DNA from: Methylocystis parvus OBBP
GTDB taxonomy: Bacteria > Pseudomonadota > Alphaproteobacteria > Rhizobiales > Beijerinckiaceae
NCBI RefSeq assembly: GCF_027571405.1
Contig: NZ_CP092968.1
Location: forward strand, 496,001 to 560,000
DNA: 64,000 bases
Reading direction: 5' to 3'
A model generated the notes under the pieces. It was not told where the DNA came from and did no database searches. It saw only the letters and a list, made by a program, of their open reading frames with translations. Shown piece after piece: positions 1-64,000 of the stretch. Within the stretch, counting starts at the first letter, position 1, and each line of letters begins with the position of its first letter. The translations under genes were made by a program, and so were the position numbers.

Positions 1-1
1 A

Positions 2-1414
2 TATCAAACCTCGGCCTTCCTCGCGACGCGATTGGCGGCCGACGAATTCGTGCGCGGAAAAGCGGATAATCGGGGTCCGATCGAGGAGGCGGCCAAAGAA
101 GTCCAGCTTTTCGAGATCGATCGCAATGGGGGCTTTCTCGCTTTGCCCCAGCCGGACTCGCCCGATGCGAAAACCGACGCGAGGATACGGGTTCAGCCCA
201 GTCCAGGTCCGATTTTTTCGGAGCTCGCGGATTCCGCCGCCAATGGCTGGTTTTTTCTGTTTTTGCTCGCCGGCCTGTCGACTGTCTATCTCGCCTATAA
301 GAACCTGCTGTGGCCTTATCTGAAGACGACCTGGATGGGGCTCGCGCTCTGCTTATTCGCAGCGGCGGGCGTCGCGTTGCGGTGGCAGGATTTGGCGATG
401 TGGGCGACGGATGGCGGCTTGGGCGAACCGCTCGCCGCGATGCAGGGGATCAGCGCCTGGCCGACGGTCGCGATCCGAACGGTGGGAGTGGTCATTGCTC
501 TCTGCCTGACCATCGACGCCTGGTTCTGCCTGCGCCGCAATCTCGACCGGACCGTCAAGAAAGAGACCCTCTACCTTCCCGATTATTCTCGCCCGGGCGG
601 GCCCATCCCCGCGCCTTTTTACGACGTCACGCCTGAATGGGAGAAATATGTCCGCCGATCGTCCTTCGGCTCGGTCGCGCGGCGCGTCGCGGTCGGCGTT
701 CTTCTGGCCTTCGCCGTCTTCGCCTGCCTCAGTCAGATTTTCGGATGGCCGGGGGCCCCTTGGCGCGGCGCGCATCTCGAGGTCTATCGACGGGTGACGG
801 TCGGTCTTGTGTTTTTAATGCTCGTCCTGACATTCCTCGTGGTGGATGCGACGATGCTTTGCCTGCGCTTCGTCGTCTTTCTACGGGATCACCGGACCCG
901 CTGGATGCCGGCGACGCGGAGCGAATATTCCCGCATTCTGGGCATAGGCCTGAACGACCCGTTGCTCGACGACTGGATCGATTTGTCCTTCATCGCGGCG
1001 CGGACGAGTTGCATCGGCAATCTGATCTACATGCCTTTCGGCTTGTCGGTCCTGTTGATCGTGTCCCGCAGCACGATTTTCACGAATTTTGCGCCGAGCG
1101 TGGCGATCCTGCTCACGCAGGGCCTTTGCATCGCCGTCCTTTTTGCATGCGCCATGGCGCTGTGCTTCAGCGCCGAACAGGCGCGCGAGCTCGCGAAAAG
1201 ACGGCTCTCGCAGGAAATCCTGACTCGCAAGGCTCCGGGGGCCCCTGCGGGAGGGGCCGACCCGTTGGAGGAGATCAAGAAGCGGGTCGAAGGCCTCCGT
1301 GAGGGCTCTTTCGTGCCGCTCTCCCAGCAGCCGCCGATCCGGGCGCTTCTGCTCCCTCTTGGCGGCCTGGGCTGGACGGCGCTGCTCGACTACCGCCTGT
1401 TCCCCGGCCTGTGA
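2..1414 (+). CDS. Multi-pass membrane protein, C-terminal part (5'-truncated by window)
   Basis: The reading frame is open from the first base, so the true start lies outside the window; a TTG at base 32 is unlikely to be the start. The visible part is about 470 residues with roughly seven hydrophobic stretches: two near residues 90-135, one near 160, one near 235, a long one near 280, and two near 350 and 380. A charged cytoplasmic-looking segment with EEIKKRVEGLREG and a final hydrophobic stretch close the protein. I do not recognise the family. YggT and DUF167 genes follow on the same strand after a 90-bp gap. Confidence 0.6.
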   Translation, partial: YQTSAFLATRLAADEFVRGKADNRGPIEEAAKEVQLFEIDRNGGFLALPQPDSPDAKTDARIRVQPSPGPIFSELADSAANGWFFLFLLAGLSTVYLAYKNLLWPYLKTTWMGLALCLFAAAGVALRWQDLAMWATDGGLGEPLAAMQGISAWPTVAIRTVGVVIALCLTIDAWFCLRRNLDRTVKKETLYLPDYSRPGGPIPAPFYDVTPEWEKYVRRSSFGSVARRVAVGVLLAFAVFACLSQIFGWPGAPWRGAHLEVYRRVTVGLVFLMLVLTFLVVDATMLCLRFVVFLRDHRTRWMPATRSEYSRILGIGLNDPLLDDWIDLSFIAARTSCIGNLIYMPFGLSVLLIVSRSTIFTNFAPSVAILLTQGLCIAVLFACAMALCFSAEQARELAKRRLSQEILTRKAPGAPAGGADPLEEIKKRVEGLREGSFVPLSQQPPIRALLLPLGGLGWTALLDYRLFPGL

Positions 1415-1503
1415 TCGTCTCCCGCCTGCGGCTTCGCGAGAGGTTGCCGGGCGGGAGCGGGGAGGCTACAGAGGCCGCAGCGCAAAAATTGCGGGACGAA
1501 GAC

Positions 1504-1791
1504 ATGTCTTATGCGGTTGCGAATCTGCTTCTCACGGTTATCGACCTTTATTGGTGGGTGGTGATCGTGTCCGTTATCCTGTCCTGGCTCGTCGCCTTCG
1601 ACGTGCTGAATACGCGTTCTCAAGCGGCGCAGACCATCTGGCGCGCGGTGGACACGCTGACCGAGCCGCTTTTGCGTCCCATCCGCTCGGTGCTGCCGGC
1701 CGTGGGCGGGCTGGACATCTCGCCGCTGATTCTGCTTCTGGGCCTGCAATTCCTGCGGGACGTGGTGGCGCGCACCCTGGTCTATGGCTGA
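1504..1791 (+). CDS. YggT family membrane protein
   Basis: A 95-residue protein with two hydrophobic helices separated by a loop, typical of the YggT family in length and arrangement. The segment IYWWVV-like near residue 17 (LYWWVVIVSVILSW), the central 'LTEPLLRPIRSVLP' and 'GGLDISPLILLLGLQFL' match the family's repeated pattern. Start chosen at the ATG of MSYAVANLL; a longer frame begins at 1411 but its extra residues look like non-coding sequence. It overlaps the next gene by 8 bp, so the two are probably translated together. YggT proteins are inner-membrane proteins linked to cell-division or osmotic phenotypes; the exact role is not established. Confidence 0.85.
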   Translation: MSYAVANLLLTVIDLYWWVVIVSVILSWLVAFDVLNTRSQAAQTIWRAVDTLTEPLLRPIRSVLPAVGGLDISPLILLLGLQFLRDVVARTLVYG

Positions 1792-2107
1792 CGCGCCCTG
1801 GTCTGCGGAGGCGGATGGCGTCACGCTCTGGCTTCGGCTCACGCCCAAGGGCGGACGCGACGCCGTTGAGGGCGTGGAGACCATGGCCGACGGCAAGACG
1901 GTCCTGAAGGCGCGGGTGCGCGCCGCGCCGGAAGACGGCAAGGCCAACGCCGCGCTGATCGAACTGATCGCCAAGACTGTATCGGCGCCGAAAAGGGCGG
2001 TGGCCATCCGCTCCGGCGAGACCAGCCGCGTCAAAAAGCTTTTCATCGCGGGAGACCCCGCGCCCTATATCGACGCGCTGGCCCGGCTGGCGCAAAGGAA
2101 CGGTTGA
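1784..2107 (+). CDS. DUF167 (YggU) family protein
   Basis: A 107-residue protein containing the DUF167 pattern: 'LRLTPKGGRDAVEG' near the N-terminus, 'LKARVRAAPEDGKANAAL' in the middle and 'AIRSGETSRVKKLFI' near the end. YggU-type proteins are small alpha/beta proteins without a firm biochemical role. The YggT-DUF167 neighbourhood is widely conserved in proteobacteria, and here the start codon lies within the end of the YggT gene. The mesaconyl-CoA hydratase gene follows after six bases, so the three may share a transcript. Confidence 0.88.
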   Translation: MADAPWSAEADGVTLWLRLTPKGGRDAVEGVETMADGKTVLKARVRAAPEDGKANAALIELIAKTVSAPKRAVAIRSGETSRVKKLFIAGDPAPYIDALARLAQRNG

Positions 2108-2113
2108 GACGAG

Positions 2114-3172
2114 ATGAGCAAGTCGAAAATCAACGTCGGCAATTTCTTCGAGGACTTCAGGATCGGCCAGATCCTGCGCCACGCCGCGCCGCGCACGGTC
2201 ACGGTCGGCGAGGTCGCGCTTTACACCGCGCTCTATCTGCCGCGCTTCGCCGTACAATCCTCCAAGGCTTTCGCCCAGGCTATCGGCTATCAGGAAGCGC
2301 CGATCGACGACATGCTCGTTTTCCATCTGGTGCTCGGCAAGACGGTGCCGGACGTCTCGCTCAATGCGCTCGCCAATCTTGGCTACGCCGATTTCAAATT
2401 CCTCATTCCCGTCTATCCGGGCGACACGCTCGACGCCGTGTCAGAGGTCATCGGCCTCAAGGAAAACTCCAACAGGGAAACGGGCGTCGTCTATGTGCGC
2501 ACGACGGGCAAGAACCAGCGCGGCGAGACCGTGCTCTCCTACGCCCGCTGGGTGATGGTGAAGAAGCGCGACAAGGACGCCCCTGTCGGCCCCGCCATCG
2601 TGCCGGACCTGCCCAAGGCCGTGCCGCCGTCGGAGCTGGGCCAGGCCGTGCCGAAGCTCAATGTCGCCGCCTATGACAAGGCGCTCGCCGGCTCGCCCTT
2701 CTTCTGGGGCGATTACGAGGTGGGCGAGAAGATCGACCATATAGACGGCATGACGGTGGAGGAGGCCGAGCATATGCTCGCGACGCGCCTCTACCAGAAC
2801 AATTCGAAGGTGCACTTCAACCAGTATTACGAGTCGCAGGGCCGCTTCGGCAAACGCATCATCTATGGCGGCCACGTGATCTCCATGGCGCGCGCCTTGT
2901 CCTTCAACGGCCTCGAGAACGTCTTCCACATCTCCGCGGTGAATGGCGGCAAGCACGTCAACCCGCTTTTCGCCGGCGGCACCATCTTCGCGTGGACCGA
3001 GGTGCTGGACAAGGCGGAGATCCCCGGCCGCACGGACATCGGCGCGCTGCGCCTGCGCCTCGTCGCGACGAAGGATAAGCCCTGCGCGGAGTTCCCGCTG
3101 ACCGGCCCCGGTGGCAAGCCGGATTCGGCCGTGCTGCTCGATCTCGATTACTGGGCGGTGCTGCCGCGCTGA
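2114..3172 (+). CDS. mch: Mesaconyl-CoA hydratase (MaoC-type), ethylmalonyl-CoA pathway
   Basis: A 352-residue protein made of two MaoC-like hot-dog halves, the size of Rhodobacter/Methylobacterium mesaconyl-CoA hydratase. The N-terminus 'VGNFFEDFRIGQILRHAAPR' is typical, and the second half carries 'NGGKHVNPLFAGGTIFAW'. The enzyme interconverts mesaconyl-CoA and beta-methylmalyl-CoA, a late step of the ethylmalonyl-CoA pathway, which regenerates glyoxylate in serine-cycle methylotrophs lacking isocitrate lyase. The start is an ATG with GAG just upstream, six bases after the DUF167 gene. No other pathway genes are seen nearby. The symbol mch is also used for an unrelated C1 enzyme (methenyl-H4MPT cyclohydrolase). 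Confidence 0.82.
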   Translation: MSKSKINVGNFFEDFRIGQILRHAAPRTVTVGEVALYTALYLPRFAVQSSKAFAQAIGYQEAPIDDMLVFHLVLGKTVPDVSLNALANLGYADFKFLIPVYPGDTLDAVSEVIGLKENSNRETGVVYVRTTGKNQRGETVLSYARWVMVKKRDKDAPVGPAIVPDLPKAVPPSELGQAVPKLNVAAYDKALAGSPFFWGDYEVGEKIDHIDGMTVEEAEHMLATRLYQNNSKVHFNQYYESQGRFGKRIIYGGHVISMARALSFNGLENVFHISAVNGGKHVNPLFAGGTIFAWTEVLDKAEIPGRTDIGALRLRLVATKDKPCAEFPLTGPGGKPDSAVLLDLDYWAVLPR

Positions 3173-3211
3173 TTGGGCGCCCGTTTCGCAATGACGGTCT
3201 GGCGCGCGCTT

Positions 3212-4045
3212 TCACCCTTGCGCGTCTTCCTCGATCTTCTTCCGCCGCCACACCTTTTTGGGATCGCGACGCGGCCCTTCCACGAGTCGCACCACCATGC
3301 CCCAGAGCGTGCGCACATCCTGTTGCGTGAGGCTCATGCGGTGGAACATGTTGCGCAGATTGCGCGACATCACGGGCTTCTTGTCGAGCGGGCGGAAGAA
3401 GCCGCGCTTGTCGAGCTCCTCCTCGAGAAAATCGAAAAAGGCCATGGTCATCTCGCGCGTCGCGGGCGGGGAGCGCTCCTCCAGCCCATAGGGCATGGCG
3501 TCGCCATGGGCGGCGCGGAACCATTCATAGCCGACGAGCAGCACCGACTGCGCGAGATTGAGCGAGGCGTAGGCGGGATTGACCGGGAAGGTCAAAATCG
3601 CGTCGGCGAGCGCGACGTCGTCATTGTCGAGGCCGGTGCGTTCGGGCCCGAAGAGGAAGCCGCGCTTCTCCCCCGCCGCGACGCTTGCCGCCGTGTCCGC
3701 GAGCGCCTTTGCGGGCGGAAAGACGGACTTCATCTGGCCGCGCCCGCGCGCCGTGGCGGCGTAGACGAAATTCAGATCGGCGATCGCCTCGCGCACGCTG
3801 TCGTAAAGCTTCGCCTGCTCCAGCAGATGCGTCGCCCCGGCGGCGGCGGCGTAAGCGCCCTTGCGATAAGCGCCGGTGCGCGGCCAACCCTCGCGCGGGG
3901 AGACGAGGCGAAGGTCCGAGAGGCCGAAATTAGCCATGGCGCGGGCGCACATGCCGATATTCACGGCGAGTTGGGGGCGCACGAGGATAATGGCCGGCCC
4001 GCCCGAGAGCGCCTGCTTCGTATGATCCGTCCCCGCTCCGACCAA
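3212..4045 (-). CDS. trmJ: tRNA/rRNA 2'-O-methyltransferase, TrmJ-like (SpoU/SPOUT family)
   Basis: A 277-residue SPOUT methyltransferase. Family motifs appear in order: 'ILVRPQLAVNIGMCARAM' near residue 20 (motif 1), 'FGPERTGLDNDD' near residue 130 (motif 2, SAM knot) and 'NPAYASLNLAQSVLLVGYE' near residue 155 (motif 3). The charged C-terminal extension is typical of TrmJ, which methylates the 2'-O of nucleotide 32 in several tRNAs using S-adenosylmethionine. It is convergent with the mesaconyl-CoA hydratase gene, with a 39-bp gap. Another SpoU paralogue is possible, but length and motifs favour TrmJ. Confidence 0.85.
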   Translation of the reverse strand: MVGAGTDHTKQALSGGPAIILVRPQLAVNIGMCARAMANFGLSDLRLVSPREGWPRTGAYRKGAYAAAAGATHLLEQAKLYDSVREAIADLNFVYAATARGRGQMKSVFPPAKALADTAASVAAGEKRGFLFGPERTGLDNDDVALADAILTFPVNPAYASLNLAQSVLLVGYEWFRAAHGDAMPYGLEERSPPATREMTMAFFDFLEEELDKRGFFRPLDKKPVMSRNLRNMFHRMSLTQQDVRTLWGMVVRLVEGPRRDPKKVWRRKKIEEDAQG

Positions 4046-4445
4046 TTGCGCGTCCTCTCGCCAAGAACCCGCTAATTAGGCGGTCGCCCGCACGCGGGCA
4101 AATCCTTTGTATCGGCGTAAAGACGCTGGAATCGCCCGGCGGGGCGCGGCGACCTGTCCGAAAGGATTAAGCATTCACCCCAGCTAGCGAAGCCGCGCCA
4201 CTTCGGGCTCAATGTCGCCAGGGATGGCGGACAGGGCGCTGGGCTATGATGAGCAAATCGAATTCCGATCGCGAAAGCCATGCGAAAGCGCCCCCCGCGC
4301 GCGAAGCGAATGCGTTCGTCTATCTTGGTTTGGGAGAAAGGCGGAAACTCTCGTCCACGGAGCCCGCGCTCTCTTCCCAAGGGCGTCGCCCGCCCGCGGG
4401 CGACGCGGACCACAGTGAAGCTCATCCCAAGGCGAGGGGCGCAAT
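4046..4445. other. Intergenic region without a convincing gene
   Basis: About 400 bp between trmJ and a very small ORF. Several open frames cross it on both strands, but none combines a ribosome-binding site with a plausible protein. No terminator or strong palindrome was recognised. The trmJ promoter should lie at the left end. Confidence 0.4.
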
Positions 4446-4529
4446 GTGATCGAGCATCTTATCGGGCTCGTGGGTCTGATCCTCGGGACCTGCCTGATCC
4501 TGGGGATCATGCTGAACGTCGGACCCTGA
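4446..4529 (+). CDS. Putative 27-residue hydrophobic peptide
   Basis: GTG start preceded by a GAGGGG-like ribosome-binding site, then 27 codons encoding one long hydrophobic helix (residues about 5-23, rich in Leu, Ile and Gly) with one Cys and an acidic N-terminal residue. The size and single-helix form resemble small membrane subunits such as KdpF or CydX, but no kdp or cyd genes are nearby and no family is assigned. The coding claim rests only on the Shine-Dalgarno sequence and the clean hydrophobic pattern. Confidence 0.35.
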   Translation: MIEHLIGLVGLILGTCLILGIMLNVGP

Positions 4530-4664
4530 GCGGCTCCCCCCAAAAAAATCAAGCGTTACGTCCGCAAAAGCGAGGGACCGGCGAGACGTTCCGCGCGCGC
4601 CGATCACTTCGCGTAAACGGTCCGGCCGGCTGTTACGCCGGCCGATCGCGCGCGTTTTGGCCCG

Positions 4665-7052
4665 TCAGAACGCCCATTTGAAGCCGGTGAAGATGGCGCG
4701 GCCATTGCCCGGATAGAAGGCGCGGGGATTGCCGACCGGCCATCCTCCCGACGCCGGGGGATTGTAGGCGTTCGCCACGGTGGTGACGTCGCTGATGTAA
4801 TGCCGGTCGGTCAGGTTGCGCGCGTCGAGATAGAAGCTCAACCCGTAAGGCGTCTTCATGCCGGCTTGCAGTCCGATCAGGACATAGCCGGGACTTTGCA
4901 GCGTATGCGCATAGTCGACATAGGTTCCTTCCGGAACCCAATCCATCGACGGCGCGAAATAGATTCCGTCCGGCCGGCTGTAACCGAGGGTCGTGCGCAG
5001 GACGTGGCGCGGAATGCCCGGCAGGGGATTGTTCCCATAAAGCGTGTCCCCGTCGAAACGGAAGTCGTTCCAGTTCCAGATTTGCGTCAGTTTCAGAACG
5101 TCGCCCGCGCCAGGACCCGTCAGGTCGCGCAGCAGGTCGACGCCGGCGCCGAATTCCACGCCTTGATGGATCGTGTGCCTGGCGTTGAAGGTCGTGGACG
5201 GAATGCCCGTCCCCGGCGCCGGATTGAATTTCAGCAGTTCGTCGGAAAGCGAGGAAAAGTAATAGGTGACGTCCCAGGAATAGCGGTCCCACTTGCCGCG
5301 CGCGCCGATTTCGCCCGTCCAGGCCTTCTGAGCCGCGAGCGGGATGAATTGCGTTCCGATCGTTCCGTTGGAATTGATCCCGCCAAAGGGCGGCGGGAAC
5401 GCGCCTTGCGTGAGGTCGGCGAAATCCGGCGCGTCGCGGCTTCCGGTCATATCCGCGAAGAACTGCATGTCCGGCGACGGCTCGAACATGACGCCGACCT
5501 TGGGGTTGATCCCGTGATACGTCTTCGAGTCATAGCCGGGGATCGGCTCGTAGGGGATGCCGCCGAGGATCGAATAATTGCGTTGGTCGCTGAAATATTT
5601 TGCGCCGAACATGAAGGCGAGGCTCGGGACGACGTAGAAGCGGTTCTCGAAATAGGCCTCGAGATTGAGCGCGTTCATCCGGTTGTTGCGGATGTTGGGG
5701 TCCGCGCCGACAGGGATGTAGAGACCGCCAGGATTGAGGAAGAAAGCGTAGAGCGGACCAAATTGCGAGATGAAGCTCAACGGGCTCAAGCCGAAGGGAT
5801 TGAGTTTCATTCCGTTATAGTTGGTGAACCACTTGTCGCTGCCGTCGCCGCCCCAAACGCGGCCGCCGGCGATCAGGTCGTTGCGGTGGCCGGCGACGTC
5901 GAAAGTCGAGGTAAAGCGCGGCGCGAAACCCCAATTGTCCTGGGCCTGCTCGATCACCACGAAGATCGGATGGTAAAGATAATTGTGAATGTACCAGGCG
6001 TTCAGGTCGAGCTTGCCGAAGCCCGCGTCGATCGTGGTCTTGTTCGAGATTCGGAAGTTCTGGACGTTGCGCGCCTGATTGGCCCCAAAGCCGTCAATGC
6101 CGAACTGCGCCGGATAGGGCGCCATGGCGATCGTCGGATATTGGCGCGCGACGCTCAGCTCCAGCGTTCCCGGCAATTGTTGCCAGGTGTCGTAAATTCC
6201 GAAATAGAAGCGCGTCTCCAGATCTTTCGAGAAGCGGTATCCGATATTGCCGTTGATCTGCGTGTAGTCCGTCGTCGAATGGCCGCGATAGCCGTCCGAA
6301 TGCGTGAAGGTCCCGTTGATGAGCGCGTCGAAATCCCCGAAGACGCGCGAGGCCTGCGCCTGGCCGCGGATCGTTCCGAAGGCGCCGACGTCGAGCGCGA
6401 AGAGATTGGGGCTGAGCGCGGTGTAGGCTGTCGGCGAAATGAAATTGACGGCGCCGCCAAGCGTCGAAGAGCCGTAGGCGAGGCCGTTGCCGCCCTTGAA
6501 AACCTCGATTGCGCGGAAGTAGCTCGGGTCGATCTGATACATGTCGCCGCCGCCATCGGCGAAATTCATCGGGATGCCGTCCTGAAGCAGCTCCAGTCCG
6601 CGCAGATGATAGTCGCGGGTGAGATTCGAGCCGCGGATGGAGAGACGCAGCTCCTGCCCGTAGCGCGTCTCGACATAAACGCCCGGCACGTCTTTCAGCG
6701 CGTCGCGCAGGTCGTGCACGTAGCGCGTCTTGATCTCGGGCGTGTTGGCGTCGACAAACGCGACGGAGCCGACATTCTGGTTCAGTTCGCGGCGCAGTTG
6801 CGCGACCGAGGGGACGGTGAGGGAGCCGCTCTGACCGGGCGCGACGATCGCGGGCGTCTGCGCCGCCGCGGGCATATTCCGCGTCGCGGGGCCGCGTCCG
6901 CCGCCATTGCCGCGCGGACCGCCTTGCTGCGGGCGATTGGCCTGACCAACGTCGATCGTGGGAAGATTTTGCTGCGCGATCGCGTCGGAAGCGGCGATCG
7001 CGAGAACGAGCGCGAGCGCGCTCGCGCCCTTGCGAAGGGAAAGACGGAACAT
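4665..7052 (-). CDS. TonB-dependent outer-membrane receptor, probably for copper
   Basis: A 795-residue receptor. Residues 1-26 form a signal peptide ending in an AIA-type site, followed by 'LPTIDVG', a plausible TonB box, then a Gly/Asn/Arg-rich linker. The plug domain follows (about 100-215, with 'VPGVYVETRYGQELRLSIRG' and 'GNGLAYGSSTLGGAVNFI'), then a 22-strand-type barrel ending in aromatic 'FTGFKWAF'. The plug is of FecA/PhuR-like type, so the sequence alone does not fix the substrate. The two genes upstream, a Cys/His-rich DUF2946-like protein and a copper-uptake-associated protein, point to copper or a copper chelate. Energy would come from TonB-ExbBD encoded elsewhere. Confidence 0.9.
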   Translation of the reverse strand: MFRLSLRKGASALALVLAIAASDAIAQQNLPTIDVGQANRPQQGGPRGNGGGRGPATRNMPAAAQTPAIVAPGQSGSLTVPSVAQLRRELNQNVGSVAFVDANTPEIKTRYVHDLRDALKDVPGVYVETRYGQELRLSIRGSNLTRDYHLRGLELLQDGIPMNFADGGGDMYQIDPSYFRAIEVFKGGNGLAYGSSTLGGAVNFISPTAYTALSPNLFALDVGAFGTIRGQAQASRVFGDFDALINGTFTHSDGYRGHSTTDYTQINGNIGYRFSKDLETRFYFGIYDTWQQLPGTLELSVARQYPTIAMAPYPAQFGIDGFGANQARNVQNFRISNKTTIDAGFGKLDLNAWYIHNYLYHPIFVVIEQAQDNWGFAPRFTSTFDVAGHRNDLIAGGRVWGGDGSDKWFTNYNGMKLNPFGLSPLSFISQFGPLYAFFLNPGGLYIPVGADPNIRNNRMNALNLEAYFENRFYVVPSLAFMFGAKYFSDQRNYSILGGIPYEPIPGYDSKTYHGINPKVGVMFEPSPDMQFFADMTGSRDAPDFADLTQGAFPPPFGGINSNGTIGTQFIPLAAQKAWTGEIGARGKWDRYSWDVTYYFSSLSDELLKFNPAPGTGIPSTTFNARHTIHQGVEFGAGVDLLRDLTGPGAGDVLKLTQIWNWNDFRFDGDTLYGNNPLPGIPRHVLRTTLGYSRPDGIYFAPSMDWVPEGTYVDYAHTLQSPGYVLIGLQAGMKTPYGLSFYLDARNLTDRHYISDVTTVANAYNPPASGGWPVGNPRAFYPGNGRAIFTGFKWAF

Positions 7053-7137
7053 GACGAGCTCCTAAAGGCGACGCGATGCGCCAGCCATGCGAGGAGGAAA
7101 GTTGAGGTAGATTGTCGGGCGCGAGCCGCCGAAAGCG

Positions 7138-7536
7138 TCAGGCGTTCGCGGGCGGCGATCTTGGCGAGCCGACGTTGAGGAAGCTTCTCGCGCCAGCCGG
7201 CGCGTGGGTCCGGCGCGCGGGCGGCGGCGCGCCGCTGTCAGGAAGCGGCAGAACGAGGTCGGTCAGGACGGCGACGATCGCCCGGTCGAGCCGCTCGTCA
7301 TTCGAGCCGCCGATGACGCAGCACTGAAGATGCCGGCAGTGCGAAGGCTGGGGCGCGCCGTCCTTGTGCGACGGGCCGCAATTTTCGAAATGCTGGCTTC
7401 GAGCCGACCCTCCGAGATCGCCGCCGCTCTCGGCCGCCGCCATCGCGCTCCATTGCAGCAGCGCGATGACGACGAGCGCGGCCAGCCGCTTGAACGCGGC
7501 GGGCGGGCGGACTGGAGTGACGTCGCCGAAACGCAT
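7138..7536 (-). CDS. DUF2946-like exported Cys/His-rich protein
   Basis: A 132-residue protein with an N-terminal hydrophobic segment (about 13-31, ending AMAAAESG) that would export or anchor it. A short metal-ligand-like cluster follows: a Cys in 'FENCGPSH' and then 'SHCRHLQCCVIGG'. The C-terminus is Pro/Arg-rich. DUF2946-type proteins share this layout and are often found beside TonB receptors. The start is the ATG of MRFGDV; an upstream in-frame start exists but would add a hydrophilic leader and would include the predicted operator. It is 85 bp upstream of the receptor on the same strand, so the two are likely co-transcribed. Confidence 0.6.
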   Translation of the reverse strand: MRFGDVTPVRPPAAFKRLAALVVIALLQWSAMAAAESGGDLGGSARSQHFENCGPSHKDGAPQPSHCRHLQCCVIGGSNDERLDRAIVAVLTDLVLPLPDSGAPPPARRTHAPAGARSFLNVGSPRSPPANA

Positions 7537-7606
7537 CTCTTGTCTTTCTTCGCGTCTCTCATTCAAAGAGCGGCGCGCAAGCGCCGAATCTGCACCGTTC
7601 GATTGA

Positions 7607-7621
7607 TTGGTAACCGACCAA
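7607..7621. promoter_or_regulatory. Putative TetR operator, copy 2 (TTGGT-N5-ACCAA)
   Basis: TTGGTAACCGACCAA, an inverted repeat with five-base arms and a five-base centre. It lies about 70 bp upstream of the DUF2946-like start and so in front of the DUF2946/TonB-receptor pair. The arms and spacing are the same as in the perfect palindrome in front of the copper-uptake-associated gene and the TetR gene. Binding by that regulator is inferred. Confidence 0.55.
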
Positions 7622-7730
7622 AACTTCGGCCGCAAGGCGCGCGGCGCGCGGAAAAAGCCGGCGGCGACGTTTTCGCGAGGCTGTTGTTATTGGGACACAG
7701 CCGCGCGAAGGCGCTCTTTGCGTCGGGCGA

Positions 7731-8192
7731 TCACTGAATGGGGCGGTGATGCGGATCGGTCGAGACGTGGCCGCCATTTTCATCGACGGCGAACATGCCG
7801 TCGAAACGCGAGAATTTTTGAAGGACCGCGGGGTCGAGCTTTTTCTCGGCGGCCCCGATCGCGGCGGCGAGCGAGTCCGCGCGGGCCTTTTGCAGGCCGA
7901 GTTTTTCGAGGGATTTGCTTTCCTTCAGCGCGTCGCCCGCGCAAAGGTCGATCGTCCAGGCCTCTCCCTTGCGCCGCAGCAGCGCACGGCCGCCAAGCTC
8001 GCCCTGCACCCAGCCGGCGACCGCCACGTCGCCGTCGATGACGACGGGATCGACCGTCAATCGCATTTCGGGTTTGTCGAATGTCTTCAACAAAACGTCG
8101 CGCACGACGTCCTGATCGCTGATAGCGACTGCGGGCGACCAAATGGCGACGGATAATGCGGCGGTCAGAATGTTGCGGATCGGCGTTCTCAT
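7731..8192 (-). CDS. Copper-uptake-system-associated protein (secreted)
   Basis: A 153-residue protein with a signal peptide (residues 1-24, ending AVAIS). The mature part has 'LLKTFDKPEMRLTVDPVV', 'GDVAVAGWVQGELGGRALLRR', 'LCAGDALK' and 'FSRFDGMFAVDENGGHV', a pattern I know from proteins annotated as copper-uptake-system associated in alphaproteobacteria; no enzymatic activity is known. A single Cys lies in LCAGD. The ATG start puts the signal peptide at the N-terminus, whereas the longer frame does not. It is the first gene on the minus strand after the divergent TetR regulator, with an operator palindrome 33 bp before the start. Confidence 0.72.
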   Translation of the reverse strand: MRTPIRNILTAALSVAIWSPAVAISDQDVVRDVLLKTFDKPEMRLTVDPVVIDGDVAVAGWVQGELGGRALLRRKGEAWTIDLCAGDALKESKSLEKLGLQKARADSLAAAIGAAEKKLDPAVLQKFSRFDGMFAVDENGGHVSTDPHHRPIQ

Positions 8193-8224
8193 GCGTCCTC
8201 GACTGTCTTTCGAAATATCGCGTA

Positions 8225-8239
8225 TTGGTAGTCTACCAA
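8225..8239. promoter_or_regulatory. Putative TetR operator, copy 1 (perfect 15-bp palindrome)
   Basis: TTGGTAGTCTACCAA, a perfect inverted repeat around a single T. It sits between the divergent copper-uptake-associated gene and the TetR gene, the usual place for an autoregulated TetR operator. A second site with the same TTGGT/ACCAA arms and five-base spacing occurs upstream of the DUF2946/TonB-receptor pair. Confidence 0.65.
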
Positions 8240-8330
8240 GACGTCCTCCGCAAGGCCTGCGCGCGCGGCGGCATTGGCCTCCCCAAGCGATTTTGCTACG
8301 AGACCGCGTGGGGCGTGAGAGGGCCGGGCG

Positions 8331-8873
8331 TTGAGTTCCGCGACGGTAAGAGACCGGATTCTGGAGGCGGCGCTTCAGATTGTCGAAGAGCAGGGGATCA
8401 AGGCGCTGACCCAGCCGCGCGCGGCCGCCGCGGCGGGCGTCCGTCAGTCGCATCTGACCTATTATTTCCCGCGCAAGGCCGACCTCTTCGTGGCGCTCCT
8501 GCACGCGTCTCACGATCGGGCGAAGAAAAAGCCTCGCAAGGGCGGCGCGGAGACGTTCGATGACGTCATGCGCGCGCTTGAATCGCTGATGTTCGACCGC
8601 CAGCGCATGCGCTTTTTCCTGGGCATCGTTCTCGAAGCGAGCGAGGAAGACGATTTGCGCCCGATCCTCGCCGAGCATGCGCGGGCGCTCGCGGATCGCG
8701 TCGCGGCTCAGTTCGGGCGAGGCGGCGACGATCCGGACGTCGTCGCCTTCATAGATGCGGTGCGCGGAATGGGGATGCGCCAGCTTCTGGAAAGCGGCGG
8801 CGGCCCGCCCAACGAGCTGAACGCCGAGAAGATCGCCGGCGCCTTCGGCTTGCGGCGCCCGACAGGCGCGTAA
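8331..8873 (+). CDS. TetR/AcrR family transcriptional regulator
   Basis: A 180-residue TetR-type repressor. The N-terminal helix-turn-helix domain has 'RDRILEAALQIVEEQGIKAL', 'AAAAAGVRQSHLTYYFPRKA' and 'LFVALL', matching the family's helices 1-4; the rest is a helical ligand domain. No cysteine is present, and two Met-rich spots ('LMFDRQRMRF', 'RGMGMRQ') are the only obvious soft-metal candidates. The TTG start follows a GAGGG ribosome-binding site. The divergent position beside the copper-uptake locus and the palindrome in the shared intergenic region suggest it represses that locus and itself. The ligand is unknown. Confidence 0.88.
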   Translation: MSSATVRDRILEAALQIVEEQGIKALTQPRAAAAAGVRQSHLTYYFPRKADLFVALLHASHDRAKKKPRKGGAETFDDVMRALESLMFDRQRMRFFLGIVLEASEEDDLRPILAEHARALADRVAAQFGRGGDDPDVVAFIDAVRGMGMRQLLESGGGPPNELNAEKIAGAFGLRRPTGA

Positions 8874-8897
8874 TGTTTCGACGGCTTCGGTTCGGAC

Positions 8898-10223
8898 TTA
8901 TTGAGTAAGCCGAAGGGCCGTCGCCGCCATCGCCTTGTTGAAGAGCTGCTGCATGCCCTTTTGAATGTCGCCCGGCTGCGAGGCGACGTAGAAATAGCCA
9001 TTCGTCGCGCAGGATTGGAGGTTGGGCTCGATATTGGACGCGAAGGGGCCGATCAGCTTGTCATATTGTTCCGTTCCGACGAAGGGCACATAGGTCGTGT
9101 AGACGACGGCGACGATCACGTCCTTCTGCTTCAACGCGTCGCATGACCCCACAGGAAAGGCCCCGGTGTTCGCCTTGGTCAGGGAGGGACTCCACCAGGA
9201 CAAGGGCAATCCCGTCGGCGCGCTCATCCCGTTCCAACCTGTGTAAATCCCGTCCTCCACCCCGTCCGTGACGAGGAAAGCCACTTCCTGCGGACGGTCC
9301 GGCGCGAGGCCGTCGCCGCTGTTCGGCGTTTGCGATGCGAGCCAGGCGATGGCGTCGGCGGCCTGCGTGCCGTCGTCCGCGGTCGGCAGATCCAGCGCCT
9401 GCACCGCCGAGCCGACCGCGGTGAGGTCGCTGGTCAGGGCGACGAGCGGGTCCGTTGTGTGATCGAACGAATACGCCGCCATCTTGATGTGGTTGCGCGC
9501 ATTCGAGGCCGTCACGGTCTTTGCGGTGGCGACGAGCGCCGTCGTCGCGTCGCGCAGATCGTCGATGCGGAAGCGGATGCCTTGCGCTTTGGGGGCTTTA
9601 TAATAGGTTGTCGCATAAGAGGTCGTGTGACAGCCGAAGGCGCAGCCGGTCAGCGCCTGCATGCGCGTAATGTCGTCGGAGGTCGCGCCGATCCCCATCG
9701 ACATCGAATTGTCCAGCAGCATGCGGACATTCAGATAAAGCTGGCTGCCCATCGAAATGTTCGACGTCACCGATCCTTTCACCGGGATCGAGTTGAAGCC
9801 CATCAGTTTGGTCATGGCGGCGGGCATTTCGGCGGTATAGTTCACGGTCGCCGACCAAGACGTGTCGTTCTTTGCGAGAGTCAGGGTTTTAGCCGTGCCG
9901 TAATTCTGGAAGGCCATGTCGGCGAGGATGTATTGCGCGCCGGCGGCTTCGCCGAGCGTCTGAATTTGAGACAGCGAGCAATCCCCCGTGCTCGATTTGG
10001 CGAGGACGCAGTCCGCCTCCTTCTGCGCCGCCGCCTTCACAGCCGCGAGCGCGGCGCGATCGGAAAGGCGGTTGAGGCGCGTGCGCATGGTCGCGGCGCG
10101 GGTGTAGTCCAGCGCCGATCCCATCATCACAAAGATCGGGATCATCGCCAGGCCGAAAATGACCGCGACAGACCCACTTTCATTCGATGAAAAGCCGGCT
10201 CGCGTCGAAGCGGTTGCGCCCAT
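8898..10223 (-). CDS. TadG-like pilus-assembly protein with VWA domain
   Basis: A 441-residue protein with the TadE/TadG-type N-terminus: a short leader, then 'NESGSVAVIFGLAMIPIF' leading into one transmembrane helix (about 18-40). A von Willebrand A domain begins near residue 165 with the metal-ion motif DNSMS (DxSxS) in 'LLLDNSMSMG' and continues through 'VAFLVTDGVEDGIY'. Such proteins are exported surface or periplasmic components related to Flp (Tad) pili. No other tad genes are in the window, so it is an orphan here, as is common in Hyphomicrobiales. It ends convergently with the TetR gene. Confidence 0.82.
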   Translation of the reverse strand: MGATASTRAGFSSNESGSVAVIFGLAMIPIFVMMGSALDYTRAATMRTRLNRLSDRAALAAVKAAAQKEADCVLAKSSTGDCSLSQIQTLGEAAGAQYILADMAFQNYGTAKTLTLAKNDTSWSATVNYTAEMPAAMTKLMGFNSIPVKGSVTSNISMGSQLYLNVRMLLDNSMSMGIGATSDDITRMQALTGCAFGCHTTSYATTYYKAPKAQGIRFRIDDLRDATTALVATAKTVTASNARNHIKMAAYSFDHTTDPLVALTSDLTAVGSAVQALDLPTADDGTQAADAIAWLASQTPNSGDGLAPDRPQEVAFLVTDGVEDGIYTGWNGMSAPTGLPLSWWSPSLTKANTGAFPVGSCDALKQKDVIVAVVYTTYVPFVGTEQYDKLIGPFASNIEPNLQSCATNGYFYVASQPGDIQKGMQQLFNKAMAATALRLTQ

Positions 10224-10508
10224 TGCCTATTGTGTCCCCAGCCAAAACCGACGAAACGCCTGAAACTAGGCCAGAGGAGTTTCTGATTTCTTGATCGGAC
10301 TTCGGGATTGGCGCCTAAGATGCTTGGGTCGGTCGGCGCGCGACGGCGACTCTCGCGGCGATTCAAGAAGTTGAAGAAAAGCAGGCAATTGCCTCCCGGC
10401 ATTCAGGCTTAGTTTCCGCTTCGTTGCTCAGCTTTCGTCGCCCGGCGCCGCTTTCCCTAGCGCCGGGGCAGGTCTATAAGGCGCGCGCAGCTTGAGGATC
10501 GTCGACAC

Positions 10509-11720
10509 ATGCAGAAGATCAAGGTGGCCAATCCTGTCGTCGAGCTCGACGGCGACGAAATGACCCGCATCATCTGGGCCTTCATCAAGGACAAGCTGAT
10601 CCGGCCCTATCTCGACATTGATCTCCTCTATTACGACCTCTCCATCCAGAATCGCGACGCCACCAACGACCAGGTGACGATCGACGCCGCGAACGCCATC
10701 AAGCAGCATGGCGTCGGCGTGAAATGCGCCACCATCACGCCCGACGAAGCGCGCGTGAAGGAGTTCAACCTCAAGGAAATGTGGAAGTCGCCGAACGGCA
10801 CGATCCGCAACATCCTTGGCGGCGTCATCTTCCGCGAGCCGATCATCTGCACCAACGTGCCGCGTCTCGTGCCGCATTGGACGCAGCCCATCGTCGTCGG
10901 CCGTCACGCTTTCGGCGATCAATACAAGGCCACCGATTTCAAGGTTCCCGGCAAGGGTCGCCTGACGATCAAATTCGAGGGCGAAGACGGCGAAGCGATC
11001 GAGAAGGAAGTCTTCAAATTCCCCGGCGCCGGCGTCGCCATGGCGATGTACAATCTCGACGATTCGATCGTCGAATTCGCGCGCGCCACGTTCAATTACG
11101 GGCTGCAGCGCAAATTTCCCGTCTATCTTTCGACCAAGAACACGATCCTCAAAGCCTATGACGGCCGCTTCAAGGATATTTTCCTCGAAATCTACGAGAA
11201 GGAGTTCAAACCGCAATTCGAGGCGCTCGGTCTTTGGTACGAGCATCGCCTCATCGACGACATGGTGGCGTCGTCGCTGAAATGGGCCGGTGGCTATATC
11301 TGGGCCTGCAAGAACTATGATGGCGACGTGCAGTCGGACATTGTCGCGCAGGGCTTCGGCTCTCTCGGCCTCATGACCAGCGTATTGATGACGCCGGACG
11401 GCAAGACGGTGGAGGCCGAAGCGGCGCATGGCACGGTGACGCGCCATTATCGCGAGCATCAGAAGGGTCACGAGACGTCGACCAACTCCATCGCGTCGAT
11501 CTTCGCCTGGACGCGCGGACTTGCGCATCGCGCCAAGCTCGACGGTAATGAGGATCTCGCGCGTTTCTCGAAGACGCTCGAGGAAGTCTGCGTGAAGACG
11601 GTCGAAGCCGGCTTCATGACGAAGGACCTCGCTTTGCTCGTCGGCCATCATCAAAAGTGGCTGTCGACGACGGGATTCCTCGACAAGGTCGACGAAAACC
11701 TGCGTAAGGCGATGGAGTAG
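10509..11720 (+). CDS. icd: NADP-dependent isocitrate dehydrogenase
   Basis: A 403-residue enzyme of the homodimeric, eukaryote-like type II NADP-IDH group usual in alphaproteobacteria. Characteristic segments are '[19 protein letters not shown]', '[19 protein letters not shown]', '[19 protein letters not shown]' and '[17 protein letters not shown]'. It oxidises isocitrate to 2-oxoglutarate in the TCA cycle, making NADPH and CO2. The ATG start lies about 14 bp after a TTGAGGATCG stretch that may serve as ribosome-binding region. It stands alone, with intergenic gaps on both sides. Confidence 0.96.
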
Positions 11721-11979
11721 CGGTCCAAAGAGACTGTTTCCGGCGTCCCGAATGCGTTGGCGGCCATTGGCCGCCGGCGCCGCGACGCATATAGAAATGC
11801 TGCTCCAAATCGGTTGTTTCCGCGCGCTTGGCGGCGCGGCCGCGCGGCCGCGTCTCCTTTAGAGCTGTGATTGCGGCGACTCCCAAAAGATTCGCGCGTG
11901 CATGCGGCGAAGAGATTGTGTCGGCTTCCGCGCCCGTCTATATAGGCGCCGCCTATGGTCCAACACGGGATTCGCGGCA

Positions 11980-12396
11980 ATGACGGTGGATCTGGACGAA
12001 GCCTATAAGCCGTCGGAAGACGAGCCTTTCATGTGCGACCGGCAGCGCGAATATTTTCGCCGGAAGCTTTTGGCCTGGAAAGAAGACATTCTTCACGAAA
12101 GCCGCGAGACGCTCGCGGCGCTTCAGAACGAAAACGAGAACCATCCCGATCTCGCGGATCGCGCGTCATCCGAGACCGACAGAGCGATCGAGCTTCGCGC
12201 CCGCGACCGCCAGAGGAAGCTCATCGCCAAGATCGACGCCGCCCTGGGCCGGCTGGATGACGGCACTTACGGTTATTGCGAGGAGACGGGTGAGCCGATT
12301 TCGCTGAAGCGTCTCGACGCGCGGCCGATCGCGACCCTTTCGATCGAGGCGCAGGAAAGACACGAGCGGCGCGAAAAGGTCTATCGCGACGACTGA
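11980..12396 (+). CDS. dksA: DksA/TraR-type RNA polymerase-binding regulator
   Basis: A 138-residue protein with the DksA layout: coiled-coil helices with 'QREYFRRKLLAWKEDILHES' and a tip region containing 'DLADRASSETDRAIELRARD', then the C-terminal zinc-finger-like module 'YGYCEETGEPISLKRL'. DksA binds the RNA polymerase secondary channel and mediates ppGpp control of stable RNA and amino-acid promoters. Only one of the four classical zinc-finger cysteines remains; the others are Thr, Ala and Glu-like positions, as in several alphaproteobacterial DksA proteins. A strong hairpin terminator follows 25 bp after the stop. Confidence 0.9.
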   Translation: MTVDLDEAYKPSEDEPFMCDRQREYFRRKLLAWKEDILHESRETLAALQNENENHPDLADRASSETDRAIELRARDRQRKLIAKIDAALGRLDDGTYGYCEETGEPISLKRLDARPIATLSIEAQERHERREKVYRDD

Positions 12397-12420
12397 CGCA
12401 GAAGAAATCTCTGGAAAAGA

Positions 12421-12451
12421 AAGGGCGTCGCCAATCTGGCGACGCCCTTTG
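12421..12451 (+). terminator. Rho-independent terminator after dksA
   Basis: Near-perfect 13-bp stem (AAAGGGCGTCGCC and its complement) around the five-base loop AATCT, ending in CCCTTT. It is placed just after the dksA stop codon. Confidence 0.75.
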
Positions 12452-12594
12452 CGTCTGTCGTGGACCTCCGGGCGGAAGCTTGCTGGAGCGCCAGATCGCG
12501 CTTTCGGTTCGGACTGACGTATTGCGCCGCGTCTCGTTGCGCGAAAGCGGGAATCGAGAGCGAGCCGCACGCCCGGAATGTCTTCAAAAGCGAG

Positions 12595-12631
12595 AGGGCG
12601 TCGCCGATATTCAGCGACGCCCTTTCTTTTT
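12595..12631 (+). terminator. Second hairpin with T-run, same stem as the dksA terminator
   Basis: Ten-bp stem AGGGCGTCGC/GCGACGCCCT with a nine-base loop, followed on the plus strand by TTCTTTTTA. The T-run overlaps the stop codon of the convergent FliO-like gene. The T-rich tail favours plus-strand termination, although no plus-strand gene is recognised between the two hairpins. Confidence 0.55.
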
Positions 12632-13577
12632 ATTCCTTCTCGGGCCGGCCGAGCAGACGGGCCATTTCCGCCTCAAGCGACTCCAGCGGATCCACTTCCG
12701 GCGCGGCCGGCGGAGGCGCCGGCGGCGGGGCGGGGGGAGCCGGCGGGGGGGCTGGCGGCGGGGCCGGGGGCCGCACCTGAGCCGGCGGCGGCGGCGGCGC
12801 GGCTGGAGCCGGCGGAGGAGTCGGAGGCGCGGCCGGCGCGGGAGCCGAGGCAGGGGGCGGCGGAGGGGCCGGAGGAGCGACCGCGGCAGGCGGCGGCGGT
12901 GGTGGCGGCGGCGCGGCAGGCTTGGGCGGCGCGGGCGGCGGCGGCGCGGCGGGGCCGGCCTCGCCCTTCGGCTGGATCAGGCGCTGCGTGCGCGCAAGAA
13001 ACGGCGGCGTCGCGGGACGCGGAGCCGCAGGCCGCGGCGGCGGGGGAGCGGGACGCGCAGGCGGCGGCGCGGGCGGCGCGGCGGCGGGGCCGGGCGCAGG
13101 AGCCGGCGCGGCGGCGGGCTCGACGGGCGGCTTGCTCGGCGCGGGCGCGAAAAGATCCGGCGGCAGATTCAGCGGCCCCGGCGCGGGCTGCTTGGGAGCG
13201 GGGCCGGGCGCGGGCGGCGGGGCGGGCGCTTCGGCCGGACCTGGCGGCCATGCGCCCGCCGGCGCGGCGCGCCCTTCCGTCGCCGGCCGCGCGGCGCCCT
13301 CGGGCCGGGCGATCGAGCCTTCCACAAGAAGATCGTTGGGGCCGCCGATCAGCAGCAGATGTTCCGTATTGTCGCGACGGACGATGACGAGCTGACGCTC
13401 GCGGTCGAGGTCGAATACGTCGACGACGTCAAGTCGACGCCCGCCCTTCTTCGCTGCATTGGCGCGTATTCTCCGCCCAAAGAGAAGTCGGAAAATGTAA
13501 AGGACGAGAAGCGCGGCGATGAGGAACGCCACGATTGCTCCGAGAACCGGGAGCAGTTGTGAGAATTTTTCTTGCAT
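12630..13577 (-). CDS. FliO/MopB-like membrane protein with long Pro/Ala-rich tail
   Basis: A 315-residue protein. The N-terminal 100 residues resemble FliO: one transmembrane helix (about 10-32) and then the small domain 'DLDRERQLVIVRRDNTEHLL' with 'GGPNDLLVEGSI'. FliO assists assembly of the flagellar export gate. Residues from about 105 to 295 are almost pure Pro and Ala, and the end 'LESLEAEMARLLGRPEKE' is an amphipathic helix. The tail is far longer than in typical FliO and no flagellar genes lie nearby, so the protein may serve another purpose. It is divergent from cckA, with a CtrA box in the shared region. Confidence 0.65.
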   Translation of the reverse strand: MQEKFSQLLPVLGAIVAFLIAALLVLYIFRLLFGRRIRANAAKKGGRRLDVVDVFDLDRERQLVIVRRDNTEHLLLIGGPNDLLVEGSIARPEGAARPATEGRAAPAGAWPPGPAEAPAPPPAPGPAPKQPAPGPLNLPPDLFAPAPSKPPVEPAAAPAPAPGPAAAPPAPPPARPAPPPPRPAAPRPATPPFLARTQRLIQPKGEAGPAAPPPPAPPKPAAPPPPPPPPAAVAPPAPPPPPASAPAPAAPPTPPPAPAAPPPPPAQVRPPAPPPAPPPAPPAPPPAPPPAAPEVDPLESLEAEMARLLGRPEKE

Positions 13578-13879
13578 GAACCGCAGGTCTCTCTTCGAAC
13601 GCGCCTGAACCTTGCCAAATTAACAGCTTTCAGGGCAAGAGGCTCGAAAAGGTTAATCAATGGTTAATGGAAAGTTCGCGCGCGCGAAACTGCAATGAGG
13701 CCGTTGCCTTCGGTCCCGGGGACAGCCATTCTTTCTGGCGATTCTGGCGAACTTCGCGGTTTGACGAATCGAGCGGCGGCGCGCCGGTTCGACGCGCGCC
13801 TCCGTTAACCATATTCTGGCATGCAGAGCGAATCGTCTGGCGCGCGCGACGTCCCAGGCGCCAGAGCAGGGCGTTCAGG
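13578..13879. other. Divergent promoter region of the FliO-like gene and cckA
   Basis: A 302-bp region holding no gene. It must contain the promoters of both divergent genes. A perfect TTAA-N7-TTAA motif, annotated separately, lies about 75 bp upstream of the FliO-like start. Confidence 0.55.
13653..13667. promoter_or_regulatory. Putative CtrA-binding site (TTAA-N7-TTAA)
   Basis: TTAATCAATGGTTAA matches the full CtrA consensus TTAA-N7-TTAA exactly. It lies between the FliO-like gene and cckA. CtrA is the cell-cycle response regulator phosphorylated through the CckA-ChpT relay, so CtrA control of either neighbour would be a feedback or flagellar-type link. Confidence 0.55.
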
Positions 13880-16408
13880 ATGACCGACAGGGCGGCCCCG
13901 ACCGCATTTGACCGAAGCGAGCGGCCCGGAAGCGCAGGGCTCGTGCTGGCTCTCGTCTTCGCCGTCGTCGTGGTGCTGGGCGTCTTCTTCCTGGCGCCGG
14001 CGGCGCTGGCGCCGCGTTTCGTGATGCTGGCGCTGGCGCTCTTCGGCGTTGCTGGCGTCTTCTTCCTTTTCGCCTACGCCGTCGGGCTCATTCAATTCTC
14101 GGCCCGCGCCGCGCGCAACGACCTCACCAAGCTCATCGCCGACTCGACGACCGAGGGCCTGCTGGTCACCAAGGGCGATACGCAGATCGCTTACGCCAAC
14201 GACGCCTATATGGCGCTGTGCGGCGCGCGCGACGGTTCCGGCCTGCAGGTGGTGGAGCGGCTGTTTTCGGGACCGCCGGAGGTCTCCGAAGCCATCTACC
14301 GGCTGGCCCAGGCCGCGCGGTCGGGAACGGCCCATGTCGAGGATTTGCGTCTCTCGCCCCCGCTTACGGGCGTCGGCGCGGTGGGCTGGTACCGCATCAA
14401 GGTGCGGCCCTTGCCGCAGGCGGGACCGCGCGCCACGCTCTGGCGCGTCGGAGACGTCACCGGCGAGCGTCAGCGGCAGGAGGGCGTTTTCCAGGAGCTT
14501 CAGCACGCCATCGACTTCCTGGATCATGCGCCGGCGGGCTTCTTCTCGGCCGATCCCGACGGCTCCGTCTCCTATATGAACAAGACCCTGGCCGGTTGGC
14601 TCGGCTACGACCTCACGCAAGTCGGCTCGGGCGGCGCGTCGCTCGGCTCGATCGTCGCCAATAACGGCGCGGCGCTGCTCGCGGCGGTGTCCGGTTCGCC
14701 GGGCGAGGTGCGCACGGATCAGATCGATATCGACCTGCGCTGCCGCAACGGCCGCTCGCTGCCGGTGCGGCTGCTGCATCAGGTCGCCTTCGGTCAGGAC
14801 GGCGCCGCCGGCTCGTCCCGCACGCTCGTGCTCAATCGGGCGGCGGGAGAGAAACCGGAAGAGGATCTGCGCGCGGCGGAGGTTCGTTTCGCGCGCTTCT
14901 TCAATTCGACGCCCATGGCGATCGCGACGCTCGACGCCGATGGGCGCGTGCAGGACTCGAACGCCGCTTTCGCCAAGCTGCTGCCCAAGGCGCTGAAGGC
15001 CGGGCACGGCAGAGAGCAATGGTCGCTTCTCGCCGGTCTTTCGGAGCGCGACGCCGAGGCGTTGCGCAAAGCCGTCCAGGATGCGCTGGAGGGCAAGAGC
15101 GACGTCAAGCCCGTCAATGTCTCCTTCGAGGAAGGCGCTGGCCCGCGGTCGGCGCGGTTCTTCGTTTCGCCGGCCGAGGATTCGGGCCAGAAGGGCGCGA
15201 CGATCTATGCGCTCGACACCACCGAGCAGCGCAAGCTGCAGGAGGAGTTCGCCCAATCCCAGAAAATGAACGCGGTTGGCCAGCTCGCGGGCGGCATCGC
15301 GCATGACTTCAACAATATGCTCACGGCCATCATCGGCTATTCCGATCTGCTGCTGTCGAGCCACCGCCCGACTGATCCGGCTTTCCGCGACATCCGCCAG
15401 ATCAAGGAGACGGCGAACCGGGCCGCCGGCCTCACCCGCCAGCTTCTCGCCTTCTCGCGCCGGCAGACGCTGCGTCCGCAGGTCCTGCAACTCGGCGACA
15501 CGCTGTCCGAGCTGCAAATCCTGCTGCGGCGGGTCGTCGGCGAAAAGAACGAACTCGACCTGCGCCACGGCCGCGACCTCTGGTACGTCAAGGCCGACAC
15601 GACCCAGTTCGAGCAGGTCATCATCAATCTGGTCGTCAACGCCCGCGACGCCATGCCGGAATCCGGCGGCCGCGTGCAGATCCGCACGCGGAACGTCTCG
15701 AAGGACGATTGCGCGAGCTTCGGCGAGGCGCATCTCGTCGCGGCGGACTATGTGCTGGTCGAGGTTGAGGATAATGGCTCGGGCATTCCGCCCGAAGTGA
15801 TCGAGAAGATTTTCGAGCCGTTTTTCACGACCAAGGAAGTCGGCAAGGGCACCGGGCTTGGGCTCTCGACCGTATTCGGCATCGTCAAGCAATCGGGCGG
15901 CTTCATCTTCGCGTCGAGTGAAGTCGGCAGAGGCACGGTCTTCCGCATCTTCCTCCCGCGCTACATCCCTGAGGCGAAGGAAACGCCGCAAAAGGAGTCC
16001 GAAGCGCCGAAGGCGGCCGCGGACTATACGGGGCAGGGCGTCATCCTGCTCGTCGAGGACGAGGACGCCGTGCGCTCCATCGGCGCGCGCGCCCTCAAAT
16101 CGCGAGGCTTCACCGTGCTCGAGGCCACGACGGGCCTTGAAGCGCTGGAAGTCGTCGAGGAGGTCGGCGGCAAGGTCGACCTCATCGTCTCGGACGTGGT
16201 GATGCCCGAAATGGACGGGCCCACAATGTTCGCCGAACTGCGCAAGCGCGGCATCGCCGCCAAGGTGATTTTCGTCTCCGGCTATGCCGAAGAGGCTTTC
16301 GCCAAGAACCTGCCGGAGGGCGATTTCGGCTTCCTGCCCAAGCCCTTCTCGATCAAGCAATTGATCGAGACGGTGAAGTCCCACATGGCCGGGGACGGCG
16401 CGGCGTAG
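13880..16408 (+). CDS. cckA: Hybrid sensor histidine kinase CckA
   Basis: An 842-residue protein. Two transmembrane helices lie near residues 20-75, followed by PAS-like sensor segments (with '[20 protein letters not shown]' and '[15 protein letters not shown]'). The HisKA domain has '[20 protein letters not shown]', phospho-His near 475. The ATPase domain has '[20 protein letters not shown]' and '[18 protein letters not shown]'. A receiver domain closes the protein with '[14 protein letters not shown]', phospho-Asp near 771. This is the CckA architecture; CckA feeds phosphate via ChpT to CtrA and CpdR in alphaproteobacteria. The ATG start is preceded by weak CAGG; a longer frame from 13667 adds non-homologous residues. 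Confidence 0.92.
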
Positions 16409-16572
16409 GCTGAAGAAAACCTGGCCGCGCGCCCTTCGGAAGGAAAACGCCAAACGGGGACGGGATCGTCAAAAAACTCGCCTGGAGCGCGGCCTTCCTG
16501 ATGAGCGCTCGCCTGCTCTTCAAGGAATGGCGCGGCCGGCGACGCCGCGGCTGACCAACAGCCAAATTCGCG

Positions 16573-17706
16573 TCAAAGCGTCGGCGCCACCACGCGCACC
16601 CGGCGCTTCACGCCATCCGGCCCGACCACTTCGCGAAAAACCTCCGGCGCGCCGGTCGTCACGCTGCCTTGCGTGCCGCGCAGCCCGTCGCCGACGAGCG
16701 GCGCCGCGACGGCCGCCGCGCCTTCGGGCCTCCTGGCGCGCGGATCGCCGGACTGGATCGGACGCGACATCTGCTCCGCCTGCTCGGCGGTGATCATCTG
16801 ATCCTTTTTGTTGCGCTCGGCGAGCATGCGTTCGGCTTCGGCGAGCGCTTCCGTCCAGCTCTGGCCCTGAGGCTTGCAGCCGCAGGAGGGCTCGTAGCTC
16901 TTCTCGAATTTGCGCGCGTTGGGGTGGTCGGCATAGGGCTCGCCATCGATGGAGACGGCCGAGTCGAGCCCTTTCCATTGCGACTGGGTGTAGAGCTTCG
17001 CCTCCGCGCCCGGACACATGGCCTTGCAGAAGGCGTTGAGATCGTCGAGCTGCGAGGCCTTCGCCGAATAGGTGATCGGGAAAAAGCCGCCGTCGCAGGA
17101 ACGCACGCATATCGCCATGGGACCGCCGCTCGGACGCTGATCCACCGGCTCGCCTTCGTCCTGATAATTCGGGTCGAGCGTCGGGTCCGGCGCGCCGACC
17201 GGAACCTCGCGCAGCCCGGTTGTCCGGTCGGGCGCGCCGACGCCGAAAAGCTCTTCGAAAAAGCTTTTGGGCTGGGGCTCGCGCGCCGAAGCGCGTTGCC
17301 GGCAATCCACCTCGTATCGGGCCATCAGCGCCTGCCGCTGACTGTCGTCGGACGCGCCCTGGTCATAAGCGGCGATCGTGCCCTCCAGCGCGTTGAGCCT
17401 GGCGTTGACGCTCCCGCATTGCGGCGGCGGCGGATCGCCGAAGAAAAGGAATTGCTGCTGGTCGCAGCCCATGGCGTGCGCCTTGGCGGCGAGGCGGCCA
17501 TATTCCGCGCGCTGCTTGGCGGCGGCGGCGCGATAGCGGGCCTGCATGCCCTCGGCGCCCGCTTTGGCGATCTGGGCGCGCAAATCCGTGCAGTAGCCGC
17601 TTTCGGCCCGCGCCTGCCGCGGGGCGCAGGCCAGAACAAGAAGCGCCGTAGCGAAAGCGACGGCGAAACGTCCGCGGAAATTCATCGGCCCCAAAGTCGG
17701 CCTCAT
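16573..17706 (-). CDS. DUF2865 domain-containing secreted protein
   Basis: A 377-residue exported protein with a signal peptide (about 8-33, ending QARAES). The mature region begins 'GYCTDLRAQIAKAG', carries 'YGRLAAKAHAMGCDQQQFLF' and a central cysteine-rich part 'AICVRSCDGGFFPITYS', 'FCKAMCPGAEAKLY' and 'SCGCKPQGQSW'. This pattern is that of DUF2865 proteins of Hyphomicrobiales, whose function is unknown. The start is the ATG with GGAG nine bases upstream; an ATG seven codons later is the alternative. The even number of cysteines fits disulfides in the periplasm. Confidence 0.8.
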   Translation of the reverse strand: MRPTLGPMNFRGRFAVAFATALLVLACAPRQARAESGYCTDLRAQIAKAGAEGMQARYRAAAAKQRAEYGRLAAKAHAMGCDQQQFLFFGDPPPPQCGSVNARLNALEGTIAAYDQGASDDSQRQALMARYEVDCRQRASAREPQPKSFFEELFGVGAPDRTTGLREVPVGAPDPTLDPNYQDEGEPVDQRPSGGPMAICVRSCDGGFFPITYSAKASQLDDLNAFCKAMCPGAEAKLYTQSQWKGLDSAVSIDGEPYADHPNARKFEKSYEPSCGCKPQGQSWTEALAEAERMLAERNKKDQMITAEQAEQMSRPIQSGDPRARRPEGAAAVAAPLVGDGLRGTQGSVTTGAPEVFREVVGPDGVKRRVRVVAPTL

Positions 17707-17927
17707 TGCGTGCTCCGGCTGCCGGCCCGGCGCGGGGCGATCTTCGAGCCTCTCCGCGCGGCGGGTCCTTTTTAGGAATCGCGGCGCCCGTTCTTGGCAT
17801 ATTCGCTTATTTGCGCCGGCGATCAAATCGATGCGGGATTGTGCCCGTCATCATGTCGGCAACAAGGCGGGCGCGCGAGCCTGCGGCAAGCGCGTAGAAA
17901 GCGGCGAGATCCGAGCTTGCAGGACCG

Positions 17928-18170
17928 TCAGCTGCAGGCTCCGCTCGGATCGCCCGCGCAATGCGGCATGAAACATTCATTGTACCAGACCGAATAGGGG
18001 ACCGTCGGCGCGGGATAGTCGACCGTCGGATTGATATTCGGCGGCGTGACGCATTTGCCGGTCGGGGCGCAGCGGACATGCCAGCAGAAGGCGGGAATTG
18101 CGCGGGCATGGCCCGACGCGAGGGCGAGCGCGGCCATGAAAATATAAGGAACGAAGCGCGCGACCGACAT
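17928..18170 (-). CDS. Small secreted cysteine-containing protein, unknown
   Basis: An 80-residue protein with a signal peptide (residues 1-24, ending GHARAIP). The mature part has five or six cysteines in 'FCWHVRCAPTGKC', 'WYNECFMPHCAGD' and the final 'GACS', suggesting a disulfide-stabilised periplasmic protein. The ATG chosen has GGAGG five bases upstream; an ATG four codons earlier lacks this. No family recognised. Confidence 0.6.
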   Translation of the reverse strand: MSVARFVPYIFMAALALASGHARAIPAFCWHVRCAPTGKCVTPPNINPTVDYPAPTVPYSVWYNECFMPHCAGDPSGACS

Positions 18171-18406
18171 TGCTGCCTCCAACGACGCCCCCTCGCCATC
18201 GGCGCTATGTGGGCGATTCCGGCGGGGCGACCATTCGGACCTTCCCCTGGCGGGCCGGCTTCAACGCGTCGGGCAGGGGATCTTTCTGACGAATGCCGAG
18301 GCGTTTCGCGCCGCGCCTGCAATTTTTACCGCGCCGCAGTCTTGCGCCTCTTCCCTTGAGCGCGGTCTTCGCCCATATCCGCCCCGACGCCATTGGAGGT
18401 CGCCTT

Positions 18407-18940
18407 ATGAAGACATGCAGATTTTTCGCTATTGCCCCGCTCGCTCTCGCCGCTCTTCTGGCCGCTGGCGTTGCGTCCGCGCAGGAGGGTCCCGACCTCG
18501 TCTTCCGCAAGTCGACCGATTTCAAGTTGCTGACGCCCAATGACAAGCTCGCGACCTATGTCGTCGACGATCCGCTGATCGACGGCGTCGCCTGCACCTA
18601 CACCGCCCATGAGAAGGGCGGCGTCGCCGGCATGTTCGGCGTCGCGGAGCAGACCTCGGAAGTCTCGCTCGCATGCAGCCAATATGGGCCGATCAAGCTG
18701 CGCGCCGGCAAGGAGAAGGAAAAGTTCAGCCAGGGCGATCTCGTCATCAGCGAGCGCCGGTCGCTGCTCTTCAAGCAGATGCACATTGCGCGCGGCTGCG
18801 ACGTGAAGCGCAACATGCTGGTCTACATGGTCTATTCGGATAAGCTCGTGGAAGGCTCGCCCGAGAACTCCACGGCCACCGTGGCGCTCCAGCCCTGGGG
18901 CGGGGCGGAGCCCGCCAAATGCGCGGATTGGGTGAAGTAA
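18407..18940 (+). CDS. creA: CreA family periplasmic protein
   Basis: A 177-residue protein with a signal peptide (1-25, ending GVASAQ). The mature part reads 'VFRKSTDFKLLTPNDKL', 'DDPLIDGVACTYTAHEKGG', 'GMFGVAEQTSEVSLACSQYG' and 'RSLLFKQMHIARG', which is the CreA pattern. Two conserved cysteines lie in VACTY and SLACS, with two more near the end. The biochemical role of CreA is unknown. The start is well marked by GGAGGT seven bases upstream of the ATG. Confidence 0.88.
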   Translation: MKTCRFFAIAPLALAALLAAGVASAQEGPDLVFRKSTDFKLLTPNDKLATYVVDDPLIDGVACTYTAHEKGGVAGMFGVAEQTSEVSLACSQYGPIKLRAGKEKEKFSQGDLVISERRSLLFKQMHIARGCDVKRNMLVYMVYSDKLVEGSPENSTATVALQPWGGAEPAKCADWVK

Positions 18941-18943
18941 GCC

Positions 18944-19282
18944 TTATTCCGAGCAGGAGACGATCGCCGCGCCCGGCTGCAGCGGCTGGCGCGGCGCGGC
19001 GGCGTCGATCGAGGCGGTGACGTCCTCGGCGCGGCCATAAGCCTTCGCCGGGCCGTGGCCATGCGACTCGCACCAGGCGTCGGCGACGATCTTGCCGCAG
19101 TCGGATTTCTGGGTCAGGCACTCGATGACGCCGTAGCCGTCCTGATCCAAGACGACGTAAGTCGCGAGCGGCGCCGCCTGGACGTTGGAATGATAGGCGG
19201 CGGAGACCAGAAGACCCGCGACGAGCGGCGCGGCGAGACGCGGCCAGAGCGACTTTTCGTATTTCGAAGAAAGAATGAACAT
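18944..19282 (-). CDS. Hypothetical exported protein
   Basis: About 112 residues. An N-terminal hydrophobic segment (about 15-30, 'LAAPLVAGLLVSAAYHSNVQ') looks like a signal sequence or anchor. The rest includes 'YVVLDQDGYGVIECLTQKSD' and 'IVADAWCESHGHGPAKAYG', with four Cys and several His. This resembles small exported proteins beside creA-like genes in Hyphomicrobiales, but I assign no family. It is convergent with creA, with only three bases between stop codons. The GTG two codons earlier is an alternative start. Confidence 0.6.
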   Translation of the reverse strand: MFILSSKYEKSLWPRLAAPLVAGLLVSAAYHSNVQAAPLATYVVLDQDGYGVIECLTQKSDCGKIVADAWCESHGHGPAKAYGRAEDVTASIDAAAPRQPLQPGAAIVSCSE

Positions 19283-19560
19283 GGCCACGCCCGTGAGTGG
19301 CCGCCCGAGACAATTGGCGGCGTCTCGAAGAGGTAGCGGGACGCAGTAAAATATGCGTTAAGTCGCCACGATCCCGCCTCAATTTCGCAGCGCGGCGCAC
19401 CCTTGACGGCGCGGCGCTTTCGGGCGCATGGTCTCGACCATGACGCTCAACTGCCGAATTTGCGGCCGGATCATTATCAGCTAGCGCCCCCGCTGGCCGG
19501 AGCCGTCACGTCCCTCAAACGACATGAAACGCGCCGGCCCGCCGGCCAACCGAGGTTTTC

Positions 19561-20976
19561 ATGTCGACGCCCGCGCTCAAGATCTACAACACGCTGACGC
19601 GAACGAAGGAGGTTTTCCAGCCCCTCGATCCCGCCAATGTGCGCATGTATGTCTGCGGACCGACGGTGTACGACTACGCCCATATCGGCAATGCGAGGCC
19701 GCTGATCGTCTTCGACGTGCTGTATCGGCTGCTGCGGCGTCTCTATGGCGAGCGCCACGTCAAATATGTGCGCAACATCACCGACGTCGACGACAAGATC
19801 AACGCCCGCGCGGCGGAACGCGGGATCACGATCCGCGAGCTGACCGAAGAGACGAACAGGGTCTTTCAGGAGGATGTGACGGCGCTGGGCTGCCTTCCGC
19901 CCGACGTGCAGCCGCGCGCGACCGAACATATCGCGCAGATGATCGCGATCATCGAAAGACTGATCGCGGGGGGCCATGCTTATGCGGCGGATGGTCATGT
20001 GCTGTTCGACGTGCCGTCGATGAAGGAATATGGCCGCCTCTCGCGTCGCTCTTTGGACGAGATGCTCGCCGGCGCCCGCGTGGACGTCGCGCCTTATAAG
20101 CGCGGCGACATGGATTTCGTTTTATGGAAACCGTCAAAGGAGACCGAGCCCGGTTGGGAGAGCCCTTGGGGCAGGGGGCGCCCGGGCTGGCATATCGAAT
20201 GCTCGGCGATGAGCTGGGCGCATTTAGGCGAAACCTTCGACATTCACGGCGGCGGCGTCGATCTCGTCTTTCCGCATCACGAAAACGAGATCGCGCAGAG
20301 CTGCTGCGCTTTTAGCCAGCCCGTAATGGCGAATTACTGGATGCATAACGGATTCCTGCAGGTCGAGGGCGAGAAGATGTCCAAGAGCCTGGGGAATTTC
20401 GTGACGATTCACGAGCTGCTGCATACGGAGAAATTTGGGGGGCGGAAGTGGCCGGGCGAGGTGCTGCGGCTCGCAATGTTGCGGACGCATTACAGGCAGC
20501 CGATCGATTGGACGGTGAAGGCGCTGGAGGAGGCGGAGTTAAGTCTAAAAAAATGGGCGATCGAGACTGGCGTTGTCGAGGTCGACGGGGATGGATTTGG
20601 CATGGGCTACGGTTCACCGGATGGTGACGGCTATGGCGGCGGCTTTGCTGGCGTTCGAATTGTTTTGGAAGCGTTGGAAGATGATTTGAATACGCCTTTC
20701 GCGCTGACCGCGATTCACGCAATTGAAGACTCACAAGAGCTCAAGGCCGCTCTCAACTTGATTGGCGTAAATGTTCGATCGTACGCTCGATGGGTTGAAG
20801 GCGAAAGGAGATCTGTGAATGTGGAGCATGTTTCCTCGCTCATTGCCGCCCGCCTCGCCGCCCGCCTCGCCAGGAACTGGGGAGAGTCCGATCGTATCCG
20901 CGATGAGCTTGCCGCGATGGGCATTGCGCTCAAGGACAATAAGGACGGCACGACGACGTGGGAGGTGAAGCGTTGA
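19561..20976 (+). CDS. cysS: Cysteinyl-tRNA synthetase
   Basis: A 471-residue class I synthetase. It has the N-terminal '[19 protein letters not shown]' with the HIGH-type motif, the later '[16 protein letters not shown]' and '[12 protein letters not shown]' zinc and cysteine-binding segments, and '[12 protein letters not shown]' (KMSKS). It charges tRNA-Cys with cysteine in the cytoplasm. Near residues 340-362, between the KMSKS region and '[13 protein letters not shown]', there is an unusual Gly/Asp/Tyr-rich insertion ('[20 protein letters not shown]'). The sequence before it is A/T-richer than the rest of the gene. A 185-bp palindromic module begins just after the stop. Confidence 0.95.
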
Positions 20977-20981
20977 GCGCG

Positions 20982-21167
20982 AACCCCACCCGGCCCGCTG
21001 CGCGGACCACCCTCCCCGTAAAGGGGAGGGATTGGAGCGGCGCCGTTGCGGCGCTTCCTGAAAGACTGATGCAGTCGCCAGAGTTGGGTGCGATCAGCAA
21101 TGTTGATGCAGCTCAATCCCTCCCCTTTACGGGGAGGGTGGCGCGCGAAGCGCGACGGGTGGGGTTC
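20982..21167. repeat. Palindromic module with terminal inverted repeats, left of DUF559 gene
   Basis: It begins AACCCCACCCG and ends with the exact complement CGGGTGGGGTT. Inside each end is a hairpin built on CCCTCCCC-GTAAA-GGGGAGGG, inverted at the other end, and between them lies a spacer starting GATTGGAGCGGCG. A homologous module in the same orientation lies just after the DUF559 gene. Confidence 0.8.
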
Positions 21168-21173
21168 TAAGCC

Positions 21174-21527
21174 ATGTCGGTGGTCAAAGCTCGTGCGTTG
21201 CGCAAGTCGATGACGCCCCAGGAAGTGAAGCTCTGGGTGCATCTGCGTCAGTTGCGGCCGCAGGGTTTCCACTTTCGCCGTCAGGCGCCGGTCGACGGCT
21301 ATATTCTCGACTTCGTCTGTTTCAAGCACAGGCTGATCGTCGAGGTCGACGGCTCGCAGCATGGGGAAGATCAGCAACTGGGCCACGACGCCCGGCGTGA
21401 CGCGCATTTCGCGGCGAACGGATTTGAGACGCTGCGGTTCTGGAACGCGGACGTGGATTTGAATTTGTCGGCCGTTGTCGAGACGATCATCGCGCGGGCG
21501 TATGAGAAGGTGGAGGAGGATTCCTGA
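21174..21527 (+). CDS. DUF559 endonuclease-domain protein (Vsr/restriction-like fold)
   Basis: A 117-residue protein with the DUF559 pattern: 'RALRKSMTPQEVKLWVHLRQ' at the N-terminus, 'GFHFRRQAPVDGYILDFVCF' and 'RLIVEVDGSQHGED' (the D...ExDG nuclease-like core), ending 'LRFWNADVDLNLSAVVETI'. DUF559 shares the PD-(D/E)XK-like Vsr fold, so a DNA nickase or nuclease is likely, but members are not biochemically defined. It lies exactly between two homologous palindromic modules, starting six bases after the left one and ending six bases before the right one. That placement suggests it belongs to a repeat-associated element. Confidence 0.82.
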   Translation: MSVVKARALRKSMTPQEVKLWVHLRQLRPQGFHFRRQAPVDGYILDFVCFKHRLIVEVDGSQHGEDQQLGHDARRDAHFAANGFETLRFWNADVDLNLSAVVETIIARAYEKVEEDS

Positions 21528-21533
21528 TGCGGG

Positions 21534-21716
21534 CCCCACCCGTCGCGCTTCACGCGCTGCCCTCCCCGCAAGGGGGAGGGATTGGAGCGGCGCGATTGCA
21601 GCTCATCCTGAAAGGCAAATGCGGTTGCCCGAGTTGGGCGTGATCAGAAATGTCGATACAGCCCAATCCCTCCCTTTTACGGGGAGGGCGGCCCGCAAAG
21701 CGGGCCGGGTGGGAGT
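21534..21716. repeat. Palindromic module, right of DUF559 gene
   Basis: Homologue of the left module in the same orientation: CCCCACCCG start, CCTCCCC-GCAAG-GGGGAGG hairpin, spacer GATTGGAGCGGCG... sharing many blocks such as GAGTTGGG and GATCAG with the left spacer, then the opposite hairpin and CGGGTGGGAGTT end. The two are clearly related but diverged. Confidence 0.78.
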
Positions 21717-21739
21717 TCGCAGGGTAAAGGGAGCAGGCC

Positions 21740-21874
21740 ATGGCCAACGAAGACTGGAAAAAGACGCTGCCGTTCAAGCGCCATTGGGCGGTTTATCTTC
21801 TCTTTAAACTCGCCGTGCTCGCCGGCGCCGCCTTTGTCGCGTGGCATATCATGCGCGCTTTCGAGGTCGTGTGA
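21740..21874 (+). CDS. Small single-helix membrane protein
   Basis: A 44-residue protein with a basic/amphipathic start ('NEDWKKTLPFKRHWAVY') and one transmembrane helix (about 17-38). It has a good ribosome-binding site (AAAGGGAGC) and its stop overlaps the start of the GNAT gene (TGATG), so it is a translated gene in that operon. No family recognised. Confidence 0.7.
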   Translation: MANEDWKKTLPFKRHWAVYLLFKLAVLAGAAFVAWHIMRAFEVV

Positions 21875-22371
21875 TGGCGTCGCCCGGGCTTCGGCCATTC
21901 CTTCCGAGCGACGCGCCGACGCTCGCCGCGCTTTTCCGCGCGAGCGTCGAGGAGCTGACGGCCGAGGATTACAGCGACGACCAGCGCGAGGCCTGGGCCT
22001 CTGTCGCTGACGATGAAGAGGCCTTCGCCAGGAAGCTTGCGGGCGAGCTTACGATCGTGGCGATCATCGGCGTAGAAATTGCCGGCTTCGCGTCTCTCAA
22101 GGACAACACGCTTTTCGACATGCTCTATGTGCGGCCCGATCTCGCGGGCCGGGGCGTGGGCTCGGCGCTCGCCGACGCGATCGAGAAGCTCGCCGGCGGG
22201 CGCGGGACGAAGAAGCTCACGGTCGAAGCCTCGGACGCCGCGCGGGAATTCTTCGCCGCGCGCTTCTATGTCGCGCAAAGCCGCAACACGGTGACGGTCG
22301 GCGGCGAATGGCTCGGCAATACGACGATGATCAAAGATCTGGCGGCGCCGCCCGCCTCGGGACCGCATTGA
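21874..22371 (+). CDS. GNAT family N-acetyltransferase
   Basis: A 165-residue GNAT protein: 'LRPFLPSDAPTLAALFRASV' at the N-terminus, then 'FASLKDNTLFDMLYVRPDLA' and the acetyl-CoA pyrophosphate loop 'AGRGVGSALADAI' near residue 95, ending with 'EFFAARFYVAQSRNTV'. It transfers an acetyl group to an unknown amine. It overlaps both neighbours by a base or a few bases (TGATG at the start, and its TGA shares the A of the cimA ATG), indicating a small-protein/GNAT/cimA operon. Confidence 0.85.
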   Translation: MASPGLRPFLPSDAPTLAALFRASVEELTAEDYSDDQREAWASVADDEEAFARKLAGELTIVAIIGVEIAGFASLKDNTLFDMLYVRPDLAGRGVGSALADAIEKLAGGRGTKKLTVEASDAAREFFAARFYVAQSRNTVTVGGEWLGNTTMIKDLAAPPASGPH

Positions 22372-23963
22372 TGACCAAGGAACGCGTCACGCTTTACGAT
22401 ACGACGCTGCGCGACGGCGCGCAGACGACGGGCGTCGATTTCTCGCTCGAGGACAAGCGGCAGATCGCCGCCATGCTCGACGATCTCGGGATCGACTATG
22501 TCGAGGGCGGCTATCCCGGCGCCAACGCCACAGACACGGAGTTTTTCGCGGACCGTCCAAAAATCAAGGCGCGCTTTTCCGCCTTCGGCATGACGCGCCG
22601 CCAGGGACGGTCGGTCGAGAACGACACGGGCGTCGCGGCGCTGCTCGACAGCGCGGCGGATGCGGTGACCTTTGTCGCCAAGAGCTGGGATTATCAGGTC
22701 AAGGTCGCCTTACGCTCCACGGAAGAAGACAATCTCGAGGGCATTACGCAGTCCGTAAGGCACGCCGTTTCGAAGAAGAAGGAGGTCGCGGTCGACTGCG
22801 AGCATTTCTTCGACGGCTTCAAGGCGAATCCGGATTATGCGCTCGCCTGCGCGAAGGCCGCCTATGACGCCGGCGCGCGCTGGGTCGTGCTGTGCGACAC
22901 GAATGGCGGCGCGCTGCCGCATGAGGTCGAGCGCATCGTCGCCGAAGTCATCAAGGTCATCCCCGGCGCCAGCGTCGGCGTGCATTGCCATGACGATACG
23001 GGGCAGGCGGTCGCCAATTCGCTTGCGGCGCTGCGCGCGGGCGCGCGGCAGATTCAGGGCACGCTGAACGGATTGGGCGAGCGTTGCGGCAACGCCAATC
23101 TCACGACGATCATTCCGACGCTGCTCCTGAAGGACGAGTTCGCGTCGCGCTTCGAGATCGGCGTGACGCAGGAAAAGCTCACCCATCTGACGCGCGTCAG
23201 CCATGCGCTGGACGAACTGCTCAACCGCGCGCCGAACCGCCATGCGCCCTATGTCGGCGCCAGCGCCTTCGCGACCAAAGCGGGCATTCACGCCTCGGCT
23301 GTGATGATCGACCCGAAAACCTATGAGCACGTCACGCCCGAAAGCGTCGGCAATCAGCGCCGTGTGCTGGTCTCCGATCAGGCGGGGCGCTCCAACATCA
23401 TTTCGGAGCTGACGCGTCTCGGCGTTCCGCTCGACAAGGACGATCCGCGCCTTTCGCGCCTGCTCGACGAGGTGAAGGAGAAGGAGGCGCAGGGCTACGC
23501 CTATGAAGGCGCCGACGCCTCCTTCTTCCTGCTGGCCAAGCGCGTGCTGGGCGAGGCGCCGCATTATTTCGACATTGAGCGCTACAGCGTCGCGGTGGAT
23601 CGCCGCTTCGCGCGCAACGGTTTCGAGGATCGCGGCGCCGAGGCGATCGTCAAGATCGCGGTTCATGGCGAAACGCGCATCTCGGCCGCCGAGGGCAACG
23701 GTCCCGTCAACGCGCTGGACCTCGCCTTGCGCAAGGATCTCGGCGCCTATCAGAAATATATAGACGACGTGCGGCTCGTGGATTACCGCGTCCGCGTCTT
23801 CCAGGGCGGCACGGACGCCGTGACGCGCGTGCTGGTGGAATGCGCCGATGGCGAGGGCGGCCGGTGGTCGACGGTGGGGGTCTCGGCGAACGTCATCGAC
23901 GCATCATTCGAGGCGATCGTGGACGCCATCAACTACAAGCTGCTCGTGTCTGGAGCGAAGTGA
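22371..23963 (+). CDS. cimA: Citramalate synthase (CimA-type)
   Basis: A 530-residue enzyme of the 2-isopropylmalate synthase/homocitrate synthase family. The TIM barrel starts 'ERVTLYDTTLRDGAQTTGVD' and holds the metal-binding 'VHCHDDTGQAVANS' and 'TLNGLGERCGNANL'. The C-terminal LeuA-type regulatory domain covers about 400-530. The length and N-terminal signature fit the CimA subfamily, which condenses pyruvate and acetyl-CoA into (R)-citramalate, an entry to isoleucine synthesis independent of threonine deaminase. A homocitrate or isopropylmalate role is the alternative. The ATG overlaps the preceding stop codon. Confidence 0.83.
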   Translation: MTKERVTLYDTTLRDGAQTTGVDFSLEDKRQIAAMLDDLGIDYVEGGYPGANATDTEFFADRPKIKARFSAFGMTRRQGRSVENDTGVAALLDSAADAVTFVAKSWDYQVKVALRSTEEDNLEGITQSVRHAVSKKKEVAVDCEHFFDGFKANPDYALACAKAAYDAGARWVVLCDTNGGALPHEVERIVAEVIKVIPGASVGVHCHDDTGQAVANSLAALRAGARQIQGTLNGLGERCGNANLTTIIPTLLLKDEFASRFEIGVTQEKLTHLTRVSHALDELLNRAPNRHAPYVGASAFATKAGIHASAVMIDPKTYEHVTPESVGNQRRVLVSDQAGRSNIISELTRLGVPLDKDDPRLSRLLDEVKEKEAQGYAYEGADASFFLLAKRVLGEAPHYFDIERYSVAVDRRFARNGFEDRGAEAIVKIAVHGETRISAAEGNGPVNALDLALRKDLGAYQKYIDDVRLVDYRVRVFQGGTDAVTRVLVECADGEGGRWSTVGVSANVIDASFEAIVDAINYKLLVSGAK

Positions 23964-24024
23964 CGTCTCTTGTGTTTCGACCGGGAGGCGCCGGCGATTG
24001 AAGCGTCGAGAGGCGTGGCCGAGG

Positions 24025-24465
24025 TCAGTTAGGCCGCTTCGCCTCTTCGGCTTTTCCCACCGCGTCCACCACGGCGTCGAAGGCCAGCATTGTCGAGCCA
24101 TGCCGGGCCTTGTAATCGCGCACCGGCTCCAGCACGGCGAGATCGCCCCATTTGCCCTCGGGGGGCGGGCCGTTTTCCTTCAGCATCTTGCGCAGGGCCT
24201 CGCGGGCCGCGCGCAGTTCCCCGGGGGTCGAGCCGACGATGTTGCGGGCCATGATCGAGGCGGAGGCCTGGCCCAGGGCGCAGGCTTTCAACTCGTGGGC
24301 GTAATCCGTCACGACGCCCTCGCTCAGCTTGAGGTCGACCGTGATGGTCGAGCCGCAGAGCTTAGAATAGCCCTTGGCGGTGGCGTCGGGGCTCTCCAGC
24401 CGGCCGAGGCGGGGGATATTGCCCGCAAGCTCAAGGATGCGGGCGTTATAGACATTGTCGAGCAT
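24025..24465 (-). CDS. Iron-sulfur cluster assembly scaffold protein (SufU/NifU-like)
   Basis: A 146-residue IscU/SufU-like protein: 'DNVYNARILELAGNIPRLGR' then 'GYSKLCGSTITVDLKLSEG' with the first cysteine, and 'ACALGQASASIMARNIVGS' with the second. The third cluster ligand found in canonical IscU is not obvious, as in the alphaproteobacterial form next to folE. Such scaffolds build [2Fe-2S] clusters for transfer to apoproteins. The ATG of MLDNVYN is chosen; upstream residues in the longer frame do not look coding. It is divergent from folE-hisI, a common arrangement in this order. Confidence 0.78.
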   Translation of the reverse strand: MLDNVYNARILELAGNIPRLGRLESPDATAKGYSKLCGSTITVDLKLSEGVVTDYAHELKACALGQASASIMARNIVGSTPGELRAAREALRKMLKENGPPPEGKWGDLAVLEPVRDYKARHGSTMLAFDAVVDAVGKAEEAKRPN

Positions 24466-24722
24466 ATCAGCGCAGGCTCTGGCGCGGGGCTTACCTTCGC
24501 TCCCGCTCCCCTCTATATAGCTAGGGGAGGGCGGTCGCGAAAGCGCTCGTCCCGGCGCAACGCCGAGGCGCCGCATTTCTTGCATTGGCTCTGGCGAAGT
24601 CTCGAATTCTCGCGGTTTCTCCTATCCGGAAAGGCGAAAAATCGAGGTTATGACCCATGCGCCTTGTCCGCATGGGGGAAAGCGTCGTGGGTTTTACGAC
24701 GCGATTGTCGAGGAGGCGCCAC

Positions 24723-25412
24723 ATGGATGACGTGGTTAAGACCTTTCCCGTTCGCCCCAGTTTTGAAGAAGACCGCAACGACGCCGTGTTAGATTCACCT
24801 TCCGCCAACCGCCCCGCCGAGCCGGCGAAGAAGAGCGTCGAACGCCCCAGCCGCGACGAGGCGGAGGCCGCCGTCCGCACCCTGCTGCGCTGGGCCGGCG
24901 ACGATCCCGACCGCGAGGGCCTGCTCGAAACGCCGCGCCGCGTGGTCAAGGCCTATGAGGAATTCTTCAAAGGCTACAATGAGACCCCGGACGAGGTTCT
25001 GTCCCGCATCTTCGAGGAGGTCGAGGGCTATGACGACCTCGTGCTCGTGCGCGACATTCCCTTCACCTCGCATTGCGAGCATCATGTCGTGCCCTTCGTC
25101 GGCAAGGCGCATATCGCCTATTATCCGACGGGCGGCGTCGTGGGCCTCTCCAAGCTTGCGCGCCTCGTCGACGTCTTCGCCAAGCGTCTGCAGACGCAGG
25201 AGGCGATGACGGCGCAGATCGCCGGCGCGATCGAGAGCCATCTCGTTCCGCGCGGCGTCGCCGTGCTGATCGAGGCCGAGCATATGTGCATGTCCATGCG
25301 CGGCGTGCTCAAGCAGGGCTCGTCCACCGTCACCGTGCGCTTCTCGGGCGTCTTCCAGGACGATCCGGGCCAGCAGGCGCATTTCTACACGCTGCTGCGC
25401 GGCGCCCGCTAA
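24723..25412 (+). CDS. folE: GTP cyclohydrolase I
   Basis: A 229-residue enzyme. It has '[19 protein letters not shown]', the zinc/active-site '[20 protein letters not shown]', '[20 protein letters not shown]' and '[15 protein letters not shown]', which contains the second zinc cysteine. It converts GTP to 7,8-dihydroneopterin triphosphate, the first step of folate and pterin synthesis. The start is the ATG with GGAGG six bases upstream. The stop overlaps the hisI start (TAATG). Confidence 0.95.
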
Positions 25413-25798
25413 TGGCGGGCGACAAGGAGCTGGAGGAGGGGGCGGCGTTTACGCCCCGCTTCGACGCGAACGGCCTCATCGTCTGCGTGACGGTGGAGGC
25501 CGCGACGCGCGAGATCCTCATGGTCGCCTATATGAACCAGCTCGCGCTCGACAAGACGATCGAGACCGGCGTCGCGCATTACTGGTCGCGTTCGCGCGGC
25601 GCGCTTTGGCGCAAGGGCGACACGTCCGGCCAGGTTCAGCGCGTCGTCTCGCTTTCGGTCGATTGCGATCAGGACGCCATCCAGCTCATGGTCGAGGCGG
25701 GCGGCGACGGCAAGGCCTGCCATACGGGCCGCAAATCCTGTTTCTATCGCAAGCTCGCGACCGAGGGCGGCGCGAGGCGGCTCGTCTTCGCCGAGTAG
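25412..25798 (+). CDS. hisI: Phosphoribosyl-AMP cyclohydrolase
   Basis: A 128-residue HisI: 'PRFDANGLIVCVTVEAATRE' then 'AHYWSRSRGALWRKGDTSG', 'SVDCDQDAIQL' and the zinc-binding 'GKACHTGRKSCFYR'. It opens the adenine ring of PR-AMP in histidine biosynthesis, as a stand-alone protein without the HisE domain. Its start overlaps the folE stop, so the two cyclohydrolases are translationally coupled. Confidence 0.95.
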   Translation: MAGDKELEEGAAFTPRFDANGLIVCVTVEAATREILMVAYMNQLALDKTIETGVAHYWSRSRGALWRKGDTSGQVQRVVSLSVDCDQDAIQLMVEAGGDGKACHTGRKSCFYRKLATEGGARRLVFAE

Positions 25799-25884
25799 AA
25801 CGCGATGTGCCGCCGCGCACGGCGGCCGGGCGCGGAGCCCGCTACTCTCCAGCCATCAACTAAGAAATGGCAGGGAGCGTAGAA

Positions 25885-26160
25885 ATGTTCGCCACCATCC
25901 AGCGCCTGATCGAGCAGGAAACCCGGGTCGCCGTCGCCGACGGAAAGCTCGCCGCGGATGCGGACCTCTATTCCCTGGGCATGACGTCGTTCGACGCGAT
26001 CCGCCTTCTCGTCGCCGTTGAGCGCGAATTTCAGGTCGAATTCCCTCGCGACGCCCTCAATCGCAAGAGCATGGCGTCGATCGAAGCGATCGCGGTTTCG
26101 GTGCTGGCGCTTTGGCAGCTCGAAATGGAGCCGCCGAGGGCCCTGCGTCAGGCGGCGTAA
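25885..26160 (+). CDS. Acyl carrier protein-like (phosphopantetheine-binding)
   Basis: A 91-residue acyl-carrier-type protein: 'IQRLIEQETRVAVADGKLAA' then 'ADLYSLGMTSFDAIRLLVAV'. Ser35 in GMTSF sits where phosphopantetheine attaches, within an MTS context instead of the usual DSL. The ATG with GGGAG upstream is chosen; an in-frame ATG six codons earlier lacks one. No synthetase, ligase or fatty-acid gene is adjacent, so the partner is unknown. A clear terminator follows. Confidence 0.78.
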   Translation: MFATIQRLIEQETRVAVADGKLAADADLYSLGMTSFDAIRLLVAVEREFQVEFPRDALNRKSMASIEAIAVSVLALWQLEMEPPRALRQAA

Positions 26161-26195
26161 GCGCGCCGCCCGTCCTCTTTTCCTCCCAGCCTCCC

Positions 26196-26221
26196 AGCCC
26201 GGCCCGCGCCGGGCTTTTTTG
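26196..26221 (+). terminator. Rho-independent terminator after the acyl carrier gene
   Basis: Eight-bp stem AGCCCGGC/GCCGGGCT, loop CCGC, followed by six T residues. Confidence 0.85.
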
Positions 26222-26357
26222 TGTTGCGGCGCGCAACATGAGGCATGGCGGTCTGAAATAAGGTTAACCTTCTAGACATTTTCCGAGCGCAGCCTCGCTC
26301 CCATATAAAAAAATCAAAATCCTCGGGTAGAGAGACGACTGAGCGGGAATATATGCG

Positions 26358-27419
26358 ATGTTATCGCTGCTACGACGTAATGAGACGCCCATCCCAAACG
26401 AAACGCGCGAGGTCATGAGCGCAAGCGAAGACGGCGCGGACTCTCTCACGCCCGCCGTCGCCGACGGCGCCAATGACGACCGGCCCAGGCAGCCTCGCGG
26501 CCAGCCGCTGATCGGTCTCGCCCTTGGCGCGGGCGCGGCGCGCGGCTGGTCGCATATCGGCGTGTTGCGCGAGCTTGCCGAGCAGGGCATCCATCCCGAC
26601 ATCGTCGCCGGCACGTCGATCGGCGCCGTCGTCGGCGGCTGCTACGCCGCGGGACGGCTGGACCAGATCGAAGCCTTTGCCCGTTCGCTGACGCGGCGCC
26701 GGGTCTTCACGCTGATGGATCTCTCCTTTTCGGGCGCCAGCCTCATCACCGGCGAGCGGCTGAAATCCGCGCTGGAGCAGGAGCTCGACGGTTTCAAGGT
26801 GGAGGAATTGTCCATTCCCTTCGCGGCGGTCGCGACGGAGGTCGGCACGGGCCACGAAGTGTGGTTGCAGCGCGGCGACCTCGCGCAGGCCATTCGCGCT
26901 TCCTATGCGCTGCCGGGAATTTTCGAGCCGGTCCGAGTGGGCGACCGTTGGCTTTTCGACGGCGCGCTGGTCAATCCCGTCCCCGTCACGGTCTGCCGCG
27001 CGCTGGGCGCCGAATTCGTCATCGCGGTGAACGTCACGGCCGATACGATGTATCGCGCCCGCGTGATACGCGACGATCCGGCGGCGCAAAGGAAAGCGGC
27101 CGAGGCGGGACCCTTCGGCGACAAGCCGGACATATCCTTCGTCGACCGCATTCTGCCGCGCTATTTCGAGCGGCAGCGGGGCGACGCCCCCAATGTCGCC
27201 ACGGCGATGATCGACGCCTTCAACATCATTCAGGACCGCATTCTGCGCTCACGTCTTGCGGGCGACCCTCCGGACGCCACCATCACGGCGCGGATGGAGG
27301 ACATCGGCATGTTCGATTTCCACAAGGCGGACCAGTTGATCAATGTCGGGCGCATGGCCGCAAAGCGCGCTTTGCCCAACATTTTCGCGCATATCCCGAT
27401 TTCCGGCGCGTCAGCCTAG
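26358..27419 (+). CDS. Patatin-like phospholipase (RssA/NTE-type)
   Basis: A 353-residue patatin-domain protein with the catalytic features: oxyanion loop 'ALGAGAARGWSHIGVLRELA' near residue 55, nucleophile elbow 'GTSIGAVVGGCYAAGRLDQI' (Ser near 88) and the dyad Asp in 'WLFDGALVNPVPV'. Such enzymes hydrolyse acyl esters of phospholipids or lysophospholipids. There is no transmembrane helix or signal peptide. The first 45 residues are a hydrophilic leader and an in-frame ATG at codon 20 could be the true start. It is convergent with a CBS-domain gene, with a GC-rich hairpin between them. Confidence 0.88.
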   Translation: MLSLLRRNETPIPNETREVMSASEDGADSLTPAVADGANDDRPRQPRGQPLIGLALGAGAARGWSHIGVLRELAEQGIHPDIVAGTSIGAVVGGCYAAGRLDQIEAFARSLTRRRVFTLMDLSFSGASLITGERLKSALEQELDGFKVEELSIPFAAVATEVGTGHEVWLQRGDLAQAIRASYALPGIFEPVRVGDRWLFDGALVNPVPVTVCRALGAEFVIAVNVTADTMYRARVIRDDPAAQRKAAEAGPFGDKPDISFVDRILPRYFERQRGDAPNVATAMIDAFNIIQDRILRSRLAGDPPDATITARMEDIGMFDFHKADQLINVGRMAAKRALPNIFAHIPISGASA

Positions 27420-27426
27420 ACGTCGT

Positions 27427-27453
27427 CCCCTCCCGCGCGAGCGCGGGGAGGGG
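27427..27453. terminator. GC-rich hairpin between convergent genes
   Basis: CCCCTCCCGCG and CGCGGGGAGGGG pair around a four-base loop, between the stops of the patatin and CBS genes. There is no T-run, so intrinsic termination is uncertain. Confidence 0.4.
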
Positions 27454-27460
27454 CAGGGGT

Positions 27461-27892
27461 TCACGCCTGCGCGATATATTCGCGCATGGAGCGGTGCTCC
27501 TCTTCGATGACGCGAATGCGGTATTTCACCACGTCGCCGATCGAAACGAGCCCGGCCAGACGCCCCTCGCGCATGACGGGAAGGTGTCGGCGGCGCTCCA
27601 GCGTCATCGTCTGCATGGTGGTGTCGACCGTGTCGTTCTCATGCGCCGCCACCGGGTTGCACTGCATGTGCTCCGAGACGGGCGAGTCGAGCGCCTCCGG
27701 CCCGAAGGCGGCGATCGCCGACACGACGTCCCGCTCCGAAATGAGGCCGATCACCGCGCCGTCGCTATCGGTGACGACGAGCGCGCCGATGCCATGCCGG
27801 ATGAGCTCCTGCGCAACCTTGCGCAGCGGCATGGACGGCGGCGACGTGACGACGTAACGGCCCTTTTCCGAAAGAATCATTGCAACGGTCAT
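27461..27892 (-). CDS. CBS-domain pair protein
   Basis: A 143-residue protein consisting of two CBS domains: 'GRYVVTSPPSMPLRKVAQEL' to 'GLISERDVVSAI', and 'NPVAAHENDTVDTTMQTM' to 'AGLVSIGDVVKYRI'. CBS pairs bind adenine nucleotides or similar ligands; this free-standing form is common in alphaproteobacteria and has no assigned partner. The ATG start is clear, with GGAGG five bases upstream. Confidence 0.88.
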   Translation of the reverse strand: MTVAMILSEKGRYVVTSPPSMPLRKVAQELIRHGIGALVVTDSDGAVIGLISERDVVSAIAAFGPEALDSPVSEHMQCNPVAAHENDTVDTTMQTMTLERRRHLPVMREGRLAGLVSIGDVVKYRIRVIEEEHRSMREYIAQA

Positions 27893-27978
27893 ACTGTCCT
27901 CCTCGGCGCGATCCCAACCCAACGCCCCATGCGCGCGTTATTTCGCGCGCTTACGTCGGCGGCTGGCCGGCGGGGACG

Positions 27979-28752
27979 CTAAGCGCGCCGCGCCGATGGT
28001 TCGAAGGCGCCAAAGCAAAGCAGACCGAACAGAAAGCCTCCGATATGCGCTTCCCACGCAATGGGCTCCGACGAACCGGAGACCTCGGGGAAAGCGCCGA
28101 GGAGAAAGTTTGCGCCGAACCAGACGATTAAAAAAAGCATCGCCTGACGGTTCTCGCCGATTTGAGAGAGAGAAGCCGTTCTGGCGTCTCTCCCATTTAC
28201 TGCGCCGTTCTCGCCCAGCCGCGCGCCGGGGGTGAAAGCAAAACGCACAATTCCAGCCATGGTTCCTGAAATCGCCGCCGAGGCGCCGACGACCGGCGCG
28301 GCGTCGAGCGGATGAAAAGCAAAATGCGCAAAGGCGCCCGCGACCGCGCAGGCGGCGAAGAAGGCGAGAAAGCGCGCGGGCTCGAGGCGTCGCGCCACCG
28401 GCGCGCCAAAGGCCGCCAGAGTGAGGCTATTGATGACGAGATGCGTCCAGCCGCCGTGAAGAAAGGCGTAGCTGAGCGGCGTCAGATACACCCACCGGCC
28501 GCCGTTCAGCATGGCGACGAGCTGGCCCTGCGCATCGGCGTCGAGCGCATGCGCATCGGCGAGCGCGGAAAGAACGGTCTGCGGCGCGAGCGCGAAGCTC
28601 AATCGCAACGGCACGAAAGCAAAGGCGTCATAGACGGAATAGACGAGACCCCTGGGGGCGATCGCGGCGAAAAGCTCGATCGCCGTCATGACGCCGAGGA
28701 GAATGGTCACCACGCCCGGCAGATTGATCACTTTTTCGTTGTCGGCGTTCAT
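27979..28752 (-). CDS. Rhomboid family intramembrane serine protease
   Basis: A 257-residue membrane protein with at least six hydrophobic helices. Rhomboid motifs are 'PLSYAFLHGGWTHLVINSLT' (HGxxH-type, helix 2), the catalytic Ser in 'VGASAAISG' (helix 4) and the catalytic His in 'WEAHIGGFLFGLLC' (helix 6). It cleaves transmembrane substrates within the membrane; the substrate is unknown. A Gly/Arg-rich loop near residues 178-200 is longer than usual. Upstream lies a 445-bp gap. Confidence 0.88.
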   Translation of the reverse strand: MNADNEKVINLPGVVTILLGVMTAIELFAAIAPRGLVYSVYDAFAFVPLRLSFALAPQTVLSALADAHALDADAQGQLVAMLNGGRWVYLTPLSYAFLHGGWTHLVINSLTLAAFGAPVARRLEPARFLAFFAACAVAGAFAHFAFHPLDAAPVVGASAAISGTMAGIVRFAFTPGARLGENGAVNGRDARTASLSQIGENRQAMLFLIVWFGANFLLGAFPEVSGSSEPIAWEAHIGGFLFGLLCFGAFEPSARRA

Positions 28753-29197
28753 TTGTCCCCTTTTGGCTCGTCTCGCTTAACGCATGAGCCTCACCGTCTC
28801 CGAATGGGACAATATTTGATTTTGCCGCAGTCGAAAGGGGGCCCCGAAGGGCGAGGGCGGATGGCGCCGGAAGCGATTTGATCGGGGAGGGGGAACGCCG
28901 GAGCAAACGTTCCCCCTCTTGTCTCATCGCCCTTCGCTTGGAAAAAGAAATGTCATCAAAAGTTGTTTTTCTACAGTATTTTGCCTTGGAACGCCGAGGG
29001 AGCGGAGCATCTCCCCACAAGCGTCGCGGCACGTCAGGAAGGTGCCACGGCGCGCCGGGACCCGCAAGAAATGCGTTGAAAAAAGGTTAATTCCATTAAC
29101 GGATGGCATGCGCGCTGCTGTTTACCGTTATGCGCAGCGTTGAGGGAAGCCCGTTTCAATCCTGGGCGGGGACGCCGCGCGATCAGCGGGCGGAGTA
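28753..29197. other. Intergenic region without a recognised gene
   Basis: 445 bp between the divergent rhomboid and PAS-domain genes. It contains a perfect 11-bp-stem hairpin (annotated separately) and a paired TTAA sequence near 29088-29100 whose spacing (five bases) does not fit a CtrA box. No ORF here has a credible start and product. Confidence 0.4.
28887..28918. terminator. Orphan hairpin, perfect 11-bp stem
   Basis: GAGGGGGAACG pairs perfectly with CGTTCCCCCTC around a ten-base loop; TTGTCTC follows on the plus strand. No gene is upstream on either strand in a position to be terminated by it. Confidence 0.4.
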
Positions 29198-29788
29198 ATG
29201 AGACAGCAGGTAAGCAAGGATCTGTTCGCCTATTGGCGCGAACTCAAGGGCGCGCGCGCCGCGCCCGACCGCTCGGACATCGATCCGGCGGCGATCCGCC
29301 ACATATTGGCCGATACTTTCATCATAGAGATCGACGTTGATTGCCGCTTTCCGCTCCGTCTTTCGGGCGGCCGGATCGACGCGCTCTGGATGGAGGAACG
29401 GAAAGGCGCGTCCTTTCTGGAGCTATGGCGGCCGGAAGACCGTCGCGGCGCTTCCGCTGCGCTGCTCACGGTGGTCGAGGGCGTGACGCCCGTCGTCGCC
29501 GGAGTCAGAACGCATGCGCAGGGACACGCGCCGCTGGAGCTCGAGATGATCCTGCTCCCCTTGCGCCATTTCGGGAAGACGCATTCGCGCGTGCTGGGGG
29601 CTTTGTCTCCGGTTTACCAGCCCGACTGGCTTGGTCAGCTGCGCGCGGCGCCGCTGGAAATGATTTCCATGAGGGTGCTCGACGCGAAAGAGGCCCGGCC
29701 AAGCTCCTCGAACTACCGGTCTTTCCAGCCGCCCCGGACGGCGCTCCGGCATCCGCGACTCGTCATCTATGACGGAGATAAGCTGTGA
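29198..29788 (+). CDS. PAS domain-containing protein (PAS_5 type)
   Basis: A 196-residue protein matching the stand-alone PAS_5 family of Hyphomicrobiales: 'LFAYWRELKGARAAPDRSDI', 'ADTFIIEIDVDCRFPLRLSG' and 'SFLELWRPEDRRGASAALLT', then 'PLELEMILLPLRHFGKTHSR'. There is no output domain, so it may bind a ligand or act as an adaptor. The double-PilZ gene follows on the same strand after 90 bp, a neighbourhood often seen for these families. The function is unknown. Confidence 0.78.
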   Translation: MRQQVSKDLFAYWRELKGARAAPDRSDIDPAAIRHILADTFIIEIDVDCRFPLRLSGGRIDALWMEERKGASFLELWRPEDRRGASAALLTVVEGVTPVVAGVRTHAQGHAPLELEMILLPLRHFGKTHSRVLGALSPVYQPDWLGQLRAAPLEMISMRVLDAKEARPSSSNYRSFQPPRTALRHPRLVIYDGDKL

Positions 29789-29878
29789 TGGACGCATCTA
29801 TTTCCGCCGTAGACGTAAGCAATCTTTAATCGGGTCGGCGGTATTGTCTGGAAACTCAATGCGGAAGCACGCGCAGAC

Positions 29879-30493
29879 ATGGCCGCGATTCAACCCCAAC
29901 TCAATTACCTCTACGACTCGCGAGAGAACCGGCGGTTCCAACGCGTTCCCGTCACCCTTTTCGGGCGCTACATGCTCGAGTCGCGGCGCGAATATCCGTG
30001 CCAGACCGTCGAGATGTCGCCCGGGGACATGACGCTCTTTGCGCCGGTCAAGGCGCAGATCGGCGAGAAGGTCGTCGTCTATCTCGACGAGATCGGCCGT
30101 TTCGCCGGCGTCGCCATGCGGCAGACCGATGTGGGCTTCGCCCTGTCGATGAATCTGCCGCCGATGAAGCGCGACAAGCTTGCCGACCAGCTCACCTGGT
30201 TCGCGAACCGCCACGCTTTCAACCTGCCCGAGGATCGCCGTCACGAGCGCATCACGCCGCTCATGCAGCGCACCCTGGTGCGCCTTCCCGACGGGCAGGA
30301 AATCATCGCCAAAATCAAGGACATTTCGCTTTCGGGCGTCGGCATCGAAACCGAAGCGCGTCCCTATCTCGGCGCCAAGGTCATCATCGGCACCACGCCG
30401 GCCGTGGTCGTGCGCCATTTCGAAGGCGGGATCGGCGCGGAATTCGAAAAGCCGTTCCATCCCGGCGATATCGACGAGTCGACGCGGCTCTGA
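29879..30493 (+). CDS. Double PilZ-domain protein (c-di-GMP receptor-like)
   Basis: A 204-residue protein with two PilZ-like halves. The first has 'ENRRFQRVPVTLFGRYMLES' and 'ARF-like' strands ending 'VGFALSMNLP'; the second starts 'EDRRHERITPLMQRTLVRLP' and has 'IKDISLSGVGIETEARPY' (RxxxR and D/NxSxxG motifs), the full c-di-GMP-binding signature. PilZ proteins relay cyclic-di-GMP to motility or polysaccharide functions. A clear paralogue with the same two-half layout lies in the trp-moa cluster. Confidence 0.85.
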   Translation: MAAIQPQLNYLYDSRENRRFQRVPVTLFGRYMLESRREYPCQTVEMSPGDMTLFAPVKAQIGEKVVVYLDEIGRFAGVAMRQTDVGFALSMNLPPMKRDKLADQLTWFANRHAFNLPEDRRHERITPLMQRTLVRLPDGQEIIAKIKDISLSGVGIETEARPYLGAKVIIGTTPAVVVRHFEGGIGAEFEKPFHPGDIDESTRL

Positions 30494-30595
30494 GGCGCAG
30501 CGCGGCCATATTGCGCGCTGCTTCATATTTTATTTCTATTGCCTCTGAACGCCTCGCCGCCTCCGGCGAGCGACATTGGAGCCGAGCGTCTCGAC

Positions 30596-31894
30596 ATGCA
30601 GGACCGCAAGCATGTGGCGTGGCTGTATGGCCAATTGCCCGAACTCGTGCGCGACGGGGTGCTCGACGCCGAAGCGGCGGAGCGCCTTCATCGGCGTTTC
30701 GGCGCGGTCGAACTGAGCGGCCGCAACCGCGCCGTGATTCTTTTCGGCATCCTCGGCGCGGCGCTGATCGGCGGCGGAATCATTCTGCTGCTCGCGCATA
30801 ATTGGGAAGATCTGAGCCGCGCGACGCGCACGGTCCTCTCCTTCATCCCGCTCCTTGCGGGGCAGGCGCTGTGCGGCTGGACCCTGTTGCGGCGCGCCGA
30901 CAGCACGGCATGGCGCGAGGGGGCCGGCACCTTCCTGACGCTGGCGATCGGCAGTTCGATCGCCCTCGTCGCGCAAACCTATCATCTCGGCGGCAGCTTC
31001 GAGGATTTTCTGCTGACCTGGGCGCTGCTCGGTCTGCCGGTCGCCTATCTGATGGATGCGACGCTCCCCGCGCTGCTCTATCTTGTCGCCATCGTCACCT
31101 GGGCCGGACTCTACCTTGGCGGTTTCTGGCATCGCAGCGACGCCAGACTGCTGAGCTATTGGGGTCTGCTGGCGCTCGTCATGCCCTGGTGGCTGCTCCA
31201 GATGAGAGAGGGGCGCTATCGCTCCAAGGTGGCGCTGTTCGGCTGGACGCTCGCTTTGACGCTTCCCATCGGCTTCTTCTTCTCGATGGAGCGCTTTTCG
31301 CTCGGCCATGGCTGGCAGATTTGGCAGAGCGCGTTCTGGACGACGCTGTTTCTGGCCGGCGAGAAATGGTGGGGCGAGGCGGCGTCTTCCCGACAGCGGC
31401 CGCTTCAGACGGTCGGCGCGCTCGGCGCGGTCGCGCTCGCCTTGTCGCTCACTTTCGAAGACCTCTGGCGGCTCCATGACGGCGACAGCGCGGGCGGCGC
31501 GGGTCTCGTTCTCGTCGTCGGCTGGCTGATCGCCAGTCTCGCGCTTCTGGGCGATGCGCTGCGTCGCGGCGCGGTGGCGCAGACGCTGCTCGGCGCGCTT
31601 CCACTTGTCGCCATCATCAGTTTCTTCCTGGTCAAAGCCTCTCCCTGGGCGGCGGTCGCGCTGATGAATCTCTACGTCTTTGGCTTGGGCGTCGGGGTTC
31701 TCGCCGCCGGGCTGCGTTCGCACAGGCTGGGAACCATGAACGCCGGGATGATGATTCTCTCCGCGCTCATTCTCTGCCGCTTCTTCGACGCCGATATCGG
31801 CTTCGTCGCGCGCGGCGTCACCTTCATCCTGATCGGCGCGGGTTTCCTCGCCGCCAATCTCCTGATGTTGCGCAAACGCGGAGCGGCGCAATGA
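30596..31894 (+). CDS. DUF2157 multi-pass membrane protein
   Basis: About 432 residues with a cytoplasmic N-terminus ('WLYGQLPELVRDGVLDAEAA') followed by around ten transmembrane helices, including 'ILFGILGAALIGGGIILLLA' and 'GTFLTLAIGSSIALVAQTYH', typical of DUF2157. The function is unknown. ATG at MQDRKHV is chosen; an in-frame TTG 19 codons earlier is an alternative. The stop overlaps the next gene's start (ATGA), and DUF2157 with a GDYXXLXY protein is a recurring pair. Confidence 0.82.
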   Translation: MQDRKHVAWLYGQLPELVRDGVLDAEAAERLHRRFGAVELSGRNRAVILFGILGAALIGGGIILLLAHNWEDLSRATRTVLSFIPLLAGQALCGWTLLRRADSTAWREGAGTFLTLAIGSSIALVAQTYHLGGSFEDFLLTWALLGLPVAYLMDATLPALLYLVAIVTWAGLYLGGFWHRSDARLLSYWGLLALVMPWWLLQMREGRYRSKVALFGWTLALTLPIGFFFSMERFSLGHGWQIWQSAFWTTLFLAGEKWWGEAASSRQRPLQTVGALGAVALALSLTFEDLWRLHDGDSAGGAGLVLVVGWLIASLALLGDALRRGAVAQTLLGALPLVAIISFFLVKASPWAAVALMNLYVFGLGVGVLAAGLRSHRLGTMNAGMMILSALILCRFFDADIGFVARGVTFILIGAGFLAANLLMLRKRGAAQ

Positions 31895-32439
31895 AGCGGG
31901 CCTGGATTCTGGCGGCCTTCGTCGTCGTCTGCCTCATACAGCTCGCCGCGCCCGCCAGCATGATCTGGCGTCAGGAGCGCGCTTTCGCGCATGGGCGGGC
32001 CTTCAAATTCATGACCGCGCCGGTCGACCCCTATGACGCGTTCCGCGGCAAATATGTCGCCCTGAGCTTCCGCGACATCGCGCCGCAGCTGCCGAAGGAT
32101 TTCCCCTCCGGCTACACGGGCAAAGCCTATGCGCCGATCATCGTGGGCGAGGACGGCTTCGCCCGTTTCGGCGAGGCGGCTTTGTCGGCCCCGAAAGACG
32201 CGCCCTATCTCACGCTGAATGTCGAGGGGGGCTATCCGGGCAACGTGCTGCCGTTGCCTTTCGATCGCTATTTCATGGAAGAAGAGAAGGCGCCCGCCGC
32301 CGAGCGCGCCTATGCCGAACATACGCGTGAAAAGGACGCTTATGTCGTCGTGCGGATCCTCGACGGCGACTGGGCGATCGAGGATCTCATCGTCGGCGGC
32401 AAGCCGATCGGCGAGGCGCTGAAGAAGGAGACGCGCTGA
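31891..32439 (+). CDS. GDYXXLXY-domain membrane-anchored protein
   Basis: A 182-residue protein with an N-terminal membrane anchor or signal (about 5-24). The family motif near residue 50 appears as 'DPYDAFRGKYVALSF' (G-x-Y-x-x-L form, with Lys and Phe at variable positions), and a later segment 'DAYVVVRILDGDWAIEDLIV' completes the domain. It is translated from an ATG overlapping the DUF2157 stop codon, so the two proteins probably form one membrane system of unknown function. Confidence 0.82.
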   Translation: MKRAWILAAFVVVCLIQLAAPASMIWRQERAFAHGRAFKFMTAPVDPYDAFRGKYVALSFRDIAPQLPKDFPSGYTGKAYAPIIVGEDGFARFGEAALSAPKDAPYLTLNVEGGYPGNVLPLPFDRYFMEEEKAPAAERAYAEHTREKDAYVVVRILDGDWAIEDLIVGGKPIGEALKKETR

Positions 32440-32848
32440 GCCAGGGCGATTGGGTGAACCACAATCTCGGAGATTAGCCGCCAATACCTCCCCTTTACGG
32501 GGAGGTCGGCGGTCGAAGACCGCCGGGTGGGGCTCTCGATGCAATAAATGATGGTGCGGGTTTAACCCCACCCGACCCCGCCTTCCGGCGGGGCCACCCT
32601 CCCCGTAAAGGGGAGGGATTGGCTCATGCCCAGCATTTATCCGATTGCCCTGCGCCTGAGTGGCTCTCTACTGACCGCAGACGTCCCAAAGCCCTGCGTG
32701 CGCGTCTGATTCTGTTTCGTTGGCGATGCGAAAGAAGTCGCCGGCGGGAAGAAAAGCACGGGCGAGACGGCTTTGGCGCCGCGCGCTCATCGACGAATGT
32801 CGCGCGTGCGTCATTTCCAGGGCGCAGGCTTTCGAGCGGAGCGCAAAT
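32440..32848. other. Intergenic region containing a palindromic repeat module
   Basis: About 400 bp. The first third is occupied by the palindromic module annotated separately. The remainder has open frames without ribosome-binding sites, ending at the promoter region of a small membrane-protein gene. Confidence 0.5.
32487..32620. repeat. Palindromic module (inverted arrangement)
   Basis: CCTCCCC-TTTAC-GGGGAGG, a GGCGGTC/GACCGCC hairpin, CGGGTGGGG, a short spacer, then CCCCACCCG, a GGGG-arm hairpin and CCCTCCCC-GTAAA-GGGGAGGG. The same arms as the modules beside the DUF559 gene, but in the opposite order (GTGGGG ends facing inward). Confidence 0.75.
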
Positions 32849-33070
32849 ATGCCGAAGCTCATCTCCTCCCTCATCGCCCTGGTTATCGGCTATCTCGACG
32901 GCGCCGGTCTCGGCGCCGCGACCTATGATCTTCTCGCCGGCTCCAGGCCCGGCATGGAGTTAAAGATCGCCCTGATCGCCGTGCTCGTGACCGGACCGCT
33001 CGGCGCCTTGCTCGGCGTGCTGTTCGCGCTCGATCGCTCCGCTGGCGCTGCCGGAACTCCGGTAAAGTAA
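32849..33070 (+). CDS. Small membrane protein, unknown
   Basis: A 73-residue protein with two hydrophobic helices (about 5-30 and 38-60) separated by 'LLAGSRPGMELK'. GGAG lies seven bases before the ATG. The longer frame upstream is Arg-rich and not convincing. No family recognised. It is the first of three small unknown genes on this strand. Confidence 0.55.
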   Translation: MPKLISSLIALVIGYLDGAGLGAATYDLLAGSRPGMELKIALIAVLVTGPLGALLGVLFALDRSAGAAGTPVK

Positions 33071-33412
33071 GCTGTAAGCCGTAACGGTGCGGCGCTCTTC
33101 GCGTTGAGGCGGTCACGTCAATGCGCCGAATCCATCTCGGCGTCGCATCCGTCTTGGGGAAGAGTTGTTTCGAACAATTATAATAATTATGTTGCCTATT
33201 GTCAGTTGCGCTGATCATCGTCAAATAATAATCTAGGTGCGGCGCTTTGATGCGGCTGCACTACGCACAATAAATCCAAATCTTTACAAGATAGCGGTTT
33301 TTTGTCGCATCCAATATCCGTTGTAATAAACGAGAGACGGATTTCCACTTGGAGCCGGGCGAATTCGTTCGACGCGAACGCCCCCCACAAAGCAAAAATT
33401 GGAGACGCTAAG
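33071..33412. other. Intergenic region, partly A/T-rich, no gene seen
   Basis: 342 bp. The middle (about 33170-33310) is markedly A/T-rich for this genome, with AATTATAATAATTAT, and probably carries the promoter of the next small gene. No ORF or structured RNA recognised. Confidence 0.4.
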
Positions 33413-33583
33413 ATGGCTGCGCAAGAAATCGAAGTCACTCCGAAGATCTATATTTTCGCCGCTGTCGGCGCGCTGATCCTCGGCGCCATCGGCGGCGGCC
33501 TGCTCGCGAGCGGCGCGGTGGGCTACCTTTCCTCCGGGATCATCGGCGCGATCGTGGGCGGCGGAATCGGCATCTTCATGTGA
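33413..33583 (+). CDS. Small glycine-zipper-like membrane protein
   Basis: A 56-residue protein: a short polar start ('MAAQEIEVTPKIYIF') followed by a Gly/Ala/Ile-rich hydrophobic region (about 15-55) with spaced glycines such as 'GAIGGGLLASGAVGYL' and 'GAIVGGGIGIF'. GGAG lies eight bases before the ATG. The glycine spacing resembles glycine-zipper helices that self-associate in membranes. A strong terminator follows, so it is probably an independently expressed gene. Confidence 0.6.
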   Translation: MAAQEIEVTPKIYIFAAVGALILGAIGGGLLASGAVGYLSSGIIGAIVGGGIGIFM

Positions 33584-33632
33584 CGCCGTGAGGGGCCCCG
33601 CCAGCAGAGGCGGTCCATATTGATCGGGAATG

Positions 33633-33670
33633 CGCCCCGCCGTCACAAGCGAGCGGGGCGTTCTGTTTTT
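33633..33670 (+). terminator. Rho-independent terminator after the glycine-zipper gene
   Basis: CGCCCCGC/GCGGGGCG stem with a 12-base loop, followed by TTCTGTTTTT. Confidence 0.75.
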
Positions 33671-33784
33671 ATTGCATTTTCAGCGGTTCGCGCGCGGCGG
33701 CAAGCTTATTGCTCTCATATCCGCGCAAGGCGCTCAAAGCGCGCCCTGCCGACAAACGCGCCAAAATTTGTAAGGGAGAAGACG

Positions 33785-33976
33785 ATGGCCGAAGAGAAGG
33801 TCACCGTGGAGCAATTGCTCAACGGAAAATGGGCCTGTTTCCTGCACTTGCAGGGCCATGACGCGCCCATCAATCTGGGCAAGGAATTCAAGAAGGAAGA
33901 AATGGCCGAGAATTGGCTCAATGTTTCCGAATCCGTGACCGCGATCGAAATGATGGTGCGGAAATACAAGAAGTAG
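33785..33976 (+). CDS. Small soluble protein, unknown
   Basis: A 63-residue charged protein starting 'MAEEKVTVEQLLNGKWACFL' and ending 'IEMMVRKYKK', with no membrane segment and one cysteine. It has a good ribosome-binding site (GGGAG seven bases before the ATG) and is followed by a bidirectional hairpin terminator. No family recognised. Confidence 0.6.
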   Translation: MAEEKVTVEQLLNGKWACFLHLQGHDAPINLGKEFKKEEMAENWLNVSESVTAIEMMVRKYKK

Positions 33977-33989
33977 CCTTGGAAAGCGG

Positions 33990-34022
33990 AAGCATCCCGA
34001 GCGCGGCTGCGCCGGGATGCTT
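33990..34022. terminator. Bidirectional terminator
   Basis: AAGCATCCCG/CGGGATGCTT, a perfect 10-bp stem with a 13-base loop, between two convergent genes. Its right arm overlaps the stop codon of the hybrid kinase gene. Confidence 0.7.
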
Positions 34023-37000
34023 ATCTCTCGTCCCGCTCTGAAAGAAGGTCTCGCAGAGCCTCGACGGATGCGGGCTTTGTGATATGCGCGTTGAAGCCCG
34101 CCGATTTGGTTTTGAGACGCGCGTCTTCCTGCCCCCAGCCGGTGAGGGCGACGAGGCGAACGTCACGTCCTTCCGGCAGGTTTCGGATGATCGACGCCGT
34201 CTCATATCCGTCGAGCCCCGGCATTCCCAAATCCAGCAAGACGACGTCCGGCAGAAACTCTTGAACGATCGCAGCGCCGTTGCGCCCGTCATAGGCGGCG
34301 CGCACGGTCGCGCCCAAGCCCTGCAGCAGGATGCACAGAACATCCGCGGCGTCGCGGTTGTCGTCGATCACCAGCACCCGCTTGGACGGGTTCGCATCGG
34401 CTGGACGGCCAGTGTCGGCGACGGGCGAATGCGCCATGTCGAGCGGCAAGCGTATGGTGAATTTGCTTCCCATTCCAAGGCCGTCGCTGCAGGCGGATAC
34501 CGAGCCGCCGTGCAACAGAACGAGATTGCGGACGAGAGCGAGTCCGATTCCGAGGCCGCCATCCCCATGGCTGTCGATCTGGGCGAAGAGGTCAAAGATA
34601 TGTGGCAACTGCTCCGTGGAGATCCCGCGTCCGTCATCTTCGACGGTTATGACAGCCTCGTCATTGTCTCGCTTCGCGATTAGGTCGATCGCGCCGCCAT
34701 GCGGCGTGAACTTCACCGCGTTGCTCAGGAGATTCGTGAAAATCTGCACCAGCCGCGCGCGGTCGGCGAAAACGAGAAGCGGCTCCGACGGCTCCGTTAT
34801 GGCGCATTTCTGGCCGCCTTTTTCGATGAGCGGAAAGCTCGCCTCCAAGGCGAGGCGCAGCGCCGCCGTGACGTCGATGGTCTCCTTGCGCAACTTGATT
34901 TTGCCGCGGCTGATCCTCGAAATTTCGAGCAGGTCGTCGACGAGCCGGACGACTTGGTCGGTTTGACGCTGCATGATGCCGATCATCTTCTCCTCGCGTT
35001 GGTCCGCGCGCTCCGTTCTGCTCAGAACCTCGAGACCGCTGCGAATGGGCGCGAGCGGATTGCGCAGCTCATGCGCGAGCATTGCGATGAATTCGTCTTT
35101 TCGCCGAGCCGCCCCTGCAAGGGCCGCCTGAGCCTGAACGAGGTCGTCAATCTCGGTGGAGACGCCGACATGTCCGAAATATTCGCCATTTTCTCCCAAT
35201 AGCGGCTGCGCATAGTTTTCGAACCAACGCAATTGGCCGTCATGGCGTCGGATACGATCGCGCCGTCGCCACCCGCGTCGGTCGCGCACGGCGGCCAGAT
35301 AATCGGCGACATAGTTTTGAGCGTGATCGGGATCGAGCAGAGATCGCCATCCCTCGCCCCTCACCTCGTCCTCTGATCTGCCCGTATAATCGAGGAAATA
35401 CTGGTTTATGTAGATATTCTCGCCGTTTTGCCCGTTGTGCCAGATCAGCGCCGGGGCGGTGTTCGCGAGGATGCGGAATTTCTCCTCGGAGTTGCGCAGC
35501 GCCGTCTCGGCGCGGGCGCGCTCGACGGCCGCCCAGGTTCGCTCGGCGGTTTCTTTCAAAGCGTCGAGTTCGGACGTCGTCCAGACATGGGGAGTGGCGT
35601 TGAGGGCGATGAGGGCGGCGACAAACCGGTCTCCCTTCACGAGCGGCGTGCACGCATAGGAGCGGATTTGAAGCGCTTCGAACGCGTCCTGCTGTTGCGT
35701 CCGAAGCGACGCGTCCGTCTTCAGGTCGGCATGCGCGACTGTCTCGCCGCCGCGAAGCTTGTCGAGATTGCTTTCGTCGAAATCGCCGAAGCGAAATCTT
35801 CCGCCGAGGAGTCTCGCCAGACCCGGGGCGACGTCCTCCGCCGTGCAAAGCACTGTTTCCTCATCCTCGACGGTTTCGACGTAAACGACGCGATCGCAAC
35901 CAAGGTGCGCTCGAAGCAGCCGCGCGGCGTTCTCTCGAATGCCGGCCGCGTCGGACAAATGTCGCAGGCCGTCGCTCAGCGTCAGCAGAAACGCCTGCTG
36001 CGACTCGCTCTGGCGCAGCGCCGCCTCCGCCCGCGCCCGCGCCTCCGTCTGCATGTGGTGCGAAATGATGATCGAGGCTGTCCGCGTGATGATCCTGGCG
36101 AGATCGACGTCGCGCTCATTGACTTCGTGAGGCGCGCGGAAATAGATCGCGAGTGTGCCCACGAATCTTCCCGCCTCGGTGTTGATCGGGAAACTCCAGC
36201 ACCCGCGGTAATCGAAGCGCTCGGCCAGCCACCGCCACGGCGCCCATCGTTCATCCGTCGAGACGTCGGCGGTTAGAACGGGTTCTCCGGAATAGGTCGC
36301 GAGGCCGCAAGCCAGGGACTCCGGTCCAATCTTGAAGCCGGCGACGGCGCGGGCGTAGGCGTCCGGCATGCCGACGATATGGCGCAACGTTAAATTATCG
36401 TCTTCAGAGAGGTAAAAGGCCGCTCGCGTCTCGTCGCCAAGCGCTCGGACGACCATGCGGCTCAATGCGCCGAGCGTCTGATTCAGCGGCGCGTCGTCTA
36501 TGGCGCTCTCGAGCGCCGCCGCCTGATCTCGCAACAACGCCTCGCGTTCCCGCAAGATCGTCTCAACGCGCATGCGCTCCGTCACGTCATAGGCGACGCC
36601 CGACACGCAGATGGGCCTTCCCGCCGCGTCGAACTCGGCCTTGCCCTTGGCCGTGATCCATAGCTCCGCGCGATCATTGGCGCGGCGGACGCGATATTCG
36701 GCCATAAACGGCGCCTTGCCGGCAAGCGCAGCTTTCATTCGCGCGTCGACCTTGTCGCGGTCTTCCGGATGCACCAGAGCGAGGAAGTCCTCATATTGGT
36801 GCGGAGCGTTCTGCGGCAGCCCGTAAAGTTCGAAATAAGTGGGGTTGAAGGTCGTCTGGTTCGTCGTCCGGTCCCAGAACCACATTCCAACTTTTGCGAA
36901 GTCCTGCGCGAGCAGAAGTCTGGCCTCGCGCTCGCGCAAGGCGATCTCGGCGCGTTTTCTTGCGTCGACGTCGATATGCATCCCAACCCATTTGCGAACC

Positions 37001-37329
37001 GACCGGGCCGAGTCGAGATAAGGAACGGCGTGGACGTCCGTCCAGCGCCAGCCGCCGCCGCAATGTTTCAGCCGGTATGTCGCGTCGTATCTGCGGACGC
37101 CGGCAATCGCCGCGCGCCATTCCTTCTCCGCATCCGCGCGGTCTTCCGGATAAATCGCTTTGAGCCATCCATCGCCAAGCCGTTCTTCAACGGTTTGACC
37201 CGTATATTTGCGCCAACTCGGACTGTCCGCGACGACGGCGCCGTCAGCCTCGGTTTCCCAATATATTTGGGCGAAAGACCGCATGAGGAAAGATAAGGAG
37301 TCGTCGCCTTCCGCTGGCCGTGACGTCAC
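34021..37329 (-). CDS. Multi-sensor hybrid histidine kinase (PAS/GAF/HisKA/HATPase/REC)
   Basis: An 1102-residue soluble kinase with no transmembrane segment. Domains in order: two PAS/PAC units (about 15-130, 135-255), two GAF-like domains (about 275-430 and 450-610), a third PAS (about 620-745), then HisKA with 'FIAMLAHELRNPLAPIRSGL'. The ATPase has 'IFTNLLSNAVKFTPHGG' and 'DGGLGIGLALVRNLVLLHGG', and a C-terminal receiver ends the protein with 'VVLLDLGMPGLDGYE'. The signal is unknown. A lone CheB-domain gene lies 87 bp upstream on the same strand, so the two may act together. Confidence 0.9.
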   Translation of the reverse strand: MTSRPAEGDDSLSFLMRSFAQIYWETEADGAVVADSPSWRKYTGQTVEERLGDGWLKAIYPEDRADAEKEWRAAIAGVRRYDATYRLKHCGGGWRWTDVHAVPYLDSARSVRKWVGMHIDVDARKRAEIALREREARLLLAQDFAKVGMWFWDRTTNQTTFNPTYFELYGLPQNAPHQYEDFLALVHPEDRDKVDARMKAALAGKAPFMAEYRVRRANDRAELWITAKGKAEFDAAGRPICVSGVAYDVTERMRVETILREREALLRDQAAALESAIDDAPLNQTLGALSRMVVRALGDETRAAFYLSEDDNLTLRHIVGMPDAYARAVAGFKIGPESLACGLATYSGEPVLTADVSTDERWAPWRWLAERFDYRGCWSFPINTEAGRFVGTLAIYFRAPHEVNERDVDLARIITRTASIIISHHMQTEARARAEAALRQSESQQAFLLTLSDGLRHLSDAAGIRENAARLLRAHLGCDRVVYVETVEDEETVLCTAEDVAPGLARLLGGRFRFGDFDESNLDKLRGGETVAHADLKTDASLRTQQQDAFEALQIRSYACTPLVKGDRFVAALIALNATPHVWTTSELDALKETAERTWAAVERARAETALRNSEEKFRILANTAPALIWHNGQNGENIYINQYFLDYTGRSEDEVRGEGWRSLLDPDHAQNYVADYLAAVRDRRGWRRRDRIRRHDGQLRWFENYAQPLLGENGEYFGHVGVSTEIDDLVQAQAALAGAARRKDEFIAMLAHELRNPLAPIRSGLEVLSRTERADQREEKMIGIMQRQTDQVVRLVDDLLEISRISRGKIKLRKETIDVTAALRLALEASFPLIEKGGQKCAITEPSEPLLVFADRARLVQIFTNLLSNAVKFTPHGGAIDLIAKRDNDEAVITVEDDGRGISTEQLPHIFDLFAQIDSHGDGGLGIGLALVRNLVLLHGGSVSACSDGLGMGSKFTIRLPLDMAHSPVADTGRPADANPSKRVLVIDDNRDAADVLCILLQGLGATVRAAYDGRNGAAIVQEFLPDVVLLDLGMPGLDGYETASIIRNLPEGRDVRLVALTGWGQEDARLKTKSAGFNAHITKPASVEALRDLLSERDER

Positions 37330-37416
37330 TAACCGCTCCCCCGCACATCTTTGGCCGGAGGCAAGTCTTTCACGCCAATGACGCCCGGAAAAGCGTGGCT
37401 GTAGCGATGGGAGCGG

Positions 37417-38010
37417 CTATTTCCGATCAACGAGGCTGTGGCCTGTCCTTGTCGGTTCGCTCCCGTACGCTTGCAGGAACCTCGCGATGTCAGCGACGGA
37501 CAAACATGCGTCCGGATGATCTCTCGCGATCGCCGTCGCGGGCATAGAGGGGTTGAAGGATTCTTCTGGCTTTTGAACGACGACGCAGCCGCCATGCTCC
37601 TTTATGACGCGCAGTCCCTCGGCCCCGTCACTGTCCCCGCCGCTCAGGACGACGCCGATAACGGATTTTCCATAAGCCTTTGCCGCCGAGATGAAGAGGG
37701 GGTCTGCGGCAGGTCGAGTGTGATGCACTTTCGGACCACGGTTCAGCCTGATGCGCCCCGCCTCCAGAACCATGTGCTGGCCGGGCGGGGCGACGTAAAT
37801 ATGGCCCGGTCGGATGGGCCGATCATGCTTAGCGAAGGCGACGTTCAGCCTGGAAGACCAGGAGAGAATTTGAGGGAGGTCGCTTCGATGGTCGCCGATA
37901 TGGACGACAATGAAAATTGACGATGGGAACGCGCATGGGAGCGCCGCGACGATGCGTCGCAGCGGCTCCAGCCCGCCGGCGGAGGCGGCGATCACGATAA
38001 TTTTGCTCAT
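37417..38010 (-). CDS. Stand-alone CheB-type methylesterase domain protein
   Basis: A 197-residue protein containing only the CheB catalytic domain: Ser in 'AASAGGLEPLRRIVAALP', His in 'FIVVHIGDHRSD', 'GHIYVAPPGQHMVLE' and Asp in 'VVLSGGDSDGAEGL'. There is no receiver domain. In chemotaxis CheB demethylates receptor glutamates; a lone domain beside a multi-PAS kinase but without cheR, cheA or a receptor here suggests a non-chemotaxis role, as in CheB/CheR-PAS signalling proteins. It precedes the kinase on the same strand. Confidence 0.85.
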   Translation of the reverse strand: MSKIIVIAASAGGLEPLRRIVAALPCAFPSSIFIVVHIGDHRSDLPQILSWSSRLNVAFAKHDRPIRPGHIYVAPPGQHMVLEAGRIRLNRGPKVHHTRPAADPLFISAAKAYGKSVIGVVLSGGDSDGAEGLRVIKEHGGCVVVQKPEESFNPSMPATAIARDHPDACLSVADIARFLQAYGSEPTRTGHSLVDRK

Positions 38011-38220
38011 AGACGCAGAAGCGTCGCGCCGCGCAGAAGGTTCCGCACAGCGATGACGGCGCGAGAGTTCGCGCGTGGAAACTCAGCCTTGAATTTGTGG
38101 ACTCGCCCGCGCTAGCTTGCCCCGGTTCTCGCCGGCGCGCCTTGCGCGAAAAACAACTGACGCCGGACGTAAGCGCGGGGCGTTTTTCGCAACCGCTTTT
38201 GGTCAAACTTCGGAGAAGAA

Positions 38221-38439
38221 ATGACAGAGACTGTGCGGGACAGCAACGGAACGGAGCTAAAGGACGGCGACTCCGTCACGTTGATAAAAGACCTGAAGGT
38301 GAAGGGCACGTCTACGACCCTGAAGCGCGGAACTTTGATCAAGAATATCCGCCTCACCGGCGATCCGGCGGAGGTCGAATGCCGCGCTGAAAAGATCAAG
38401 GATCTCGTCTTGAGGACGGAATTCCTCAAAAAGGCGTGA
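38221..38439 (+). CDS. PhnA-like (alkylphosphonate utilisation) domain protein
   Basis: A 72-residue protein matching the PhnA C-terminal domain: 'VRDSNGTELKDGDSVTLIKD' then 'LKVKGTSTTLKRGTLIKNIR' and 'AEKIKDLVLRTEFLKKA'. The N-terminal zinc ribbon of full PhnA (YjdM) is absent. The family name comes from the phn region, but no phosphonate enzyme activity is known for it and no phn genes are here. The start is followed by normal codon use; a weak hairpin lies after the stop. Confidence 0.85.
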   Translation: MTETVRDSNGTELKDGDSVTLIKDLKVKGTSTTLKRGTLIKNIRLTGDPAEVECRAEKIKDLVLRTEFLKKA

Positions 38440-38463
38440 TCGCCGCATCCCGCCGGACGAGGA

Positions 38464-38497
38464 AACGCTCCGACCGCGTCCGTCGCGGCGGGGCGTT
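38464..38497 (+). terminator. Possible terminator after the PhnA-like gene
   Basis: AACGCTCCG and CGGGGCGTT arms with an internal CCGCG/CGCGG extension; the following CTGCATTTC is only weakly T-rich. Confidence 0.4.
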
Positions 38498-38632
38498 CTG
38501 CATTTCCGAAACGGCTGTTCTTCGCGTCATATGCGCGCCGCCTCGAGGCTCTTTCCGCGCGCCGGAATTTGCGAAGCCCGAGCGGAGAGCGCCGACGAGA
38601 TTGGCCAGATGGAAATCGACCTGGTTTGAAAA

Positions 38633-38710
38633 TGGTCGGAGTGGCGGGATTCGAACCCACGACCCCTTGTCCCCCAGACAAGTGCGCTAACCGGGCTGCG
38701 CTACACTCCG
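38633..38710 (-). tRNA. tRNA-Pro (anticodon GGG)
   Basis: On the minus strand a complete cloverleaf is visible: acceptor CGGAGTG/CACTCCG, D-arm with AGCGCAGCCCGGTTAGCGC, anticodon stem CTTGT/ACAAG around loop CTGGGGG (anticodon GGG), T-arm with GTGGGTTCGAATCCCGC, and discriminator A followed by encoded CCA. It reads proline codons CCC/CCU. Confidence 0.96.
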
Positions 38711-38753
38711 ACTGCGCGCCCTTATAGAGAGGCGCGGGCGCTCTGGCAACGGG

Positions 38754-39458
38754 CTAACGCCGCGTGAGATTCAGGAGCCTTTTGCACTCCTCGATCTCGG
38801 CGAGAGCCCCGCGCAGGAGCTGGGCCTGTTCCTGATCCAACCGGCGCGTCACGACGACGGGCGCATTGAAGACGGGGGGCGCGACCGGAATCGGCTCCGA
38901 GGAATCGGGCGCGACTCCGGGAATCTCGGAAGACGGCTCGAAAATCGGCGCGGCTTCGACATCCGGCGCCTCGGATGCGAAGGTCTGGGGCTCGGGCTCG
39001 GGCAGATCGAGCGAAGCCTGTTCGGCGAAGCGCGACGGCGGAGGAGTGAAAGGCCCGGCCGTCGATTCGACCCGGGACGCCGGTTCCGGCGGCGTGTTCT
39101 GAACGGGCTCCGGCGGGGCGGGGGCGGGCGTCGATTCGCCGCTCTGGCGGCGGCGCACATCGGCGATGACGCCCTCGACGCCCTGCTCCTTGAGGATGCG
39201 CTGCACCCCCTTGATCGTATAGCCCTCGCGATAGAGCAGGTGGCGGATCGCCTCGACGAGTTCGATGTCGCGCGGGCGGTAGAAGCGGCGGCCGCCGGCG
39301 CGTTTGACGGGGTCGATCTCTTTAAAGCGCGTCTCCCAGAAGCGCAGCACGTGCTGCGGCAGGTCGAGATGCTCCGCGACTTCGCCAATGGTGCGAAGCG
39401 TGGCGATCTCTTCCCTGGATAAAGCGCCTCTGGCGGCCACCGTCCGTCCCCGACTCAA
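38754..39458 (-). CDS. MerR family transcriptional regulator with Pro/Glu-rich C-terminal region
   Basis: A 234-residue protein. The N-terminal MerR winged-helix has '[20 protein letters not shown]' and '[19 protein letters not shown]', with '[20 protein letters not shown]' as the wing/helix end. A long acidic, Pro-rich linker (about 105-205) follows and a helical end '[20 protein letters not shown]' could dimerise. No ligand-binding cysteines are placed as in metal sensors. This form is conserved in Hyphomicrobiales, often near ihfA, but targets are not known. It is divergent from ctaA and lies downstream-facing to tRNA-Pro. Confidence 0.85.
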
Positions 39459-39598
39459 CCTGCGGTCATTCTTACATCGCGGCGGGATTTCCTTTCAGCC
39501 CAAAATCTGGCGCTAAACCGGCGAGCGCCGCGCAAGGTGTGGACAAGGGTCGGCCGCATCCCTTAACTGCCGGGACAGACAAACCCTGGGCGAAGCTT

Positions 39599-40708
39599 AT
39601 GGAAGACTGGCTTCTCTTTCCGCATCCCGTTCCCGAGGTGAAGCATCGCGCCACGGAGGCGAACGCGGTCGGCGTGCGCAACTGGCTCTGGATCGTCGCG
39701 GCCCTCGTCTTTTTGATGGTGCTCGTCGGCGGCGCGACGCGGCTGACCGAATCCGGCCTCTCGATCGTCGAATGGAAGCCCGTGACCGGCGTCATCCCGC
39801 CGCTCTCCGAGAAGGAGTGGATGGACGCCTTCGAGGACTACAAGAAGATACCGCAATATAAGGAGCTGTTTCCGGAGATGGACCTTTCCGGATTCCGGTT
39901 CATCTACGCCTGGGAGTGGGCGCATCGCCTGCTCGGACGCCTGATCGGCGTCGTCTTCGCGGTTCCGCTCGTCTGGTTCTGGGCGACGAAGCGGCTGCCT
40001 TCCGCCGTGAAGCCGAAGCTCGTCTTCATTCTGGCGCTGGGCTTGCTACAGGGCGGCGTCGGCTGGTGGATGGTGTCCTCCGGCCTCGCGCATCGCACCG
40101 AAGTCGCGCAGGAGCGGCTGGCGATCCATCTGATCATCGCCGCCTTTATCTTCTCGTCCTGCCTCTGGGTGGCCGGCGGCCTCGGTCCGCGCCGCGAGTC
40201 GAGCGCGCATGACCATGTCGGGCGGCTGCGCGCGACGGGCTTGCTGCTTCTCGCAATCGTCTTCGTGCAGCTTTTCATGGGCGGCATCGTCGCCGGGCTG
40301 CGGGCGGGGCTTGTCGAGAACACCTGGCCGCTGATCGGCGGCGCCTTCATCCCCCCTGTGGACGCGCTTTTCCCGAAAGAGCCGTGGTGGTCGAATATTT
40401 TCGACACGCCCATCACCGCGCAATTCTTCCACCGCATGATCGCCTATGTGATCTTCGTCCTCGCGGCGCTACATCTGATCGACGCGGGGATGAACGCCGG
40501 CGGCCGGGCGCGGACCGGCGCGGTCATCGTTTTCGGGCATATTGTCGGGCAGATCGCCCTGGGCATAGCGACGTTGCTGCTCGTCGAGCCGCCATATGCG
40601 GGGACGCCGCATCTTCTGCTGGCGCTCGCCCATCAGGCGATCGGCATGGCCGTGCTCGCCGTCGCCACCCTGCAGGCGCGCCGGCTCGTGCACGACCTCG
40701 AAGCTTAA
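39599..40708 (+). CDS. ctaA: Heme A synthase (COX15/CtaA type)
   Basis: A 369-residue, eight-helix membrane enzyme. It has 'VGGATRLTESGLSIVEWKPV' after helix 1, 'FIYAWEWAHRLLGRLIGVVF' with a heme-ligand His, 'EVAQERLAIHLIIAAFIFSS' and, in the second half, 'QFFHRMIAYVIF' and 'HQAIGMAVLAV' with further His ligands. It hydroxylates the C8 methyl of heme O to form heme A for cytochrome aa3 oxidase. An in-frame GTG 20 codons earlier is possible, but the ATG gives the usual N-terminal length. Confidence 0.92.
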   Translation: MEDWLLFPHPVPEVKHRATEANAVGVRNWLWIVAALVFLMVLVGGATRLTESGLSIVEWKPVTGVIPPLSEKEWMDAFEDYKKIPQYKELFPEMDLSGFRFIYAWEWAHRLLGRLIGVVFAVPLVWFWATKRLPSAVKPKLVFILALGLLQGGVGWWMVSSGLAHRTEVAQERLAIHLIIAAFIFSSCLWVAGGLGPRRESSAHDHVGRLRATGLLLLAIVFVQLFMGGIVAGLRAGLVENTWPLIGGAFIPPVDALFPKEPWWSNIFDTPITAQFFHRMIAYVIFVLAALHLIDAGMNAGGRARTGAVIVFGHIVGQIALGIATLLLVEPPYAGTPHLLLALAHQAIGMAVLAVATLQARRLVHDLEA

Positions 40709-40721
40709 AAGGGGAAGGGCG

Positions 40722-41657
40722 ATGTTGCGGAGCCTCGACGTTCTCAATCTCCCGGGACCGGATTTCCTGAACGTTTTCGGCCTCGTCGCGATCCTCGTGC
40801 TCGCCGCGGGCTGGCTCGTCATCCATTTCGCGGACAGGACGGGAAACGCGCCGCCGGCCGTGCCGCAGAATCCGGACCCTGTCGATGTCGCCTTTCTGCA
40901 GGGCGGCGTGAACCAGGTCATCCGCATGATCGTCTATGACCTTGTCCAGCGCGGCTATGCGGCGCTGGGTTCCGACGATCGAGTTGCGCCGACCGCGAAG
41001 CGTCCGGAGCCGGGCGCGCTCGACGCCATGGAAAGCCGCGTCCTGGAGTCCATCCAGGCCAGGCCGAAGGCCCATGAGCTCTTCGCCAATCGCACGCAAC
41101 GGCAGGAATTGGCGGCGGCGCTGCGGCCCGCGCATGACAGGCTTGCGGCGGAAAATCTCGTGAAGCCCGAATCGGTGAAGATCTGGCGGACGCGCGTGCA
41201 AATATTCGGCGCGCTCATTCTCGTCGGTCTCGCCGGCGCGAAGATCTATGTCGCGCTGAATACGGGACACAAGAACGTCTGGTATCTCGTCTTCCTCTGC
41301 GCCGCCGCGGTGATCGGCCTTTTCGTGATGTGCTACGTCGCGACGCGCAGCCATGCGAGCCGTCGCGGCCGCGCTTATCTCGACGCGATGAAGCTCGCCT
41401 ATAAATCCCGCCTCGAAGAGCGGCTGCAGGAAGTCGGCGCGCCGGCGCCGGTCAAGGCCTTCGAAGGCGCCTCTCTGTTCCTGATCGGGCTCTACGGTTT
41501 CTCCGTCTTGAAAGGCACCGCCGACGCCGCCTTCGCCGAGCATTTCAAGCGGGCGTCCGGGGATGGCGGCGGCGGAAGCTGCGGTTCGAGCTGCGGCAGC
41601 TCCTGCGGCAGCAGCGATGGCGGTAGTGGTTGCGGCGGCTGCGGCGGCGGTGATTGA
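40722..41657 (+). CDS. TIGR04222-like membrane protein with Cys/Gly/Ser-rich C-terminus (candidate MNIO substrate)
   Basis: A 311-residue protein: an N-terminal membrane helix (about 15-36), a cytoplasmic-looking region ('VDVAFLQGGVNQVIRMIVYD' to about residue 150), two further helices (about 165-215) and a cytoplasmic segment. The final ~30 residues are nearly only Gly, Ser and Cys, with five cysteines in repeats like 'CGSSCGSSCGSS' and 'GCGGCGGG'. The fold and tail resemble the TIGR04222 family, noted for low-complexity Cys/Gly C-termini. The ribosome-binding site is AAGGGG before the ATG. Its stop codon lies inside the start of the DUF692 gene, so the tail is a plausible substrate for that oxidase. 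Confidence 0.75.
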   Translation: MLRSLDVLNLPGPDFLNVFGLVAILVLAAGWLVIHFADRTGNAPPAVPQNPDPVDVAFLQGGVNQVIRMIVYDLVQRGYAALGSDDRVAPTAKRPEPGALDAMESRVLESIQARPKAHELFANRTQRQELAAALRPAHDRLAAENLVKPESVKIWRTRVQIFGALILVGLAGAKIYVALNTGHKNVWYLVFLCAAAVIGLFVMCYVATRSHASRRGRAYLDAMKLAYKSRLEERLQEVGAPAPVKAFEGASLFLIGLYGFSVLKGTADAAFAEHFKRASGDGGGGSCGSSCGSSCGSSDGGSGCGGCGGGD

Positions 41658-42480
41658 CGCGCCCGCTCTCGGCTCCGGCATCGGCTATCGGCCGGCCTTC
41701 CGCGCCGATCTTTTCGCCAACCGCGCCCGCGTCGATTTTCTGGAGATCATCGCCGACCACTATTTCAGCGCGTCGCCCGAGAAGCTCCGCGAACTCGATC
41801 TTCTGCGCGCGCATTTTCCCATCGTGGCTCATGGGCTCGATCTTTCCATCGGCTCCGCGGAAGGGATCGACCCTGCCTATCTCGACAGAGTCGCGGCGCT
41901 GATCGCACGCGTCGATCCGCCCTGGTGGAGCGAGCATCTCTGCTTCACCCGCGCGGGCGGCGTGGATATCGGCCATCTCGCGGCGCTGCCATATACGCGG
42001 GAAGCGATCGACATCGTCGCGCGCAATGTCGAGACGGCGCGCAAGCGCATCAAGGCGCCGCTCGTCATCGAAAATATTACGACGGTCGTGCGCGTGCCCG
42101 GCGCGGAGATGGACGAACCCGAATTCCTGACGCGGGCGCTCGACGCGACGGGTTGCTTCTGGCTTTGCGACGTCGCCAATCTCTATACGAACGCGGTCAA
42201 TCACGGGATCGACATCGATGCGACTTTCGAGCGCTGGCCCTGGGACCGACTCGTGCAGATCCATTATGCGGGCGGGCGCTGGCGCGACGGCGTCCTGATC
42301 GACAGCCACGACTCCCCGACGAGCGAAGCCGTCTGGGATCTCTATGACCGCATCGTCGCGCGCGCGCCGGTGAGGGGCGCGATCCTGGAGCGCGACGAGC
42401 GCCTGCCGCCTTTCAGCGAGCTGCTCGATGAAGTCGCGCGCGCCCGCGCCTCACTGGAGAAATGCGGCCGATGGGGCTGA
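41647..42480 (+). CDS. DUF692 multinuclear non-heme iron oxidase (MNIO, MbnB/TglH-like)
   Basis: A 277-residue TIM-barrel-type protein with the DUF692 series of metal-ligand motifs in order: 'GIGYRPAF', 'VDFLEIIADHYF', 'PIVAHGLDLSIGS', 'WWSEHLCFT', 'PLVIENITT', 'WLCDVANLYTNAVNHG', 'QIHYAGG', 'DSHDSP' and 'ILERDERLPPF'. MNIOs use two or three iron ions to oxidise cysteines in peptide substrates, as MbnB does for methanobactin. The start is GTG, overlapping the upstream Cys-rich protein gene by 11 bp; the long frame upstream is an artefact of that gene's Gly/Cys tail. The next gene starts at its stop. Confidence 0.88.
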   Translation, partial: AVIDAPALGSGIGYRPAFRADLFANRARVDFLEIIADHYFSASPEKLRELDLLRAHFPIVAHGLDLSIGSAEGIDPAYLDRVAALIARVDPPWWSEHLCFTRAGGVDIGHLAALPYTREAIDIVARNVETARKRIKAPLVIENITTVVRVPGAEMDEPEFLTRALDATGCFWLCDVANLYTNAVNHGIDIDATFERWPWDRLVQIHYAGGRWRDGVLIDSHDSPTSEAVWDLYDRIVARAPVRGAILERDERLPPFSELLDEVARARASLEKCGRWG

Positions 42481-43025
42481 TGCAGACGCAGGCGCTGCTC
42501 GCGCGCCTCTTCACGGACGCCGATCTGCGCCGCGCCTTTTTCGACGATCCGCAAAGGACGCTGAGGGGCTTTGACTTATCCGAGGATGAGGCGACGGCGC
42601 TCGCCGCGCTGGACAAAGGCGAGGTCGAGGAATTTGCGCGCTGCCTTCTCGGCAAGCGCGCGCTCGACGCGCGCAAGGTTCTGCCGCTTACGGCGAAGGC
42701 GCTCGGTCCCGATTTCGACAGGCTGTCGCGCGAGGCGATCGTCGGGCCGCCACCGCCGGGCCGCCACCGCGCCGACGCCGCGGCGCTTGCGCGGCTGCTG
42801 ACGTCGCGCAAGCTGAGTCCCGGCTGGATCGGCGATCTCGCGCGTTTTGAAATGGCCTTTGTCGCGGCCGCGCGGCCCGGGGTTGTTCTGCGGCGCTTCG
42901 CTTGGCCCGTAAACGACGTTACGCGCCAGCTTCTCGCCGGCGCGCCCGTCGATGTTCGTCCCCGGCGGCGCTTTGGGATATGGCTCCGCGCGCCGGGTCG
43001 AAAACTTTATTGGCGGATGTTTTAA
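42480..43025 (+). CDS. Probable partner protein of the DUF692 oxidase
   Basis: A 181-residue helical, basic protein starting 'QTQALLARLFTDADLRRAFF' and 'GFDLSEDEATALAALDKGEV', then 'LAKALGPDF-like' helices, 'SPGWIGDLARFEMAFVAAAR' and a basic end 'APGRKLYWRMF'. The N-terminal pattern is like that of the second proteins (MbnC/DUF2063 analogues) found beside DUF692 enzymes, which recruit the substrate leader; the assignment rests mainly on position. The ATG overlaps the oxidase stop (TGATG); ATGs three and six codons earlier are alternatives. Confidence 0.6.
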   Translation: MQTQALLARLFTDADLRRAFFDDPQRTLRGFDLSEDEATALAALDKGEVEEFARCLLGKRALDARKVLPLTAKALGPDFDRLSREAIVGPPPPGRHRADAAALARLLTSRKLSPGWIGDLARFEMAFVAAARPGVVLRRFAWPVNDVTRQLLAGAPVDVRPRRRFGIWLRAPGRKLYWRMF

Positions 43026-43090
43026 GGCCGCGGCTCGGCTCGTTCGGGACTTTTCACCGTCATTGCAATGACGGCGGTGAGCGAAGGGCT

Positions 43091-43498
43091 TCAAACCCCC
43101 CGGCGAAAAGCGTGCGGCATTTCCGTCTGGCGACGCTCGACCATCACGTCGATCATGCGTTCGGCGCCGCGATCGCGGGCTTCCTGGCTCTGCGCCTTGG
43201 CGAGCTCTTCGCCTGCTTCCTTGAACTGGGCTTCCGCCTCTTCCAGCTGACCGCGCAATTCGTTGAGTGAGGCAACAATGTTGTCGCGCCGCGCGCGCGC
43301 GGCGCGGGCGTAGGTCGGATAGGCGAAATGATTGGGGTCAGAAATGTTGGCGCGCTGCTCTTCATGCGAGATTTCGCGGTCGAGATCGTTCGACATGCGC
43401 GTAAATTCCGCAATCATGGTGTTGAGCTGCACGACGCGCCGGCGCTTTTCTTCCGCTTGAAAGCGTTTCAGGCGGACAAGTGTATCCCGCGACTTCAT
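43091..43498 (-). CDS. FliJ-like coiled-coil protein
   Basis: A 135-residue, almost wholly helical protein: 'MKSRDTLVRLKRFQAEEKRR', 'EFTRMSNDLDREISHEEQRA' and 'LNELRGQLEEAEAQFKEAGE', predicted coiled coil throughout. The start and length fit the FliJ family in Hyphomicrobiales (flagellar export ATPase regulator). No flagellar operon is nearby, so it may be the isolated FliJ-like gene that this order often keeps apart from flagellar clusters. Convergent with the MNIO-partner gene. Confidence 0.65.
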   Translation of the reverse strand: MKSRDTLVRLKRFQAEEKRRRVVQLNTMIAEFTRMSNDLDREISHEEQRANISDPNHFAYPTYARAARARRDNIVASLNELRGQLEEAEAQFKEAGEELAKAQSQEARDRGAERMIDVMVERRQTEMPHAFRRGV

Positions 43499-43720
43499 GC
43501 CTTGGACTCCGTTACGCGACGCTTATGCAAAACAAACTGTTAACTCCGCGAGACGAGTTAAATATGCCTGCGGTAAGTTGCTCTTTGGTTACCGCGTTAG
43601 AAAAATCCGAAGGGTATCGGACGCCGCCGCCGCGGCGCCCTAAATGGGGCGAGGGGCCGACAGCGCGCGCCAGCTCTCACACAATGCGCGCTTCCACTCG
43701 AAATCGAGGAGGCGAAGCCT

Positions 43721-44185
43721 ATGCGGTCCATTGCACTCACGATCGGCGCCCTTTGCGCCTTTGGCGGCGCCGCGCTGGCGGATGTCAGCGGCCTTCGCCG
43801 CGCCGACGGACTCGATTGGCGGCCAGCCCCGTCAGATCTGCCGAGCGGCGCCGAAGTCGCGGTGCTCTACGGCGATCCCATGTCGTCCGGCCCCTTCGTC
43901 GTGCGGCTGCGGGCGCCGGCGGGTTATCAGGTCGCGGCGCATAAGCATCCGGATCTGGAAACCATCACCGTAATCTCGGGCGTGCTCCGTTACGGCGAAG
44001 GCCAGCGGCTCGATCCGCGTTCCGAGGCCTTCGTCCATGCGGGCGATTTCTTCGCCGCCCCGGCCGGCATGAGCCACTGGATCGCGATCAATGAAGACGC
44101 GGTGATACAGGTGAGCGGAACGGGGCCGTGGAAGATCGACTATATCGATCCGCGCGATAGGCCGCGCGCCGCGCAGTTGAATTAA
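43721..44185 (+). CDS. Secreted cupin-domain protein
   Basis: A 154-residue protein with a signal peptide (1-20, ending GAALADV) and one cupin barrel: motif 1 'YQVAAHKHPDLETITVISG' (metal-ligand His, His, Glu) and motif 2 'FFAAPAGMSHWIAINEDAVI'. Such exported single cupins are of unknown function. It is convergent with the pqq cluster, separated by a copy of the GTCATTGC-type repeat. Confidence 0.8.
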   Translation: MRSIALTIGALCAFGGAALADVSGLRRADGLDWRPAPSDLPSGAEVAVLYGDPMSSGPFVVRLRAPAGYQVAAHKHPDLETITVISGVLRYGEGQRLDPRSEAFVHAGDFFAAPAGMSHWIAINEDAVIQVSGTGPWKIDYIDPRDRPRAAQLN

Positions 44186-44202
44186 AGTCAGCCAAGCCGC
44201 TC

Positions 44203-44285
44203 GTATTTGCGAGCGAAGCGAGGCAATCCGGAGTCCGAACGACGCTCTGGATTGCTTCGTCGCATATGCTCCTCGCAATGACGAG
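44203..44285. repeat. GTCATTGCGAGCGAAGC-type interspersed palindromic repeat
   Basis: GCGAGCGAAGCGAGGCAATCC and the opposing GGATTGCTTCG...CTCGCAATGACG arms around a 20-base centre. Further copies lie after pqqDE, before moeA's start and after the NMNAT-Nudix gene. Confidence 0.65.
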
Positions 44286-44291
44286 TTGAGA

Positions 44292-45752
44292 TTACACAGA
44301 TTCCTCTGCGGGCGCGCTCTGCGGCGCGCCGCCGAAACGTCGGTAAATGTAAGCTGGCGGCGGCGCGTGCGACTCCGTCTCGGCGAAGGCGGCGAAGCGC
44401 GCATGGTCGGGCGAGAGATGGCAGGCGGGGTCGGTCGCCGCCGCGTCTCCCGCCACCGCCAGCGCCTGACAACGACAGCCGCCATAGTCGATCTCGCGGC
44501 GATCGCAGCTTCTGCACGGCTCTTTCATCCACTCTACGCCGCGATAGGCGTTGAAGGCGGCGCCGTTGCGCCAGATGTCGCCGAGGTCACGCGTGCGCAC
44601 GTCGTCGAAAGTCAGATGCGGAATGGTCTGCGCCGCGTGGCAGGGCAGGGCCTTGCCGGAGGGCGTGACGACCATGATCGATCGGCCCCAGCCGCCCGTG
44701 CATTGCTTCGGCCGCGTGGCGTAGTGATCGTGGATGACGAAGTCGAAATTGAGCACGCCCTGCAATCGCTTCTTCGCCGCGTCGACAATACCGACCGTCT
44801 CCATGAACGTCTCGCGCGTGGGGATCAGCGCCGCGCGGTTCTCCTGCGCCCAGGCGTAATATTGGATATGCGCGATCTCGATGCGCTGCGCGTCGACCTC
44901 GACGGCGAAGTCTATGATCTGCGGCAGATGCGCGATGTTCTGGCGGTGCATCGGCGCGTTGATGGTGAGGCCCATGCCGAGTTCGCGCGTCCAGCGCGCG
45001 ACGTCGCGCTTCTTCGGGACGCCGCCCTCGAAGGCCGAGATGCGGTCGGCGCTTTCCGGAACCACGTCCTGTATCGAGACCTGCACATGGTCGAGGCCGA
45101 TCCGCGCGAGGCGCTCCAGCTTCTCGCGCGTCAGCAGCACGGCCGACGTGACCAGATTCGTATAGAGCCCCGCTTCGACGGCGTAAGTCAGTATCTCTTC
45201 GAGATCGCGCCGCGCCGTGGGTTCGCCGCCGGAAAGATGCAGTTGCAGCGCGCCGATCGAGGCCGCCTGACGAAACGTCTCGCCCCATTGCGCCGCCGTC
45301 ATCTCGACATTGGATTTCTCGAGCTCCAGCGGATTGGAGCAGTAAGGGCATTGAAGCGGGCAGCGATGCGTCAGCTCGGCGAGCAGCCCCGCCGGCCCGC
45401 CTGCGAAGGGCGCGACGGACGACGCGAAATCGGAGAGCTTGGGCGGCGAGAAAAGATCGACGCCGTCGCGCAGCAGCCGCTTGTCGGCGAGACCCTGCAG
45501 CAGGTTCGTGACGTCGCGCGTAATGACGTCGAGCGGCGCCTTGTATTGCGCCGCCAGACGCGCGCAAAGCTCGGCGATGGTCGTCTCGCCATCGATGGCC
45601 TTCAGGACAATGAGGCCGATCGGGTCGAGCTCATAGGCGCGCTCGGGCGCGAGAATGACGGTGCGTTGACGCGCGCGGTCGTCATGCAGCCGTGCATAGC
45701 GCGTGAAAGCGGGGCGGGAGTCCGGGCCGATGATGTAGCGAGAAGTCGTCAT
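44292..45752 (-). CDS. pqqE: PqqD-PqqE fusion (PQQ peptide chaperone and radical SAM enzyme)
   Basis: A 486-residue protein. Residues 1-95 are a PqqD domain ('VILAPERAYELDPIGLIVLK', 'TIAELCARLAAQYKAP'), which binds the PqqA leader. From about 120 it is PqqE: the radical SAM cysteines in 'HRCPLQCPYCSN', 'QLHLSGGEPTARRDLEEIL' and C-terminal cluster cysteines in 'PCRSCDRREIDYGGCRCQ'. PqqE joins the Glu and Tyr side chains of PqqA, the first step in PQQ synthesis. PqqD is usually separate or fused to PqqC in methylotrophs such as Methylobacterium. It is the last gene of the minus-strand pqqBC-DE set. Confidence 0.95.
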   Translation of the reverse strand: MTTSRYIIGPDSRPAFTRYARLHDDRARQRTVILAPERAYELDPIGLIVLKAIDGETTIAELCARLAAQYKAPLDVITRDVTNLLQGLADKRLLRDGVDLFSPPKLSDFASSVAPFAGGPAGLLAELTHRCPLQCPYCSNPLELEKSNVEMTAAQWGETFRQAASIGALQLHLSGGEPTARRDLEEILTYAVEAGLYTNLVTSAVLLTREKLERLARIGLDHVQVSIQDVVPESADRISAFEGGVPKKRDVARWTRELGMGLTINAPMHRQNIAHLPQIIDFAVEVDAQRIEIAHIQYYAWAQENRAALIPTRETFMETVGIVDAAKKRLQGVLNFDFVIHDHYATRPKQCTGGWGRSIMVVTPSGKALPCHAAQTIPHLTFDDVRTRDLGDIWRNGAAFNAYRGVEWMKEPCRSCDRREIDYGGCRCQALAVAGDAAATDPACHLSPDHARFAAFAETESHAPPPAYIYRRFGGAPQSAPAEESV

Positions 45753-45796
45753 TCTTAACCCGGTCTTACTGGCGCCGCGTCGCCCGCTCCTTTTCC

Positions 45797-45875
45797 GTCA
45801 TTGCGCGCGAAGCGAAGCAATCCAGGGGCAGCTATTGTGGCTCTGGATTGCTTCGCTTCGCTCGCAATGACGGTG
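45797..45875. repeat. GTCATTGCGAGCGAAGC-type interspersed repeat
   Basis: Near-perfect inverted repeat: CCGTCATTGCGCGCGAAGC... opposes ...GCTTCGCTCGCAATGACGG with central AATCCAGGGGCAG...CTCTGGATT. Confidence 0.75.
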
Positions 45876-45884
45876 GGTGCCTGC

Positions 45885-46643
45885 TCATTCCCCCGGCCGC
45901 CACGCGCCCGGCGGGATCAGCCCCGGCGTGACGTAAGCGTGATGTAAGGCGTCGAGCTGCGCCCACAAGACGTCGCATTTGAAGCGCACCGCCGCGACGC
46001 AGGCTTCCTGCTCCTCGCGCGTGCGGGCGTTGTCCAGCACATAAGCGAGCGCGAATTCGGAGTCGCGCGGCGCCTGTGAGAGACGGCGCTTGAAATAGGC
46101 CATCACATGGTCGTCGACGAAATTGTAATTCTCCAGCATCCCGACGATGCGCTCGCGATGGATGGAGGGCGCGAAAAGTTCGGTCAGCGACGATGCGACC
46201 GCGATGACGAGCGGCTGCTCCACGACGAAGCGCACATAGGCTTCGACGGCGAATTTGGTGGCGGGCAGGGCGCCGCGGCGCGACGTCACATAGTCGCGCG
46301 GAAAGCCGAGCGCGTCGGTGAGCACCAGCCAGCGCTCGATGCCACCGCCTTCCTCGCCGAGGCCGTCATGGTCGTGGATGCGATGGATCCATTCGCGGCG
46401 CAGCTCGCGGTCATGCACGCGGCTCATGAAGGCCGCGTCCTTGCGCGGAACGGCCTCCTGATAGCAGTAGCGGTTGAGCGCCCAGGCGGCGACCTGATGC
46501 TTGGCGAGCTTGCCGCCATGCAGCAGCTTATGGAACTCGTGCTTGTCGTGATAGCGCTCGACGCCGACATTGCGGATCGCGGCTTCGAAATCGGCGCGTG
46601 AAAGCGGCGCGGCATCGCGCCAATCGGTCACGATCTGGTTCAT
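45885..46643 (-). CDS. pqqC: Pyrroloquinoline-quinone synthase PqqC
   Basis: A 252-residue PqqC: 'RYHDKHEFHKLLHGGKLAKH' near the N-terminus, 'RYCYQEAVPRKDAAFMSRVH', 'RREWIHRIHDHDG' and the active-site His-rich 'RRLSQAPRDSEFALAYVLD'. This cofactor-less oxidase carries out the final eight-electron oxidation and ring closure to PQQ. Its ATG overlaps the pqqB stop by four bases; pqqDE follows after a repeat-containing 130-bp gap. Confidence 0.96.
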   Translation of the reverse strand: MNQIVTDWRDAAPLSRADFEAAIRNVGVERYHDKHEFHKLLHGGKLAKHQVAAWALNRYCYQEAVPRKDAAFMSRVHDRELRREWIHRIHDHDGLGEEGGGIERWLVLTDALGFPRDYVTSRRGALPATKFAVEAYVRFVVEQPLVIAVASSLTELFAPSIHRERIVGMLENYNFVDDHVMAYFKRRLSQAPRDSEFALAYVLDNARTREEQEACVAAVRFKCDVLWAQLDALHHAYVTPGLIPPGAWRPGE

Positions 46644-47569
46644 AGCGTCACCTCCATGCCGTCCGCCCCGATCTCCCAGCCCGCCGCATTGACATCGGCG
46701 CGCTGCCTGGAGTCGGCGTCGAGAACCGGGTTCGAATTGTTGATGTGCACATAGATCTTGCGCGCGACGTCCAAAGTCGCGAAGGCGGCGACGGAGCCGT
46801 CCTCGCCGCTCATATTGATGTGGCCCATGCGCGAGCCTGTCTTGCCGAGCAGGCCCTGCTCGATCATCTCGTTCTCGTGATAGAGCGTGCCGTCGAAGAA
46901 GACGAGCGCCGCGCCGCGCAGGCGATTGGCGAGAGCCTCGTCGACTTTCGCGCAGCCGGGAACGTAAAAGAAGGACTTGCCCGTCTTCGTCTCGGCGATC
47001 TCGAAGCCGAGCGTGTCGCCGGCGCTCGTGCCGAAATTCGGCGCGTTCTTGTCCTCGAGATAGAGCGCGATCTTGCCCGGCACCGGGAAGGCGCGGATCG
47101 TGAGGCCGAGATCGACGCCGGCGCCTTTGAGCGGGATCGTTTCATCCATGCGCAATTCGATGCGCGGCACGAGCTGCGTCTGAAGGATGGTGAAGATCGG
47201 ATTGGCGCCGAGCGCCTGCAGTACGCGGCCGGCGGCATAGACGCTGAAAGGCTGCGCTTCGCGCAGATTCAAAAGGCCCGCGACGTGGTCGACGTCGCCA
47301 TTGGTGAGCGCCACGGCCTTGATCGGGCTCGCGCGGACGGGATCGCCTTCAGCGGGCGCGAGCTCGGGCGCGGCGGCGATCTGTTCGCGCAGATCGGGCG
47401 AGGCATTGAGCAGGATCCAATTGGCGCCGTCGGCGGAGACGGCGAGAGACGATTGCGTGCGCGGCGAAAAACCCGGCGCGCCGGCGCGCACCGCGCGGCA
47501 ATTGGCGCAATTGCAGTTCCATTGCGGGAAGCCGCCTCCGGCGCCCGAACCCAAAATTCTGATCCGCAT
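46640..47569 (-). CDS. pqqB: PQQ biosynthesis protein PqqB (metallo-beta-lactamase fold)
   Basis: A 309-residue protein with the typical N-terminus 'RIRILGSGAGGGFPQWNCNC' (Cys-rich zinc site) and metallo-hydrolase segments 'ALTNGDVDHVAGLLNLREAQ', 'GTLYHENEMIEQGLLGKTG' and the final 'KIYVHINNSNPVLDADSRQR'. PqqB is an iron-dependent hydroxylase acting on the PQQ precursor. It heads the minus-strand cluster; no pqqA-like ORF was found in the 475 bp upstream. Confidence 0.95.
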   Translation of the reverse strand: MRIRILGSGAGGGFPQWNCNCANCRAVRAGAPGFSPRTQSSLAVSADGANWILLNASPDLREQIAAAPELAPAEGDPVRASPIKAVALTNGDVDHVAGLLNLREAQPFSVYAAGRVLQALGANPIFTILQTQLVPRIELRMDETIPLKGAGVDLGLTIRAFPVPGKIALYLEDKNAPNFGTSAGDTLGFEIAETKTGKSFFYVPGCAKVDEALANRLRGAALVFFDGTLYHENEMIEQGLLGKTGSRMGHINMSGEDGSVAAFATLDVARKIYVHINNSNPVLDADSRQRADVNAAGWEIGADGMEVTL

Positions 47570-48044
47570 CGCGTTTCCTGACGCTCATCGAGGAGCGCCA
47601 TTCTCCCTTGTAAGACGACCGCGCAAACAGCTCTTTCGCCAGAGCGGCGCCCGATACCTCCCCTTTACGGGGAGGTCGGCGGGTCGCAGACCGCCGGGTG
47701 GGGTTCGCTTGAGCGATGGCGGCGGATCGAGTTTGACCCACCCGACCCCGCTTTCGCGGGGCCGCCCTCCCCGTAAAGGGGAGGGATTGTCTCACCCTCA
47801 GCGCCCGAGCAAATGACCCTGCTTGCCCGTTATCCTGTTCTTTTGGCCGCGCACTATGCACCCTCGGCGCGGCCGCGCAAGTGCGGCAAATTTGCAAGTT
47901 GTTAACTGAATGTCTCAACTTTTCAGTGTGCGGCGCGGCATGATCGCCCCGCTTTCGACGCTTTCTCGGGTAAGAACAATTTCCGGCGGGGACGTCTTCG
48001 GGAACGTAACTGTGCAAAAAATCCCGGTCGCGCTGGATCCGTAA
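47570..48044. other. Intergenic region upstream of pqqB with a palindromic module
   Basis: 475 bp between divergent pqqB and an esterase gene. It carries the palindromic module annotated separately. I searched it on the minus strand for a pqqA gene and found no 20-30 codon ORF with the conserved Glu-x3-Tyr. The pqqB promoter must lie at the left end. Confidence 0.5.
47657..47789. repeat. Palindromic module (inverted arrangement), second copy
   Basis: The same order as the module at 32.5 kb: CCTCCCC-TTTAC-GGGGAGG, GCGGTCTGC-type hairpin, CGGGTGGGG, spacer, CCCACCCGACCCCG, GCGGGG hairpin and CCCTCCCC-GTAAA-GGGGAGGG. Confidence 0.75.
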
Positions 48045-49220
48045 TTGCGCAAAGCTTCGCTCAAACTAACAGCCCTTGTCGCCGCGACGCTTCTCTCGGG
48101 CTGCGTCTCGGACGGCATGCGCGCGGTCGACGGCCATATCACCAACGCCGCCTCCTTCGTCTCGGGGCCGCAAGGCGAGCCCAATCGCGTGCCGCTCTTC
48201 ATCGCATCCACGCGGCGCAGCGAGGGTGCGACCGATGACGGGCGGCCGCATTTTTCGCTGACAGCCGTCGGCGTGCCGCAGAACCACCGGCCGGGCGCCG
48301 TCGAGCGGCCGAGCTTCGGGCAGTCCGACAGGCGTCGCCATTTCACCGTTCTCTCCAAACGCAATCTCGACGAGGAGGAGTTCTTCGACGAGATTGCGAC
48401 GCATCTTTCGGGGCGCGTCGGCAGTTCGCGCGACATTCTGCTCTATGTGCACGGCTTCAATACGAGCCATGACGAAGCGCGTTTCCGTCTGGCGCAGATC
48501 GTGGCGGATGGCGGCTTTTCAGGCGTTCCCGCGCTCTTCTCCTGGAATTCGCGCGGCGGCCTGTTCAATTACGAGTCCGACAAGGAGGCCGCGACCGTCT
48601 CGCGCGACGCGCTGGAGAAGGTCATACTGGCGCTCGCCAGGGAGCCGGGCGTCGGGCGCGTGCATATTCTCGCGCATTCCATGGGCTCATGGCTCACAAT
48701 GGAGACGCTGCGCGACGTCGCCCTTTCCGGCCATCCCGATCTCGACGGCAAGCTCGGCGAGGTGATGCTCGCCAATCCCGACATCGATCTCAACGTTTTC
48801 CGCCAGCAGGTCGCGCGTCTCGATCCGCATCGCGTCTCGATCTTCGTCGCCAATAATGACCGGGCGCTGGCGCTGTCTTCGCGCATCGCCGGCGATCGTC
48901 CGCGCCTTGGCGCGATGGACCCGGCGAAGCCCGAGGACAAGGCTGAACTCGACCGTCTCGGAATCGCCGTGCACGACATCTCGTCCTTTTCGACGGACTA
49001 TATCGGCCACGGCGCCTTCGCCGAGGCGCCGGATGTGGTCAAGAAAATCGGCGCCCATATCGCCGCCCCGCGCGCGAGCGACGCCGACAAGATGGCGATC
49101 CCGGATTTTCGCGGCGACGAGGTCGCGGGAACGACGAGCGTTCCCCAAACCCCGCCGCCGCCTCCATCTGTGGCGCAGAAGGTGGAGACCTCGCCGCTGC
49201 CGCCGGTAGCGGGCCGTTGA
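48045..49220 (+). CDS. Alpha/beta-hydrolase lipoprotein (DUF900 esterase type)
   Basis: A 391-residue protein with a lipoprotein signal: 'LTALVAATLLSGCVSDG', Cys20 as the lipidation site. The hydrolase core has 'DILLYVHGFNTSHDEARFRL' with the oxyanion strand, the nucleophile elbow 'ILAHSMGSWLTMETLRDV', and a late His in 'DYIGHGAFAEAPDVVKK'. A Pro-rich tail ends it. DUF900 hydrolases act on unknown esters, here probably at the outer membrane periplasmic face. The only in-frame start is a TTG just after a TAA. Confidence 0.82.
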   Translation: MRKASLKLTALVAATLLSGCVSDGMRAVDGHITNAASFVSGPQGEPNRVPLFIASTRRSEGATDDGRPHFSLTAVGVPQNHRPGAVERPSFGQSDRRRHFTVLSKRNLDEEEFFDEIATHLSGRVGSSRDILLYVHGFNTSHDEARFRLAQIVADGGFSGVPALFSWNSRGGLFNYESDKEAATVSRDALEKVILALAREPGVGRVHILAHSMGSWLTMETLRDVALSGHPDLDGKLGEVMLANPDIDLNVFRQQVARLDPHRVSIFVANNDRALALSSRIAGDRPRLGAMDPAKPEDKAELDRLGIAVHDISSFSTDYIGHGAFAEAPDVVKKIGAHIAAPRASDADKMAIPDFRGDEVAGTTSVPQTPPPPPSVAQKVETSPLPPVAGR

Positions 49221-49277
49221 AGTGTTGACTGAGGCGCGATAAATCTTACGCAAAGGCAATCGGTAGGCAGGCGTAAG

Positions 49278-49490
49278 ATGTCAGATACGGCGACGCTGTC
49301 GGTAAAGTTCCAGATTTCCATACCCAAGGCGGTCCGCGAAGCGCGCAAATGGAAAGCGGGCCAGTAGTTTGCGTTTATTCCAAAGGGGACGGGGGTGCTC
49401 CTGGTTCCCGTGCCGGAGCGTGACTCGCTGCGGGGCTTGGCGAAGGGCTCCAGGCCCGATGATTATCGCGACCGTAAAGACCGCTATTGA
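49278..49490 (+). pseudogene. AbrB/MazE-type antitoxin gene with in-frame amber stop
   Basis: The ATG frame reads 29 codons of a SpoVT/AbrB antitoxin ('ATLSVKFQISIPKAVREARK'), meets TAG at 49365-49367, and then continues in frame for about 40 further codons with family-like sequence ('FAFIPKGTGVLLVPVPERDS' and 'GLAKGSRPDDYRDRKDRY') up to a TGA that overlaps the toxin start. One base change would restore a 70-residue antitoxin. It would have been coupled to vapC by the TGATG overlap. Confidence 0.8.
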
Positions 49491-49867
49491 TGCTGGTCGT
49501 TGACATATCGGCGTGGATCGAATGGCTCATCGACTCCTCGACCGGGCGGGATCTTCAAGAGGAAATTCCCTCGCGCGAAGAATGGGTTGTGCCAACGATC
49601 GTTCAGCTTGAACTCGCGAAATGGCTTGTGAGGGAAGTTGGCGAGGACAAGGCCGATCAAGTGATCGCATTCACGCAACTCTGCCTGGTCGCGCCACTTG
49701 ATACGAAGCTGTCGCTGGCGGCCGCCGAGTTTTGCGCGAAACACAAGCTGGCTACTGCGGACGCAATCGTTTATGCGACGGCTTTGGATTACGATGCAAG
49801 TCTTCTTACTTGCGACGCGCACTTCAAGGATTTGCCGTCGGTCCGATACGTTCCAAAGCGGCCTTAG
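49490..49867 (+). CDS. vapC: VapC-like toxin (PIN-domain ribonuclease)
   Basis: A 125-residue PIN-domain protein: 'MLVVDISAWIEWLIDSS' with the first acidic residue, 'PTIVQLELAKWLVREVG' with the second (E), and 'LATADAIVYATALDYDASLL' and 'TCDAHFKD' with the last acidic residues. VapC toxins cleave RNA and are normally held by the antitoxin encoded just before; here that gene is broken. The toxin frame itself is intact. A TTG one codon earlier is an alternative start. Its end overlaps the pssA stop by four bases. Confidence 0.85.
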   Translation: MLVVDISAWIEWLIDSSTGRDLQEEIPSREEWVVPTIVQLELAKWLVREVGEDKADQVIAFTQLCLVAPLDTKLSLAAAEFCAKHKLATADAIVYATALDYDASLLTCDAHFKDLPSVRYVPKRP

Positions 49868-50688
49868 CTCGCTCCTGCGCTTCCCTCCGCCTTCTCCGCC
49901 TCCGCCTTCGCCAGCGCATTGTAGCGCTTCACGCTGAAGGGGATCATGGCGAGGAAGCCGATGCTGACCACCGCCAGCAGCTCCATCGGATAGATCGCGA
50001 GCAGCAGAGCCGTCACGCCGACGCCGAAGAGCACGGGGATGAGCAGATCGCGCGGGATGCGGCCGATGCGCTTGCCCGAGAAATGCGGAATGGTGCTCGC
50101 CATCAGGAAGGCGATGGCCAGGACATAGACGATGTAGAAGGGCACGAAGGCTTTGGAGGCCGGCAGCTCCAGCGCCGAGAAATGCAGATAGAGCGGCAGC
50201 AGCACGGTCACGGCGCCGGCGGGCGCGGGCATGCCGACAAAGAATTCCGCGTGCCACGCCGGTTTGCTCGGATCGTCCATCATCACGTTGAAGCGCGCGA
50301 GGCGCAGCGCGCCGGCGATGGCGAAGGCCAGCACGGCGAACCAGCCGAGACCCTTGATCTCGTGCAGCGCCCAGAGATAGAGCAGCAGGCCCGGCGCGAC
50401 GCCGAAATCGATGAAATCCGCAAGCGAATCCAGCTCGGCGCCGAAGCGCGACGTGCCCTTGATGGCGCGGGCGAGGCGTCCGTCGAGCCCGTCGAGCACC
50501 GCCGCCGCCATGACCGCCGTGACGGCCTTCACGAAGTCTTCCTCGATGGCGTAGCGGATGGCCGTGAGGCCCATGCAGAGCGCCAGCAGCGTCACGAGAT
50601 TGGGCAGCACCACGCGGATGGGAATGTTGCGGAAGCGCAGCCGCCGCAGCTCCATAGGCGATAGCTGGAAACCCTGGTCGTCGCTCAT
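49864..50688 (-). CDS. pssA: CDP-diacylglycerol-serine O-phosphatidyltransferase
   Basis: A 274-residue membrane protein with the CDP-alcohol phosphatidyltransferase signature 'DGLDGRLARAIKGTSRFGAE' followed by 'LDSLADFIDFGVAPG', and about seven helices. It forms phosphatidylserine from CDP-diacylglycerol and serine. The psd gene follows immediately upstream on the same strand (13-bp gap), so the two steps to phosphatidylethanolamine are co-transcribed. Confidence 0.93.
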   Translation of the reverse strand: MSDDQGFQLSPMELRRLRFRNIPIRVVLPNLVTLLALCMGLTAIRYAIEEDFVKAVTAVMAAAVLDGLDGRLARAIKGTSRFGAELDSLADFIDFGVAPGLLLYLWALHEIKGLGWFAVLAFAIAGALRLARFNVMMDDPSKPAWHAEFFVGMPAPAGAVTVLLPLYLHFSALELPASKAFVPFYIVYVLAIAFLMASTIPHFSGKRIGRIPRDLLIPVLFGVGVTALLLAIYPMELLAVVSIGFLAMIPFSVKRYNALAKAEAEKAEGSAGAS

Positions 50689-50701
50689 GTGCGTTCTCGC
50701 C

Positions 50702-51400
50702 TCAGCCCGTCTTGAAGGTCAGCGTGGGCGCATCCGCCGTGAGGTCGGCGAGGACCGTCTCGCCGGCGATGGCGCGCGCGCCGACCGCCACCATGGCGCG
50801 GGCGGATGACGGCATATAGACGTCCACGCGCGAGCCGAAGCGGATAAGGCCGAAACGCTCGCCGACGCCGAGGCTCTCGCCTTCCTTGGCGAAGCAGACG
50901 ATGCGGCGCGCAACGAGGCCCGCGATCTGCACGACGCCGAAGCGGCCGCGCGGCGTCTCGATGACGAGGCCGTTGCGCTCATTGTCCTCGGACGCCTTGT
51001 CGAGATCGGCGTTGACGAAGAGACCGGGCTTGTAGGCGATCTTCGCGATCCGTCCGGTGACGGGCGTGCGGTTCACATGGACGTCGAAGACGCTCATGAA
51101 GACGGAGATGCGTTGCAGCGGCTCCGCCCCCATGCCGAGCTCCGGCGGCGGCAGGAAGAAACCGATCGAACAGATCACGCCGTCGGCCGGCGAGACGACG
51201 AGCCCGTCCTTGAGCGGCGTGACGCGCGGCGGATCGCGGAAGAAATAGACGCACCAGGCCGTAGCGATGAAGCCGATCCAGCCCAGCGTGGGGGAAATCC
51301 AGTCGAGCACGAAGGCGGCGACGGCGAAACCCGCAATGAAGACATAGCCCTCTGGATGAATCGGCACGAGGACTTTGCGAACGGAATCGATGACGGACAT
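50702..51400 (-). CDS. psd: Phosphatidylserine decarboxylase
   Basis: A 232-residue Psd of the short alphaproteobacterial type. Membrane segments lie near the N-terminus ('[20 protein letters not shown]'), followed by '[10 protein letters not shown]', '[20 protein letters not shown]' and '[20 protein letters not shown]', ending with the pyruvoyl-forming '[11 protein letters not shown]' (autocleavage at Gly-Ser). It decarboxylates phosphatidylserine to phosphatidylethanolamine. The ATG chosen has GGGAG eight bases upstream. Confidence 0.93.
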
Positions 51401-51521
51401 GGGCAGGCTCCCGTTGCGCGATTCTTGAGCGGCGGACGGACGCCTCTTTGCCATGTTGCAGCGCCAAAGTCACGGGCGGCGGTCCAGTTCTTCAGAGCAG
51501 CCGGGTGAAGATCGACAGTCC

Positions 51522-51652
51522 TCGCCCTCATGCTGAGGAGCCGCCGAAGGTGGCGTCTCGAAGCACGAGGGCGCGCGCCAGATTTCGGCAAATGAAGGTT
51601 CCTCGTCCTTCGAGACGCGAGCTTCGCGCGCTCCTCAGGATGAGGAAACCTT
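51522..51652. repeat. Interspersed palindromic repeat (CCTCATCCTGAGGAGC type)
   Basis: CCCTCATGCTGAGGAGC... GGCGTCTCGAAGCACGAGGG opposes CCTCGTCCTTCGAGACGC...GCTCCTCAGGATGAGG. The motif is a dispersed repeat commonly seen between genes in alphaproteobacterial genomes. It lies between psd and moeA. Confidence 0.7.
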
Positions 51653-51670
51653 CACCTGATCGCTTTGTCC

Positions 51671-52882
51671 TTACAGCCGCCAGATGCGGCAGGGCGCGCC
51701 CGCCGGCAGCGGCGCGTCGCCGGGTTCGCGGATGAGCAAAGCCTGCGACCGAGCCAGCTCCGTCAGCAGCGAGGAATCCTGCATGGGCATCGGCGTCGCG
51801 ACGAGGCGGCCTTCCGCGTCCTTGGCGAGCGTCGCGCGCATATAGTCGCGCCGGCCCTTATTGGCCGGGAGGTCCGCGCCGGCGATGGCGGTTTCGGTCG
51901 GGTCGGCGCCCGACCCGGGGTCGCCCTGCAAGGCGCGGATCAGCGGCGCGAGGAAGACGAGCGCGCAGACGATGGACGCCACCGGATTGCCGGGCAGGCC
52001 GAGAATATGCGCGTCGCCGAGGCGCCCGGAAATGAGCGGCTTGCCGGGCCGCATCGCAATCTTCCAGAAGTCGAGCGTCATGCCCTGACGTGCGAGCGCC
52101 GGGCGCAGCAAGTCGCGGTCGCCGACAGAAGCGCCGCCAAGCGTGACGAGAATGTCGGCCTGCGCCTCGCGCGCGATTCCGATCGCGCGTTCGAGTTCGG
52201 CGAGGTCGTCGCGGAAAATGCCGAAATCGATCACCTCCGCCCCCGCTTCTTCGGCGATCGCAGCCACGGCGAAGTTATTGGTCGAAATGATCTGCGACGG
52301 GCCGGGCTCTGCGCCGGGCGGCACGAGTTCGTCTCCCGCGGCGAGCAGCGCGACGCGCGGGCGGCGCGCGACCGGGAGCATGGCGTGGTTCATGGCGGCG
52401 GCGAGCGCCAGTTCCGCGAAGCCGAGCCGCGTTCCGGCGAAGAGCGCGGCGGCGCCTTCCCGGAAATCGAGGCCGGCCGTACGGATGTGATTGCCGGCGC
52501 TGGCGCCGGGCTTGACGCCGCCATTGCCGGCTTCGACTTCGGCGTCCTCCTGCAGCAGGATGGCGTCGGCGCCATCAGGCACGGGGGCTCCGGTGAAGAT
52601 GCGCACCGCCTCGCCGGGTCCGAGCGGCGCCCCGTAGCCGTGGCCCGCCGCGCTCTCGCCGACAATCTTGACGGGCCCCCGCGCCAGATCGGCGACGTGG
52701 ACCGCATAGCCGTCCATGGCCGAGACGTCGACCGGCGGCTGGGTGCGCCGCGCGACGAGATCGCGCGAGAGCGTACGGCCGCGCGCATCTGCGAGCGCGA
52801 CGGTTTCCTCGCCCAGGCGCGTCGCGCCGGCGAGCACGCGAGCGAGGGCGTCGTCGACGGCGAGGAGCTTGTTATCGGACAT
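51671..52882 (-). CDS. moeA: Molybdopterin molybdotransferase MoeA
   Basis: A 403-residue MoeA: 'PPVDVSAMDGYAVHVADLAR' near residue 55, 'RIFTGAPVPDGADAILLQED' near 100, 'LVTLGGASVGDRDLLRPALA' near 245 and 'ILGLPGNPVASIVCALVFLA' near 300. It inserts molybdate into adenylylated molybdopterin to form molybdenum cofactor. The ATG has GGGAGG upstream. It lies after moaC on the same strand, with a palindromic repeat in the 90-bp gap. Confidence 0.95.
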   Translation of the reverse strand: MSDNKLLAVDDALARVLAGATRLGEETVALADARGRTLSRDLVARRTQPPVDVSAMDGYAVHVADLARGPVKIVGESAAGHGYGAPLGPGEAVRIFTGAPVPDGADAILLQEDAEVEAGNGGVKPGASAGNHIRTAGLDFREGAAALFAGTRLGFAELALAAAMNHAMLPVARRPRVALLAAGDELVPPGAEPGPSQIISTNNFAVAAIAEEAGAEVIDFGIFRDDLAELERAIGIAREAQADILVTLGGASVGDRDLLRPALARQGMTLDFWKIAMRPGKPLISGRLGDAHILGLPGNPVASIVCALVFLAPLIRALQGDPGSGADPTETAIAGADLPANKGRRDYMRATLAKDAEGRLVATPMPMQDSSLLTELARSQALLIREPGDAPLPAGAPCRIWRL

Positions 52883-52894
52883 TTCCGGCCTCCC

Positions 52895-52960
52895 CGTCAT
52901 TGCTTCGCGTTTCCGCGAAGTCGGGTATACCCGACTTCGAAAAAAATGCTCGCAATGACG
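52895..52960. repeat. GTCATTGC repeat with nested palindrome
   Basis: Outer arms CGTCATTGC/GCAATGACG enclose a TTCGCG/CGCGAA hairpin and a perfect 16-bp palindrome GTCGGGTATACCCGAC, making a compound structure. It lies between moaC and moeA. Confidence 0.7.
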
Positions 52961-52972
52961 GCTGTGTGATTT

Positions 52973-53455
52973 TCACTTATCTTCCCGCCGCCAGTCGCCG
53001 CTCTTGCCGCCCTCCTTGGAGACAAGCTCCACGCCCTCGATGCGCATGGCGCGATCGACGGCCTTCAGCATGTCGTAGATGGTGAGACATGCGACGGAGA
53101 CGGCGGTTAACGCCTCCATCTCGACGCCGGTCTTGCCGGTGACGCCCGCTTCGACCTCGACCCGAAGGCCGGGGAGCGCTTCGTCGGGCGCGATCTCCAC
53201 GGCGACGCGCGTCAGGGGCAGGGGGTGACAGAGAGGGATGAGGTCGCTCGTCTTTTTCGCCGCCATGATGGCGGCGATGCGCGCGACGCCGAAGACGTCG
53301 CCCTTCTTCGCCTGACCGGCAATGGCGAGCGCCAGCGTCTCCGGCGCCATCGCGACGCGGCCGCGCGCCCGCGCCACGCGCGTGGCGTCCGCTTTGGCGG
53401 AAATGTCGACCATATGGGCGTCGCCGGCCGCGGAGAGATGGGTGAGCTTTGTCAT
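52973..53455 (-). CDS. moaC: Cyclic pyranopterin monophosphate synthase MoaC
   Basis: A 160-residue MoaC: '[20 protein letters not shown]', '[20 protein letters not shown]', '[20 protein letters not shown]' and '[20 protein letters not shown]'. It converts the MoaA product to cyclic pyranopterin monophosphate in molybdenum cofactor synthesis. The ATG of MTKLTHL is chosen. In many alphaproteobacteria it directly follows trpC; here a PilZ gene intervenes. Confidence 0.94.
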
Positions 53456-53525
53456 GCGGGCGCTTTTGCGCTTTTGAGCCGCGCAAGACAAGAGGGCGGA
53501 AAGCGGGGCTTTCGCGACGAGCGCG

Positions 53526-54146
53526 CTACAGCGTGGTGCGTTCGTTGACGCTTTCCTCTTCGAAGGCGTCGTCGAATTCGGCGACGAATCCTCCTTCGAA
53601 GGTTCGAAGGACCGTCGCCGATTTCGAGCCGATGAAAATCTTCCCGCCCTCGGGAATATTCATTTTCGAAACGGCGAAATTGAATTCGACATTCACGCCA
53701 GAGGCGGAGAGATCGTTGATCCGCGCCATGCGCTCCTTGCCGTTCGGCAAGCGAACCGTCGTCACCCGCGTCAAGGGCACGAAGCGCTTATGACGGCGGG
53801 CGATCTGCGGGTCCAAATCATCGCCGCGACTGGCGAGACCTTGGAGTTGGTCCGCCAGCTTTTCGTATTTGAGCGGCGGGAGGGTCATTCCGAGGGAAAA
53901 TCCGTCGTCTTCGTGCCGTTCGACCACGCCTTCGAAGCGGCCGAGCTCTGCGATATAGACGATCACCTGATCGCCGAGGCGCGGCGTCGCGTCAGACGCG
54001 ACCCGCATTTCGGTCGTCGACATCGCCACGATCTGGCAGTCATGCTCCCGCTTCGACGGCAACATGAAGCGCCCCGCCAGGTCGACGCGAATAGTCGACG
54101 GCTGCGCGCCGATTTCGCTCGGCTCAGTCAAAGATCGTGCGGACAT
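53526..54146 (-). CDS. Double PilZ-domain protein, paralogue
   Basis: A 206-residue protein with the same layout as the double-PilZ protein at 29.9 kb. The first half has '[20 protein letters not shown]' and '[19 protein letters not shown]'; the second half has '[20 protein letters not shown]' (RxxxR) and '[16 protein letters not shown]' (D/NxSxxG). Shared phrases such as '[13 protein letters not shown]' versus 'LPPMKRDKLADQL' show common descent. It would bind cyclic-di-GMP. GAGGGG precedes the ATG. It sits between trpC and moaC, on the same strand. Confidence 0.83.
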
Positions 54147-54393
54147 GAACCCCTCGGCCTGTGTCGCTGTCCACAATCAGGCGGGTCCGGTGTTGAAAGC
54201 TTTAACGTACGTGTCGGACGAATCGCGCGGTTTTGATCCTTTGGATTAAACCGCTGAACAATCGAGAGATTTCAGGGCAACAATTTGTTAACCACCGAGG
54301 TAAAACGCCCTTCGAGCCCCTGTGAGGTCGGTTGAGCGACCGATTGTCTCAATCGTCGTTTTTATTGGTGGACGCCAGTTTGGTTCATGAGGC

Positions 54394-55185
54394 TCAGCCA
54401 TTGAGCAATTGTTTCGTCGCCGCCTCGACATCCTCCTGCCGCATCAGGCTCTCGCCGACGAGGAAAGTGAAAATGCGCGACTTCTCCAGACGCAGACAGT
54501 CGTCATGAGTCATGATGCCGCTCTCGGCGACGACGATCTTGTCGTGCGGCACCTTCTCGGCGAGTCGCTCGCTGGTTTCGAGAGATACCGAAAAATCGTG
54601 CAGATTCCTGTTGTTGATGCCAATCAGCCGCGTCTCGAGCGCGAGGGCGCGGTCGAGTTCGCGCTCGTCGTGGATTTCGACCAGCACGTCCATGCGCAGG
54701 TCGTGCGCGGCGGTGTTGAGCGCCTTGGCCTCTTCGTCGTTGACGGCCGCCATGATGATGAGGATGCAGTCCGCGCCATAGGCGCGCGCCTCGAACACCT
54801 GATAGGGATCGAAGAGGAAGTCCTTGCGGATCGCCGGAAGATGCGTCGCCCTGCGGGCCGCTTCCAGATCTTCGAGCTTGCCGTCGAAGGAGGGGCCGTC
54901 GGTCAGCACGGAGAGACAGGCGGCTCCGGCTTTCTCATAGGCCTTGGCGAGCTTGGGGGGATCGAAATCCTCGCGAATGACGCCTTTGGAGGGCGACGCC
55001 TTCTTCACTTCCGCGATCAGCGCGATGCGGCGCTGGGCGAGCTTCGCCTCGATCGCATGGACGAAGCCGCGCGGCGGATCGTGGTCGCGCACATTGCGCT
55101 CCAGCGTCGCGAGCGGCATGCGCACCTTGGCCTCGGAGATTTCGGTGCGCTTATAGGCTTCAATTCTGTCGAGAATGTCGGTCAT
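54394..55185 (-). CDS. trpC: Indole-3-glycerol phosphate synthase
   Basis: A 263-residue TIM-barrel enzyme: '[20 protein letters not shown]', '[20 protein letters not shown]', '[20 protein letters not shown]', '[20 protein letters not shown]' and '[15 protein letters not shown]'. It closes the indole ring in tryptophan biosynthesis from CdRP. It is the third gene of a trpG-trpD-trpC run on the minus strand, with about 100 bp between trpD and trpC. Confidence 0.95.
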
Positions 55186-55289
55186 GTCTTCGAGCCTGAC
55201 GGAGGCGCGCCGCGCGCCGCCAATGATTCAGCTAATTGAATAGCGGATTGGAAGCCGCAAGCCTATCCCGCATGAGGTCGCGGCGACTC

Positions 55290-56309
55290 TCACATTTCCG
55301 CATTCGAATGCCGCACGAGCGCCTCCAGTTTCTCCGCCGCCGCGCCCGTGTCGAGAGCCCGCTCGGCGAGGCGGGCGCCCTCGCGCAAATCGGCCGCGCG
55401 CCCGGCGACGACGAGGGCGATTCCCGCATTGAGGACGGCGATGTCGCGATAGGCGTTTTTTTCGCCGGCCAGCACGGCGCGGAGCGCCTTGGCGTTATGC
55501 GCCGGGTCGCCGCCGACGAGCTGTTGCGCAGTCGCGCGCGGGAGGCCGGCGTCTTCGGGCGCGATGTCGAAGTCGCGTATGGTCCCGTCCTCCAGCGCCA
55601 CGACATGGGTGATCCCGGTCGTCGTCGCCTCGTCGAGGCCGTCGGCGCCATGGAGCAGCCAGACGCGTTTGGAGCCGAGCTCCCGCAGCACTCTCGCCAG
55701 CGGCTCGAGCCAGTCGCGCGCATAGACGCCGAAGATCTGGCGCTCGACGCGCGCGGGGTTGCAGAGTGGGCCGAGCAGATTGAAAATCGTCCGCACCCCC
55801 AGCTCCGCGCGCACCGGCGCGGCGTGGCGCAGCGCCGGATGGTGGGTCGGCCCGGCCATGAAGCAGATGCCGGCGTTTTGCAGGCAGGCGGCGGCGGCGG
55901 CGGACGAAATCCCGACCTTGACGCAGAGTTCGCCGAGCACGTCCGAAGCGCCCGAGCGCGAAGACGAGGCTTTGCCGCCATGTTTGGCGACGGTGGCGCC
56001 GGCGGCGGCGGCGATGAGCGCCGCGAGAGTGGAGATGTTGTAGGTGCCGGCGCCGTCGCCGCCGGTGCCGACAATGTCGATCGCGTCGGCGGGGGCTGAA
56101 ACGGGCGTCATTGCGGCGCGCATCGCCTCCGCCGCGCCGATGATTTCGTCGACCGTCTCGCCGCGCATGCGCAGGCCCAGGAGAAAGGCCCCGAGCTGAG
56201 CCGGCGTCGCTGCGCCGTCGAAGATCAGCGAGAAGGCCGCGCGCGCTTCTTCGCGCGCCAGCGGATGGCCTTCGGCGAGAGTGGCGATATAGGGTTTGAA
56301 GTCTTGCAT
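55290..56309 (-). CDS. trpD: Anthranilate phosphoribosyltransferase
   Basis: A 339-residue TrpD: 'ALLAFLLGLRMRGETVDEI-like' N-terminus ('LGAFLLGLRMRGETVDEIIG'), PRPP-binding 'DIVGTGGDGAGTYNISTLAA', 'VAKHGGKASSSRSGASDVLG' and 'FNLLGPLCNPARVERQIFGV'. It joins anthranilate and PRPP. It lies 72 bp after trpG and before trpC on the same strand. Confidence 0.95.
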   Translation of the reverse strand: MQDFKPYIATLAEGHPLAREEARAAFSLIFDGAATPAQLGAFLLGLRMRGETVDEIIGAAEAMRAAMTPVSAPADAIDIVGTGGDGAGTYNISTLAALIAAAAGATVAKHGGKASSSRSGASDVLGELCVKVGISSAAAAACLQNAGICFMAGPTHHPALRHAAPVRAELGVRTIFNLLGPLCNPARVERQIFGVYARDWLEPLARVLRELGSKRVWLLHGADGLDEATTTGITHVVALEDGTIRDFDIAPEDAGLPRATAQQLVGGDPAHNAKALRAVLAGEKNAYRDIAVLNAGIALVVAGRAADLREGARLAERALDTGAAAEKLEALVRHSNAEM

Positions 56310-56381
56310 CGAGGGTTCGCCCGCCGGTCCTTCCCCTGCCTGTCCGTCTCCCGCATCGGCGGGCGAGGATTGAGACGAGGC

Positions 56382-56996
56382 TTAAGCCGCCTTCTTCCCG
56401 GCGCGCGGCCCCTGATTCCACTCGGCCGCGAGTTCCAGGAAATTCTGCAGGATTTTGTGGCCGTGCTGCGAGGTGATGCTCTCGGGGTGGAACTGCACGC
56501 CATGGGTCGGCAGTTCGTTGTGCGAGAGCGCCATGATCAGCCCGTCGGGCGTTTCCGCGGTGATGCGCAGGCAGGAGGGCAGGGTCTCGCGCTTGACGAC
56601 GAGCGAATGGTAGCGCGTCGCCTGGAAGGGGCCGTCGATCCCGCGAAACACCGCGTCTCCCTTGTGGAGGATCGTCGCCATCTTGCCGTGAATCGGCAGC
56701 GGCGCGCGGATGACGTCGCCGCCGAAAACCTCGCCGATCGACTGATGGCCGAGGCAGACGCCGAAAATCGGGATGCTGGCCGAGGCGGCCTTGATCAGGT
56801 CCATGCAGATGCCGGCCTCATGGGGCGTGCAGGGGCCGGGCGAAAGCACGATGGCGTCCGGCGCCTCGGCCAGCACGTCGGCGACCGAAACCGCATCGTT
56901 GCGATGCACGGTGACATTCGCCCCGAGCTGGCCGAAATAATGGACCAGATTGAAGGTGAAGCTGTCGTAATTGTCGATCAGCGTAACGTTGGACAT
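56382..56996 (-). CDS. trpG: Anthranilate synthase component II (glutamine amidotransferase)
   Basis: A 204-residue class I glutamine amidotransferase: 'NVTLIDNYDSFTFNLVHYFG', 'PGPCTPHEAGICMDLI', nucleophile Cys in 'FGVCLGHQSIGEVFGGDV' and His/Glu in 'GVQFHPESITSQHG'. It supplies ammonia to TrpE for anthranilate synthesis; it may also serve PabB. The ATG chosen has GGAAAG upstream. trpE is not adjacent: the next upstream gene on this strand is a site-2 protease. Confidence 0.95.
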   Translation of the reverse strand: MSNVTLIDNYDSFTFNLVHYFGQLGANVTVHRNDAVSVADVLAEAPDAIVLSPGPCTPHEAGICMDLIKAASASIPIFGVCLGHQSIGEVFGGDVIRAPLPIHGKMATILHKGDAVFRGIDGPFQATRYHSLVVKRETLPSCLRITAETPDGLIMALSHNELPTHGVQFHPESITSQHGHKILQNFLELAAEWNQGPRAGKKAA

Positions 56997-57074
56997 GTGC
57001 TTTCCAGAGCGCGGCGCGCGGCGTGACGTTGATTTTTCAATAGGACGGGTGGGGGAGTTAGGCAACCGGCCCGC

Positions 57075-58175
57075 TCAGGACGCGATCTCCCGCCTCGGAA
57101 AGCGCCAATCCGGCCGCGCGTCGCGGATCATCATGATCTCCGCGAGCGACTGCCGCGTCAGCAGCCCTGCGAGCTTGCCTTCAGCGTCCACCACCCCGAC
57201 GGGGTCGCCGCCATTGAGGATCGGCAAGGCGGCGTCGATCGTTTCATGCGCGCCGATGGTCGCGATCTGTTTCCTGGCGAAGGGAGCGACGGGCGCGCTC
57301 GCGTCGGAGACGCGCAGCGCCTCGACGATCTCCGCCCGTGACAGAAGGCCTGCGGGCCGGCCGGCGCCGTCCACCACGGGAAAATCGTCCTGCGAGGTCG
57401 CGAGCAGAATGTCGACCGCTTCGCCGACGGTGGAGCCGCGATTGAGCGTCGCGATGCGGTGCTCCATCGCGTCGATGGCGGGCAGGCCGCGCGCCGCCTC
57501 GGCCATGGTCGTCATCTGCGCCTCGCCCGCCGCCGCCATATAGACGAAGATGGCGATGAAGAGCAGCATGGGATGGCCGAAGAGACCGGCGAAGCCGAGA
57601 AGGAAGGCGAATCCCTGGCCGATATTGGCGGCGATGCGGGTCGCCTTGCCCTGACCGAGCCACATTGCGAGCGCCGCGCGCAGGACGCGGCCGCCATCCA
57701 TCGGGAAAGCCGGGATCAGGTTGAAGACGGCGAGAAAGACGTTGGTCGCCGCGAGCCGCTCGAAAATGCTGATGGACGGATCGCTGATATGCGCGGCGTC
57801 GCCAAAATTGAACGCCCCCGCGACCAGGATGAGTAAGCCGGCGATGACAATGTTGACGGCCGGTCCGGCGACCGCGATCAGAAGCTCCTGATAGGGCTTT
57901 TGCGGCATGGACTCCATGTCCGCCACGCCGCCGATAGGCAGCAGCGTGACCTCGGGCGAGACGATGCCGAATTGGCGGGCGGTCAGTATGTGCCCGAATT
58001 CATGCAGCACGACGCAAAGAAAAATGGCGGAGATGAACAGCACGCTCTCCCCAGCCGCCTCGGCGCCGCCGCGCTGGAATGCGGCCATCCCGATCCAGGC
58101 GAGGAAAAGCAAGAGCGTGAGATGGATCCGGACGGCGGTTCCTTTGAACGTGCCGAGCGTGAAGGACCAGCGCAT
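57075..58175 (-). CDS. Site-2 protease (M50) with CBS domains
   Basis: A 366-residue membrane protease: the HExxH motif in 'LCVVLHEFGHILTARQFGIV' near residue 55, a second metal ligand in 'FNLIPAFPMDGGRVLRAALA', about six helices, then two CBS domains from residue 240 ('NRGSTVGEAVDILLAT' and 'IATIGAHETIDAALPILNGG'). Rhomboid-like in role, site-2 proteases cut membrane proteins; the CBS pair may sense adenine nucleotides. It is upstream of trpG on the same strand, but the 78-bp gap leaves co-transcription open. Confidence 0.9.
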   Translation of the reverse strand: MRWSFTLGTFKGTAVRIHLTLLLFLAWIGMAAFQRGGAEAAGESVLFISAIFLCVVLHEFGHILTARQFGIVSPEVTLLPIGGVADMESMPQKPYQELLIAVAGPAVNIVIAGLLILVAGAFNFGDAAHISDPSISIFERLAATNVFLAVFNLIPAFPMDGGRVLRAALAMWLGQGKATRIAANIGQGFAFLLGFAGLFGHPMLLFIAIFVYMAAAGEAQMTTMAEAARGLPAIDAMEHRIATLNRGSTVGEAVDILLATSQDDFPVVDGAGRPAGLLSRAEIVEALRVSDASAPVAPFARKQIATIGAHETIDAALPILNGGDPVGVVDAEGKLAGLLTRQSLAEIMMIRDARPDWRFPRREIAS

Positions 58176-58254
58176 GGAGCCCCCGAGCGTGGGTTAATTC
58201 TTTCGAAAAATAGGCGCTCCGGTCGGGTTAGGCCAGAGCGCATCGGGGGCTGAA

Positions 58255-59004
58255 CTATGCCGGGACGCCGGCGCCGGTCCAACCGCGCGGCCAAAGGGGC
58301 CAGCTCCTCACCCTGAACCAGTCCAGCATTGGCGGGAAAAAGGCCAGGCCGACGATGCCGACGGAAAAGAGGCACCAGATCGCCGGGACTTCGTTGTTCT
58401 GGGTCGTCAGCGCATTGGCGAAGACCGGGCCGAGCAGCAAGTGGAAGATGGCGAATCGCCATGAACCATAAATGATCGGCGCGACGAAGACCGCGAGCAT
58501 ATAGAAAGGCAGGCCCCAATTGGCGCCGATGAAATTGTCGATCCAGGTTCCAAGGCCGTTGAGCGGAATGTCCCAGGCGACGTGCCAGTCGCCCGAGCGC
58601 GTGCAGAGCGTCCGGGCGCACATGGTTTCGGGGATGCGACAGTCGCCGGCCCAGTCCAGCGGCAGCAGTTGCGCGAGCGTAAGGACAGTGCAGGCGCCGC
58701 AGATGAAATAGACATAGGACCGGATGCGGTTGCGAATCTCGGGCGGGATCAGCTCCAGCGAGATGGCGTTGATGAAGATGGGCTGGATCGCGATGTGCAG
58801 GAAGGACAGGAATGTGATCGCCCGATTGGCGGGCGTTCCGCAGGCGTTGATGACGAGATAGCCCGCCGCCTGCAAGGCTTCCATCGCGGCGAAAAAGGCG
58901 AGGGCGATCCAGACCGCGGTGGGGGCGCCTCTTCGGCGCGCAACCGCCGAGGCCCCGCCGCCAATTGCGGCCATGCCTACGGAAACTGGCAAATTCCAGC
59001 ACAT
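58255..59004 (-). CDS. DUF5765/DUF6629-like membrane protein
   Basis: A 249-residue protein with about seven hydrophobic helices, beginning 'MCWNLPVSVGMAAIGGGASA' and 'WIALAFFAAMEALQAAGYLV', the start pattern of the DUF5765-type family, with Cys in 'YVYFICGACTVLTL' and 'MCARTLCTRSGDWHVAW'. The function is unknown. It is on the minus strand between the site-2 protease and ldtR. Confidence 0.65.
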   Translation of the reverse strand: MCWNLPVSVGMAAIGGGASAVARRRGAPTAVWIALAFFAAMEALQAAGYLVINACGTPANRAITFLSFLHIAIQPIFINAISLELIPPEIRNRIRSYVYFICGACTVLTLAQLLPLDWAGDCRIPETMCARTLCTRSGDWHVAWDIPLNGLGTWIDNFIGANWGLPFYMLAVFVAPIIYGSWRFAIFHLLLGPVFANALTTQNNEVPAIWCLFSVGIVGLAFFPPMLDWFRVRSWPLWPRGWTGAGVPA

Positions 59005-59140
59005 AGAGCCTTCCCCGACCTGCTCGCAATTCGCCGCGGTCGGGAGCTTAGCAGAATTAACTGATATTAATCAAAAGCGCCGGCGAGCGCCCGAAGGCCG
59101 CCGCCGGCGAAGTCTGCGATAGAAGAAGGGGAGGAGCGGA

Positions 59141-59653
59141 TCAGAGGCGATAGCGGATCTGGTCGGTCCAGAAGCGCTCCAGACGCGTCAGCGACTGGTT
59201 GAGGTTCTTGAACTCGTCGCAGGAGACGCCGCCAATATGCTCGATGGTCGTGGCGTGCTTGTCGTAGAGCTGCGCGACGATGTCGTGAATCTCCTTGCCC
59301 TTCGGCGTCAGCGAAATGCGGACCGAGCGGCGGTCGAGGCGCGAGCGGGCGTGATGCAGGTAGCCCATCTCGACGAGCTTCTTGACGTTGTAGGAGACGT
59401 TCGAGCCGAGATAATAGCCGCGGGTGCGCAGCTCGCTCGCGGTCAGCTCCTTGTCGCCGATGTTATACAGCAGCAGGGCCTGCACCGAATTCACGTCGCC
59501 GCGGTCGCGGCGGTCGAACTCGTCCTTGATGACGTCGAGAAGGCGACGATGAAGACGCTCGACGAGGGTCAGCGCCTCGAGATAGACCGGGCGAATTTCG
59601 CCGATGCGCTCCACGCGGGCCTGCTGGGGGGCTGTCTTCGTTACGGCGCTCAT
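59141..59653 (-). CDS. ldtR: MarR family regulator LdtR
   Basis: A 170-residue MarR-type winged helix: 'LEALTLVERLHRRLLDVIKD', recognition region 'LTASELRTRGYYLGSNVSYN' and 'LVEMGYLHHARSRLDRRSVR' (wing, DxRSxR), then 'HDIVAQLYDKHATTIEHIGG'. In Liberibacter LdtR controls an L,D-transpeptidase gene and osmotic tolerance; no such gene is adjacent here. The ATG chosen has GGAG six bases upstream; an in-frame ATG four codons earlier is possible. Confidence 0.86.
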   Translation of the reverse strand: MSAVTKTAPQQARVERIGEIRPVYLEALTLVERLHRRLLDVIKDEFDRRDRGDVNSVQALLLYNIGDKELTASELRTRGYYLGSNVSYNVKKLVEMGYLHHARSRLDRRSVRISLTPKGKEIHDIVAQLYDKHATTIEHIGGVSCDEFKNLNQSLTRLERFWTDQIRYRL

Positions 59654-60009
59654 CTTCTTCTCCATCGTCTGATGCGTTACGCATCTATTGATCGCTTGAT
59701 GGGTTCAAATTAGTCGACCCGAATGAACTTGAGTTTAAATAACAGCCTGAATCCGGCGTTTACCTAGGATTGCCCCGTTTCGGTGAACATCCGATAAATT
59801 GCAATGATCGATTTACGCTGAATCCGCCTTAAAGATTCCACGGCTTTTGCTTCGATTTGTCGAAGAATTTAAAGAGCCGCCGTCAGCCCGGTTAATGAAG
59901 CTGACGCTTTCTCCTTGTGGAAAACTTCTGGCGCATTAAGCTGCGCATTATCGGCGGATCGCCGAAACGTCCGGGCGGACCGGACGCCGACATCGCATGA
60001 GGGAGCCTC
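59654..60009. other. Divergent intergenic region of ldtR and nadM-nudix
   Basis: 356 bp, more A/T-rich than its neighbours, with small inverted repeats such as TTCGA-TTTG-TCGAA. It must contain both promoters. No gene or RNA was recognised. Confidence 0.45.
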
Positions 60010-61035
60010 ATGACACGCTACGACCTCGCGGTCTTCATCGGCCGTTTCGAACCCTTCCATCTCGGACATCTCGCCATTCTGCGACGCGCGCTTGCGCTCT
60101 CGCAGCGCGTCGTGGTGCTCGTCGGGTCGGCGGAGGCGCCGCGCACGGCGAAAAACCCGTGGACATATGCGGAGCGCGTCGTGATGATCGAGGCGGCGCT
60201 GGGCGCGGACGCAAAGCGCGTTGCGACGCTGCCGCTGCGCGATCATCTCTACAACGATAATGCCTGGCTTGCGGAAGCGCAGTCGCTCGTCGCGAGCGTC
60301 GCCGGCGACGCAAATACGATCGCGCTGTTCGGCTTCAGCAAGGACGCTTCGAGCTATTATCTGAAGGCGTTTCCGCAGTGGGAGCTCGTTGACGCCGCGA
60401 GCGTGCCGCTGCTCTCCGCCACCGAACTACGTCGGCATCTCTATTCGGAAGAAGCGGGCGCGCTACGTCTCATCGAAGCCAATGTGCCGCGGCCGGTGTT
60501 CGAGATCATCGACGCCTTCCGCAAAACGGAAGCCTATCGGCAGACGCTCGAGGAATTTCGTCATGTCGAAAGCTATCGCGCCGCTTGGGCCGATGCGCCT
60601 TACGCGCCGATCTTCGTGACGGTCGACGCGGTGGTCGCGCATTCCGGGCATGTGCTGCTCGTCAAGCGCAAGGCGCAGCCGGGGAAGGGGCTTTGGGCTT
60701 TGCCCGGCGGATTCGTCGCTCAGGACGAAACGTTGCGAGACGCCGCCCTGCGTGAATTGCGCGAGGAAACGCGGCTGAAAATTCCGATCCCCGTGCTGCG
60801 GGGCAATCTGCGCGGCGAAGCCGTGTTCGACCATCCCGGCCGTTCGCTGCGTGGGCGCACCGTCACGCATGCATTCTATTTCGAATTTCCGTCGGGCGAG
60901 CTTCCGCCCGTGCGCGGCGCTGACGATGCGGCGCGCGCAAGGTGGATTCCGATCTCGGAAGTGCAGAACATGCGCGCGAGTCTGTTCGAGGATCATTTTT
61001 TCATCCTCGAACATTTTCTTGGGGCAGGGTGGTGA
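60010..61035 (+). CDS. Bifunctional NMN adenylyltransferase / Nudix hydrolase (NadM-Nudix type)
   Basis: A 341-residue fusion. The N-terminal adenylyltransferase has 'AVFIGRFEPFHLGHLAILRR' and 'VPLLSATELRRHLYSEEAGA' (ISSTxxR-like). The C-terminal Nudix domain has 'GLWALPGGFVAQDETLRDAA' with the box residues in 'RELREETRLKIP'. The first half makes NAD from NMN and ATP; the Nudix half probably hydrolyses ADP-ribose or similar. The nicotinamide phosphoribosyltransferase gene follows on the same strand, completing a two-step route from nicotinamide to NAD. The ATG start follows GGGAG. Confidence 0.92.
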   Translation: MTRYDLAVFIGRFEPFHLGHLAILRRALALSQRVVVLVGSAEAPRTAKNPWTYAERVVMIEAALGADAKRVATLPLRDHLYNDNAWLAEAQSLVASVAGDANTIALFGFSKDASSYYLKAFPQWELVDAASVPLLSATELRRHLYSEEAGALRLIEANVPRPVFEIIDAFRKTEAYRQTLEEFRHVESYRAAWADAPYAPIFVTVDAVVAHSGHVLLVKRKAQPGKGLWALPGGFVAQDETLRDAALRELREETRLKIPIPVLRGNLRGEAVFDHPGRSLRGRTVTHAFYFEFPSGELPPVRGADDAARARWIPISEVQNMRASLFEDHFFILEHFLGAGW

Positions 61036-61044
61036 TGGCGCGCC

Positions 61045-61122
61045 GTCATGACGAGGAGCGAAGCGGTCCAGCATAGCCGCCGCCGCTCTGGATTGCTTCG
61101 CCTTCGGTTCGCAAAGACGGCA
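61045..61122. repeat. Degenerate GTCATTGC-type repeat
   Basis: CCGTCATGACGAGGAGCGAAGC... opposes CTCTGGATTGCTTCGCC...GCAAAGACGG; a diverged copy of the repeat seen after the cupin gene and after pqqDE. Confidence 0.5.
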
Positions 61123-61242
61123 GGCGCCGCTTACGTATCCTGCCGCACATCCTGCATCTGCAAGTCCGTGAAATGAACTGAATTCCAATTCGCCCCGAGG
61201 GGAGAGACCCCGAAGCGGGCTTCAGCGCGAAGGAGTTTCGCC

Positions 61243-62631
61243 ATGTTCTCCGTCAATCCAATCCTCAACACCGACAGCTACAAGACCAGCCATTACCTCC
61301 AGTACCCGCCGGGAACGACGCGCGTCTTCTCCTATGTCGAAAGCCGTGGCGGCGTTTGGGATCGCACGCTTTTCTTCGGACTTCAGGCGATCCTGAAACA
61401 GGAGTTTCTGACGCCGGTCACGCGCGCGCACATCGAGGAAGCGCGCGATCTGCTCGCGCCTCATGGCGCGCCGTTCAACGAGGCGGGCTGGGCGAAGCTC
61501 ATCGACAAGCATGGCGGCTACATGCCGCTCGACATCCGCGCGGCGCCGGAAGGCAGCGTCATCCCCGTGCGCAACGCCATGATGAGCGTCGTCAACACGG
61601 ACCCGGATTTCTTCTGGCTCACCTCTTACGTCGAGACCGCGTTGTTGCGCGTCTGGTATCCGGTGACGGTCGCGACGATCAGCTGGCATGTGCGCGAATC
61701 GATCAAGGAAGCGCTGGAAAAGACCGCCGACAATCCGGAAGCGGAGCTGCCGTTCAAGCTCCATGACTTCGGCGCGCGCGGCGTGTCGAGCTATGAGAGC
61801 GCCGCGCTTGGCGGGCTCGCGCATCTCGTCAGCTTCAAGGGAACCGATACGTTCGCGGCGCTGCTCGCGGCGCGCGATTTCTACCACGAGCCTCTGGCGG
61901 GCTTCTCCATTCCCGCCGCCGAGCACAGCACGATCACGGCTTGGGGCCGCGAAGGCGAGGTCGACGCTTACGCCAATATGGTCGCGCAGTTCGGCAAGCC
62001 GGGGAAAATCTTCGCCTGCGTCTCCGACAGCTACGACATTTTCGCGGCCGTCGAAAAGCTGTGGGGCGAGACGTTGCGCGAGAAGGTCGTCGAAAGCGGC
62101 GCGACGCTTGTCGTGCGTCCCGACAGCGGCGATCCGGAGACGATCGTCGCCAAGACGCTGGAGCTGCTCGCGGGGCGCTTCGGCTTCGACGTGAACTCCA
62201 AGGGCTACAAGGTGCTCCGCAACGTCCGCGTCATCCAGGGCGACGGCGTCAATCCGGAAAGCATCAAGGCCATGCTGGCGCGCGTCGTGCGCGACGGCTT
62301 CAGCGCCGAGAATGTCGCCTTCGGCATGGGCGGCGCGCTGCTGCAGCGGCTCGACCGCGACACGCAGAAATTCGCCTACAAGGCCAGCGCGGCGGAGATC
62401 GGCGGCGTCTGGCGGGACGTCTACAAGGACCCCGTCACCGATCACGGCAAGCGCTCGAAGCGGGGTCTGCTCGGGCTCGTCAATGATGGCCAATACCGGA
62501 CGGTCGCGGTGGATTCCGCGCGCTTCCAGCCGCTCGACGGCGGCGCGAATTTGCTGCGTCCGGTCTATCGCAATGGCGAGCTGATCGTGGATGAATCGCT
62601 CTCTTCGATCCGCGAACGGGCGACCGCATAG
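61243..62631 (+). CDS. nadV: Nicotinamide phosphoribosyltransferase
   Basis: A 462-residue enzyme of the NAMPT family: 'NPILNTDSYKTSHYLQYPPG', 'FFGLQAILKQEF', 'WYPVTVATISWHVRESIKEA', 'HDFGARGVSSYESAALGGLA' and 'ATLVVRPDSGDPETIVAKTL', then 'NVAFGMGGALLQRLDRDTQK'. It makes NMN from nicotinamide and PRPP without deamidation. With the preceding NMNAT-Nudix gene it forms a two-gene NAD recycling pathway. It starts about 200 bp after that gene, past a repeat copy, so co-transcription is probable but not certain. The ribosome-binding site is GAAGGAG. Confidence 0.93.
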   Translation: MFSVNPILNTDSYKTSHYLQYPPGTTRVFSYVESRGGVWDRTLFFGLQAILKQEFLTPVTRAHIEEARDLLAPHGAPFNEAGWAKLIDKHGGYMPLDIRAAPEGSVIPVRNAMMSVVNTDPDFFWLTSYVETALLRVWYPVTVATISWHVRESIKEALEKTADNPEAELPFKLHDFGARGVSSYESAALGGLAHLVSFKGTDTFAALLAARDFYHEPLAGFSIPAAEHSTITAWGREGEVDAYANMVAQFGKPGKIFACVSDSYDIFAAVEKLWGETLREKVVESGATLVVRPDSGDPETIVAKTLELLAGRFGFDVNSKGYKVLRNVRVIQGDGVNPESIKAMLARVVRDGFSAENVAFGMGGALLQRLDRDTQKFAYKASAAEIGGVWRDVYKDPVTDHGKRSKRGLLGLVNDGQYRTVAVDSARFQPLDGGANLLRPVYRNGELIVDESLSSIRERATA

Positions 62632-62654
62632 AGGCCTTTATCCGAGATTTTGTC

Positions 62655-63134
62655 ATGAACAAAAGCTTCCTCGCCATCCTGCTCGCATCGACGATGTTTT
62701 TCGCGCCCGCGTCCGTGACGCTTGCGCACGCCGAGAACCGCGAAACGCGCAAATGTGAATTCGAGGCGAAGAAACGCTGCGCTTCCGGGGAGGCGGCGGT
62801 CACGCTTGTCGACGGCGCCGTAACGAATGTCCAGATCGAGGTCTTCTGGTGCGGACGGCCGGGAGCCCCCGGCTATTCCTGCATGATCGACGTTTCGCGC
62901 GGCGACAAGGAGAGCAAATGGTCGGAGGAGGGCGGCGCGACGCTCATCGACAACGCCGCCCCCTTCAATCCGCAAGCGCCTGACCGGGTGAAGATAACGC
63001 TCGGAAAATTCGTCTCCATCGATCTGGAGAATGCGCAGTCGCTCGGGCGCTGCGGCGCAGGGGCGGAATTGCCAAAGGCCATTGTCGTCCCGGCGCGGAA
63101 AGCGCTTTGCCGCGTCTGGCTCGATCCGCCCTGA
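62655..63134 (+). CDS. Secreted protein of unknown function
   Basis: A 159-residue protein with a signal peptide (about 1-26, ending LAHAEN). The mature part has six cysteines, among them in 'RKCEFEAKKRCASGEAAVT' and 'VFWCGRPGAPGYSCMIDVSR', suggesting disulfides. The central part looks beta-rich. No family recognised. It follows nadV by 24 bp on the same strand. Confidence 0.65.
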   Translation: MNKSFLAILLASTMFFAPASVTLAHAENRETRKCEFEAKKRCASGEAAVTLVDGAVTNVQIEVFWCGRPGAPGYSCMIDVSRGDKESKWSEEGGATLIDNAAPFNPQAPDRVKITLGKFVSIDLENAQSLGRCGAGAELPKAIVVPARKALCRVWLDPP

Positions 63135-63227
63135 CTCTCTGGCGCTGAAACTGCATGCGGGCGGGAAGGCGTCGCGACGGCGAAGGCTTTCCGACAAAAA
63201 GGGCGCAGGCGCGGGGTCCGCGCTTGC

Positions 63228-63719
63228 GTGAAGATCCGCTGCATGACGGATAAGGAACAATGGGTCGTCTGGAACGGCTCGATGGGCGTTCTCGATATGG
63301 CGACGATCGGCCATATCGAGCGCGGCGCGAGCGGCCGCAGCGCCTGTCTGGCGGCGCCCTACGGCGTCGTCGGCCCTTTCAGTCTCGATGAACTGGAGAC
63401 GCAAGGCCGCGTCGCCTTTGGCGAGTGCCTTGTCATGTCGCGCCGCCGGTGGCGGGAAGATCAGGTCGAACTGCGCCTTGAAGCGCGCGCGAAGCGTAGA
63501 GCCTTTCTGCTTCGCGTGGAGGCTGGCGGCGATGATCTCGACCACCGCAAGACGCTGGATCTGCCGATCGAGGGAGCCCTCGAAGCGACGCAGATCAACG
63601 CCGCTTTCCGGCGGCTGGCCAAAAGCGCTCATCCGGATGTTGGCGGCAGCGACGAAGATTACCGCCGCATCGCAGAGGCGCGCGACGCGCTTCTCGAGCG
63701 CTACGCGGTCGCCTCGTAG
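63228..63719 (+). CDS. J-domain protein
   Basis: A 163-residue protein. The first ~110 residues are unrecognised ('GHIERGASGRSACLAAPYGV'); the C-terminus is a short J domain: 'EATQINAAFRRLAKSAHPDV' carries the HPD motif, followed by 'GGSDEDYRRIAEARDALLER'. It should stimulate a DnaK-type chaperone. The GTG start is uncertain; an ATG five codons later is an alternative. Confidence 0.75.
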   Translation: MKIRCMTDKEQWVVWNGSMGVLDMATIGHIERGASGRSACLAAPYGVVGPFSLDELETQGRVAFGECLVMSRRRWREDQVELRLEARAKRRAFLLRVEAGGDDLDHRKTLDLPIEGALEATQINAAFRRLAKSAHPDVGGSDEDYRRIAEARDALLERYAVAS

Positions 63720-63884
63720 CGCAAGGGCGCGAGAGCAAGTTGCAACTTAATGTGTTCTGCGACGTTCTTTCCTTGCGCACGTCCTTCCGGGCGCGCGAAG
63801 GAAGCGTATTTTCGCATCTTGCGAGCCGCTCGTCTAAGCTGTAGCGAATCTCAGAAGATGAACGGCAACGGCGGAAGGCTTGCG

Positions 63885-64000
63885 ATGGACCATTCGACGG
63901 CGGAGCTCGAAGCGCTCCTGATGCAGCGGTCGCTGACCGACGCTCAGCTTCTGGCTGCGGCGGAGTCCTCGGCGGACTTCCGCATTCTCCCGGACGCGAC
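63885..64000 (+). CDS. Start of an unknown gene (3'-truncated by window)
   Basis: An ATG with GGAAGG upstream opens a frame of 38 codons to the end of the window, encoding 'MDHSTAELEALLMQRSLTDA' and further Ala-rich helical sequence. An in-frame ATG nine codons earlier is also possible. Too short to name. Confidence 0.5.
   Translation, partial: MDHSTAELEALLMQRSLTDAQLLAAAESSADFRILPDA

Follow-up and report, generated by a model that had tools for sequence, protein, structure and literature searches.

The window analysed here, i.e. the whole stretch of 64,000 nucleotides, contains three adjacent genes that probably constitute a modification unit (we put this reading at roughly 65%), in which an MNIO oxidase and a TglI-like partner would oxidise Cys residues in the cytoplasmic tail of a TIGR04222 membrane protein, giving a membrane-tethered product. 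That the tail is the likely MNIO target, as proposed in a first-pass annotation of this DNA, is backed by a two-way association of tail and enzyme across genomes and by their co-loss, and the MNIO-substrate-partner set is real, conserved and probably functional. The relevant features are:

39539..40708, + strand: ctaA, heme A synthase (PF02628, 327.1 bits)
40722..41657, + strand: TIGR04222 membrane protein gene, proposed substrate (311 aa; TIGR04222, 86.6 bits)
41559..41654, + strand: Cys-rich Gly/Ser tail, residues 280-311 (from the sequence; no predicted structure)
41580..41609, + strand: core motif CGSSCGSSCG, residues 287-296, proposed modification core (from the CG.SC distribution and codon evidence)
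41650..42480, + strand: MNIO (DUF692/PF05114) oxidase (PF05114, 280.7 bits; iron ligands)
42471..43025, + strand: partner protein, TglI-like (PME-type 2)
42489..42647, + strand: Os1348/NHLP-clan domain, N-terminal in the partner

All four genes lie on the + strand and are tightly packed, with 13 bases between ctaA and the TIGR04222 gene. The genes for the Cys-tailed membrane protein, the DUF692 protein and the partner are present where the first-pass annotation had placed them, and two of its boundaries can be refined. The DUF692 gene does start inside the end of the membrane-protein gene, but by ~8 rather than 95 bases: although the open MNIO frame extends back to 41563, a long version starting there finds no support among relatives, whose N-termini place the start near GTG 41650. 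The partner gene, which had been set to begin at the oxidase stop, indeed adjoins the MNIO gene, but probably starts at ATG 42471, 10 bases before the MNIO end, as most relatives begin with MxLxxTQ; the two genes thus overlap by 10 bases. Another 65 bases separate the partner gene from a convergent fliJ-like gene (31.6 bits, under the family cut-off), which is followed by cupin and then pqq genes. The PqqE encoded at window positions 44292-45752 carries a fused N-terminal PqqD domain. A distinct short precursor gene, named earlier as a possible alternative substrate, does not fit into this operon, and a hidden one was rejected, as the 13 bases upstream, the overlaps and the 65 bases downstream leave no room for it.

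The neighbouring heme A synthase had also been pointed out, but a special link to it is not supported. Within the genus, 32 of 33 loci have ctaA next to the TIGR04222 gene, and the remaining locus is truncated by a contig end; all five MNIO-bearing loci of two other genera lack ctaA. As the adjacency is bound to the genus, it speaks only weakly for a respiratory role, and heme A synthase was rejected as functional partner.

The oxidase, its partner and the tailed membrane protein

The MNIO (276 aa) belongs to PF05114, its 280.7 bits lying far above the gathering cut-off of 25, and its iron site is intact as judged by alignment with TglH. All nine TglH iron ligands are present: H71, H107, E151, D184 and N187 align with H61, H96, E141, D174 and N177 of the MNIO, and H216, D229, H231 and E258 with H205, D218, H220 and E247. 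They are invariant in all 32 tail-linked MNIOs, as is Cys173 (window 42166-42168), located just before the iron ligand D174 and missing from the BufB-like and MbnB proteins encoded elsewhere in this genome. At the level of these alignments Cys173 is a marker of the tail-linked MNIO subfamily, and it may possibly be functional. TglH Asn73 lies in a stretch that is unaligned with the window MNIO. The partner has a TglI/NGO1945-like fold and lacks the DUF2063 signature, which places it in PME-type 2; a search for DUF2063 (PME-type 1) found nothing at E<=0.01 among 35 aligned partner members, and this genome's bufferin-type cluster has a partner that does match DUF2063, with 60.1 bits.

The membrane protein is a TIGR04222 family member (NCBIfam TIGR04222, 86.6 bits at a cut-off of 43). 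As described in the first-pass annotation, it has three predicted membrane helices and a Gly/Ser tail, GDGGGGSCGSSCGSSCGSSDGGSGCGGCGGGD, with five Cys. The AlphaFold2 model (mean pLDDT 87.6) contains a mostly helical domain with three transmembrane helices, the first two of which are separated by two short strands, and pLDDT drops below 50 over tail residues 282-293. The motif CGxSCxx[S/A]C is found in all 27 genus loci with a readable Cys tail, i.e. 26 rows and G940, whose ORF is frameshifted and whose tail was viewed in its own frame; the fixed letters are invariant by construction, as the 26 rows were selected by the motif. The codon swaps within the motif are not a product of this selection: position 8 is Ser in 25 of 26 rows, encoded by AGT in 16 and by TCN in 9, and all four codons are used for Gly2 in the 26 rows. 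With a tail-motif pN/pS of 0.24 (17 distinct rows), the codon pattern suggests that the motif is conserved more than by chance.

The side of the membrane on which the tail lies

Three strong membrane helices are predicted for the TIGR04222 protein, and the density of Lys and Arg is greater on the sides assigned inside in all 57 aligned sequences. The side of the tail hinges on a fourth hydrophobic segment (residues 244-262, mean KD 1.31). One alternative to our reading, a bufferin-like tail that is modified by the MNIO prior to membrane passage and ends up in the periplasm, takes this segment as a further membrane helix. Such a location is predicted by Antoine et al. 2025, who consider TIGR04222 tails probably periplasmic (PMC12452194), and at the cut-off used four hydrophobic segments are found in 38 of 57 sequences, with five in 9 and three in 10. 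In the AlphaFold2 model, however, the segment forms a helix of only 14 residues (250-263), and it scores poorly for insertion: its mean 19-residue insertion sum, with position effects ignored, is 4.98, as compared to -1.22, 2.29 and -2.28 for helices 1-3, and by the same measure the sum is below zero in one of 57 sequences, helix 2 itself being negative in only three. Moreover, 9 of 26 relatives match PF20990 (DUF2207_C) at E<=0.01, and the Gly/Ser-rich C-terminus of DUF2207 is predicted to be 'intercellular' (PMC10457818), which we take as intracellular. We judge the odds to be about three to one in favour of a cytoplasmic over a periplasmic tail, at variance with the published view, and we regard modification of a periplasmic tail as unlikely.

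Association and co-loss of tail, oxidase and partner

Of 39 genomes of the genus, 33 have TIGR04222 proteins above the cut-off, as do 47 of 397 of the family, 9 of 397 of the order sample and 14 of 398 of the phylum sample; as these samples overlap, they comprise 61 different genomes, and all 61 TIGR04222 loci were read. MNIO and partner are adjacent at 32 loci and not at the other 29. The MNIO group includes G940 (L095), where TIGR04222 and MNIO lie in one ORF, which apparently arises by a frameshift, be it a sequencing error or real, and the tail lies in another frame. The 29 include G943, counted as a locus with fewer than two Cys, which has no MNIO or partner and whose gene is partly masked, as well as G663 and G699, whose ORFs run off their contigs.

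All 32 MNIO-adjacent loci (31 and G940) have three to five tail Cys, i.e. the tail-less oxidase neighbours in close relatives that the first-pass annotation had named as an argument against its proposal do not turn up. The pattern CG.SC occurs in 29 of these 32 loci, G940 included, and in none of the other 29, so CGxSC is MNIO-linked in this sample of sequences. The pairing also holds from the side of the enzyme. Searched against 298 family genomes, the window MNIO has 24 listed matches with 62-100% identity, itself included, and all 24 adjoin a Cys-tailed TIGR04222 gene; the remaining matches among those listed are 32-40% identical. This pairing is seen in three genera and is present in G027 and G167, both of one genus, where all other window neighbours that were tested are missing.

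A general rule by which a Cys tail implies an MNIO was rejected, as 20 of the 29 loci without adjacent MNIO have at least two tail Cys, ten of the 20 being in genomes in which no MNIO was found (two of them 77% and 80% complete). The ending CGGC is at least as common without adjacent MNIO (17/29) as with it (11/31, G940 set aside), thus an MNIO is not needed for a CGGC-type tail. These observations favour the view that the tail is a plain, unmodified Cys-rich metal/redox tail and that MNIO and partner act elsewhere and merely share the operon. Against it stand the Cys tail next to each of the 24 listed close MNIO relatives, the confinement of CG.SC to MNIO-adjacent loci and the distribution of the tail-linked MNIO subfamily, which was not found in five genomes that lost the tail; we consider this view rather improbable.

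In these five genus genomes (G017, G057, G164, G941 and G954) the TIGR04222 gene is kept, but its product stops where the tail would start and has none or one Cys in the last 60 residues. At all five loci the next gene is the convergent fliJ-like gene, followed by pqq, with a cupin match in between only in G017. Within 6 kb downstream no convincing MNIO or partner remnants were detected (tblastn, E<=10), the best hits having E 1.4 for the MNIO and E 0.094 for the partner, the latter inside pqqDE in G954. The search for the tail-linked MNIO subfamily covered all five genomes, with G941 and G954 being 73% and 81% complete. Four of the five have no MNIO of any kind and G017 has only a bufferin-type one. 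In G935, a genus genome without TIGR04222, a 180-aa frame (C7:4072-4524) contains two short MNIO pieces, which could be a remnant of a tail-linked or another MNIO; this check took in four of the six genus genomes without TIGR04222, G934 and G950 being left out.

In a tree of the membrane domain (35 rows; G943 and the near-duplicate loci L015 and L085 left out) the five tail-less rows form one clade (97/91), thus the co-loss is a single event. The tail-less state is derived, since loci outside the genus keep the trio next to corresponding neighbours: in G958, of another genus, TIGR04222, MNIO and partner adjoin the fliJ-like, cupin and pqq genes known from the window but not ctaA, and G161 and G078 share the fliJ-like and cupin genes, with pqqDE on the other side. 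The tail-less membrane domain has dN/dS values of 0.14 and 0.14 (two close pairs) and 0.27 (a wider pair), the fourth being undefined; it is under purifying selection and thus has a role without the tail.

The weight of the co-loss is limited, as a single deletion could suffice as a mechanical cause of the joint loss. That the pairing, likewise, reflects vertical inheritance of one operon rather than an enzyme:substrate relation would fit the restriction of the loss to one clade and the clean excision between membrane domain and convergent gene, but is improbable given the pairing in three genera (MNIO identity 62-100%), including G027 and G167 without the window's other tested neighbours, and the frequent TIGR04222-MNIO neighbourhood reported for a family residing mostly in Actinomycetota (PMC12452194).

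Proposed mechanism and relation to known systems

In the modification unit that we favour, the TIGR04222 protein would be anchored in the inner membrane, its N-terminus facing outwards and its Cys tail facing the cytoplasm, and the partner, judging from its fold, would cooperate with the MNIO in the manner of TglI and TglH. MNIO, iron cluster and oxygen would yield oxidised tail Cys, most likely in the CGxSCxxSC core, perhaps as 5-thiooxazole or a related sulfur heterocycle as in the MNIO family. Elsewhere, MNIOs convert Cys residues to 5-thiooxazole or oxazolone/thioamide groups, and peptides containing 5-thiooxazole bind copper (PMC13097082). The modified tail would stay tethered to the membrane protein and probably bind a soft metal such as copper, the least certain step; chemistry, metal and physiological role we infer by analogy. 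Tentatively, the never-released, modified cytoplasmic tail may be a permanent membrane-tethered metal/redox site, i.e. a protein modification and not a natural product, with a substrate that is itself leaderless and a partner that may supply the leader in trans; the N-terminal domain of this partner falls in a family (Os1348/NHLP clan) whose model represents RiPP leader peptides. If the tail is both modified and cytoplasmic, MNIO chemistry would reach from peptides to membrane proteins.

The window locus is a member of a described class, since the TIGR04222-MNIO-PME pairing is already in print. According to the TIGR04222 sections of Antoine et al. (PMC12452194), this family accounts for 40% of >1,000 Cys proteins that lack a signal peptide and whose genes precede MNIO genes, some members, those with Cys-rich segments at the C-terminus, are put forward as possible MNIO substrates, and TglI/NGO1945-like 'PME-type 2' proteins are found in at least 10% of TIGR04222 clusters; C-proximal Cys are missing in over a quarter of TIGR04222 proteins and MNIO genes from a third of TIGR04222 genomes. 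The loci described there share the trio, the Cys-rich C-terminal tail and the TglI/NGO1945-like partner with ours, but are mostly from Actinomycetota and have a tail seen as periplasmic, whereas ours belongs to a Methylocystis-like, probably methanotrophic lineage with arguments for a cytoplasmic tail, and the two-way pairing test and the co-loss are given here for the window locus. What this analysis adds is the two-way pairing, the co-loss, a motif linked to the MNIO and the argument on topology. In searches of open-licence papers, no listing named an experiment on TIGR04222 proteins, and the locus is a compact object for testing: tail-less controls occur naturally, its core motif is defined, and its topology argument runs counter to the published view.

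In TglHI of the 3-thiaglutamate pathway, TglA-Cys is a peptide whose C-terminal Cys is modified (PMC10880893), unlike the membrane protein of the window. Bufferins/captophorins (BufB, HvfB) share Cys-Gly motifs, and among NCBIfam models BufB comes closest to the MNIO, but the score of 242.6 bits remains below the BufB equivalog cut-off of 310, the operon contains no short Sec-signal precursor and no gap able to hold one, and the partner lacks DUF2063. With 48.7 bits at an equivalog cut-off of 325, the MNIO is also distinct from MbnB of the methanobactin MbnBC system. DUF2207 proteins likewise have Gly/Ser-rich C-terminal tails, and 9 of 26 relatives match PF20990, but the window protein lacks the large N-terminal extracellular domain, its tail carries Cys, and it reaches only 15.7 bits against PF20990 (cut-off 33) with an hhalign probability of only 25%.

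The genome encodes five PF05114 matches: the window MNIO, two bufferin-like and two methanobactin MbnB proteins. A bufferin-type cluster (L080:5544-8261, in G000:C1:3664000-3678000) contains a BufB with 377.8 bits (equivalog cut-off 310), a DUF2063 partner and three short ORFs with signal-like N-termini, two of them Cys/His-rich and one with two Cys. The second bufferin-like MNIO (L081:6114-6896), whose ORF covers the first 184 of 262 model positions and scores below the BufB cut-off, is possibly broken. The MbnB genes (L082:6327-7349 and L083:6055-6951, on G000 contigs 3 and 1) score 442.2 and 445.8 bits, over the equivalog cut-off, and one of them is located on a 205-kb contig, possibly a plasmid.
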